Shown here: positions 1 through 52,299 of the stretch, piece after piece
How positions within the stretch are numbered: the stretch's first letter is position 1
Layout of the letters: every line of letters begins with the position of its first letter
NCBI GenBank assembly: GCA_022925895.1
Contig: JAKSYS010000442.1
Coordinates: 1-52,299, forward strand
Direction of reading: 5' to 3'
DNA: 52,299 bases
Origin: Fragilaria crotonensis
Taxonomy: Eukaryota; Bacillariophyta; Fragilariophyceae; Fragilariales; Fragilariaceae
Position numbers and translations under genes: made by a program
The notes under the pieces: model-generated
Database searches by the model: none
What the model was told of the DNA's origin: nothing
The model's input: only the letters and a program-made list of their open reading frames with translations

Positions 1-59
1 GTTTGTGTAGTACAACTCCGAGTATCTGCCTGGTGCTGTAGTTCATTATGAGGTGCACT

Positions 60-905
60 GAAATTGGGAGCTCCTGCACATTCTTGATGAGTTGTGGTTC
101 TCCACGCCAGCGCATATAGGAAATGTTATGATCAACCTGTCTAATTTGTCGTATGGAAGTTGGAATTCCACTGACCCAGCATTAGCACCAGGTCTCGTTT
201 CGTGACGCAGCGTCGCAGCCCAATGCACAAAACAGTTCGCGGATGTAGGGACAAGATCGCATTTGTGCGTTGTGCGCCATCCAAATGTGCGAAGCGTCTG
301 AGGCCTGTGATGGACGTGCTCGACTCATATGCTGGGGCATAATGATTCGAGAGAACGCTGGAGGAAAATGCAAATGCAATATACACTATGAACAACTTCA
401 TGGAGAAGACCTCATAAAAAGCAAAATTGTTTGCACCAAATGCCAAAGGTTGAGTGTTGACCTGAATTTTTTCCGTCACCCATTATGACGAAAGCCCGTT
501 CCCTCGTTCGTTTGCCCTCCTTTTCTATGCAGTCATGGTTCACATGAGCCCTCAAGTGAATGAATGCTAAATCTAACAATGTCGTCAAGAAAGGTCGCTG
601 CACCGGTGCGTCCACCTACAAGCTCAAGCTCAGCCCAGAGAATGGTAAAGTGGAGGTGGAATTTGAAGTGGACCAGAACAAGAACGGTGTCTATTGGGCC
701 GTCAAATTCTTTCGCAACAATGTTCAGTTTGCTTCGAGTACGTATACGACGGCGGCGCCAAGCGGTTCCTTCTCCGCGGATCAGTTGAGCAGCTTTCAAG
801 GTTGTTGCCACGCGTCCGGGCGAAACGTGCAATGCGTCCGCGGCTGCCAGCTTCTAAGCACGAAACTGTGACAGAGGGCTCATCGACAGGAGTTTTCAAC
901 AATAC
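60..905 (+). repeat. Segmental direct duplication, left copy
   Basis: This stretch aligns by eye with about 8840-9630 in the same orientation. The similarity covers the upstream region, including a shared block ending in a poly-A/Lys-like stretch just before the ATG, then the small gene and a short 3' flank. Upstream similarity is patchy with many substitutions and indels, while the gene itself is much better conserved. The intervening 8 kb contains a retrotransposon and an inverted repeat. I infer an old tandem duplication later split by insertions. Confidence 0.7.
485..857 (+). pseudogene. Small secreted protein, broken paralogue of the gene at 9200-9583
   Basis: Aligned with the intact copy at 9200, this copy starts at the same ATG but has lost one T in the signal-peptide codons and gained four bases shortly after (AATGAATGCT against AATGCT), which together restore the frame. 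It also lacks 14 bases near 799, which shifts the frame so that the conserved C-terminus (second Cys and the Ala-rich end) is lost. The stretch K-L-S-P-E-N-G-K-V-E-V-E-F is unchanged. A shortened protein could start at 560 but would have no signal peptide and a scrambled end. I call it a pseudogene. Confidence 0.75.
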
Positions 906-1924
906 CGCGAACTTCGGCTCATGGCCGCAACCAAACGCTAAATGCAAACTACTATCAATGTGCGGCTCAGCCGCCGTCTGTGCGGTATACTTGTACTCGG
1001 AGTGTGGTGGAGTACAATGATAGCAGCGGTGTTGCGCCGTTGCCCCTACGAGTTCGAGTGTAGGGGGTAGGGCCGCAATCAGTGAGAACGTAATTATAGA
1101 CATTCTCGAGAAAGCTTAATGTCTATATATTTCGATCTATTTAGAATCTATATCGAAGATAAAAGTACTCACTTTTGATTACATTTATCTTCATTTGTCC
1201 TTCAGCCCCTTGGACGTCATCCCGTCTTCGATTTTCACCAATCAGACTGCTCAAAAACTCGACTGTTCGCAAGATCGGCGCTGGCCCGGTTGCCGAATTT
1301 TTGTTTGACATACATGGCGTATGTGTAACATACTTGTGTACGTTGCCGGTATGCTGCGCCGTTTATAATCTGGGTTGGTAAAATCCAAATCGACCCCTCA
1401 AATATTTTGAAGACAAACCTACAACCGCTTATTACTCAAAGTCTACGAGTCGATGTCATCTGTCAGCAAATGGCTTATGGTACTACCGGTACACCGGTAC
1501 TATTGTACAACACCGCGTTCAATGATATAAGGGAGTACCAGGTACTGTAGTACAGCACTATACGTACGAATATATCAGAAATACGGAATACACCGTGGAT
1601 TCTATGCAAGTATCAGGTACTCGGAGTAGTCCAGTAGTGCAGTACTCGATTGTGAAACCTACAGTACGTTGATACCGGTTGATCCTGTTGATTGTTGTTG
1701 TCCTGGTTCCCTGTCAAAAAATGCATTGAATATCTATCAAAACAACAAGTTTCATTCCCACAGTCACTACAACTGACTGCAATTGCTACATGCAATACAG
1801 ACAAAGAATGGAAAGTAAATTAATTAATGAACTACAGAGATCTTACATGCAGATTGTCTGCAGTTGAGGGTGCATTGTGCCAAATTGCAATTGTGGAGTA
1901 TTTGTGTCATCAGTTTTCGAATGT
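906..1924. other. Intergenic; one arm of an inverted repeat and GTAC-rich sequence
   Basis: No convincing coding sequence. It contains the left arm of the inverted repeat (from 1115). From about 1476 to 1680 it is crowded with GTAC, GGTACC and AGTAC words (for example GGTACTACCGGTACACCGG). The open frames here are short and have no recognisable motif. Confidence 0.6.
1115..1161 (+). repeat. Inverted repeat, left arm (47 bp perfect core)
   Basis: The 47 bases are the exact reverse complement of 8420-8466. Weaker similarity continues inward on the AAGATA side for roughly 30 more bases, with an 8-base insertion in the left arm. The arms are 7.3 kb apart and enclose the whole retrotransposon plus some host-like sequence. 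Confidence 0.85.
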
Positions 1925-2118
1925 GCGGGAACTTCCCGCTTACGACAAGAGCTTCCGAATTCGCGACGACTGCGACCGGGAGGTATGATATGTGGTAATA
2001 TGTAGTGTGTAGTGTAGTAGTGTCGGCGGTAGTGGCGCGTTTTACTATGCTGCCGCGCACGCCGACCTTCCGAGGTGCCTCTTCCCTCACTCATGAGCTG
2101 GGTTCGGCACCTCGTTGG
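1925..2118 (-). repeat. Split direct repeat A, outer copy
   Basis: 194 bp, matching 2332-2525 with one visible difference (A against G at about 1948, in GACAAGAGC versus GACAGGAGC). Forms the 3' end of the retrotransposon on the minus strand. Confidence 0.9.
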
Positions 2119-2131
2119 GCGGGTGGGCGGG

Positions 2132-2332
2132 TTAAACGTTGACTAGGTCTCTCGCTCGTGCTCGTGGCTCTGTTGCTCAGAGCCAGGCTACACTCGTAGA
2201 CGATAAGGTTGATCGAATCAACCTAAAGAATGTCTGTAGTATAATCGTTTAGGGCATTTCAAGGCGTCGACGTAAGATCGGTGCATGTTCTGTTTGTCTG
2301 GCCGTCGCTACTTCAGCGCTCCCGTCGGACAG
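2132..2332 (-). repeat. Split direct repeat B, internal copy
   Basis: 201 bp, apparently identical to 7971-8171. It begins TTAAACGTTGAC and ends CGTCGGACAG. It abuts repeat A at 2332, which models the junction expected in the circular intermediate. Confidence 0.9.
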
Positions 2333-2525
2333 CGGGAACTTCCCGCTTACGACAGGAGCTTCCGAATTCGCGACGACTGCGACCGGGAGGTATGATATGT
2401 GGTAATATGTAGTGTGTAGTGTAGTAGTGTCGGCGGTAGTGGCGCGTTTTACTATGCTGCCGCGCACGCCGACCTTCCGAGGTGCCTCTTCCCTCACTCA
2501 TGAGCTGGGTTCGGCACCTCGTTGG
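2332..2525 (-). repeat. Split direct repeat A, inner copy
   Basis: 194 bp, direct repeat of 1925-2118. It lies just downstream (minus strand) of the recombinase reading frame, and the recombinase stop codon at 2494 falls inside it. Confidence 0.9.
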
Positions 2526-3440
2526 CCAAAGGGGCCAGAGAATCTGAGAAGGGTGGGCCCCCGGCGCCGCCGGGGGGAAAGGGTGGGGAGTTAAGGCGGA
2601 AATCGCCGCCGCGCAGCATGCGTGCGGCGACGCCGGCCATGATGGGTTGAGCTTGGACGTGCAGGTAGCGGTAAATTTCGTCCGAGCGCCAACGCCCGAT
2701 GAGGCGAATGCGATCGGCGCCAATGCCACCGCACAGCAAGGCCATTGCCCCGCCCGCGCGAGTGCAGCGGGCGGTGAAGTCGCGGGCGTCAAGGTCAGAA
2801 TGGGGAAGACGAGCGACCGCGCGACGGAGGAGGTGGGTGATATCAGAGGCGAGGACGTGGAGCCATGCCCCCGAAGGGCCCTTGTAGGCGTTGAGAGGTG
2901 TAGTCGGAATGGCACCGTCAAGGCGAAGTTGGCGGATGCGACGCGCGAGAGCAGCGACGGGACAGAGGGTCGGGTGGCCGCTGCGACCGTGGCCAATGGT
3001 TTCGCCGCGGACGCCATTCTTCTGAGTGGTGAAGGTGACCGTGACGAAGGAAGCGGCCAACAGATCAGGAATGGGCAATGAAGTGGGTCGAGGCGACGTT
3101 GACCAATAAACATGCCGACGTCTTGAAAACGAAACAGATCATCGGCGGCGGTCTGTGGAGAGCCACTGTATTCGCCTGGGCGAAGAAGAAAATAATAGGC
3201 CAGAAGGAGGCAGTCGCCGGTGGCCGCAAACCGAGCATCAGTTGGTGGCGCTTGCGTGAGGGCGTGGGCCTGTCGGATGACGGCGAGGGGCACGGGTTTG
3301 ACGCGTGTGGGCGGCGGATCGTCCTTCTTCCAAGCCCGAAAAAGCGCCTGGAGACGAAAGTCCAGGGTACCGAAGGCGTTCAGGCGAGGGTCCAGGCCCC
3401 CACCCTGGTGAACGTCTGCGCCACTTGGCGGACGGCGTCC
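2494..3440 (-). CDS. Tyrosine recombinase of the PAT element (frame-broken)
   Basis: Integrates the circular DNA copy. The N-terminal part continues from the pol frame. After a slip in a GGGGG run near 3400 it reads D-P-R-L-N-A-F-G, D-P-P-P-T-R-V-K-P and L-L-R-P-G-E-Y. After another slip near 3085 the catalytic part follows (ATG-like start 3078, stop 2494): T-F-T-T-Q-K-N-G-V-R-G, then T-R-A-G-G-A-M-A-L-L, R-L-I-G-R-W-R-S-D-E and the nucleophile region Y-R-Y-L-H-V-Q. The His of the usual H-x-x-R box is Arg here, which I believe is normal in this element family. The stop lies inside inner repeat A. Confidence 0.85.
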
Positions 3441-5637
3441 TCCACTGTACGAGAGCGCACAGGTCGGTTCCCGGGTGCGATGCGGCCGGTGCGATACTGG
3501 TACGCAAAGAGGAGCAGGACGGGGACCGGGTCGCCCGGGATGTCGTGCAAATCCGGGCAAATCCCGTGTGTGGTGCAAAACCGGCGCCATATACGGTCGG
3601 TGGAGGAGGAGGCGCTGACTCGATGCGAAGATTGGCTGGAAGGGCGTCGTCGTGACAGAGCACCAATCAACGCGGAGAGCATGTCGGAGGCCAGGTGGTG
3701 CAACGTCCAAGACGTGGTCTGAGGATAGCAAGTACGGAAGTGGGTGAGCAAAGCGCTGTCGGTTAAATCCCAGCGGCGACTGGCGTCGTCAGCCATCACG
3801 TTGGCTTTGCCGGCAATAAAGTCATGCTGCGGGACATAGCGATAGCGACGTTGGTGCATCGCGTTGAGACGAAGCAAGTAGGCTCGTGCGGTACTAGCGG
3901 TGGCGGAGCCTTTCGTAGCCCATGCCAACGAGGCTCGGTTGTCCCCGGCCAACCAGATGGGGCGCTCGACAATGGAGGCGGCGGCCAGTTGTGCCAGCAG
4001 GTGCTTGTGTGCAATGGTGCCCGCGAGTTCCAGGTCCGAGATAGAGACCGTGCCGTTGCGGTTGTCACGGGTGATCAGGGCGCGTTGGACCTCCGGGGGA
4101 AAGGCGGCTCGCCACACCACTGGTCCGGTCCCTGGGTGAAACCACACCCCTCCCATACCGCGTTGGCATGCGTCGCAGGCTCCCAACGCCACGGGGGGAC
4201 CGACTGGGACAAGTTCGCGGAGACGAGTCGGGCGATCACGTAGGGAGTCGGCTATGGAACGGAAGTCCGCTAAGCTGTCGAACACGTGACGTGTGAGGCG
4301 GATGCGGTTGCCAGACTGATGTCGTAGGGCTTCCTGCAAGGCCGAGAAAAGCCCTCTCGTGCCTGGGAGTGCTGCAGACATGGAACGGAGTTCGCCGAGC
4401 AGTTGATGCCACTCGACGAGGGGCACTCGTTTGCGTGTGGCAGGGAACGCGTCCAATAGGGTATAGAGGCGGTCCAGTCGATGCGGTGGAAGCCGAAGAG
4501 TGCCTTCGACTGTGTCCAAGTCCCATCCCAGAACCGTTTTACGGGTAGACCAACATGCGTCGCCCTGTCGCAGTTTCTTAACCGACACCGGTTCTTTGCG
4601 AGTCGGGCGATCAGTTGTGGCAAGCGGCCGCAAAAAGGTTGTCAATGGAATAAAGGGCGGTACGCAGGACTCGTTGACGGTGTCGTAGCGTCTGTGCGGC
4701 TAGGATAAAATCATCAACATAGACGTCGCCGTACGCCACGGGAGTGGAAGGGCACGTGATGCGTTCCAAGCGGTTCGGAATACGGCAGAAGGGAGCTGCG
4801 CGCGCGGTGGATGACGTCTGGGTGGCGTCAACCGGCGGCGTCGTCGCGAGTGCTTCGAGTGGGTGCGGCAGGGGTGGTGTCCAACCCTGTCGCAGCGCAC
4901 TGTTGAGCAAATCACAGGCGGTCTCAGTGACCGCTGTGAAGTACGGTGGACTTTCCACCCAACCCATCGGAAGGGCGAGGGGGAAAGCCACCAAAGGGTC
5001 ACATGAGGAATTTGCCGCACTGGGCAGGATAACTCCCAGCCGCGGGATGTCATGATACTGGAGGCCGATACGGTAAAAACCATCTGCAATATCAATTTTT
5101 GCTAGGAAAACGGGCCCATATGCTGGGTTGGCGTGCACCACCGTGGCAAGGATCCGGTTGAGGGCCTTGCCAAATTGCATAGCTTCTGGTGGTGCGAGCC
5201 GCACTGTATCGCCGTTCACACCTGAGAAGGTGTAATCGACGATGAGTCTGGACCTGCGATTACGCTGGGGGGACAACTCCAAGTGGTGACAGCCGCAAAT
5301 GCGGCAAAGTGAGGGCCACAGACAGTGGTAGCACCGTCCAGAACCCTTGGTTGCAAAACTCAAGCATTTCGGTGCAAACGAACGCAACGTCCTCCTTCGC
5401 TGATCTGTGGGAGCCACGGTGTGCGGCTTGCATGAGCTGTGCGAGGTCCCAGGGCCCCGTGCGGAGGGGGACGCTGGCACCCCTGCGGCGAAGGTGCTCC
5501 AAGAGGCGGGCCGCTTTGTGTGGTAGTGACCCCACTGTCGCTGCTATGTCCGTTTGGCCACGTGCCTCTGCAACAAAAGATTCCCAAGTACCGGCATTTG
5601 CTAGTTTACATGCTGCATGGATTGAATACTTACGCAA
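3380..5637 (-). CDS. pol: Pol polyprotein of the PAT element: reverse transcriptase and RNase H (frame-broken)
   Basis: Copies element RNA into DNA. Reading from the ATG at 5637, the N-terminal part has the conserved L-R-L-S-P-L-G-V-V-P stretch. The frame then slips near 5265 into the RT core (R-L-I-V-D-Y, A-D-G-F-Y-R, L-P-M-G-W) and the active site Y-V-D-D near 4715. A second slip lies near 4635 at a run of five T (minus strand). The RT thumb follows (L-G-E-L-R-S-M) and then RNase H, with acidic residues in C-D-A-C, L-E-L-A-G, A-G-D-N-R and M-A-D-D-A-S-R. The frame closes at 3380 just after V-R-S-R-T-V-E-D-A, which already belongs to the recombinase N-terminal domain. It overlaps the end of the gag frame. 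No aspartic protease is visible, as expected for DIRS-order elements. Confidence 0.85.
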
Positions 5638-5785
5638 GGTTGATTCTGCGCGCGAAAGGAGACCGTGCTCCTCTCGTGCGTTTCTCCTCTCGTCTGGGCT
5701 CGCCGTTGGGATCGTCGAGCCAAGGTGGCGCTTGAAGAAGCCAGGGCGCGGCAGCTGGAACAGCCGCCGTTCCCTGGCCGGCCCG

Positions 5786-7934
5786 TCAGGTAGTGGTTCC
5801 GCCGGGCGATGCTGATGTGGTCACGAGATGGGCTCGCACGTGCGCTAGGAGGCGCGTGCGTTCTGCCGGGGACGCAAATGGGCGATGCGTCGCTGCCCGC
5901 CCACAGTTCGTGTAGCAGCCTCCGCCCCCACGAGACGCAGAACTCGTTGCCAGCGTCATTGGCGGGTGGTGGATGCGCTCTGAGAAGGTCGCGCATCTGA
6001 GGCCGCAGCTGCAGTGCGTCAAATTCGGCATCCCGGGATGTGTTGGCTACGTACGTTCCTTGCGTGGTTGGAACAGAGCCGGTTCCCCCACCTCCCCGGC
6101 CCCCGCTGGTCGTTGAGGTGTGCCCCGAGAGCGCGGACGATGCCGCCGTAGAGGCACGTGTTGTCCTCGTGTTGATCGAGGTGGCTGCGTTCATTAGTGG
6201 AGCGGGTTCCACGGTCACAGCTGCAGGCAAAGGGAGCCACGAAGATGACATGTGGAAGCATCCTCGCTGGAGATCGCGTAGAAGCTCCCTAAAGTCAGGG
6301 GGCTCGGGTGCTTCTGCCACCTCGAGGGCGCCACTCCCCACCTGCAATGCCTGCAGGTACTCGTACACATTAACCTGTACGTGTCGCACCACGTGTGCGG
6401 GGTACACTTCTGACCAAGGCGTTCCAGCGAGCGCCTGGTGCTGTCCCAGAAAGTGTGGCAAGAGCTCGTGGAACTTGTTGGCAAGAATCCACATACTTTT
6501 CACAAATGGGTTCGACTCCCCTGGACCTTGGAACATGGTGTGTGCCAAGATGGCATAGCGACGTAGTGTGAGGCTCACCTGGTTGAGGTCCCTTGGGAGT
6601 TTTACTTTCTCCTTTGCTCGGATGTCCCGAATATCGGCAAGAGATGCGTTTGCGGTGCCTTGGTCGAGTTGGTTGGCCACCATGGCATCATCCAAGGCTC
6701 GATAGTGATCGGTCTGGCTTGTGTAGGCCACCAGGAATGGCTGGCATCCAGCGGTGAGATCGTCGGGCCCATTTCCGGCAAAGTTGAGGCTGGTTACCAT
6801 CTGCTTGAGACCTGTAGTGACCACAGGGCAATAGAGGTCTGGCGTGAGGCCGCGTGAGATACAGACCCGCGTCATCTCTTGTTGTAGGACGGACTGTTGT
6901 TCTCCCTTGGAGCATCTTGCAAGACGACTCCAAATGGGTGCTAGCTCTTCTATCGAGGCGACCTGGCAGTATCGCAGGAGGACAGGGTAAGTCTCTCGAT
7001 AGGCATCCAGCACCCCTTTGGGTTCTCGGTTGCCGCGGCCGTTGTTGTCTCCTGCTTCGGCAGTTAGTCGCTGTACCGCCGTAAGCACTTGGTCGAGCGC
7101 AGGCGTTGGTCTCCTCCCCCTGTGTTGTAGGCCGGGGAGGTCTGCGTAAACCTTTCCTGCGACGTAGTCGCTGATTGCCGTAGGCAACAGCAGCAGCGAG
7201 AAGCTTTGCGCCACGGCAGGCATCGCTGCGAGTTCACCGAGACCGCCGCGGGCGGTGCAGGCCACCCGCAGCCAGGCTAGCACGTCGCCACATTCTTCGA
7301 GAACGCCGTCTGCGGTGAACATGCCGTGCAGTTCCTGGTAGAAGGTTGACGGCGCGACACTATCTCTGTGCACTAGCACTCCTGCATACTTGGTCGGGAT
7401 GACTTGTGTCATCCGTGGGCGCACTACCTCGGTACCTAGATCGTCGGCGTTGTAGGGGCCTAAGTGGGTGCCCGGTGGTGCCCCAGCCAGGTGGTCCGGC
7501 ATCGCAGCTACCGTCGGTACTCGCACGCCAGCCCCAATTAGTGAGAAGTGTGTATTGTCCACTTCCACTACGGGCATTTGCGCTGCCCGGACATCACCGA
7601 GGAGGGCCATGCTTAGATCAACCATCCTCCCTCCATCGCTGGGTAGCTCGAAGTAGCGCATCATACGGTGCAGTACCTTGACTTCGACGCTACCGTCAGG
7701 TTTCTTGAGAAGACACAAGAAGGTCATCGGGCGCCGTTCACTTAAAGCGTAGGTCTGTTCCTTCAGATTCGCTGGCGTGGGACGCTCCCCACCACCAGCT
7801 GCCTCCACGAATCGATAACTCGCCACGAGGCGGCCAGGTGCTGGCTCTCCCGCGTCGTAGCCTATCGCTGTATAGAGCTCGCGGTAACACTCAGGTGGTT
7901 GGAGGTTCACGTCCTCTGGTTGCTGTTGGGCCAT
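5786..7934 (-). CDS. gag: Gag-like protein of the PAT retrotransposon
   Basis: First gene of the element, starting 36 bases inside repeat B with ATG at 7934. The open frame runs to 5601 (777 residues). The first 670 residues are an unrecognised Gag-like region without a zinc knuckle; the following Ser/Thr/Gly-rich linker is typical of Gag proteins. Near 5930, at a GGGGG run, the frame appears to slip. The alternative frame (6031-5786) reads G-G-C-Y-T-N-C-G-R-A-A-T-H-R-P, a Cys/His motif resembling the C-terminal motif of related element Gags, and ends at 5786. The tail of the 777-residue frame beyond 5930 is therefore probably not the ancestral C-terminus. Expected role: packaging of element RNA in cytoplasmic particles. 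Confidence 0.75.
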
Positions 7935-7970
7935 GACGATTGCTCGGGAGTCTGGAACAGACAGCTCAAT

Positions 7971-8171
7971 TTAAACGTTGACTAGGTCTCTCGCTCGTGC
8001 TCGTGGCTCTGTTGCTCAGAGCCAGGCTACACTCGTAGACGATAAGGTTGATCGAATCAACCTAAAGAATGTCTGTAGTATAATCGTTTAGGGCATTTCA
8101 AGGCGTCGACGTAAGATCGGTGCATGTTCTGTTTGTCTGGCCGTCGCTACTTCAGCGCTCCCGTCGGACAG
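7971..8171 (-). repeat. Split direct repeat B, 5' terminal copy
   Basis: 201 bp, apparently identical to 2132-2332. Forms the 5' end of the element on the minus strand and ends 36 bases before the gag-like ATG at 7934, so it probably contains the promoter and transcript start. Confidence 0.9.
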
Positions 8172-9199
8172 TACGATACCCGTACGTTGAGTACCATTTC
8201 TACGTCTGCGTGTAGGAGATATACGTAACTCCCGTGGCTTTCAATTCGGATTTGGGCGCGGCTCCGTCGACATGCATTCAAAATGCACCCTCGTAGACCC
8301 CAGTTACCCCAAGTAAGTCATATTGGATACACATGGGATGAGATTGTAAGTGCACTGAGGGGTTCGTATCGATGACGTCGAAACTAACCTATATAAATGT
8401 GTACATGTATCAATAAGTGTATCTTCGATATAGATTCTAAATAGATCGAAATATATAGACATTAAGTTTTCTCATTCTCAACGGCAAAAAGTAGTCTAAA
8501 ATTGTGTCGTTGGCGCGGTCCGTTGTTGGGGTTAAGTAGAGCACAAATAAGTGCATATATATGTATGGTCGACAGTCGACATCCTGGTTTGTCGTTTGAG
8601 CGACCTAGTGTAAGTCCATATTCCCTACGTATTCCTCCTATGTACGAGTAGTTGACAACTGTAGTGAGTATATACAAAGTTGAAATATGGAATCCATACC
8701 AATATGTCATAGTACTAGTACTCCAGTTCTGTTTCGTGGTACGGAACATACCAGGCAGCCCTATTATTGTAGTTGCATGATAAATACTTTATGACATACG
8801 TACGCATACTTGTACCTATTATGGAATTCGGAGCGTCTGCATATCCGTGAATCTGTGTCGAGTCGTGGTTCTTGGCTTCTGCGAATCATTATCATGAACC
8901 AGTCTGATTGACCGTCATCAGTGACCTAGTAGAATAATTAGTAATATTCGATCTGGTACTCCAGTTCATCTCGTGACGTATCCCAACATGCTTGTACAAA
9001 CCGGTGTGTGACGAGCCCGCACTTTTTAGGCCTGGTGTACCCAGTCAAACGTGGGAAGCATCTGACACTCGTGATGGATGTCAAGGATTCTTGCCGCGTT
9101 ACGAAAAATCAGTTCATCTTCGCTCTCATAAAAAAAGCAAATTGGTTGTGCCGAAGACCAAAGGTTGTGCGTTGAAATAAATTATTTCCGTTACCCATC
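8172..9199. other. Intergenic between the retrotransposon and the small secreted gene
   Basis: Contains the right arm of the inverted repeat (8420-8466) and, from about 8840, the upstream part of the right copy of the segmental duplication. No coding frame with recognisable content. The last 80 bases before the ATG at 9200 match the corresponding leader of the left copy and probably hold the 5' UTR. Confidence 0.6.
8420..8466 (-). repeat. Inverted repeat, right arm (47 bp perfect core)
   Basis: Exact reverse complement of 1115-1161. It could be one end of a larger terminal-inverted-repeat element, or one of two MITE-like copies in opposite orientation. It lies outside the split direct repeats of the retrotransposon, so it is not part of that element's known structure. 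Confidence 0.85.
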
Positions 9200-9630
9200 A
9201 TGACTAACGCCCGCTCCCTCATTCGTTTTGCCCTCTTCTTCCTGGCAATCATGGTTCACATGAGCCCTCAAGTGAATGCTAAATCTTCGGTTATCATCAA
9301 GAAAGGTAAATGCACCGGTGCGTCCACCTACAAGCTCAAGCTCAGCCCAGAGAATGGTAAAGTGGAGGTGGAATTTGAAGTGGACCAGAACAAGAACGGC
9401 GTCAATTGGGACGTCAAATTCTTTCGCAACGATGTTCAGTTCGCTTCTGGTACATACACGACCGCGGCGCCAAGCGGCTCCTTCTCCGCCGAGAAGTTGA
9501 GCAGCTTTAGGTCTGGCACATTCAAGGTTGTTGCCACGCGCACCGGCGAAACGTGCACTGCGTCCGCGGCTGCCAGTTTCTAAGCATGAAGGTACGGCAG
9601 CAAGCTCATCGATGGGAGATTTCAGGAACC
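8840..9630 (+). repeat. Segmental direct duplication, right copy
   Basis: Direct-orientation partner of about 60-905. Matching landmarks include GAAGCATCTGACACTCGTG against GAAGCGTCTGAGGCCTGTG upstream, and the whole gene at 9200-9583. This copy retains the intact reading frame. Confidence 0.7.
9200..9583 (+). CDS. Small secreted protein with two cysteines, possibly of bacterial origin
   Basis: 127 residues. The N-terminus is a signal peptide (positive M-T-N-A-R-S, hydrophobic F-A-L-F-F-L-A-I-M-V, likely cleavage after V-N-A near residue 25). The mature part of about 100 residues has just two Cys, one at the start (G-K-C-T-G) and one near the end (G-E-T-C-T), likely forming a disulfide that closes a small beta domain. 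The central K-L-S-P-E-N-G-K-V-E-V-E-F-E-V-D-Q-N stretch resembles, from memory, short secreted proteins of actinobacteria, so lateral acquisition is possible; this is inference. No introns. A broken paralogue lies at 485-857. Function unknown. Confidence 0.8.
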   Translation: MTNARSLIRFALFFLAIMVHMSPQVNAKSSVIIKKGKCTGASTYKLKLSPENGKVEVEFEVDQNKNGVNWDVKFFRNDVQFASGTYTTAAPSGSFSAEKLSSFRSGTFKVVATRTGETCTASAAASF

Positions 9631-10616
9631 GGATCCTCAAGGAGTGCTTATGGATGCATCCATCCATCATGTAGGTAATGTGATATGTGATAAACGCTAA
9701 GGCATACTAGTATTCATTTTCGACAAAGTGATCTTCTCTTCAGTGCATTTGCGCTAGTGTGTGTGTTAATATGGGATCAATATGGTACTAGTCAGGGATA
9801 TTGTTAGTACTACCGGTAGTACGAGTTTCTGTGCATACAGCAGAGATTGACGATGCATTTCTACATTGCTAGGAGTAATATCGTAACTGGGAGTGGCGTT
9901 TCTGCATAGCCTCAGCACATGAAATCGTCATCGGCATTTACCAGGAATAATGCGGTACACGCAGGTGGGAGAGGGGTGCATAGTGGTACATGATTTCGCT
10001 ATCCGGACTGCTATGATATCACCTGCGTTCTCCGAAGACAACAGCTCCGGTGACTTGAAAGGAGGGCTCATTGTTAACAGGCAAAGAAGAGAATAATGTC
10101 CTGGCAGTCTTTCATGAAAGCCATTGAGCCGATGAGCAAGTGAGCCCATGAGCCCATGAGCGTATGTCTGCCGTACAAGTACTGGCGAAGTATGAATAAG
10201 CACGCACACGATGAGACAAGGCACGTGAGCATGTCCCAAGTCCCACGATGTGTGCATTGTGCATGGTTCAAACTTGGACGGTTTGCTACTTACTACGTGT
10301 ACGTGGTATTCATACATACCTGGTATGTACTACAACTGACTTGTGTATGAAATACGTCGTGGGAGCCCTACAGCTATATGTTTACACGAGTTTTTTGTAT
10401 CTAACGGTAGTATCTACCGGTGTAACGGTAGACCAGGATCCGATGCTATAGGACATGTATAGTGCTTTCATGTCCCTCGCCTTGCTGCACCAACACCCTC
10501 ACGGAGTGGATGTAGGAACTGAGCTATCGTCATCAAAACCCGATGCCATGCATTCGGAGCTATATAGGCGCATTCTCACCTTTGATGCTTTCGGTAGTGT
10601 CTGGTGAGCGGTTGAC
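9584..10616. other. Intergenic, GTAC-containing; nothing coding seen
   Basis: No supported gene. There is a short tandem repetition of GAGCCCAT near 10140-10160 and scattered GTAC words around 9790-9830 and 10280-10440. The 5' region of the LIPT2 gene must lie in the last few hundred bases. Confidence 0.5.
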
Positions 10617-11681
10617 ATGTTCATGATGCGCCAAGCAGCTGCCGCTCGCCATTCGAATACTGCTATTGCAGTCTGGAGACCTTCCCAACGATTCTTGAGT
10701 GCTAGTATCGAGCATGAATTCGGTGAGGAACCTATAAGCAAAACGACACAATCTACCACCGTCCATTCCTCTCTCTCCTACGGTCCGATTGACTATGCTC
10801 GGGGCTGGGCATGGCAGCAAACACTGTTGCATCAGCGACTCTTGCGTCGTGCAAAACTACTTCAACAGCCACAAGAAAGCGTTGATGATGATCTACAGGA
10901 CGACACAATACTTTTGTTCGAACACCTGCCTGTCTATACGTTGGGACGTGGTGCCGATGAATCTCACATAACAGTCGAAATTCCGGACCGTGATCGTCTT
11001 TCACGGACCTGTCGGCGACAGCGGGGCTCAGGGTCGGCGCGACTATCCATGGACAAGAGTCCGTTATCCTCGACGACCATGACGACTGCCGACTCGGTCC
11101 AACATCTGTCGGAGATGGCAACGCCCGTTATAGCACCAAATGGAGTACCAATCTATCGCATTGATCGAGGTGGTGAAGTAACATTCCATGGTCCTGGACA
11201 ATTAGTCGTTTATCCCTTGCTGGATCTGAAACGCTGTCCCATGCAGCAGGATCTGCATTGGTATCTACGTCAAATCGAACAAGTGATCATCGATACACTG
11301 CACGACGACTATGACATTCCAACCACACGCGATTCTGACCATACCGGAGTTTGGTATCAATCGCCAAACCACAGGAACAACAAGGGTGACAATGGTCGTT
11401 TTGCCAAGGTTGCTGCCGTGGGAGTGTCGGCATCAAGATGGATCACCACGCACGGCTTTGCACTCAATGTTCGACCAACATTGCAGTATTTCGATGCATC
11501 CTACATTGTTCCCTGCGGAATCCATGACAAAGACGTGACAAGTATGGAACAAATCTGGAGAGAAGAAGGTAGGGAAACCGAACTTCCGACAGTCGACCAA
11601 GTGGCCGCGAGTGTCTTGAACAAAATGGAATCTGTTTTTGGAATAACGGTAGAGAAGAATGCAATCATTAAAATACATTAG
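10617..11681 (+). CDS. LIPT2: Octanoyl-[acyl-carrier-protein]:protein N-octanoyltransferase (LipB/LIPT2)
   Basis: 354 residues, single exon. It transfers octanoyl from acyl carrier protein to the lipoyl-domain lysine of the glycine cleavage H protein and 2-oxoacid dehydrogenases, the first step of lipoate synthesis. Family motifs: L-G-R-G near residue 117, R-G-G-E-V-T-F-H-G-P-G-Q-L-V-V-Y-P-L, the catalytic-site lysine K264 in A-K-V-A-A-V-G-V, and the acyl-accepting cysteine C300 in V-P-C-G-I. About 50 N-terminal residues precede the conserved domain and are rich in Arg, Ala and Ser, which suggests an organelle presequence (mitochondrial more likely than plastid, since there is no signal peptide plus F motif). 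A roughly 50-residue Ser/Thr/Arg-rich insert sits between L-G-R-G and R-G-G-E. All catalytic residues are present. Confidence 0.93.
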   Translation: MFMMRQAAAARHSNTAIAVWRPSQRFLSASIEHEFGEEPISKTTQSTTVHSSLSYGPIDYARGWAWQQTLLHQRLLRRAKLLQQPQESVDDDLQDDTILLFEHLPVYTLGRGADESHITVEIPDRDRLSRTCRRQRGSGSARLSMDKSPLSSTTMTTADSVQHLSEMATPVIAPNGVPIYRIDRGGEVTFHGPGQLVVYPLLDLKRCPMQQDLHWYLRQIEQVIIDTLHDDYDIPTTRDSDHTGVWYQSPNHRNNKGDNGRFAKVAAVGVSASRWITTHGFALNVRPTLQYFDASYIVPCGIHDKDVTSMEQIWREEGRETELPTVDQVAASVLNKMESVFGITVEKNAIIKIH

Positions 11682-12441
11682 CGTAAAAAAATGGCTACCA
11701 TTATCAATGATGGTCGCCCGAGGAGGATTGGAACCATTTGACCTCGACGATCCAGCCGCCGGATCGTTGAGTACCGTCACACACAGTCTCAGGCGATTGC
11801 GCTGTAGGGTACAACCTGGTACCTGGTAGTCTTTGTCCTGCGCTCCGAGAATTGTGCCTGATCATAGTCCTTTACGAGTTACGAGTAGTCCAGCCCTCCA
11901 GCCCAAGTGTCAAATGGACATGGACGTCATATGCCCCTCTACTCTAACGAGTGCCAGGCAGGACGCCAGACGCCAGTAGTCCTTCTGGCAGTGTCTTCTT
12001 ACGGCATTTCTTCCTTCGCACCGTTGTTGTCGCGGCGGAATTTTGTAAAGATATGAAATTCCAATGTAATCAAGAATGAATATGTACATTATATTACACA
12101 TGTAAAGGAATCATATTTCTCGATTAGACCAGTAATATATCAAAAACGTCTTCCAGAATGTGAATAGGAAAACGAAATTCACAAAGGCATTACGAATATT
12201 TCTAACCATAAAACAGACATTGCTGTGTGTGATTCAAGGGTTTCGCGTTGTCGAACAGGGATAATCTGCAACCGCACGACCCTGCGGCATCCCGTCATTT
12301 CCAACCTTCTCAAGGGTATCGATTGAATACCAATTCATCCCGTCAATTTTTGAATTCGATCTCGCCCAGGCTTGTGGGTTTTGCATCGCGGCGTGTCGAA
12401 CAGTCACAACTTTGCAGGGAGCTGCTCGCACGGCAAGCACA
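11682..12441. other. Intergenic; no gene supported
   Basis: An open frame from about 11710 (M-V-A-R-G-G-L-E-P-F) looks somewhat protein-like for 35 codons but then runs into GTAC-rich sequence and a stop. The region 11805-11840 has GGTACC words. The AT-rich stretch 12040-12230 is probably upstream of the next gene. Confidence 0.4.
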
Positions 12442-15400
12442 ATGACCCTCATGTTCCGATTCCAGTCGATCATACTTCTCTTGATTGATGGCATCGTTGC
12501 AAACCGATTATTTCTCATGGCCGATGCGGCACCGTCAATGCAATATTGTACTAAAATACTGGTCTCCGCCGATTCGAACGGAGACGGAAGATTAAGTCGA
12601 AACGAATATGGGGACGCTCTACGAACTTTTTTGAGACGCGACATAATATCGGACGTGTTCGATGATGCTTCTGACGACGGGGTTTCGCAGAGACTGCAAC
12701 TTATCTTCGACGACTTTCGCGGTCCAGATGATTCTCTTGATATAGTGGGGGCGCTCTCATTGGATTGGACATGTCGAGCGATTGTCAAAGCGTTTGACAA
12801 ACCCATTGTGACGGGGAGGACTTCGAGCAGCGTTGTAACTCAGCAGGATGAAGAACGCGGAATTTCTCTAGAGTATTGTTTCGTGGCAATGACTATCAAT
12901 GACAGCGAAGGAGATGGATATTTGGACTCGACGGAGTATCTACGCTTTGCTAAACTTTTGGCATTAGAGGACTTGGATTGCGCAACAAAATTCGAAGATC
13001 TTCCACAACAGCTCCAGGATAGTTTCGATGCCAGAAGTTCAAATGAGCTTGTTTCAATCGTTGGGCAAAGCCAACCGACGTTGCATCGAATGAGCAGGTA
13101 CAATTTCTGACGAACTGGTGTATTGAAACAATCTCCCTGGTTGGAGAAGCAAGCGGACTTTGTGGTGTACCGACCTTGGCACCAAACACTGAGTTGCTAC
13201 CGGTTGCCTCGAGTGTCCTGGAGTGCTTTTACAGTTACGCCCAGGCAAACGAGAACGAGGACGCTTGGCTTAGCCGTCTGGAATACATCATTTTTGTGCA
13301 GAGGCTATCCGGTAACGACACTTCGCTTGCCAACCTAAGTTTCAATGAGCTGCCCTATGTTTTACAGAATAATTTTAATGATCTTGCGGTGGATGATGCT
13401 GAGATTGACATCTCAGGTTCAGAGGCAGGATCAACGCCGACTACGGAAGAGCTTGAATATCTGACGCGAGTTTGTTATAACACCACCACCGCAATACAAT
13501 TGGCTTTGTCACCGGTTTCTACCATGCCAATACCGGCCCCGACTGCGATTCCCACAATAGAGACATCAACGCCGTCAATTCAGCCCACATCAGAAAGTCC
13601 AAGTAGAATAAGTCTACCAACAGAAAGTCCCTCTTTCAACACAGACGGCCCAACAGAGCATGCTGAAGTTGAGACCCTTGAACCAACTGAGGCTCCCAGT
13701 GACACAACCCCTCGACCCACAATCACGCCGAGTACAATGTCCTTCGACCCAAGCGGGTCAACTCAGTCTCCACCCGCAAGTGCTCCAAATATAATATCTT
13801 TGGAACCTAGCGGATCGGCTCAGGCTCCAACCAACGCATCCCCTCAACCCACAAAATCTCCGAGTACAATATCCTTGAAACCCAGTCGGTTAAGTGCGAC
13901 CCCTTCTTTGTCAAACACCACCCCATCACTGTCTCCTACTGGATCGACAGGCGTATTCGAAGTGAGAAGCACATTTATTATCTCCAACATAGTCGGAATA
14001 TCAGCAAACGACCTGAGTCCAGTGGCGGAGGAACGATTACGGCTAGACGCCAGCTACAGCCGGCTAGTACAACTAGTAACAGATAAGGAGTTCGGAGTCG
14101 AAGAATCGCGTCGACAAGCTCGACTCCTAAGAAGACGACTGCTGGTTCAATACATCTCGCAAAGTGCCCAAACCGTGAATCTTACTGATGTTACATGCCC
14201 GCTTGCAACTGCGAACGACACGTTGTGTCAGACTGTTGAGGCATCATTCAACATCAACGCTACAAGTGATGAGAACCTTGTGACAGTTTTGGCTGACGCC
14301 AAAGCTGCTGTGGACGCCGGGATTCAAGAGGGACAACTGCAGTCATTGTTGGATGAGCTGAATACGCCCCTCCGCATTGTGGTACCGTCAAATTCTGGAA
14401 ATGAGACAATGTTCACGATATCTGCCTCCTTTGTCATCGCAAACCGCATGGGCTTCAGTGCTGTTGCATTCTCGGAAGGATCAAAAGGGTATACTGATAT
14501 CAGGGCTGCTTTTGGTAACCTTTGTTCTTACGCCGTCCAGGTCAACGGGACTGGAGCTCAGTACGTCGCCAACAGTTATCGAATTTTGGACGTCTGCGAC
14601 ATAAAATGTCCCAAATCACCCGCAGGCGTCTTTTGTCAATCCGTATTTGCAACGAGCCAAGTCGAAATTGAGGCGACTAATCCAGAATATATGGCCAATT
14701 CCATCACATCTGCTGTGGAACATGAGATCGAGATTGGCACGCTACAGACTCAGTTGGATTTCATCAATCCATGGTCGTCATACAGCATTGAGGAAGGATA
14801 TGTTCCCACTTGTCCTGAAACCACTCCAACAGTAAGCCCCATGAACGAGACCAGTCAGAAGGAAAGTCCAGCAAGTGACGGGAGTGGCTCCAATTCCACC
14901 AACTTGACCTCAAACGTCGCCATTGGGGTGGGAGTTACTGTTGGTGTATGTATTCTTCTCGTTTTCTGTTATCTTGCAAGACCAAGACAACCGGCGAAGC
15001 CTTTAACAACCTTCACACGCGGTGATTACATTGATGAATTCGGCACCACCGGACCAGGAAGGGCAAACAATGCACAAGATAACCTGGACGATGATGATGG
15101 ATACTACGAAGAGGAATATCGATACGCACCAGTTCAAACCCGTATCCCGATATCACCCTACAAAGTCGAGGATCAACGCTTTTCGCAAGTATTTGGTCCT
15201 CCCAAGGTCTCACCCACGCCACTCCTAGGTCGCTCTTCTACCACTCCGCCAACGACGACGGGTTCTTCCGCATATGCATCCCATGGTTCGGAACAGGCTT
15301 TCCGACGAGGTGCAAATTCCTCTAGTGACAGCAACGCCTCAACTCCGCCTGCTTCCATGCCTCGCGTACCAATGGGCGCGCTTCGCGCGCCAATTGCAGA

Positions 15401-15593
15401 AGAGGAGGAGGATAGCGAATCGGACGATAGCAGCAGTGGTAGCAGTGGAAGTGGCAGCAGTGGAAGTGGTAGCAGTGATAGCAGTGACGATGATTCGGAC
15501 AGCAGTGGCTCCAGTTCCGACGGCAGCGACGGAAGTTCTTCTTCGTCTGACGACGACGACAGCGACTCGGGGTCCGAGTCCGACGAGGATTAG
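12442..15593 (+). CDS. EF-hand, Ser/Thr/Pro-rich single-pass membrane protein (one frame break)
   Basis: The start is placed at 12442, where a hydrophobic signal peptide begins (M-T-L-M-F-R-F-Q-S-I-I-L-L-L). EF-hand loop 1 is D-S-N-G-D-G-R-L-S-R-N-E (residues 44-55) and loop 2 is D-S-E-G-D-G-Y-L-D-S-T-E. A third, degenerate loop follows the break. The first frame ends at 13110, but coding continues in another frame (F-L-T-N-W-C-I-E-T just upstream of 13176), so one base is missing or extra near 13060-13085. Next come a P-T-E-S-P-S type linker, two tandem copies of a roughly 150-residue Cys-containing extracellular module (about 13960-14380 and 14400-14800), a transmembrane helix near 14915-14985 (A-I-G-V-G-V-T-V-G-V-C-I-L-L), and a cytoplasmic tail ending in a long Ser/Asp/Gly repeat. 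Probably a calcium-dependent surface or adhesion protein; partner unknown. Confidence 0.7.
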
Positions 15594-15755
15594 TCCAGGT
15601 TGGAGGGTTTAAAGACATGATGATTTGGGGCGAGTGTTCTCGTGGTGTCATTGTGTCACCGACGAACAAAGTTGATCGAGAGGGGAAGTTAAACTTTTGT
15701 ACGTATCTAGTTGTTTCTAGTAGAGGCTTCCCTATGTAAATTCGTTCTGTTTCTA

Positions 15756-17166
15756 CTAGTAGCCACCATATGGATTCGCGCCAGTTGACTGCATTGTGTT
15801 GTATGGAGCAGAGGGCACACCGAACTGGCTGAATGGATCCGCAGCAGCGCCATTGTTGGTAGTGCTGTTGCTTTCAAACGGATTGGCAGCCGGGTATGCA
15901 TCATTATTATTAAAACCCGATAATGGGCTATTTGGTGGTTGTTGCACTCCACCAAATGCATTTGATTGTGTTTGTGCATCGTAACCGCTGTAGTTGTTAC
16001 TGTAGTTGGCAACAGGCTGCATCGATGGTTGTCCAACCCCAAAGGGATTCGCAGCATCAGTTGCCTGTTGTGGCGGCGCTATAGGAGTAGTGATTGGTAG
16101 ATGTCTGCACGGTTGGCGAGCCTCCAAATAGATCGGATGCGTCATTCGCAGAGGTCGGAGGAGGACCGTAAGTATTGGCCATGGTCATTTGACCTCCAAA
16201 TAGGTTCGATGCGTCATTCGCAGTGGTCGGAGGAGGACCATAGCTGTTGGCCATTGTCATTTGACCTCCAAATGGGTTGGACGAGTCATTCGTAGTTGTC
16301 GGAGGAGGACCGTAGCCATTGGCGACGGTCATTTGTCCTCCATATGGGTTGGATGCGTCATGCACAGTGGTCGGAGACGTACTGTAGGTATTGGTCGTTG
16401 TCATTAGTCCACCAAATAGGTTAGCCGTATCAGATGTTGGTGCACCACTTCCATAAGTCTGAGCAACTTGCATCTGACCTCCAAATGCATAGGAGGCATC
16501 AGTCTGAGGTTGGCTGAACATGTTGTAGTTGTTGTATGTCGACTGTTCCGTTGGGACAAGCAAATCGGTCGAAGGGGCGGGGGTAGACGCAACGGGATTG
16601 AAGTCCAGCAAAGGTCTGGGTAGAGTTTGTCACTGGGGATCCACTGGGGTAGGCATTGTCGAAACATCGACCGGAGCCCGGGACTGCTGTTGCACACCAG
16701 AGTACATGTGGCCCTTGGGTTCCGACGCAGGCAAAGCTTTTCGCTTCCTACAGGGATGGTTAGGGTACAAAAGATCGAGGATCGAGTTACCTTGAGTCGA
16801 TGGCGGAACATGAGCACTTCCTTCCCTAGGGCAGTCGGAAAGAAGAATTCCATCAATCAACAACTCGAAGCACTTGTAATCGTACGATTCTCCCTTTGGT
16901 CTAGTGCGTGTTCCAATTAACTGAAAGTTCGATCCATCGTGCTGGAATTTAGTATCGATGAGGCTTGCACCACTATTCCTGGTGAAGACTTCTTCGATTC
17001 CATTGACAAAGATGCTTTGCTTTCCTGAGGTGAAAGACCAAACGAGGAGGAGATCGTATTCCTTGCCGTTGATCGAGAAGCGCATGGCGACTTCCCTCTT
17101 GCTTTCAGGGTTCATCTTGCCGACATCGCGTTCGGAGTAGTCAATCTGATTAATGACAGTCGCCAT
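15756..17166 (-). CDS. NPF/DPF-motif protein with tandem repeats and an N-terminal globular domain
   Basis: Start at 17166 (M-A-T-V-I-N-Q-I-D-Y-S). Residues 1-130 form a globular domain rich in beta-like strands (L-L-L-V-W-S-F-T-S-G-K-Q-S-I-F-V-N-G-I-E-E...), distantly recalling FAIM-type domains but not securely assigned. The rest is low complexity with about six tandem repeats of 24-25 residues around N-P-F-G-G-Q-M-T-M-A-N-S-Y-G-P-P-P, plus N-P-F-E-S, N-P-F-G-V and D-P-F-S-Q-F. NPF binds EH domains and DPF binds adaptor appendages, so an endocytic accessory role is plausible (inference). An in-frame TGA at 16630-16632 interrupts it with coding resuming in the same frame, and there is one frame slip near 16070-16090. 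A 43-base sequence at about 16741-16783 has GTAA, CTAAC and TAG marks of an intron, but removing it leaves the protein-like frame. Confidence 0.6.
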
Positions 17167-18328
17167 GATACTGATTGTGATTTTGATGATGCACTCGGAG
17201 CGCAGTGATTTGTGGTGAGGATCAAGGAGTGCTCGGAGTAGAAGCTCAAGGTTTGTGGATGTGACCACGTAGTTGTATACAATCTGATTGATTTGTGATC
17301 AATCGTACGTCGTTTGTAACAATTGCTGCACTACTTGCCCCTTGCATGCATACCAAGTGCCAAGTTGTGCAACAAATTGACGTTGGAGGAATTTCGTGAG
17401 ATCGTGTTTCGTCCACGACGAATGGCGTCGCTATAGTACTGCTGTGCGCTTCGGTGTGCGTCGTACATTGTCGCATAGGTATTTACGTCCTGATATGCAC
17501 AATGCTCTCTTTCGATGGAGGCGGAGAACCAACACTGGATGGTGGGGAAGTAATATATGTGTATGTGTGTCACTCATCTATTTCGCGCCGCACATCTTGA
17601 CAAGAACCCATAGTTCGATCGTGGATTTGGCCAAAAATCTGAAATCTATCCGTTGGAAGCGCACAGGTGCGCCGGTGCTCCACCTACCACCTCCCTCCAC
17701 CACCTCGATCTTTTTTCCAAAGACTGTTGCATCCATTCACGAAGAAATGTTTATCTTCGCCATGCTGTGCGGGAGTATCACATGGAAGTCGGAACGGTAC
17801 TGTATGATATGCACGGTAGCAAAGTATGAACATATTCATACATCGGATCAATGCTGTGCATTGTACAGCATCTATGTCATATGACATATGACATATATAT
17901 ATTGCGTATATAATTAGTACGACAGTACCCCATACTCTAGTACCACGGTTTAGTTGGAGTACACTTGCAGAGAACACCCGAGCATCAAAGATGACAGTAC
18001 TCCAGTGTACCTGGTACGAAACATCAACAACAAAAAACAAGAAAACTAGTCCTCCTCTACTGGTACCAGTACCAGGTACTGTAGTAGAGTAGCCACAACG
18101 TGGAGTACAGATCCCATCATTGTCTGCATCACAGTACCAGGTAGTTCGGGGTGGCAGGTACAGTAGGGATACGACTCGGAGGGACCATAGGGACCCTGTC
18201 CCTACTCTAGTAGAGCGTAGCTGGCATGCGACTTCTGTAGTATTGGAAGTAGATTGGTACTCGGAGTACAATTGCACGATCTACCTGTAGGTTATAAACA
18301 CTATGCTACTGTACATCCCTTGTCTTTA
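17167..18328. other. Intergenic with a dense GTAC tract
   Basis: No gene supported. From 17915 to 18260 almost every line holds several GTAC, GGTACC or AGTACT words (for example GGTACCAGTACCAGGTACTG). The region around 17875-17905 is a run of CATATGACATATG-type repeats. Open frames here have no domain-like content. Confidence 0.6.
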
Positions 18329-19624
18329 TCATAATAACTCCCTAGCCTCAAATTCATCGCCGTCCTCGACGACCTCCTCATCCATCGATTGAGCACTGCT
18401 GTCAACGTCGGAATCGCCGTCGTCAGATCCACCGGCCGTCAAACCCTGCCTCATATTCATTACTTCCCCCGGTGATGCACGCACAATCAAGCTACCGGCA
18501 TCAACGTGCGTCAACAAATCCATGTATTGTGTCACAAGCAAGACATCCATAACATGCGAAAAATCCTGATTCCATCCCGACGCAGCACTCTCCTTCATTC
18601 CCGCGGCAAGACATTTGCGTTGTTGTGCAGTTCCCATTCCATGCAAATACGCCACTTCCACACCCGCTTCCGCTCGTTTCACTCGAATCACCTTATCTGC
18701 TTCACCACGATGCACCATTGCCTCCTTCCTTCTCCGACATGCTTCCACTTCGTTCATGGCACGCACCACGGACGGCTGTGCGGGTCGTACATTGGTGCAG
18801 AGGGTTTGGACCACATGGTAGCCAAAGTCGTATTGGCTCAGGACGAGGCACAATCGCGTGTGCACCGCGTTTGCAATATCACCACGACGACCACCAAGGA
18901 CGTCATCCAGAGTCATGGCAGGAACTTGGGCGCGGACAACATCAAAGATATAGGATTGGATTTGGATGTGAGGGTAGGTCAATTGATAGTAGGCTAAGTA
19001 CGCCATTTCAGGTATCACCTTGTACTGGACCGAAACTTCAATGTGTACAAAGACATGGTCCTTTGTTTTCGTCTCACAGGCGACGTCAAGTTGTTGAATA
19101 CGAAGCGATATCCGCGATGCTATGGTTGAGTAGGGCCAGCACATCAGGTGCAAACCAGGGCCAAGAAGTAAATCAAATCTTCCGAAGTTCTCAGTTAGTC
19201 CAATCTCTTGAGTACGGACACATTGACAACATAGTCCTCCATGACTGAATAGTGGAATTGACAAATCCTTTGCTGGATTGTGATGGTTCAAAAGATTATG
19301 GTGAATATGGTGGATCAAAGAGTGACCTTGCGCGTCATCGAGGCTTGGAAATTCAGGAATTGGTTCTTGATTTTGCTGCTCGTGTTGAGTCTGTGGAATC
19401 CCAACCACCAAGGGGACTTCATAGTACAGGGATGGTGATACAACCAGATCACGCTCTGGACGATGGTATTGATTCTGGCGCCGTCGTCGTCGATTGTTCG
19501 TTTCCGAGTACCATTCGTCGCGAAACGCATCGGCACCGCTGTCCGCCACATTCTCCGAAAGCAATGGTTCACGCCCAAATTTCGAGGATTGCTTCCTTCT
19601 CATTCGAAGCGGTACCATCTCCAT
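18329..19624 (-). CDS. SPFH/band-7 domain protein (HIR/stomatin-like)
   Basis: 431 residues, uninterrupted. The first 125 residues are Arg/Gln/His-rich and look disordered. A C-C-Q-C-V-R cluster then precedes I-G-L-T-E-N-F-G-R-F-D-L-L-L-G-P-G-L-H, the start of an SPFH domain similar to plant hypersensitive-induced reaction proteins. The domain continues through Q-L-D-V-A-C-E-T-K-T-K-D and V-R-A-Q-V-P-A-M-T-L-D-D-V to a coiled-coil-like segment (V-E-A-C-R-R-R-K-E-A-M) and an Ala-rich end of the core. An acidic tail (D-D-G-D-S-D-V-D-S-S) closes it. SPFH proteins oligomerise on membranes and organise microdomains. There is no clear transmembrane helix, so attachment may be by acylation of the Cys cluster (inference). 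Confidence 0.88.
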   Translation of the reverse strand: MEMVPLRMRRKQSSKFGREPLLSENVADSGADAFRDEWYSETNNRRRRRQNQYHRPERDLVVSPSLYYEVPLVVGIPQTQHEQQNQEPIPEFPSLDDAQGHSLIHHIHHNLLNHHNPAKDLSIPLFSHGGLCCQCVRTQEIGLTENFGRFDLLLGPGLHLMCWPYSTIASRISLRIQQLDVACETKTKDHVFVHIEVSVQYKVIPEMAYLAYYQLTYPHIQIQSYIFDVVRAQVPAMTLDDVLGGRRGDIANAVHTRLCLVLSQYDFGYHVVQTLCTNVRPAQPSVVRAMNEVEACRRRKEAMVHRGEADKVIRVKRAEAGVEVAYLHGMGTAQQRKCLAAGMKESAASGWNQDFSHVMDVLLVTQYMDLLTHVDAGSLIVRASPGEVMNMRQGLTAGGSDDGDSDVDSSAQSMDEEVVEDGDEFEARELL

Positions 19625-19689
19625 CTTGTTAAAGTGCTTGTGGCTTTACTGTGGGTATGGAGTTGGATGGTTGGCTCTTGGTATGCATG

Positions 19690-19722
19690 GCGACGACGAC
19701 GACGACCACGACGACGATTGAC
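19690..19722 (+). repeat. CGA/ACG trinucleotide microsatellite
   Basis: Short imperfect run of CGA units with one CCA interruption, in non-coding sequence just upstream of the SPFH gene start. Confidence 0.8.
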
Positions 19723-21517
19723 ATAATGGCGTACTCGAGTAGACTCCTTTACCAGGATTCAGCAATCCGGATTCTTGTCTCTGGACTCTGCTACTGGTAC
19801 ATACCAGTCGTACAGATCCGTGTGACAGCATTGGCGAAGCTTCAGTCATGGTTTTGGGAAAGTACTGGTACAAGTTTTTTACTCCGGATAGCATCTATTA
19901 TCATACTATCATAGAAGGTAACGCGCTGGCGCCGTGGATCATGTTTTGTGTCATGGGGTGATCCTACATCATCGCCCACACGACTTAACGGGTGTGCTAC
20001 AGACGACCGACGGAGTACAAGTGTACTACACTGTACACTGACCTTGGATGGTGAGCAGTGAGCACTGATGAGCACCAACAACTTTTTCAGGATGAAGGCA
20101 GAATTGGAGTTGTGCTTCTGGCAGGAATCATACAAGGTGCTGAAGTTGAACTACTACATACAATATAAGAAAAGGTCAGGCTATTGAATTGTTCCCAACC
20201 TAGTAGTACCAAAAAATTCACACATGCAATCTGTGTAAAAGGTACCTAAGAAAATGTGCTTTGACATAGAATATGCTTCACCATGACAAGGCTGAAAGCC
20301 ATGAGATAAAGGAGAATCAAAGTTGTGATTCTTGTTATCTTGTTGCGGTTTCTCACAAGTTGAGCCTTGGAGTCCAGATTATGTCCTTTTTGCTTGACTA
20401 TGCTGCAGTGATTACTACTAGTTGCCTGTGGTGCAGCAGGGCGGCAGAACATCATAAACAATTACAACACCAAGAGCATCATGGCATGGCAACTAGTGTA
20501 AGATATTCAATGACAACAATATCGTTGAGGTCTCCTTGTCTCCTCACAAGTTGGAGTTCAGATTATACACCTAAATCATGCTTCATCAAACAGGACTACT
20601 ACAAAGTGGTGCAGAGCACAGCCAAGATCACTGCTACTTATGGCAAAATGAACATGCTATGGCAATCAGATGAAAGGCATGAATAGGTCTTTTCAATACT
20701 ACATCAATGAGACAACCTGACAACATTGTTAAGGTCGTCTCACACAATAGTATCTTGCTTGAGGTGGACCAGAATGCTTGTCTTCTTGCCTGTGACCTCC
20801 TGTCTGGCCTTCTTGCTTGTCAATGAACATGGGTGCTGGTTGGCAACCTGGGTGGAATTGGGGTCTGCTTTCCATGCAACAGGATGGGACATGGTGACAT
20901 GGATCATGGGCTCAAGTCTTCATCTGACTCGTTGATGTGCAATGTGAGCGTAGACTAAGTCATCTCACCAATTGGCGATGGACATTGTTTCATTTGCAGC
21001 CTTTTTTGTTGAAAGATATGTAGGGAGAATACAATGTGTACATCATTCACTCACTTTCCTTCATGCTTGTTATGCTTCAAGACACATTCAGTGCGCCTAA
21101 ATATGTCCTCATTGGTTCTTGTTTTGCATTGTGCAAAGCAGTTCTGGTACCGGTACCGCACTACAGTACCAAATCCTGTCCTTATATTAGGGTTCGCGTT
21201 TCGGCCAGGACAGTTTGGAGCTTGGACAATACCGGCGGGTGGCTAACGCATCCCGCTTGTTACAACAGCTTTGTAGCCGTGCTGGCTCGGCGTTCTGTAG
21301 TGTATGTTTGAACTAAAAGTACAAGGTGATGGCAATGATGGCATTCTTTACTAGGTGCCATCAGCGGCCTTCACCAGTAGAATTCCTTGCCCTGCACGAA
21401 AAGGCATGGGATACCAAACCGGCGCAGGCGGGCTGTGTTGATGAACTCGGTGTTGTGGCTTGACAAGATGTTGCCAGAGACGCAGCGGAGGACGAGGGTG
21501 TGAAGGTATCACGGCCT

Positions 21518-21542
21518 GGGGACTGGGGACTGGGGATTGGGG
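21518..21542 (+). promoter_or_regulatory. Perfect four-tetrad G-quadruplex motif
   Basis: Four runs of exactly four G separated by three 3-base loops (ACT, ACT, ATT). It is made of an 8-base GGGGACTG-type tandem repeat. Such sequences form stable parallel quadruplexes in vitro. No gene start is visible nearby, so any regulatory role is unproven. Confidence 0.6.
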
Positions 21543-21976
21543 AGTGTGTCACCAACAATGACGCCTGCGCACTCAACTTCTACTGTTCTATAGTATTCCG
21601 AGTACTGCAGTTCTCCAGTACCTGGTACTACTCCAGTAGTAACAGGTGCCACGTAGTTTCTTGTAGATTGCACTGTAGTACGAGTACTCGTACAAATCGT
21701 TCATAGTTCATAGTACTCCGAGTATGTACAAGTGCGAACCTGGTACTCTTGTACCAGGTAGGTACTACTACAGAGCTACAGAGTATGGCTTGTTTCACTC
21801 TGAATCCACATCACGTTCAAATTCTGTAGAGTCAGTACAAAACTTGTGACGTCATAGCGATATTCACTAGGATGGCTGACTCGCATACGGATGCAACGCG
21901 ATAAACAGCACCCAAAAACTGGAGTTGCGGACCATGGTACTATTGCAGCGGCGAGTTGATTGCCTTCCCGTGCTCA

Positions 21977-22049
21977 TCAGGAAGACCTTTTGGTGATTCA
22001 AGATTCGTCATTGGCTACAGAAGGCCGTTGCAGCAAAAGGTCTTCCTGA
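21977..22049. repeat. 16-bp perfect inverted repeat with 41-base loop
   Basis: TCAGGAAGACCTTTTG at 21977-21992 is the reverse complement of 22034-22049. It overlaps the probable 5' end of the transposase reading frame. It may be an element-end structure or chance; no target duplication was identified. Confidence 0.6.
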
Positions 22050-22530
22050 ATATTGGAAAATGAAGGCGCTACAGATGTATTATCAATGTTGGATGGAGGT
22101 GACGAAGCAAACACGCTACCGTGACAAGTGGTTGACCGACGAGACATATTTTCGTGCAGTGAAGGCGCAGTTTCCTTCTCTTAACTTGCTGGACTTCAAC
22201 AGAGGTGTCCTGAATCGAGCAATTGCTGTTTGCGGTGGTGGAACAATGGATGATTTTTCATCATCTAATACTACTGGCATATTCAGACGCAAGGCGAAAG
22301 GAACCGATCCCTTCGATAATCAGAAACGAACAATTTGGGGATATTATGTGACAACGCCTGGAGGATTGGTAGCGCGACCACCAGATGGAACAAGGAGTTT
22401 CTTGTCGTTGCTTCAAGACGAGACCATCAATGATCGATATAGCGTTGCACGAGGTTTGTCCGAAGTTGTGGACTTGACGAAGGAAATCCATGTCAAGTCG
22501 AGAGCGAAGCGCAGAGCTGAAGCGGTAGAT

Positions 22531-22566
<36 letters not shown>

Positions 22567-25241
22567 CTTGCAGCAGAAGAAACAGCCACGCCGAGCAAAA
22601 AAGTAAAACCTTCTGCAGATGATTCTACTACAGCTGCTGATGGGTCCGCCTCTTCTCAGATCATGCTCGAGACCTACTGGGACAGCCCTGAGGCAAAAAA
22701 ATTGTTCCTCGGTAACTCAACTGACAATCGGAGCGTTGTGGATGTCCTCAGGGAAAGAATTCAAAGACTGCAGCAAGTCAATCGAACTCAAGATGGATGG
22801 AGAGATCTTGTCGATAAGCATGACGTAGACAATCTATGTTCTGCGTATGATGTTTTCATAATCCGACAGAGATGTTGCATTCTGTGTTTAGCATACATTT
22901 TGGCGTTGGAAGAAATGAACTCTGTTCGCTGGGTTGAGGATTGCTGCTCCCAAGCTATCTTTGATAGCGGTCGGATGGGTATAGAAGCCGCCGCAACGAC
23001 TGAACGCACCGTTGCGGAGTGGAACATACTTTTGCGAGCAAATTGCGAGCATTTTCCCCTTCCAGACCCCAAGATACTCAAGCGCAAGAAACCACTGCCA
23101 CACCTTCTCGAATATTATCGTGAGGAGATAACGCTTCCATGGATCGGTTTCTGCGTTAAAAACCTTGCTGACATCACTGTTGAAATGGCTCGTAACGAGC
23201 TCGTAACGAATATCATTCCGAAAGCGTTCAACAAGATAAACGGCGACGACAACCACAATCAAGATGCAGGAGCTAGTAACGAAACAGAGCATCAACAAAG
23301 CAGCATTCAAACAATTAGAGACTGTTTACTTCAGGGTTACATAGAGTCACCTATTTCAATCTCAACAACGTGGCGATGGCTTCGACGTTTAGGTTTCGGG
23401 CATGACAGAAACAAGAAGTCTTTTTTTGTCGATGGACACGAGAGACCTGATGTTGTCTTCCATCGCAACGAGTTCTGTGCTAACTACCTCTCCAAACTCG
23501 AACCTCGAACGCATCGATGGATCCAGGTGACGAAAGAGACTGTGGAAAGGTGGAAGTTAGACAACAGGATTCCAAACGACAGCAGTATCGCACATCAACA
23601 AGGATACACATACCAAAATGCCGCAGGCGAAGAAATGGTTGAGTTCCATGTAGACACCTATGATTTCCTTCATTCAGTTGCAGACGAAATGGGCTTTGGT
23701 TTGTTTGGCGGTAACCTCAGTGTTCGCAAGCCACAACACCAAAAACCTTTGATGATCTTTGGGCAGGACGAGAGCGTTTTCAATCAGTTCCTTCTCAAGC
23801 CAAACAATGGGTGGCACCGCTTGGTCAAAGAGCACTTCTACCGAAGACCGAAGGAATCAGTCTCATGCTCTCTGCATTCCAAAGTCGAGAAACAGGATTT
23901 GGTGTGAAAGTCAGTCGCCTTCAACTAGACGAAATCAACGAAAGACGTCGAGGTCAAAACTACGTCGATCTTGATGCAGCCCTTGCTGTACATGGTCAAG
24001 TTGCTAAGAAGGACCTGCAGGAGGCAAAATTTGTCGTGAGTTTTGAATTGGGAGCAAACAATGAAGGATACTGGACTTACAATCATATGTCAATACAGTT
24101 TGAGGATTGTGTCGACTGTATCAAAGTTATCTACCCGCACTTTGATTTTGTTTTCTTGTTCGATCATTCACAGGGACATGCGAAAAAGTTAACCGGCGGT
24201 TTAGATGCTTACAGAATGAACAAAGCTACGGAGGAGCGCAGCCGATGATGCGTGAGTCAAAGATAAAGATCATGATGGTTACCTGGGAATGCACGAACGT
24301 ACCTTACAAGTTGGTGATACACAGTCGTTTGTGTTCACATCTGACGACGAGGGTCCGTTCTGGATGTCACCTGAGGAGAGGAACTGAACCGGCATGATCG
24401 TTTGCTTCCGGCACCACCAGGTGCAAGGAATTTGCGAAACAAGACAATTGCAGAGCTCAAATCTGAGCTTCGTCAATTCGACGTTTTAAGCGAGCGTCGT
24501 CAATATCGGTTGACAGAATTGCAACAAATTGCAAGAGACAAGAATATAGATCTCAGAGTCGAACGGACAAGGGATAAAAAAGGTTGGACTGGTCAGCCAA
24601 AAGGTCTTCTTCAAGTTTTGTGGGAGCGAGGTTGGATCGATACCAATCAAATCGATAAATACACCATGGATATTCCAAAGGATGATGATGGCGGCGTAGT
24701 TGAAGGAGCAGAAAATTGGAGCTTGAAGTACTTGATGGCTAGTTGCCTCGATTTTGCTGAAGAGATGACGGCATTGCAGCATGTTGGGCATATGCTTGGT
24801 GTCTCCGTTCTGATAACTCCAAAGTTCCACGCCGAAATGGCTGGTGAAGGAATCGAGTATAGCTGGGGTGTAGCGAAGAGTGTATACCGCAAAATGCCGC
24901 TGAATTCTAAAAAGGGAAAGGCATCGTTCAAGGTGTTAGTGAACGAATGTGCAAGCAGAGATGTCCTCACAACAGATACTGTACGAAAACTCTCACGACG
25001 AGCACGATCATACATCTGTGCCTACTATGCACTTCACCAACGGATGCTGTTGAACAACGGTGACAAGAACGATACTCCAACCCTCACCTTACCTCTTATT
25101 GAACGTCTCATGAAAGAGTTCAAGACACACCGCGCTGCTGTTGACTTTGATGCAGGGTTTGTAAATAGCTTTGTGTCACCAGCAATTGAGGATCTTGTTA
25201 CGCACGCATTAAACAATGAAACGAAGCAACGTGATACATGA
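21998..25241 (+). pseudogene. DDE-type transposase of fungal/oomycete-like family, copy 1 (broken)
   Basis: First ATG at 22060; protein-like sequence begins about 21998 (R-H-W-L-Q-K-A-V-A-A-K-G). An N-terminal region with a poly-Ala run encoded by CAG repeats (22530-22570) and a K-K-V-K-P nuclear-signal-like stretch leads to the family hallmark F-F-V-D-G-H-E-R-P-D-V-V (about 23427-23460). Catalytic Asp 1 is in G-Q-D-E-S (codon 23767), Asp 2 in F-D-H-S-Q-G-H (24162) and Glu in G-I-E-Y-S-W-G (24855). The long insert between Asp 2 and Glu, with V-L-W-E-R-G, is typical of this family. Frames change near 23800 and again between 24240 and 24400, so no full-length product is possible as written. It cuts and pastes DNA in the nucleus. 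Ends of the element are not identified. Confidence 0.8.
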
Positions 25242-25606
25242 GCATATGATTCGATAAGGGATTTAAGGTTCAACTAAATTTTTAAAGTACCAAGTCTACG
25301 AGCCCCAACGATATGCGGTCTCGGAGTGAAATAAGCCATACTTGTATTTCATTGTTTATCATTGTTGTCGGTGTTCAATGTCCAGTGTCCAGTCCTACAT
25401 GGTTGTCACATCGTTTCGCCGATATGCGAAGCCCTCTGTCACGTTTCAATATATATATATATGTGGAGGGACATGTGCTCCTTGGGCTACTGCAGTGATG
25501 TGACATATGATAGAAGGAGTGAGATTTCCATTCTGGAAAATCTTCCACAACACTCTTGTGCCGACTGCGAACAACTTGAGTAACTTCGGCATCCTTCTAT
25601 CGTTGC
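25242..25606. other. Intergenic upstream of the methyltransferase gene
   Basis: Contains a short TA dinucleotide run at about 25450-25462 and otherwise unremarkable sequence. The promoter of the gene at 25607 should lie here. Confidence 0.5.
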
Positions 25607-26824
25607 ATGCGCCGCTCCAAGCCATATTGCTGGTCGGTTCTCTCCCTTTCAACGGTATTGGGCATTCGACAATCGGCTCCTCCGCGATTTTCTCTCAGTC
25701 GAAGACTCCCATACTGTTCACATACCGCAGTCATGGACCGAGCCGAAGATCTCGACGATGCACCTATTCTCATGATTGAAGGGGATGAATTCTACGTGAA
25801 TCACGACGCAATATGCCGAAGCTTCTACGAACTTGAACAATGGAACAATGGGATATTGCAGCCTCTCAGTCTTGAAGAGGAGTACGACCTACGCAGAGCC
25901 CACAAGACATTTTCTTTGCGTCACAAGATGCGAACCCTGATCTCGACGCAACTCTTGGATCCAACCAACTCCACATCTAAAAATAGCAAGGACGACGACG
26001 AAGCAACGCAAGTGCCTCGCATCTCTGTACTTCCTCACAATGCTCGCGGGATCGTCAACCTTGGTACAGTGCAACGTCGGGTTTGCATTCAAGAAATTGA
26101 TCAAGGTGTCTTCGGATCTGCTGGGACAGGCGCGACCACTTGGGAGTCGTCCATTGCCATGGCCTTGCTCGTATCGTCACAACCCAATCTTCTTAAGGGT
26201 CATGTCCTTGAATTGGGATCGGGGGTCGGGTTGGGAGGCATTCTCACGGGAATGATGGTGATGCCATCGTCCGTATTGTCACTCACTTTGACGGATGGGA
26301 ATGATGAAGTTTTGGAAGCGTGCCGCGACAACTGCCAGCGCGCAAAACTGGACCATCCCAATCTACGCATTCTGCGATTGGATTGGAATGATTTGCCAAA
26401 ACCATCACTGAAGTATGATACAATTCTGGTCAGTGATTGCGCTTACAAGTACCCTGATGTTTTCGCTCTTGCTGCGGCGTGCAAGGATTCACTGCAGGAA
26501 CCAGACGGGAAAGCTCACATTTTTGGCCCCTACAACCGCGGGGGGCTACACGATTTACTTCGTGAATTGAAAGAGCGTCAAGATATGGACGTCGAAGTTA
26601 GCAGTATTGAGATGAGTCGGTACCGACTGCAATCGTCATTCGCTACTGGCAATGCCTGCAGCCGGAACGAAGACGAAGCCATGTATGCATCGCGGCACGT
26701 GGTCAAGTTCCTACACATCACCGCAATGCATAAGAATCGACAGCAAATTGCTATCTCATCTGCATTCATCGAGTATGGATGCTATCGATTAGTGATGTAC
26801 GTAGAAGCCGTGATGCAATCGTGA
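25607..26824 (+). CDS. METTL21-type protein lysine methyltransferase (Methyltransf_16)
   Basis: 405 residues, single exon. SAM-dependent methyltransferase fold: T-G-A-T-T-W-E-S-S-I-A-M-A before motif I, motif I V-L-E-L-G-S-G-V-G-L-G (residues 200-210), L-T-D-G-N-D-E-V-L after it, and post-motif II V-S-D-C-A-Y-K-Y, the place where METTL21 enzymes carry D/E-x-x-Y. Family members trimethylate lysines in chaperones and translation factors; the substrate cannot be told here. The first 42 residues (R-R-S-K-P...R-F-S-L-S-R-R-L) look like an organelle presequence. An internal ATG at 25733 (M-D-R-A-E-D) would give a cytosolic form of 363 residues, so the start is uncertain. Confidence 0.85.
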   Translation: MRRSKPYCWSVLSLSTVLGIRQSAPPRFSLSRRLPYCSHTAVMDRAEDLDDAPILMIEGDEFYVNHDAICRSFYELEQWNNGILQPLSLEEEYDLRRAHKTFSLRHKMRTLISTQLLDPTNSTSKNSKDDDEATQVPRISVLPHNARGIVNLGTVQRRVCIQEIDQGVFGSAGTGATTWESSIAMALLVSSQPNLLKGHVLELGSGVGLGGILTGMMVMPSSVLSLTLTDGNDEVLEACRDNCQRAKLDHPNLRILRLDWNDLPKPSLKYDTILVSDCAYKYPDVFALAAACKDSLQEPDGKAHIFGPYNRGGLHDLLRELKERQDMDVEVSSIEMSRYRLQSSFATGNACSRNEDEAMYASRHVVKFLHITAMHKNRQQIAISSAFIEYGCYRLVMYVEAVMQS

Positions 26825-28080
26825 AGCAAAGCACACCAGATAGACTTTTCCTCACACTAGGTAACAACTCATCGTTCCGTAACGCTCAATTCCATACCTT
26901 CGGAAATGCCAGTCAATCATACATTCATTGATTACGAGCTTCGACTGAATTTCACCGAATCCGACGTCCTATCATCATTATTGGCTTAGAACTCCTTAAC
27001 TCTAGCATAGTGCTGGGGTACAATACTACGTATACGTAGAGGATAGCGTCGACAGGAATGAAGAATGTGTGATGAGGTGATGAGTGAGGAGTGAGGAGAC
27101 AGTAAGAAATGAGAACCCTACCAGTAGTGTAAACTTCAATGTGATTATGTTGAGGAGTCCTATTGGTCAACTTGCGCTCGACGTGCTTCGGGAGTGCTAC
27201 GTAGAACTCAGTACTACCGTAGGGCTGTTGCATGTTCGGTACATGTACAGTACTGCCTCTGCATCCAGGACATACAGTACCTTGACTCAAATTCTGCAGT
27301 ACCTGGTACTACAGTACAAGTACTCCGCACAAGGCACTACTCGAGTATGATACCACGTTCCACCCCGTATGACATACACCTCACAACGTAGTACACGTAC
27401 ATGTACTGTTTCATTTAGTCATTTTCAGTGGGCTCTGGGATCCGATTTAAATGGCCGCTTTGTGTATGATGTATGATGTAGTCGAAGTAGTATCAAAATT
27501 ATAGAACACATTATGACCGAAACATGAGAACACCAGCCACGTCATAATCTGTGTTGAACGAATTCTAAGTTAGTGCTACTGGAGTACTGGACTCCTGCTT
27601 CATAACAAATACTACAGTACGACGAGTTACGTTAAATGTTTGACAAGGAGGTTTAAGCGACTCGAAATGTCGATGCGTACGCAAATAGATGCAGATGCTC
27701 CAGCGTCAGAAAGGGAGCGAAATAAATATTGTTGATATCCCGACGTGAATACGAATGAACTGATCTGGCAGATTCATGCGTGGCCATTTACTATCCAACC
27801 GAAATGCCGACGCAGGAACACGTACACTCTATGTATACGAGACCAGCAGTAGGCATCTACGGGTTGTTTGGCATCCTGAAACGAGTGTGTGGTGAGGTTG
27901 ATACTGCGGCTATTGCACATTGCAATATTCCGATCTGTCAAGACACTCTCCTTACCATACCTGTCTAGTTCAGTGCCGAGGTCAGTCATCTTCCTTTGGG
28001 ACCGACTTGTTGAGACTTGGACTTCCACATCAGATTATAACACCGACACCCAGCAGTCCTCACCTCGACGACGGCTTACC
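26825..28080. other. Intergenic upstream of the rhodopsin-kinase pair
   Basis: No gene supported. A GTAC-rich tract lies at about 27180-27400 (GCAGTACCTGGTACTACAG and similar). The last 190 bases before 28081 are open in the coding frame but carry no recognisable domain and are probably 5' UTR. Confidence 0.5.
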
Positions 28081-31000
28081 ATGACTGTACGTTACATTCA
28101 AGGCAAGACGAAGGGCCCTGGTGGCTCATATCCGTCAAAGCAATCGAAGCATGGTTCCGACGTGGAATCGCATACCGAGTTTTCTGTTCTCGCAGCCGAC
28201 GACGCTGCGAGCATTGTGTCGCAGCTAGAGAATCCGAGATCCTTTTTACGTGGTGGAACGGATGATGATAAAATCAAGTTGGTCGAAGAACTCTTTCACA
28301 AGGGAGCAGCGATTGGAGTCGGTGTCTGGGTCATTTTGATGATTATGGTGTACTTGTTCTCTCCTTATGAGCTTTACGAGGAGCCTTCAGGATTCGAGCA
28401 GCTCTGCCATATTGTTGGAGGCACTCTTCTGATCGTCTCGAATGGTGCCAGACTTCTTCCCTTGCTCATGAAAGATAAGGGCTACAAGATTCTGAAGAGT
28501 GGCTTCATTGTTGGGTCATTAGCTGTGCAGTTGGTGGCGTTGGCATCTAACTACATCATGGCCTTCAGACCAACACCAGTTATGTACGATGAAATTAGTG
28601 GGCTACGCTTTCATCTCGTTCGATGGGCAGAGTGGATTCCCCTGGCCTTTCTCATGGCCTTTCTCACCATTAACGTCGACGCACCTTTCCGAGGGCCCAC
28701 TCCTAAGGTTGACTTTGTATTCCCTACCATGATGGCACTGAGTACCTCCGCCGGATTGCTCTTCCCACTTTGCCCCGATGAATACACATGGTGGGGTGTC
28801 ATGGGCACCTCTTGGTCATTGTTCAGTATGATCTACGTTGTAACCTATCAGAAGGGTGTTGACTACTTGGAATTGAAGGGTGAAATCAAGGCCGGCGCCT
28901 CCAGGTCCAAAGCAAATGCTCAACAGGCTGAGCGGCTTGATCTTACCAAGTCCAGTTTCTCGTTGTGCATTGCCATTAGTGTCACCTGGACTTTCCTTGC
29001 TCTCATGTTCACCTTTTTCAGTGTTGTGACCAAGCTTGCCAGGAAGGATAGTTGGCTCAGCAACCCATCTATCCCAGTGGCCTTGACCTGCACCTTCGAA
29101 GTTATGTCCAAGGTATGGTACCTTGGGGCCCTGTTTGAAGCATACGGCAAGGTCTTTGACGAACAGGTCAGGGGTCATCGCCGACTTGAGGAATTGCGAA
29201 GCTTCATGTCCGCGGTGTGGGCATCATCCTCTGACGTGATCGTGTTCTGCTCGAAGAACAACGATATCGTCAGCGCTCGATCAGTCCATCGTTTCTCAAA
29301 ATCCTTGGAAGTTCAGCCGACACTCTAGGCTTTGACATCACAAACGAAGTCTCACTTGTCCTTGAGATCGATCAAAGTCAGGATTTGTTCTCCGTTGTCG
29401 CCATGGATCTTGATAGACCGGTGATGAGAAGTGATCTTTCTAGTGTGTCCTATGACTTGAATACCAGATCGTTCAGGATCTCAAGGCGGATGATCTTAGT
29501 GCTCCTGAAGTTAACCTTGCACGCATGGCGAAGCTTGCGATTGACGCTGTCACTCTAGCGCCGGCGTTACTAGAAAGGATTAATCCAACTAAGTTCGTCG
29601 CTGAAGTCGGCAGGAAAGGAGATCTCTCGAGCGAGATGTCTTGCGAGGTTAACATTTCGCTATTGGAAGGAAGGTCATGCGTCTTGACTCTGCGTGATAT
29701 CTCCGAGCGTCTTCATCGCTTCCAAATTGAGAAGAAGCTTGTCAAGGAAGTCACCTCCAGAAAGAAGGACGAGGAAGCCAACAGATTCACTCGCCATGAG
29801 GTGAAGAATGCTCTCTTGGCTGCGATGGGGATCCTGGACCACCTGAAGGAGTTGATGCAGCGCAGTAATGTGTTACCGAAGAGAAACACGGACGAAAAGA
29901 GTATGTTTCTCCTTTCCGACAATGCCCCTATGGTATTCATGGACATGGGTGGCGACGACGACACCACTTCTCCTCAGACTAAAGAAGTGGAAGAAGCGTT
30001 CAACGAGCTGGATACTACTCTCAAGGATGTTATGGACACAATTTTGGACGAAGCTATGGCGCGTGAGGTAAGAATTGGTACCGGCGATGATCCATTGACT
30101 ATTCTCGATGCTTTTTCTAATTTTCCTTGTTTTCCTCTAGATTATTTACGGCGATTACACACCGCGCAAGGAGCGCATGAATGTTCCTGATGTCCTCGAC
30201 TCTCTCCGCCGACGCGCCTCTCGCAGATTTCCGATGGATATCGTGCCTGCCGGTCCTCTTTTCCCCGTCCTTGAAATGGATCGTCAGTTGCTACGATACA
30301 TTTACCGAAATGCCGTATCGAATGCTTGCAAGTATGGAAAGAAGGATGGCGTTGTCAGTACTCGCGTTACGTACGAACGGAATTTGCAGGTCCTGACGAT
30401 GCAAGTCATCAACCTGCCAGGTGTAGGTCACGATAAGCTTTGCCAGCTCTCAGCCTCAGAGGCAGCGAAAGTGTTTGAGCAGGATACTCAGCTGAAGGCT
30501 ACGCAAGAGGGCACCGGAAGAGAGGCCGAATCGATTCGCAATGAATCATCTGGAAACGGTGCCTGGATCATGAAGAAGGTGCGCTTGCTTGTTTTGTTGT
30601 TGTTGTACTTTTGTTTTCGCCCCTTGGTGACGCTAACAATTTTGCTTCGACAGTGCGCCGAATCAATGAATGGAAAAGTTGATATCAAATTCGAGAAGAC
30701 GAGAACTGTTTTACTTTCTCGTGTGCTGTCACCCCAGTTTACATGCCAGAACGAAGCATGAGGATCTCAACCCCAAGTGTATCCAACGAGGAGTTCGCCA
30801 TCCCAGAAGGTACTTGGGGTGTTGTGATTGACGACTCGAGGATCCAGCGTAAAGTGTTGGGAACGTTCATGCAGTTGATTGGTATTGACAAGTCAAGGCA
30901 AGTGGGTTGAACTCCTCGAACGTTTGTGTAGCTGCCTCTACTAATACTTTCTTTCCATTTCACGCAGACAAGTTATCCTTGGGGCCACGATGGAAGAGAT

Positions 31001-31637
31001 TCACGGCTTTGGCGATGCTGTTCAAAAGCTTTTGAGGCAAAATCCTCGTGACAAGTTCCTGTTAATCGTGGATGAGAATCTGGATATTGTCGATGGCGGA
31101 ACTCGTCACGAAACGGTATCCGGTTCTATAGCGACACAGAACCTTTTGTCTCAACTCGACAATAACACCAAATCGCGTGTGTTGGCATTGATTCGCAGTG
31201 CAAACGATTCGGACATGGACATTCAAGTGTATAGAAAGAGAGCCCACGGGCATTTGCGCAAGGAGCCTCTCAAAAAGACTGGCAATCTTGAGCTAATCAA
31301 GCCTTGGTGGATCGAGCGGTTTGCCTCCAACCATGACCAGGACATGGACGATTCCAGTGGAAACAACACACTTGATTTTGCTGTCGCGGATGATGTTCGC
31401 GAGTCACTAGGAGTGATCAACGCGTTGTCGGCAGTGGCGAGTGAGGCTCGATGGCAGGCAATTCGCGAGAAACTGCATGCTCTCAAGGGTGACTTGAAAG
31501 CAACGATTCCTATGGGAATCATTGGGAAGGTCGTAACCCAGATCGATCAACTCATGGCGAGTGATAGGCTACCACGAGATTTCAGCAACAAATGGATCCG
31601 ACTTCAGGGTGAAATAGAGACAATTCTCGCTACCTAG
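28081..31637 (+). CDS. Rhodopsin-like hybrid histidine kinase, copy 1 (rhodopsin-PAS-HK-REC-HPt)
   Basis: Start at 28081 (M-T-V-R-Y-I-Q-G). One extra N-terminal helix (residues 77-95) is followed by seven helices that match microbial rhodopsin landmarks: helix C R181-W-A-E184-W185 (bacteriorhodopsin R82-Y-A-D85-W86), W-W before helix E, and helix G E340-V-M-S-K344, where the lysine codon at 29110 is in the retinal Schiff-base position. A PAS-like region ends L-T-L-R-D-I-S-E-R. The H-box R-H-E-V-K-N has His at 29795. The N-box is N-A-V-S-N-A-C-K-Y-G and the G2-like box G-N-G-A-W-I-M-K-K. The receiver has I-D-D-S-R and phospho-Asp at 31071. HPt His is in L-H-A-L-K-G (31476). Introns: 30068-30140, 30579-30654, 30898-30967. 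Single-base frame breaks near 29280, 29484 and 30710 mean it is either a recent pseudogene or carries sequence errors. The ATPase G1 box is diverged (I-N-L-P-G-V-G). Confidence 0.82.
30068..30140 (+). other. Intron 1 of rhodopsin kinase copy 1
   Basis: 73 bp, GTAAGA ... CTCTAG, phase 0, between A-R-E and I-I-Y-G. Copy 2 has an intron at the same codon (about 35170-35248, GTAAGT ... CTACAG). Confidence 0.88.
30579..30654 (+). other. Intron 2 of rhodopsin kinase copy 1
   Basis: 76 bp, GTGCGC ... CGACAG with a CTAAC branch-site-like element 24 bases before the end. It splits the G2 box between I-M-K-K and C-A-E-S-M-N-G. The same position is interrupted in copy 2 (about 35683-35759). Confidence 0.88.
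30898..30967 (+). other. Intron 3 of rhodopsin kinase copy 1, GC-AG type
   Basis: 70 bp starting GCAAGT and ending ACGCAG. Removing it joins S-R to Q-V-I-L-G exactly as in copy 2, where the equivalent intron (36021-36114) starts GTACGT. The donor here is therefore a non-canonical GC, with the rest of the donor matching the consensus well. Confidence 0.82.
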
Positions 31638-33248
31638 TGTTCATGGAATTTTGAAAGATGCGGGTTTGAATTAAAATAGGAAGGCGCTGTGCATGCATGA
31701 GCAGTGTTTGTACTACCTCGTGCATGTTATCCCAGTATTTAATCAGTGCGGCATTGTCATTAGGCGAGTTGTTGAATCGGGCCATTATTTGCTGCGGAAG
31801 TCGGATCGCACCTGTAACTTACTATAGGAACTTGGAAACCCTGTGTAGTGTATAGATTGTATGTTATGTTTGAGTATAAAATAGTATATATGTAATTCAC
31901 AATGCAAAATTGGGTTCCACGTAAACTCTCTATAGACAAACACCAAAACGAAGATCGTCAAAGCTAGGTGGTCGACGCTCATAGCGATAGAGCTTTGAGC
32001 TAGCTGATTAAGTTACGCTTGCAATAGCTCCTCGACCCGCAATCAGCCGAGATGCACTCATCTACCTGACATACCAATGTGAATTCAACAGAATCGTCAA
32101 TCAGACGAGCAGCGGCACTTGCTTGAAAGTACCTCGACTATCCCACTTCACAATCATCTAACTCAAGAGATTATTCTGGTATTGTTTCTTCTGGTTCTTT
32201 GGAAATTCTTTTTGGACAGCGTATCTGTCATGTGGCCATGAGTAACTCCTTGGTTGTCTTTCCCCCTTGCTTGACCAATGCTTGAAATGCAAGTTCGAAC
32301 CCTTACTCATGAATTTGTCTCCAACTACCACCCTCAACGTGGTCAACGTTAATCGGATGCAGTGTGGATCTAAAGGAGGAAATAGTTAAACACGTGGAAG
32401 GGGGGATTTCCTTTATGTTGCCCTCTCTTCTCTCTGGGTCTACTCTCGCTACTATGCACTCCGGAGTACTACCGGTGCACGGTGTAGCTACTCTCTCTCT
32501 GTTGAGATAAAGAGGGTGTTGGCAAATCTTATCCAGCCTAAAAAACGCAAGAGAGAATTGAGAGGGGGTCCCGTTTCAAAATTCCAGTGTACAAGTACTG
32601 TAGTGCTGGGCTCGGGGATGGCGTGTTCTTTATTAGGACTCAGAGTACTTGTACATTTACTCCTTCACAAATGTGCGGGTAGACACTATGACTCCATGAC
32701 CCAACACTTCCTGGTCGCAGATTCGCCAGAACGGCTGAGCTACGGTACATTTCGGTATGCTACTGAGAGAGTGTCATACTCTGAGTGCTGTGCAGCACTA
32801 CGGCCTATATTTCGATACAAATGTATTCGGATTAATTGTTTTGTCGAAATTGTTCCGAATTGTATGGTCATCGGTTCCCGTAAATGTTCGTGCGCATCAA
32901 CAATCAGCTTGCGACGTGGCAAGGAGGGGCAGTGCCATTAAAATCTCGTAGAACGCAGTTAATAGGACATTTTTAATCGGGATTTATCCAGTGTCGAAAT
33001 GGAAAGTTGTGTGATTATGCAGAATGTGATATGACAGGACGTCATCAGAGCATGTTTCATGGGCAGTGGATATCGATTAAATGTAAAATGTGGTCATCTG
33101 CGTGGACTTCGTTGCGTGTGCAGAAGTTGCTGATACGGGCGGGCTGGTTGAATTTTGATCTTCGTTCAACATGCAGAAACCTTTCACAACAAGCTGGAAA
33201 AGTTTTGGGCAACTGATCGAGCCGAAGTTATTCAGCGTCGCGGTGCCC
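31638..33248. other. Spacer between the two rhodopsin kinase genes
   Basis: 1.6 kb without a supported gene. Contains AT-rich sequence around 31850-31900 and a few GTAC words at 32470 and 32595-32660. The stretch immediately upstream of 33249 is open but has no domain content. The promoter of copy 2 should be here. Confidence 0.5.
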
Positions 33249-36200
33249 ATGTCTTACAGTCAGCGATCGCAGAGCATGTCGAAGGTCCACAGATCACCCC
33301 ATATGCCGAAGCGAGAATCTCACTCCAAGAATGAATCGGAGACGACGAACCCGAGGTACAAAGAGTTCACATTTATGGCCCCTGACGATGCTGCGAGTCT
33401 TGTCTCCCGTCTCGAGAATCCCCGTTCCTTTCTCAATGCAGCGGCCGATACTGACAGGGTTAAACTTGTTGAGAAACTCTTCCACAAAGGTGCCGCGATT
33501 GCTGGATGGCCTTTCGATTCTTACGTTGAACCAGCTGGCCGACCAGCTCTGTCATGCGGTGTTGGTTGTCGATGCTGCCCATGATTCTGATCAGAATCCT
33601 CAGCGGCTTCATCGTTGGCTCGCTTTCGTTCAGTTGGTTGCGTCCTACATAATGGCCTTCAGACCTACCGTCATCTACGATGAAGTTAGCGGGCTGCACT
33701 TTCACATGGTTCGATGGGCTGAATTCACTGCCCTCGCCTTCCTCATGGCCTTTCTCACGGTAAACGTCGATGCGCCATTCAAGGGTCTTGGCTCGCATTC
33801 ACCGAAGGTGAACTTTGTTTTCCCGTCCATGATGGCTCTGAGCACCTCCGCTGGAATGATATTCCCATTTTGCCCCAACGAATACTTATGGTGGACTGTC
33901 ATGGCCATCTCTTGGTCTCTTTTCTTTACTATCTATGTTGTAACCTTCCAAAAGGTGGTCGACTACTTGGAATTGAAAGGGGAACTCAAGGCCGGCACCG
34001 CCAAGGCCAAAGCCAACGCTCAGCAAGCCGAGCGCCTTGAAATAACCAAGTCCAGCTTCAATTTATGCCTATCCATCAGCATATCATGGACTATGTTGGC
34101 TCTTATCTTCACATTTCTTGGTGTCGTCACCAAGCTCGCCAGAAAGGATAGTTGGGTCAGTAATCCGCATCTCCTCGTCGCAGTGACGTGCGTCTTCGAA
34201 GTCATATCCAAGATCTGGTACCTCGGCGCTCTCTTCGAAGCCTACCGCAAGGTCTTTGACGAGCAGGTCAGGGGGCGTCGCAGGCTGGAAGAACTTCGCA
34301 GCTTCATGTCCGCGGTGTGGCTGTCATCGTCAGATGTCATTGTTTTCTGCTCAAAGAACGGTGGTATTGTAAACGCCAAGGTCAGCCCAGCCTTCATCAA
34401 TACACTCGGAGGTTCTGCTGAGGCCCTCGGCTTAGACGCTGATGATCCGGCATCATTGATGCTTGAGATTGACGCCAGTCAAGATATGTTTTCAGTTAGT
34501 TGCATGGACCTCGATCAAGCCATCATACAAAGCGACATTTCCAGTGTTAATACCGACAGTCTGAACACGAGGACTTACCGGATCTCCAAGGCAGAGGACA
34601 TCAACGCCCCTGAAGTCAATCTCGCACGCATGGCGAAGCTTGCTCTTGACGCTGTTACTCTGGCTCCAACGTTGCTGGACAGTAGGATCAACCCCACCAA
34701 GTTCGTCGCTGAAGCGGGCAGGAAAGGGTTCGCTGCGGCTGAAATGTCTTGCGAGGTTCACATTTCACTTTTGGAAAGCAGGTCGTGCGTCTTGACTCTG
34801 CGCGATATCTCCGAACGTCTTCATCGCTTTCAAGTGGAGAAAAAGCTCGTTGAGGAAGTTACTTCCAGAAAAAAGGATGAGGAAGCCAATCGATTCACTC
34901 GCCATGAGGTGAAGAATGCTCTCCTGGCTGCCATGGGAATCCTTGACCACTTGAGGGATCTGATGCAGCGCAGTAATGTGTTACCCAAGAGAAACACGGA
35001 GGGTTTGGTTGTCGTCTCCGAAACTGCTTCGATGTCATTCTTGGACATCGGTGGAGATGACGACAGTGTGTCTCCTCAGACCAAGGAAGTCGAAGCTACG
35101 TTCAACGAGCTTGACGCCACTCTTAAGGACGTTATGGACACTATTTTGGACGAAGCGATGGCTCGCGAGGTAAGTCATTTGATGTTTTGCATTCGGGATT
35201 GCGCCGCCCTCCGACGGGTATCTCAATAAACACTATCTGTTCCTACAGATTATTTATGGGCATTATACCCCAAGGAAGGAACGCATCAACGTCCCTGATG
35301 TTCTCGCCTCGCTTCGGAGAGGAGCATCGCGCAGATTTCCATTGGATGTGGTTCCTTCTGGTCCTTTGTTCCCTGTCCTTGACATGGATCGTCAATTGCT
35401 GCGGTACATCTACCGAAATGCGATATCGAATGCCTGCAAGTTCGGTCGAAAAGATGGCGTTGTCAATACTCGCGTCAACTACGATAGTCACTTGCAACTG
35501 CTGACGATGCAAATCATTAACTTACCTGGAGTTGGCCATGAGAAGCTCTGCAAGCTTTCTGCCGCTGAAGCGGAAAAGATCTTTGAAAAGAACACTAAAC
35601 TCAAGGCCACGCAAGAAAGCGAAACGGATGGAGCCGCGTCCAATGATGACTCGACCGGCAATGGCGCGTGGATCATGAAGAAGGTACGAATGCGCTGCCT
35701 CGGGTTCACATCCTTATTTATCCGGTGTGACGATGACTTACAATTGTTTCTTTGTATCAGTGCGCGGAGGCCATGAACGGACGGCTGGATATCAAGTTTG
35801 AGAAGACGAGAACGGTATTTTCGTTCTCATGTGCATGTTCTCCAGTGTTTATGCCAGAACGGCAAACACTGCATCAACGGCCTGTCGGCTCCGTCAACAT
35901 GTCAACCTCCGAAGAATTTGTCATTCCCGATGGCACGTGGGGCGTTGTGATTGACGACTCAAGAATCCAAAGGAAGGTTTTGGGCACATTCATGCAGCTT
36001 ATTGGAATTGATAGAGCTAGGTACGTGCGGTGATCACTAATACATGTCTTCCTCATGTTTTGAAATGATGCGACTCATATGGTGTTTCATTCCCTCTGTT
36101 GCGAAAAACTACAGGCAAGTCGTCCTTGGAGCTTCGAAGGACGAGATTCATGGCTTTGGCAAGGAGGTTCAAAGGCTGCTGAAGGAAAATCCGAATGATA

Positions 36201-36780
36201 AATTCATTTTGATCGTCGATGAGAATCTTGACATTGTGGATGGAGGAACTCGTCACGAAACGGTATCTGGTTCCATTTCGGTTCAAAACCTGCTGTCAGA
36301 ACTTGACCAAAATTCGAAGTCTCGTGTCTTGGCGTTGATTCGCAGTGCCAACGACTCGGACATGGACATTCAGGTGTACAAGAAGAGAGCTCATGGACAT
36401 TTGCGAAAGGAACCGCTCCAAAAGACTGGTAATCTCGAATTGATCAAGCCATGGTGGATCGAACGTTTTGGGGTGGAAGTCCCATGATGGATGATTCTAG
36501 TTTCAACAATTCGTTGGAATTCGGAGTGGCCGATGACGTTCGCGAATCGCTTAGCGTTATCAGCGCCCTCGCCGTCGTGGCGAGCGATGCTCGTTGGCAG
36601 GCCATTCGTGAGAAATTGCACGGCCTCAAGGGCGATTTAAAGGCAACTATGCCAATGGCCACTGTGGGCTCGATCGTTGCCGAGCTGGATCGACTCATGG
36701 GCCAAGAAAAGGTACCGCGGGATTTCAGCAACAAGTGGCTCCGTCTCGAAAGTGAGATAGAGTGCATTCTTGCCGTGTGA
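33249..36780 (+). CDS. Rhodopsin-like hybrid histidine kinase, copy 2 (rhodopsin-PAS-HK-REC-HPt)
   Basis: Tandem paralogue of the gene at 28081, with the same domain order and intron positions. Start at 33249 (M-S-Y-S-Q-R). The region for the extra N-terminal helix and helix A (about 33500-33620) has suffered deletion and a frame change, so those helices are missing or garbled. Helices B-G are intact: helix C R-W-A-E-F (33712-33726; the Trp after Glu is Phe here), W-W, and helix G E-V-I-S-K with the lysine codon at 34210. H-box His is at 34903, receiver Asp at 36218, HPt His in L-H-G-L-K-G at 36619. Introns lie at about 35170-35248, 35683-35759 and 36021-36114. Another single-base slip sits at a GGGG run near 36472. 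From helix B onward it is better preserved than copy 1. Confidence 0.82.
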
Positions 36781-37160
36781 AAGTATTTGGGTAAGTAAAG
36801 TACAATTCTGTTACATGATAAATAGTTATGAACCATTGAAAGCTGTCAATATCTCGTGATAGTCCTAAACCCACCCGGGCTGTAGCTTGCCTCAGAATAG
36901 GAAATGCATTCTCCAGCTCGGTAAACGCACCAGGGACCGCATCTTGAGGATGATAGGTTGGGATAGAATTCTATGCATGGACTCAGATCGAGGAACAATT
37001 CACTGAGTCATGTGAAAAGGCTGAACAATATTAAATTTGATTAAGGGCTGCTGTGTGTTTAAGCCTATGATCTCCCTATTCTATATGCATTCAAAATATA
37101 TTTTCTTCAATAAAAAGTATGCACCGAGATCCGAATCTGGTTTGGGTTTCTCGCTCATTC
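36781..37160. other. Intergenic between convergent genes
   Basis: 380 bp between the plus-strand kinase and the minus-strand Cys-rich gene. It must hold both 3' ends; nothing else seen. Confidence 0.6.
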
Positions 37161-38319
37161 CTACTGTCCACTCTCCACCACTCCTTCGTCCTCCTCCTCC
37201 TCATAGTTGACCTCTTCGGCAATCTCAGAAGTCTCGTCTTCATAGGAAACTCTACCTTCAGAAATTTCAGGAGCCTCCTCGTCGTAGGCAGCTTCAGCAC
37301 CATAAATATCAGGAGCCTCCTCTTCAAAAATTTCTTCGGCGTCGTCATCCTCATCAGCGGGATCTCCAGTTTCTTCGTTGGTATCTCCAGTTGTCTCTCC
37401 AGTTTCGTCCTCTTCTCCAAAATCATAACCGTCTTCGCTACTAATGGCGAGACCAGGTTCACCTCCCATCATGCTCATTGGACTGGAGATTCCCATCTGA
37501 CCCATCTGATCCACGATATAGTCAAGAACCGACTTTTGAAGTATCCGTCACACACACGTCAATCATGCCAAAGAGGTTGGCAATGACACATGGGTTACCC
37601 TGAGCATCCATTGTTTCGGAGCAGACTCCAGCGGATGTTGTAAAATCGTAGTCATCTCCTATAGTGCCATCGGTCATGCAGTGCATGTCCGCAATAGCAC
37701 CAACCTCCTTTGGCGCTTCTGGAGAGCAGTCCACGACGGAGGACAGCATGTCCGTGGCAGCATCAAGTTCCTTGGCTTCACTCACAAAGGCTTCCGAGAA
37801 GCATGATGCAAAGTAGGGTTCGTTGACGGTGACACACCAGTTACAGGCCGTTCCATCGGCGGTTACGGATGGTCGAGACATGCGTCGGAAGTGTCACCCT
37901 TGGTGACGCAGGACTTGAGTCGTCGAAAAGGTTTCGTCTTCGTCCGAAAGGGTCTTGATGCCGCAATGAAGGTGAGGAATTTCAGCAGAATTGACGATAT
38001 CGGCAATATCGCTTCCAACACATCCTCCAAAATCACCACCCATAGCACACCAGACACAGTTCAAGCCGTTAGAGTCGACGGCTGCAGAACAGGAGTCGAA
38101 ATCCGTCGCCATGGACAGCACACAAGACATGTCTGGAGAATCCATACCACTTCCAAATGGCGAGATATTGCTTGTGGTGGTGCTGCTGCTGGACATTCCA
38201 GCGATAGAATTGCTAAGGAAGATGGGGGCATTGGATTCCAGGTATCGACGAATGGAAGTACGAGCGGAAGCCGACGCTAGGAGGAGCGGCAAGAGGAGAG
38301 AAAGGCGATGCATCATCAT
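37161..38319 (-). CDS. Secreted Cys-rich protein with acidic tail (frame-broken)
   Basis: Starts at 38319 with a clear signal peptide (M-M-M-H-R-L-S-L-L-L-P-L-L-L-A-S-A-S-A). The mature part has repeated modules with a C-x-W-C core: M-S-C-V-L-S-M ... N-C-V-W-C-A-M-G-G near 38040, and A-C-N-W-C-V-T-V near 37840, each with further Cys 8-30 residues away. The last 110 residues are strongly acidic (Glu/Asp/Gly/Thr with A-P-D-I/A-P-E-I repeats). Three frames must be joined, with slips near 37925, 37880 and 37520; unrecognised introns or sequence errors are both possible. Similar C-x-W-C secreted proteins occur in diatoms as uncharacterised families. Function unknown; extracellular or cell-wall location is likely. 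Confidence 0.6.
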
Positions 38320-39383
38320 GGCGTATCAAGTGTCAGAAATAAGAACAACGAAACAGGTTGTGAACGTGTGCGTAGCATCCGCACGAGGAATGTAGTACTA
38401 CTAGTACCTGGTACTTGAATCGATCGCAAATTTAGACTACTATCAACTCAAGTCGTGTTCTCACTTCGCACTGTCACATCGTACGGACGACGTAGTACAA
38501 CTAACTTCGTACACTTTGCAAATGTAGCGCTGAAAGCCGGAATATCGTTGTGGACCTGTACCACGCCGAGTAGAATTTAACACAAGCACGTCTCGATCTT
38601 GTCGACCGAACGGCTTTCTGCGCGAAATAAAGATGTCCGCATGCCTTGGTACTGTACCTGGTATATCCGAAATCGAGTCACGCTCCTCTCTAGTTGTAGT
38701 AGACCTTGTACAAATGCATATGGAAGCACAGAATCGACACGATTGTGCGGCTTGGACATGACTTTGAATTCCGAAGTGTCCGGCAGAGAAAGACAGTACC
38801 AGGTAAGACGTACTAGTATGTATGAGCATTACGTCCCCACTACATCATTGTACCAGGTATGGTACTAAAAAAAATGCGGTGATAGATACGTCTCTATCCT
38901 ACGTCGTATTGTCGTATAGCCATTATATAGGCTAAAGAGAGATGTACGGTTGGCTGCGTAATAATCATGTTTGTTTAGTTCTCGTGCTTTCATCCGCGAC
39001 AGATCAAATTCTGTTCTCTCGTCCAGGATGTCCGCACCACAGACAGGCGAGGACCTCTCGACTCCCGCCTCCCGCCTCCCGCCGGGCCTCTTTATTTTCA
39101 GGTAAATCCGAATATAACGAAAACAGCTAAATTCGGAAGTAGTTGTTTCTCGCCTTTAAGTATCTTAAAATGCTATGTTCTTTCTTTCCGTTAATGAACT
39201 TATAATTATGTATACAGACCCTCCAAGGTTTTGGATTGTTTGCAATGTAGAATTGCTTCAAGGAGAGTCTGTTAATGACTTGAGTGTGGATCCTTGGTCC
39301 AGTTGGTGAGGACAAGTCAGATTCCACTGAGCTTGTCCCCGGCATCACAGAAGCAAGGCCCCCACAAAATTCTTTCAGGATAA
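38320..39383. other. Intergenic, GTAC-containing
   Basis: No gene supported. GTAC and GGTAC words cluster at 38395-38415, 38650-38665 and 38795-38870. A CTCCCGCCTCCCGCC repeat lies near 39060-39080. Confidence 0.5.
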
Positions 39384-42247
39384 TCAAAATCCTTTCCCCA
39401 ATGGGCTCCAGCTAGTAGTATCTTTGAAGGGCTGGACTTTACTTGCTGAGTGATTTGCATCCAATCGTAGCTTCATTCCTTCATCTTCCTCAGAAACCTT
39501 TTCAAGGAGGCAATTCCTTTGCTGTTGCAATATTGCTGAGAATGGACGTGGTAACATAGAACACAGATCAACGGGTACTAGAATAGGGGATCTCATTGAC
39601 CACCCGCCCAGCAGAAGCATCATCATCCTCAACTAGTAGCTACACATTGCTCAGCCACAATCTTTGACACACCATCAACAACGGTGAGGGCAAACGTTGA
39701 CACAGCTTTTAGAACACCAAGGTATGGACTGCCAGTTGCAATACCACCGTCCTCCTTCAGTTTATCAAGCTCTGTCTGTACCATCATTCCAGCCTTCTCT
39801 ATGGCCTCAGCTGTCTTGATGCGAGTAACATAGTAGGAGTTATAAAAAGAACTCGCTAACAAGTGCTTGTTCTTCTACTGTTGGTGGAAAGACGAGCATG
39901 ACCTTCAGCAGCCATGGGCCCTTCAACATTGGTCCGCGCTTGATTATCATAAAGACGAAGTCTGGACAGTTGCAATTTTTGCTCACACTCAAGAGTATTC
40001 ATACCTTGAATTTTACAAACGTTGTTTCAACACGTTGCACCAGTGGGTAAATAATGATGGCAACAACAATCCACCAATCAATGGATGGGTGCATGCAGCA
40101 GGTTTTTTCATTGAAGTGCTGGAGCAATCGCAATCACTCGTCAATTAACCACTTCAATAGCTTCCCCATCGAGAGTCACTGTGTTGACACAAACACAGGA
40201 CACGACGGTGATTTCATGTCACCAATCAAGTTCTGCTTCTTGTTGCACAATCTATTGAATGCTCGCTTCATTACAAGATCAAGTTGGTGTGCCCCACACC
40301 AGATTCAAAACACTCGTGAATGGCATTCATTTGACAAACGAGTGCATGTACCTGATGAAAACCGTCGTGGTTGACGCACCATCTGTTGCAATCCCAACAA
40401 GCTGATGCCTCCAATTGGACGAGGACATCAAAACAGAAACCACTAGATTGGCCTGATACTCACTAGCAGCAGTGTGTGCTCACGCATAGGGATAGCCAAT
40501 AAGTGCAGATTCTGAATGTCACCTTTGAATCAACATTGCATACGGATGTCAAGGTACAACAATCCTGCAATGTTCCCAGCATCAAGCCCAATGGAGAACG
40601 CCCATACCTTCTAGAACAGCTCCTTTAGATACTGAAGATTGATAGCACACACAATACGACAAAGCTGCGCAACTTTGCCATCGGAGACTGACTTTTTGAT
40701 GTTGTTGAAGCACATTGTCATCAAAACGCCTATAGCCAGCCTTGTATACTGATGGGAATCTCAACATATTTCTCATACCTGCCAACAGCACAGATTTTAG
40801 CCCTTTTTGATTGTCTTTGATTGTTGGTGCGCTCCACAGCAAGATTGCAGGTATGCCAAAAAACTTACAATTGTCATTGAAAGTCAGGTAACAATTTCAC
40901 CAATTGTGAGGACGACATCAACCTGTTCTGCTCTGAGTGCCATGATGTTGTTTCCTAACATGAACAGCAGAGGCAGAGCATCATGGTAGAGCATGATGTG
41001 TTCATTGCAGACAGCATGTAGTAGTAGTACAGCATGTACTACACTAGGTGCTCATCAAGCAAAGTGACAACATGTTGTCTGCTGCTGGAGTAGCGCGTGT
41101 CCTGCATCATCCCAGAGCGAGCAAAACAAGGGTCAGATCACAACAACATCTTGAGGGAGATGCTGTAAAGGATAACTTCACTTTCACCAGCACATGCATG
41201 GCTTTGTTGCGCACCATGTTGTTCAACCGTGTGGTCTAGCTACTAGTAGCAAAAAATAATGTGAAAAAGATTCACATTATGGGGGCTTGATTTAGTGATC
41301 TTTCTGGCTGAACCAGAAACCCATGGACCATCCTCATCAATGAATTTTTCTTGTTGTTAATATAATTTCTGGGAGGTTGGTGAAGGTCTCAACAAACAAG
41401 TCATTATCCAACCTTGAGCAACCATGTCATGGCAAGCTTTTGCCATCATGCTAGCTTCTTCACACCCAAGCAAGTTACAAGAAGGGTCACCACACATTGT
41501 TGGGTCTGCTGGTGTTGGTACAATCACATTCCTGTTATTGTCAAACACAACAGGCAGGACCACAACACTCTGCGACCCAATTCTGTTCCTCTTTGTGTAC
41601 GGATTGTAACTCAATACCGCAGGATCATTCAAAATTTATTTTAAGGGTCATCATACCTGCATTTGTTGCATGGATAGCATCAAAGGTTTGAGTTGCAATT
41701 TTGATGACGTTGTTGCTCAGTTGCTTGTGATGGACTGTGGTCTCACCAGCAGCAGCCTAAAATGATCTCTTGAATTCTGTTGAGCTCACTTGATAGAAGA
41801 ACCACGTAGTCTTTAGTTGGCCACAATGAATGTCTGGGACCAAAGCATCCGCAACAACCACCTTGCTTGTGCACAAACCCTCATTTCACGGTACGCACTG
41901 CCATTGAGACAGTGATACTTGACAACAGCCAGAGGTCATTACACCTCTCCCATCCACCTATGTTGCAATAGCATTGCAATCATAACCATCATCTTGCTGC
42001 TCCTTGACTCAATTGGGAAAGATATCAATGAGCTGTGAATGATGCGATGTCATGGTCAAGAATTCCCGAAATAACCGAAAATTTCAGCCCCAGAATTTTT
42101 TATGACACAATTCTTACAAACACCATTGAGCAATCCCATATTTAAGCCATGCTGCAACCTGTTTCTGTTCCAAGGAGACTGGCGAGGTTGGAAATCCAAC
42201 TGACATTGTCCTAGGTAAGGAGAAGCAAATTGGAGGTTGGCAAACAC
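39384..42247 (-). pseudogene. Decayed element-derived coding sequence, minus strand
   Basis: A series of short minus-strand frames in succession reads as protein without a complete gene: about 41980-41357 (including V-V-V-L-P-V-V-F-D-N-N-R-N-V-I-V-P and T-M-C-G-D-P-S-C-N-L-L-G-C-E-E), 40842-40582, 39862-39629 and 39632-39384. Stops and frame changes interrupt it every 60-90 codons. The C-G-D-P-S-C-N-L-L-G-C stretch is a tidy Cys motif. I do not recognise the family, and transposon origin is inferred only from its decayed state and setting. Confidence 0.4.
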
Positions 42248-42624
42248 GGGGTAAATAAACCCCGTCAGCCTACGTAAAAGAAATCATAGCAGTATTGGTA
42301 AGTACGTGGCACTAATACGCCACTGTACAGTACACAGTACACTCTACCGAAGGAGTACATCAGTTGTTACTACTGGTACATAGGGTATACTGGACTACGG
42401 GTAGCTCTACTACTAGGAGTACGAAAACGTTACCACTCAATTTAGTACTCCAGTACTACTCTAGAGTGGAGTTTTCACTCTATCATATCCTACTAATGTT
42501 GTTCTTGTTGTTGCTTCTGTATGAATTACTAAATAACAACGCTACGTGAGAGAGGGAGAGCGAGAGGAGCCAGATATCTATTTCATTTCCATTGGTCAAG
42601 TAAGATCGATTTTGCTTCATTTTT
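42248..42624. other. Intergenic, GTAC-rich, downstream of aldolase
   Basis: GTAC and AGTACT words from 42300 to 42460. No gene. Holds the 3' end of the aldolase transcript. Confidence 0.6.
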
Positions 42625-43827
42625 TTAGTTGAGAACATTGACACAGTTCAAGTCCTCTGCTGCCTGGACCAAACGTGCGGCCATGGCCTCTTCACCCGCA
42701 CGAAGGGCCATGCGAGGGTCGTAGTACTTCTTGTTAGGCTTCTCTGGACCATCGGGGTTGCCGATCTGGCCCTGGAGGTAGTCGTGGTACTTGGCTTCAT
42801 AAGCGCGAATGCCGTCCCAGAATGCCCACTGGGTGTCGGTATCAATGTTCATCTTGACGACACCGGCCTCGATGGCGTACTGAATATCTTCTCTGGAGGA
42901 ACCCGATCCACCGTGGAAGACGAAGAGCATGGGCTTGGTGTCGTCGGTGCCGAGCTTCTCTTGGATGTACTTCTGGGTGTTGTGGAGGATTTCTGGCTTC
43001 AATTCCACGTTACCAGGGGCGTAAACTCCGTGGACATTTCCGAAAGACGCAGCGCAAGTAAATGCGGCGTTTGGAACCTGGGAAAGCTGCTCGTAGGAGT
43101 ACCAGACTTCCTCGGGTTGGGTGTAGAGACGGGATGAGTCAACATCGGAGTTGTCGACACCATCTTCCTCACCTCCGGTGACACCGAGTTCGAACTCGAG
43201 GAGGCAATCAATCTTGGCCATGCGCTCAAGGTACTTCTTGCAGATGGCAATGTTCTCTTCGAGTGGTTCCTCGGACAAGTCAAGCATGTGGGAGGAGAAA
43301 AGAGGCTCACCGAATTGTGCGAAGTGTTCCTCGTTGGCTTCAATGAGGCCATCGAACCATTGCAACCAAGACTTTTGGCAGTGATCAGTGTGGAGGATCA
43401 CAGGAACGCCGTAAAGGGCAGCAACCTCACGGACGTGCTTGGCTCCAGCGATGCACCCAGCAATGGAAGCAACATCATCAGTGTTGTCGACAGTCTTACC
43501 GGCGATGAACTGTCCACCTCCCTTGGAGAAGGTGACCATGATTGGTCCACCGTACTTGGCAGCGGCCTCCATACAGGCATTGATGGAGTTGGTTCCAACA
43601 ATGTTGACTCCAGGGATGGCGAACTTCTCCTTCTTGGCGTGTTGAAGGAGATCGACAAGTGCCTTTCCAGTCACAACACCAGGCTTAACCGATGCTGGGA
43701 GCTTGGTAAAGGTAACTTCCTTGACGGCGCTCATGTCAAGAGCCGTGGTGCGAACACCGTTGATGCTAGCACCTGGGGCGAACGCACCAGTTGAAGCGAT
43801 GAGAAGAGCGGCGATGCAGAACTTCAT
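42625..43827 (-). CDS. FBA: Class II fructose-1,6-bisphosphate aldolase, plastid-targeted
   Basis: 400 residues from the ATG at 43827, uninterrupted. It cleaves fructose-1,6-bisphosphate, or condenses DHAP and glyceraldehyde-3-phosphate, in the plastid Calvin cycle/glycolysis. The N-terminus is a signal peptide ending in T-G-A-F-A-P-G, the ASAFAP-type motif that directs proteins into complex plastids (Phe right after the cleavage site). Class II markers: H-T-D-H-C at residues 146-150 (zinc and catalytic region), G-N-V-H-G-V-Y, F-H-G-G-S-G-S-S and N-I-D-T-D-T-Q. A longer frame open upstream to 43956 lacks targeting sense, so I chose 43827. Codon use is more biased than in neighbours, fitting high expression. 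Confidence 0.96.
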   Translation of the reverse strand: MKFCIAALLIASTGAFAPGASINGVRTTALDMSAVKEVTFTKLPASVKPGVVTGKALVDLLQHAKKEKFAIPGVNIVGTNSINACMEAAAKYGGPIMVTFSKGGGQFIAGKTVDNTDDVASIAGCIAGAKHVREVAALYGVPVILHTDHCQKSWLQWFDGLIEANEEHFAQFGEPLFSSHMLDLSEEPLEENIAICKKYLERMAKIDCLLEFELGVTGGEEDGVDNSDVDSSRLYTQPEEVWYSYEQLSQVPNAAFTCAASFGNVHGVYAPGNVELKPEILHNTQKYIQEKLGTDDTKPMLFVFHGGSGSSREDIQYAIEAGVVKMNIDTDTQWAFWDGIRAYEAKYHDYLQGQIGNPDGPEKPNKKYYDPRMALRAGEEAMAARLVQAAEDLNCVNVLN

Positions 43828-44775
43828 GGTGTAAGTTACAAGACAGTTTAACAAATGCGATGAAATTATGGATGGTGTTGTCGCCACAGATCGTGCGCAA
43901 GTGACATACTCGAGTACGTTGTTTTTCACCAAGATCTGGAATCTGCGGAACCCCATTGTCGTACGTCACCCTCGACCCTCGTATGTATTGAACACGCCTG
44001 AGTACGTTCACGTACGAGTCTTGCGGCTATGCCCTAGTTTGTCGTGTATCGTAGAGATTCTTAAAATTTGAATGCCAGGTGCCAGGTGCAACAGTGCTGG
44101 AGAATGAGCAGTAGATCGCAGACTCGCAATAAGCAGTACAAGTACATACGTACTCGAGTACAAGGTGAAAAAGAAGCATGCCAGTATTACTTGTACTAGT
44201 ACTGGTGTAGGACAGAAACACAGTGCGCCGATTCACCGGATACACCGCTCCGTACTCGGTACTGAATGTGATACTGTAGTACAGTTTAGTACTCCGAGTA
44301 GTGCGAAATACTGTAAGTACGAGTACAGTGTACTACCGGTAGTACCTCGTACCTTGCGTCGCGATTTGGTCGGAGACAATCTGACCGTACAGCGGTCGGA
44401 CCACACTGTCAGGGTTGAGGTTCCTGTATTTGGCAAAGTGCGGGGCACGGAACGTTCCTTCCAAGTACACAGAAACCCATACAAAGATCAAGCGAAGAAC
44501 ACGTTGCACTGCTACGCCATTCTTGAGCCATTATGGCATCATTGCCCGTTACTCGTCAGCCGGCAGTTGGGCGTGACGTAGGCTGGGTAGGATCGTACTG
44601 GGAACATCGACGGAAAAGAACAGCGTCACCCAGTTTGCGAACAAGCCCTGCCAGTGGCAGGCCATCTGGACAACGGGATTCGCTGGCCTTCGAACACGCA
44701 GTGCAAGTCGCAAACATATTGAACATATATTGAACATTTTGTACACACACATCTTAAAATTACGAATCTTCAACC
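43828..44775. promoter_or_regulatory. Divergent intergenic region between two plastid-protein genes
   Basis: 950 bp separating the divergently transcribed aldolase (minus) and the small plastid protein (plus). Contains a dense GTAC tract (about 44140-44350, for example GTACTACCGGTAGTACC). No recognised promoter motif can be asserted. It must contain both promoters. Confidence 0.5.
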
Positions 44776-45280
44776 ATGAGGCAGGTAAGAAAGGAAATAC
44801 GAAACAGCGAGACTATCTTCCGCACACCCTGGACTCTAGACTGTAGCCGTGTGCCGGTCGCATCCTCGATAATGATCATTTTGGAGGAATGCCGTCGTAT
44901 GCCTCCTTCCAATCGAGAAATCGCCGAAGTCAATCCCATGCCAATACTCCGTCATTGATAATCCGATTTGCTCACTCATTTCCTTCCTCTCCTTGCAGAT
45001 GATGGCATATTCACTACTCCTCTTCTTTGTGTCATCATGCCTGATTACTCCCTTTGCTTCTGCCGCCTTTCATCAAACACCGCGGCCTGCAATTGTTCGA
45101 ATTGTGGCCCTCCCGATGAGCGAGGAGCAGCAGCAACAACAACAACATGTCTCGGTGGCAAAGACTTTTGACTATCATTTCGAGTCAAGTCAGCCTGATC
45201 ATGACGATGATGATCGCAAATCCATATCCGCAGCGCCGTCCTTTGATGAGTACATGAAGCAGCGAGCTGGAGATTTGTAA
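44776..45280 (+). CDS. Small plastid-targeted protein, two exons
   Basis: Exon 1 is only nine bases (ATG-AGG-CAG, 44776-44784), followed by an intron 44785-44998 (214 bp, GTAAGA ... TTGCAG). Exon 2 starts at 44999 (M-M-A-Y-S-L-L-L-F-F-V-S-S-C). The product has 97 residues: a signal peptide ending F-A-S-A-A-F, close to the ASAFAP plastid motif, then a Gln run, an acidic D-D-D-D-D-R stretch and a C-terminal S-F-D-E-Y-M-K-Q-R-A-G-D. Without the intron the protein could still start at the ATG at 44999 or 45002, so the exon 1 call rests on the good splice sites. Function unknown. Confidence 0.6.
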
Positions 45281-46225
45281 CAACGGAGTTTTTTTTTGTT
45301 AACACTCGAAGAAAAGGAGGGAAGTTTGGATTGAGGAGGTCACGAGGTAATGACGTTGCGTGCGCTTTTCCAATCTGGCACGCAACGAGTTGGTCTCTCT
45401 TGCTAGCTTGGAGCTACAGTATCGGATTATAGGAGGAATATGGAAACTCTGTGCGGTGGGGCAAAAGGCAATGGTAACAGCTATACAATGCAAATGAACA
45501 GCACATGGGTGTGTGGTGGAGATGGTGGTGGTGTGTCTACTATATGTGTTCTTTTTCTTATTAAGGAACTTTTGACAATGCAAGTGCTTGCTGTTGTCAT
45601 GCAGCAGATATCATACTTCTGTCGCATTGACTAGTGATGTGGTGGGATTGGAAATGTGTCAGCGTACTTGTCGGTTAAGATAATGTCGCGGTGGGTCATG
45701 AAAGGGCGACCCTCGGCCGAAAACTCTGCTCGAAGGCCGTGACCTTTTTCAGCTCTGGTTCGAGAAATCCTACGCTCTGATACTGTGTACTCGTACAGCA
45801 GTATTGCCGAAACCCGGAGCCGTGTCCTGTATGTCATGCTACTGGAACTGCAAAAATGAATACTTGGAGTCTATCTTAGTGTTGCATAGAAAGTAGTACT
45901 AGCTAGTATGCAGTAGTATGCATAGTGTCCCGTACATTATCCTATTGTAACCCGATTTGTAGTCGGGGTATGAGTGGATACAGTCCTGGAGTACAGTGGT
46001 TCCGTAGTACTGTAATCAATACACAGTACTCCAGTACAAGGGCGCACCTGTCGTATTTGACTTCCAGTCTATTCAGTGATGGAGAGGGGTGCACGGAGAA
46101 TGACATGCATAGCTACGTCCGGAAAAGCATCTACAACTATTCAACAACTGACAAATCCCAATTGAAACTAACAATTCCTTGTGACGACAAACCACAACGT
46201 AGACCCTCGAACAAATCGGTGTTCT
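45281..46225. other. Intergenic; start of the eL13 tandem array
   Basis: No gene supported. The 3' part (from about 45985) is the first unit of a tandem duplication and carries CAGTGGTTCCGTAGTA and ACTCCAGTACAAGGGCG, which recur at about 47175-47225. Confidence 0.5.
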
Positions 46226-46766
46226 AATATTTAATCCTTCTTTCGGTTGAGAACCGCAACACGAAGACCTGCAACCTTGGTTTCCTAGCAGGCGATGCGC
46301 ATTGCCGTGTATGCACTGTACGATTTCATTTCCTCCGTCATCCTGCATCACCACAACTCCTTCGTGGGCGCTGGGACAATTGGTTGGATGGTTCCCGTCA
46401 ACTGTTAGGTGTTGTCTCCACATGGACCTTCTTTTGAACACGAAGACTTTTGACTCTTCAAGGTGCCACATAAAGGCCAGGATTCTCAGACTTGTTGACG
46501 ACGGGAATCCACGATTCCAACCGTCTAACCATACGCAGACAAGGTGACCTTGGTGCAAGGTAAATCTCGGCGAAAACTTGGCTAACGCTGGGTTCTACAT
46601 GCAATCAATGGTACGGAGATGAAGAGACGAGAATCCGGCACCTTCCACGCTTCAATCTCGTGACTTCTTTTTGGGTTGTCAAGGTGGAGCTTGACGTGGA
46701 GAGGACGGGAATCTCGCTACTTCTAGTGGAAAGCTGGTTGGGGATAATTCTTATGCTTCACACGGT
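46226..46766 (-). pseudogene. Ribosomal protein eL13 pseudogene
   Basis: Closely matches the functional gene at 47409-48002 on the DNA level but has numerous one- to ten-base deletions and substitutions throughout, for example in the N-terminal third (46640-46760). No frame longer than a fragment survives. It arose by the tandem duplication described above. Confidence 0.85.
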
Positions 46767-47408
46767 TGCTTTCTAAGGTCTAAAACTACAGAGAGAAAGA
46801 GACAGAGATGTGGTTTCAAAGGTAATCAATCAAACTGAACCAGGACGAGACACGCTCTTTCGCAACATGACTCCTAACTAGTCTCAACGATTTTCAACTC
46901 ATGACCAATGCAAATCGAAGTTAAAGGTTGTCAAAACAGTGTCCACGGTATATTGTCATCATGTTGGAAGCCGAGGAATAGACTTTATCATCGTTGTACC
47001 TTCCTGAAAGAAAAGAGTTCCTAAGTCTCGACAGGGACGTTGTCGAGATTACAGACACGAAATTAAGTTTTCCAAGAAGTTCCACAGAACTTGCGTGAAT
47101 TTTCGAAGGATAAGCTTTCATCTGCGCTCTTGAAATGCCGTGGAAAAGGTCGTGGTCGGTGCTTGTTGTGATTCACAGTGGTTCCGTAGTAACTGTGGTC
47201 AATACACGTACTCCAGTACAAGGGCGACACTGTGTATCATGACTTCAACGTCTTTCAGTACTACAGTACACGGAGATATGACATGCAGAGCTGGCGTCCG
47301 AAAAGCCGTCTCTACAACTATTCAACAACTGACAAATCCAATTGAAACTAACAATTCCGTGACGACAAACCACAACGTAGACCCTCGAACATATCGGTGT
47401 TCTAATAT

Positions 47409-48002
47409 TTAATCCCTTCGGTTGAGAACCGCAACACGAAGACCTGCAACCTTGGTTTCCTGCTTGGCGATGCGCATTGCCGTGTATGCACTGTACGATT
47501 TCATTTCCTCCGTCACATCCTGCATCACCACAACTCCTTCGTAGGCGCTGGGACAATTGGTTGGATGGTTCCCGTCAACTGAGCAGGTGCTGTTCCACAG
47601 GGACCTTCTTTGAACACGACGATTCTTCTTGTACTCTTCCAATCGTGCCACATTAAGCGCCAGGGATTCCTCGGACTTGTTGACACGACGGGAATCCACG
47701 CTGATTCCAACCGTCTGGGCATACGCAGGGACAAGGCCGGCAGCCTTGAGCTCCGCAAGCGTCAATCCTCGGCCGAGACGAACCTTGGCAGAATAACGCT
47801 GGGTTGGGCAGTGCACAATGGGGCGGAGCTTTTGAAGAGGACGAGGGGCAATGGCGGCGGCCTCGGCAGCACGCTTCAATCGGCGGGACTTCTTTTTGGT
47901 GGCCTGGTCAAGGCTGAGCTTGACGTGGAGAGGACCACGGGAAGACTGCGCGTACTTCTTGTGGAAATGCTGGTTGGGGATGACATTATTATGCTTCACC
48001 AT
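47409..48002 (-). CDS. RPL13: 60S ribosomal protein eL13
   Basis: 197 residues, start at 48002 (M-V-K-H-N-N-V-I-P-N-Q-H-F-H-K-K, the family N-terminus). R-P-I-V-H-C-P-T, G-R-G-L-T-L-A-E-L-K-A-A-G and V-D-S-R-R-V-N-K-S follow. It is part of the large cytosolic subunit. Between about 47624 and 47535 the open frame reads Q-R-R-S-L-W-N-S-T-C, whereas the next frame over reads I-V-V-F-K-E-G-P and Q-L-T-G-T-I-Q-P-I-V-P, which is what the family normally has. The frame returns for V-V-M-Q-D-V-T-E-E-M-K-S-Y. Two compensating frame changes therefore appear to replace about 30 residues. Sequence error or genuine change cannot be separated here. Confidence 0.9.
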   Translation of the reverse strand: MVKHNNVIPNQHFHKKYAQSSRGPLHVKLSLDQATKKKSRRLKRAAEAAAIAPRPLQKLRPIVHCPTQRYSAKVRLGRGLTLAELKAAGLVPAYAQTVGISVDSRRVNKSEESLALNVARLEEYKKNRRVQRRSLWNSTCSVDGNHPTNCPSAYEGVVVMQDVTEEMKSYSAYTAMRIAKQETKVAGLRVAVLNRRD

Positions 48003-49162
48003 GGTTGCTGTTTATTGAAGGAGAGTAAAACTACAAGAAGAGAGAAAGAGACAGAGATGTGGTGAGTCAAAAGGTAATGCCAATCAAAACTGAACCACTG
48101 GACGAGGACACGCTCTTGTCGCAACATGCCACTCCTACACTACAGTCTCAACGATTTTCAACTACATGACCATTGCAAATAGAAGTTCCAAAGAGTTGTC
48201 AAGTGTATTCAGGAGTCCACAGCGTATATTGTCATCATGATTGGAAGCGCAAGGAACGAGGCGTCATCATCGTCGTACCTTCCTGAAAGAAAAACAGTTC
48301 ACTAAGGTAAGGGCGACAGGGATCGGCTGTCGTAGATTACAACGTTCACGGCGTACGATCAAGTTTTCAGTAAGAAGTAAACCCTACAGACTTGCGTGAA
48401 TTTTCGAAGGATAAGGCTTTCGAGCTCGCGCTCTTGGAAATGCCAGGAAAGGTCGTGGTCGGTGGTCGGTACTGTTGGGATTGCATCCAGTAGTCAGAAC
48501 TAGTGCAACAGTGGTCATGACGACGACGTACCGTCCCCAAATTCCGTATTGCAATTGCAGACACTGTATCATGTAATGGTTCAACGTGGTTTCAATACTA
48601 CAGTACACGAGAAGATATGTTTATACGCAGACAGAGCAGGGCTGGCGCTTCCCGAAATCGTTCCTGTTGGGTCTCGTACATCGATGGTGTAGATCGCAGA
48701 TCCTTGTGAAATCTTATGAAATGCGCGAGACATGCATGACAGCTGGTTTTCTGTTCTAAAATCCGGGCGCACGTCCCAGTATTAATTTACGCTAGACCGA
48801 TTTCACTGCCAATATGACGTCACGAGGGCGGGACTTTGTCGTGTGGAAGCAAGGCTTCCACAATGAGATTTTCAAGCCGTCGTTTGCAACATTTCCATTC
48901 TAATCTATAGATTTACCTCCTGCAGTCACCTTCCTATGTAACTCAGTGAACCTACTGTTGGTGATAAATCTATAGATACAATGGTTGACAAAGGTAAATA
49001 TGCTATTTTGACTGATGCCGTCATGCTACTTCGAACAGACATCACGTATGGTCCGAGATTGTCAAATTGCTGGCTTCCTGCATCAACTTGGGCTGAAGCT
49101 TTAGGAGATTTGATGTCAATGCGTCCCTTGGCGTCATTGATGTAAGAAGGTTCAATACAGGG
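48003..49162. other. Intergenic: eL13 5' region and upstream part of transposase copy 2
   Basis: 48003-48640 is the eL13 promoter side and duplicate sequence. 48903-48915 and 48965-48977 form a 13-bp perfect inverted repeat around ATCTATAGAT. From about 49060 the sequence already reads as transposase N-terminus (G-V-I-D-V-R-R-F-N-T-G) but with a stop codon upstream of the first ATG at 49163. Confidence 0.5.
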
Positions 49163-52100
49163 ATGTCCAAGTCGGCTTCTTTCGGAGAATTGATGCACCG
49201 ATTTGATGGATCAAACACAACAGGAGTGTTCAGAGTCACATACAAGAACACATTCTATTACTACTTCACAGAGAAATCAAGGCAGATACGGTACCCATGT
49301 CCACTTAACAGTGCATGGAACGAAAAAGTAATGGAAGCAGCCGCAAATGTGCTAGTCATTCCAAGCACAAGATCAAGACCCGCTCGACACAATGATAACT
49401 ACACCTGTCAACACGGAGGCTACAACGGGAGGAAGGATCGAGACATTGTTGAGCAATCACCGAGCAAACGAGCAAGGATAGGAGATACTGGTGCGGCCGC
49501 TGTAATGATTGCTGCTGATGCTTCTAGCTCAAGTTACTGGCCATGTAGCCCAGAGGCATACCGAGTGTTCAAACCACCAAAGAAACATGGGACAACGAAT
49601 TGCGAGGATGGGAATGATACTGATTTCGATTCTGAAACTCCAATGGAAGCACTTCAGAGAAGGATTGTACTGCTTCAAAGCGTTCATGAGGAAGAAAATA
49701 ATTGGAGGAATGTTGTGCAAGGTAGAGATATCGACAACGTGTGTACCAAAGCTGAGATATGCGCTGTCAGGCAAAGGGCGACGTTTCTTTGTTATGCGTA
49801 CCGATTGGCTCTTGCAAAAATGAATGAATGGACGTGGCAAGACTGTTGCACTGAATCTTGTAAGGTATTGAACACTGTTGGTATGACGCAAGCAACCTTC
49901 TATAAAACCATCGCAAATTGGAACATTGTGTTCCGTAATTTTGAATGCTTCCCAAACCCAAACTTGTCTGTTCAGTGTGGGAAACGACCTCTTCCTCGAG
50001 TTCTCGAAGTGTTTCCATGCGCAAAGGAGCAGATTGTTGCATTTGGCGTCGAGAACTTGTCACATCTTTCAATTGAAGCAGTCTATCAATTCGTTCATTC
50101 GTCTGTAATCCCAAGGCTGGCTGCGTTGTGGAAACGTGAATCGGTAGTAGACGAAGATACTGCAGAAACGTCAACATTGAGTACAAGTACTACAGCCATT
50201 AATCCTACTAGCAATCCTGTCGATGTCGATCAAGATGAGGATGATATTGCGCTATTCCTTCGCGCACATAGACTTAAAAACATGAGCTTCACAACAGCAT
50301 GGCGCTGGATGCGATTACTCGATTCAAGTATGATACGAGAAGGAAGAGCTTCTACGTCGATGGCCATGAACGTGAAGATGTTGTCGCACATCGAAATGCA
50401 TTCTGCAAGAACTACCTTACCGTGCTTGAGCCACGTTGTCGGCGTTGGATTCAGCTTCCACTCAGTGAAGCTGCTACGATCAAGACCTTAGACACAGATT
50501 TCGGACATCATTACTATGATATTATATCTGATGAGACTCGTTGAGTTTCACGTTGACTATTGGAAGAATTGCATATCAAGAATCAAAAGGGGAGAAGAGG
50601 CAGCGCGAGATGTTGAAGCAAAACAAGCATACGAGTGTCATCATCAGTCAGGCCCTTGATGATTATTGGTCAAGATGAGTCTGTCTTCGCGCAGTATCTA
50701 CTGTCCTCCAAACAATGGGTTGGGCCAAAAGGACAAGTGCCACTTCTGCCCAAGTCGGAGGGCGATGGGTATATGCTTTCTGCGTTCGTGTCACGCGAAT
50801 TCGGCTTGGCAGGCAGATGACAGAGGATGAGTTACAAAGAGTGAATATGGCAAGGCAAACAGCAGCTCGGCGGTGGAAATTACCTCGATACAACAGCTGC
50901 GATGGAAATCTTGGGAACAACGAGGAAGCCGATTTTGTTGGAATCCCCTTCGTAAAATACTTGTTCATCGGAATCAATAATCAGGGTTATTGGAATTCAT
51001 ACCACATGAGTCTTCAGCTTGAGGATGTGGTTGATTGCCTACGAATCCTATATCCAAGCTTCGATTTTGTATTTTTGTTCGATCATTCTCAGGGACACGC
51101 TCGCAAACGTGATGGTGCACTCAGTGCGATCAACATGCAAAAGAACTTTGGAGGATCAAAACAGCAGATGAGAGACACAGTCATAATGTCACAAGAGGGT
51201 TATCTGGGCACACACTCACCAACCCTGGGCATCGGAGACACACAGTCAATGGTATTCAATACTGACGACTGTGGCCCATGGTATTTGACACCAGAGCAAC
51301 GTGACTTACAACGTCATGATCGAATAATGGGGAAAAGAAGCAAGCCAATTGAAAAACAAAGAAGACCCTTCTTGAAGAGCTCAACGAAAAGGGTGTGACG
51401 CTCCAACAAAAACGCGGGTACACTAAAGCCGAACTTCAGGAATTGGCAAGAAACAATTCAATCGAAACTCACAAAGAAGTCGACAAAATCCTATCTGGAT
51501 GGGAAGGAAAATCTAAAGGCATGCTACAAGTTCTGTGGGAAAGAGGACTGATTGATCCAAGTGAGTTAGATAAATACACTGTCGACGGAAAGAAAGACAC
51601 AATTTCAGGGAAGATTGACTTACGGTATTCCCTACGCCATCTCATCGCAGAGTGTGCTGATTTCAAGGATGAGGAAACGGCACTTCAGTACCTTGGATCT
51701 CAGCTGGGCATCACGGTACTTCTAACACCAAAGTTCCATGCCGAATTAGCAGGGGAAGGCATTGAATTTTGCTGGGGTCACGCAAAGGCTTTCTACCGAC
51801 GGGTTCCTGTATCTCAAAAGAGGGGACGAGAGAATTTCAAACAACTTGTGAGAGATTCAACGTGTTCAATCAAGGAGTTGACCAAAGAAAGGATGGGAAA
51901 GTTTGCTTCGAGAGCACGCGCATATATTTGTACTTACCATCATCTTTTTGAGAGTCAGCAGAGAATGAGGCAGCAAGGTCGTACCCACAACTTCATCGCC
52001 ACAAGTATAACAGAAGATCAAGGACTTCTGTACTCGGAAATCCAACGCCTGATGAAATTGTTCAAGTCTCACAGGTGTGCATTGACTTCGATCGTGGCTT

Positions 52101-52216
52101 CGTCAACAGTGCACTCAAAGAAGCAAAGACAAGAAACGAGGAGGACGAGGTGTGATCATCATGTCGACAGAGATGGATTTTTATGGTCGCAGGAGACAGC
52201 TGCTACTAAAACTTGA
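49163..52216 (+). pseudogene. DDE-type transposase, copy 2, diverged paralogue of the one at 22000 (broken)
   Basis: Same family and domain order as the copy at 21998-25241 but clearly diverged in sequence, so the two are separate lineages rather than recent copies. Hallmarks: S-N-T-T-G-V-F-R near the start, F-Y-V-D-G-H-E-R-E-D-V-V (frame 50299-50544), Asp 1 in G-Q-D-E-S (50673), P-K-S-E-G-D-G-Y-M-L-S-A-F, Asp 2 in F-D-H-S-Q-G-H (51081), V-L-W-E-R-G and Glu in G-I-E-F-C-W-G (51764). Frame breaks lie near 50310, 50545-50630, 50775 and 51390. All three catalytic acidic residues survive. The protein end (about 52216) is ragged. Element ends are not identified. Confidence 0.8.
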
Positions 52217-52299
52217 TAAAGGATATGGAAATAATATGTGCATGGTACGAATTGTACACAACCTACGTTCGACGCTTCAACGAAAACCAGCTGTACATG

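Follow-up and report, generated by a model that had tools for sequence, protein, structure and literature searches.

Tripartite bacterial hybrid kinases of the ArcB type carry a kinase, a receiver and an HPt in one chain. Green algal two-component cyclase opsins have eight helices with cytosolic ends, and in HKR1, Cr2c-Cyclop1 and Vc2c-Cyclop1 an eight-helix opsin is followed by a histidine kinase and a receiver within one protein (PMC6284317). These algal opsins end in a guanylyl cyclase, and the sections of that paper available to us describe neither PAS nor HPt in them (PMC6284317). Among diatom rhodopsins, the xanthorhodopsin FcR1 pumps protons and belongs to the Bac_rhodopsin family of Pfam (PMC10627834).

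Here we analyze a locus of the diatom Fragilaria crotonensis that shares the algal order of eight (here predicted) helices, histidine kinase and receiver but, compared by description, also contains a PAS-like region and finishes with an HPt-like one; unlike FcR1, its products are predicted kinases with no PF01036 match. The combination of a kinase with a receiver and a probable HPt in a single chain recalls the ArcB type, although the membrane sensor is a different one, the gene is eukaryotic and spliced, and the domains are divergent. We propose, at a probability of roughly 0.5, that a divergent rhodopsin-type sensor feeds a His-Asp-His relay in one membrane hybrid histidine kinase. No description of such proteins in diatoms was found in the open-access literature searched, which does not prove that none exists.

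Structure of the gene pair

The window, meaning the whole stretch of DNA that was analyzed, is contig JAKSYS010000442.1 of assembly GCA_022925895.1 (52,299 nt, forward strand). An earlier note made from these letters had described a tandem pair of kinases. Two homologous genes do lie in tandem on the + strand, approximately 5.1 kb apart and 69-84% identical depending on the domain (Table 1), but their frames are broken in both copies, and neither is a single open frame in the window. An allelic contig, C296, is 98.2% identical to the window over 5.9 kb and 95.9% over the next 3.8 kb. Splice sites of copy 1 were predicted from sequence and frame, the third intron being GC-AG. The 1113-aa copy 1 protein is a constructed join of window codons 1-399 and C296 exons and occurs nowhere else. 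The Pfam search of the window covered 10 of its 27 ORFs of at least 200 aa.

Table 1. Positions in the window of the two genes and their predicted parts
Feature	Position	Strand	Remarks
Copy 1 gene	28081..31637	+	exons 28081-30067, 30141-30578, 30654-30897, 30968-31637
Copy 1 eight-helix membrane domain	28258..29196	+	residues ~60-372; open in window
Helix C R181-W-A-E184	28621..28632	+	putative counterparts of bacteriorhodopsin R82, D85
Helix G E340-V-M-S-K344	29098..29112	+	putative counterparts of D212 and retinal lysine K216
Copy 1 linker and PAS-like region	29197..29730	+	by position and motif; ends RDISER; no Pfam match
Copy 1 H-box histidine H573 (RFTRHEVKN)	29795..29797	+	by motif
Copy 1 CA (HATPase_c), exons 2 and 3	30141..30760	+	Pfam 30.3 bits, residues 710-832
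Copy 1 receiver	30816..31310	+	D869-D870, putative phospho-acceptor D926 (31071-31073), S968, K989
Copy 1 probable HPt	31344..31634	+	H1061 (31476-31478) in LHALKG; by ArcB alignment and selection
Copy 2 gene	~33249..36780	+	exons 33249-35169, 35249-35683, 35761-36020, 36115-36780; splice sites predicted
Copy 2 damaged TM0-B stretch	33500..33640	+	three frame breaks and several gaps vs copy 1
Copy 2 intact stretch: linker and helices C-G	33655..34374	+	RWAEF, LWW, EVISK retained
Copy 2 frame break, receiver/HPt	36473..36478	+	common to both contigs

The membrane domain compared with rhodopsins

The motifs named in the earlier note (helix C, WW, helix G, H-box, N-box/G2-box and HPt) are present in the sequence, and its numbering of K344 is right for copy 1, counted from the ATG at 28081. 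The landmarks of the copy 1 domain, chosen after the sequence had been read, are R181, E184, W237-W238, W303, E340 and K344. As in type-1 rhodopsins such as bacteriorhodopsin and channelrhodopsin-2, helix C carries R-x-x-[DE], helix G carries [DE]-x-x-x-K, and an aromatic pair stands where helix E starts. In six scoring schemes, R181 and E184 were aligned to R82 and D85 in 6-10 of 12 rhodopsins, E340 to D212 in 3-9 and K344 to K216 in 3-10; W303 of helix F was aligned to W182 in just 1-3 of the 12, and the register used offered no counterparts of Tyr185, Pro186 or Trp189. The R..[DE]W pattern occurred in none of 347 control membrane windows and the [DE]...K pattern in seven, a count that is only indicative, as the latter pattern recurs in two other query windows and query helix G itself lies outside the called membrane windows. 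The helix C Arg and Glu are retained in all three copies that cover them and E340 and K344 in all four, every copy coming from one genome.

A predicted model of residues 1-399 places eight long helices within 61-362, at a low confidence that leaves the prediction uninformative about the fold (AlphaFold pLDDT 45.2 from one sequence, and 42.8 in a second run from two), and a hydropathy scan called six of the eight, missing E and G. The distribution of Lys and Arg (20 inside, 5 outside, with loop limits set by hand) fits the positive-inside rule and lends support to a topology in which both ends would be cytosolic. Unlike type-1 rhodopsins, the domain has a predicted extra TM0 and a long E-F loop, and it has no counterpart of Asp96, Pro186 or Trp189. 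Foldseek, queried with the first model, matched for the most part designed helical proteins, no match reaching E<=0.001, and this search was discarded.

Neither copy matched the rhodopsin Pfam model at E<=10, a search in which HMMER filters drop most weak matches, and the PDB search gave no rhodopsin at E<=10. PF01036 had no match at E<=10 anywhere in this genome, which is weak evidence since control genomes gave none either. Pairwise comparison was made with 12 rhodopsins, namely the 11 members of our profile (nine of ten plasmid rhodopsin matches, H7 being excluded, with bacteriorhodopsin and green proteorhodopsin) and channelrhodopsin-2. The mean z of copy 1 was 1.23 where the best of 32 membrane ORFs from E. 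coli reached 0.98, and 1.17 and 1.50 vs maxima of 1.00 and 0.98 in 48 pieces of such ORFs; the reversed copy 1 sequence gave -0.02 and 0.15. Helices C-G of copy 2 alone gave 0.77 and 0.76, within the control range. C1C2 and HcKCR1, which lie outside the 12-member set and of which the latter was the positive control in the 48-piece test, gave z of 0.34 and 0.80 with the query. In the same test, six known type-1 rhodopsins reached z of 6-14, against 1.2-1.5 for the query mean, whereas true heliorhodopsins scored only -0.03 to 1.19 against type-1 rhodopsins. The pairwise likeness of copy 1 to type-1 rhodopsins is about that of heliorhodopsins and far below that of type-1 rhodopsins among themselves.

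Two tests with the 11-member profile were negative. The hhalign score of 20.3, with helix G as the best segment of the copy 1 domain, exceeded all 100 reversed-rotated controls but fell within local shuffles (mean 16.1, SD 3.1, top 26.9), and a seven-block chain test gave -55.4 vs a control mean of -43.6, with 128 of 300 shuffles as good. Heliorhodopsins resemble the query in R-W-x-E of helix C and in their equal remoteness from type-1 rhodopsins, and differ in having Ser before the lysine where the query has Glu; membership in that family was rejected, the query having mean z of 0.39 and 0.13 to four heliorhodopsins and an hhalign segment out of register.

Its motifs and topology, together with a weak signal in pairwise comparison, make a microbial rhodopsin N-terminus plausible without proving it; family models, the PDB and profile tests gave the claim no support. 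The same negative searches, together with z values far under those of known type-1 rhodopsins and an incomplete aromatic cage, would be expected of an unrelated eight-helix membrane sensor of ligand, redox, voltage or membrane state, the landmarks being a coincidence found by a motif-aware reader. We regard this as a serious competitor with the odds somewhat against it: the copy 1 signal tops all 48 control pieces, the landmarks sit in the expected helices with a C-to-E spacing of 53 (E184-W237) vs 52 in bacteriorhodopsin (D85-W137), and heliorhodopsins are just as remote from type-1 rhodopsins by these measures.

Relatives were sought in collections of prokaryotic genomes and viral contigs with two to six short peptide patterns per scan, by which divergent ones may be missed, and none was confirmed. 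Phages gave no relative at E<=1, and a proteorhodopsin scan of viral contigs gave no further rhodopsins.

Kinase, relay domains and integrity of the copies

HATPase_c exceeded its Pfam cut-off of 26.4 in both spliced copies, at 30.3 in copy 1 and barely, at 26.5, in copy 2. The PAS, HisKA, Response_reg and Hpt models had no match at E<=10, again with most weak matches dropped by HMMER filters. The receiver reached an hhalign E of 0.0086 in one comparison and a mean pairwise z of 2.4 over 15 receivers (12 from loci of this genome with CheY, BasR and DcuR; 14 stretches had been found in these loci, two short ones were excluded, and locus L027 had none at threshold); alignment as well as its active-site residues speak for its identity. 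Receiver matches over the cut-off numbered 15 in this genome. The HPt candidate gave z of 2.1 and 2.8 to ArcB and 0.5 and -0.4 to YPD1, and its assignment, like that of the PAS-like region, is mainly motif-based. A hybrid kinase with a receiver is supported and an HPt probable.

In the full phosphorelay previously claimed for one protein, however, the Asp of the kinase G1 box is missing. The usual G1 box consensus is D-x-G-x-G; both copies have NLPGVG in its place, no D-x-G-x-[GA] occurs in copy 1 residues 700-840, and the ATP-binding boxes are incomplete. The membrane part might accordingly sense while the kinase lacks the usual autophosphorylation, as a pseudokinase or phosphatase. This is unlikely, given that the H-box and the N-box are retained along with a G2-like GNGAW, that HATPase_c is still above cut-off and that dN/dS between the copies is 0.063 in the CA exon.

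Relative to C296, copy 1 is one base short in the window at 29278, 29481 and 30708. It is broken in both contigs at different places, and each of its losses (three in the window, one in C296) shortens a run of identical bases: GG>G, CC>C, T5>T4 and TTT>TT. In copy 2, C296 has 271 bases absent at the TM0-B stretch, and receiver and HPt are mutually out of frame in both contigs. Between the copies, dN/dS was 0.063-0.118 at dS of at least 1.2 in the five stretches tested (0.115 in helices C-G); the gene pair is under purifying selection, and the suggestion that selection has kept the duplication is supported, though the sensor of copy 2 may not be intact. Decay of one or both copies, to which the breaks in copy 1 and the damage to copy 2 shared by both contigs would point, is improbable given such ratios in all five stretches and a copy 1 that is open in each contig where the other breaks.

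A proposed light-controlled phosphorelay

In the reading that we prefer, the eight-helix N-terminus (TM0 plus A-G) would be a very divergent rhodopsin-type photoreceptor, with retinal on K344 of helix G and with E184 of helix C and E340 of helix G as counter-ions. Since an Asp96-like proton donor is absent from helix C, it would serve as a sensor rather than as a pump. On illumination the helices would shift, as would the long charged E-F loop, and the signal would pass through a helical linker and the PAS-like domain to change autophosphorylation of H573. Phosphate would then travel from H573 to D926 of the receiver, to H1061 of the HPt, from which a separate response regulator would receive it. 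The green algal proteins suggest, by analogy, that light would switch the kinase off, which is a guess. Observations in favour of this reading include carotenoid oxygenases, present in this genome with nine match rows, and the 15 receiver matches noted above. What the data establish is the gene pair, purifying selection on it and its ATPase domain; receiver and topology have support, and the rest of the scheme (retinal binding, light control, PAS, HPt function and target) is inferred.

A wider proposal, to which we give somewhat less than even odds, is that of a diatom rhodopsin family whose distance from type-1 rhodopsins is about that of heliorhodopsins, invisible to rhodopsin family models and serving as the sensor of a complete one-protein His-Asp-His phosphorelay. 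If true, diatoms would own a retinal-based light-signalling enzyme, a new kind of light-controlled enzyme there, and surveys built on Pfam PF01036 would have missed such proteins. A further branch, roughly equal in depth to the heliorhodopsins, would be added to the rhodopsin superfamily, and the HPt-terminated kinase output would offer a fresh start for light-controlled phosphorelays.

Tandem genes and their second contig

The tandem pair claimed in the earlier note is borne out: copy 1 and copy 2 are homologous genes lying head-to-tail on the + strand of the window (contig C384 of 881 in a 62.1 Mb genome), and the pair is real, old and under selection. Synonymous divergence (dS) between them is at least 1.2 in the four computable stretches and saturated in HPt. 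dN/dS is 0.115 for helices C-G and the linker, 0.118 for PAS-DHp, and 0.063 both for the CA (HATPase_c part) exon and for the stretch of the receiver that exon 4 encodes; for HPt, with dS set to 3, it stays below ~0.067. Judged from sequence, both copies have long been maintained as proteins. Contig C296 matches the locus at 98.2% identity across 5.9 kb and 95.9% across the next 3.8 kb, and behaves like its other haplotype. Genome searches with the membrane domain, the PAS-DHp part, the CA exon and the receiver-HPt exon found no further contigs except two weak CA exon matches (E 0.17 and 0.52). No retinal- or signalling-related neighbors were found among 10 window ORFs scanned.

Relative to C296, window copy 1 lacks single bases at 29278, 29481 and 30708, and C296 copy 1 has one base fewer at window position 28648. 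All four losses shorten a run of identical bases and look like uncorrected long-read errors, a resemblance short of proof; the 1113-residue copy 1 product is a composite joined from window and C296 sequence. Frame damage is heavier in copy 2. In the window its TM0-B stretch is interrupted by several gaps and three breaks of frame, and C296 lacks 271 bases there and shows a further loss at window position 35810. The receiver and HPt of copy 2 are mutually out of frame in both contigs, at a break adjoining a TTTTGGGG run. Because of this damage, a complete copy 2 protein can only be inferred.

Elsewhere in the genome, 18 of 19 silicon transporter match rows exceed the Pfam cut-off, which marks the genome as a diatom's; the arrangement on C97 suggests a fused triple silicon transporter.

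Features of the locus, its neighbors and other contigs
Feature	Location	Strand	Remark
Copy 1	window 28081-31637	+	
Copy 1 third intron	window 30898-30967	+	apparent GC start in place of GT; GT in copy 2
Copy 2	window ~33249-36780	+	
Lipoyl ligase	window 10608-11681	+	neighboring ORF, model match
Band 7	window 18329-19645	-	neighboring ORF, model match
Lysine methyltransferase	window 25580-26824	+	neighboring ORF, model match
Class II fructose-bisphosphate aldolase	window 42625-43965	-	neighboring ORF, model match
Silicon transporter	C97:29749-33762		three successive matches in a single 1456-residue open frame
Silicon transporter	C771:21664-24330		similar pair of matches
Carotenoid oxygenase	C452:25003-29357		tandem pair of matches, each almost full length

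The membrane domain as a putative rhodopsin

The proposal that the membrane domain is a microbial rhodopsin draws support from topology, landmarks and copy 1 pairwise scores. A single-sequence structure model of low confidence gives eight long helices across residues 61-362, and with the C-terminus set as cytosolic there are 20 Lys+Arg in five inside stretches vs 5 in four outside stretches. In plain pairwise alignments to 12 rhodopsins under six scoring schemes, R181/E184 aligned to R82/D85 of bacteriorhodopsin in 6-10 of the 12, K344 to K216 in 3-10, E340 to D212 in 3-9, W237 to W137 in 2-6 and W303 to W182 in 1-3. Of 347 membrane windows from the controls, 0 contained R..[DE]W and 7 contained [DE]...K, counts that are indicative at most because the landmarks were picked after the sequence was read. 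Compared with the 12 rhodopsins, copy 1 had a mean z of 1.23 (maximum 0.98 among 32 E. coli ORFs with at least six hydrophobic segments), or 1.17 with BLOSUM62 and 1.50 with BLOSUM45 (maxima 1.00 and 0.98 in 48 pieces of E. coli control ORFs); the reversed membrane sequence gave -0.02 and 0.15. In a separate comparison with 14 rhodopsins, individual z ranged from -1.4 to 2.8.

Other results weigh against the proposal. A hydropathy scan picked up six of the eight helices. Copy 2 helices C-G alone scored within the control range (z 0.77 and 0.76), and a seven-block chain test, positive for 11/11 known rhodopsins, was negative (-55.4 vs a control mean of -43.6; 128/300 shuffles equally good), although blocks C, E and G fell in the expected register. 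The type-1 profile score of 20.3 (E 0.043) exceeds all 100 reversed-rotated sequences (top 13.1) but lies inside the range of 200 local shuffles (top 26.9). In the pairwise test with the 48 control pieces, six established members of the type-1 family, some of them distant, have mean z values of 6-14, so the domain is not an ordinary type-1 member. For four heliorhodopsins compared with the type-1 rhodopsins, z is -0.03 to 1.19 and the profile score a close 22.9 (E 0.016), and a heliorhodopsin query against PDB matched only heliorhodopsins at E<=1; since these accepted rhodopsins score about as low, missing sequence similarity cannot exclude a rhodopsin. The domain is itself remote from the heliorhodopsins (z 0.39 and 0.13), and its membership of that family was rejected. 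A rhodopsin sensor at unusual distance from known rhodopsins is plausible, if unproven.

Searches of an open-access library turned up no description of a diatom histidine kinase rhodopsin, including in passages of PMC12558739, PMC10627834, PMC6944256, PMC6798134, PMC5795050, PMC8818676 and PMC6284317. Of these, PMC12558739 names three families of enzyme rhodopsins and an eighth helix, TM0.

Kinase, receiver and HPt-like parts

The kinase part is a real, though divergent, hybrid kinase. The spliced copies match Pfam HATPase_c at 30.3 and 26.5 bits, both passing the cut-off of 26.4; searched alone, the CA exons fall under it (20.1 and 15.8 bits). The Asp usual in the G1 box is absent from both copies, so kinase activity is not assured. 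The receiver has no Pfam match and scores weakly (1.1 and 0.7 bits) against a profile of CheY and this genome's receivers, but its alignment with that set spans most of its length (E 0.0086 for one comparison), with a mean pairwise z of 2.4 across 15 receivers (individual z -1.8 to 5.5) and active-site residues comprising an acid pair, the Asp in DENLDIVDG (CheY: DWNMPNMDG), Ser and Lys-Glu-Pro. The assignments that the earlier note made at either end are putative and draw mainly on motifs: HPt on its motif, an ArcB alignment and selection, PAS on position and the RDISER ending.

A possible light-driven relay

PMC6284317 describes Cr2c-Cyclop1 as a protein whose eight-helix opsin, when lit, inhibits the kinase joined to it, and whose receiver drives a cyclase. 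Here the last domain of the chain is HPt-like, and phosphate would therefore pass from it to a separate receiver protein. The genome has 15 receiver matches above cut-off, some within hybrid kinases; three receivers (L015 on C1, L016 on C38, L017 on C81) lie in open frames of 283-372 residues with no obvious kinase in the same frame and are possible outlets. Retinal could come from the genome's carotenoid oxygenases (9 match rows above cut-off, some being pieces of one gene). This putative mechanism, retinal supply included, is inferred throughout.
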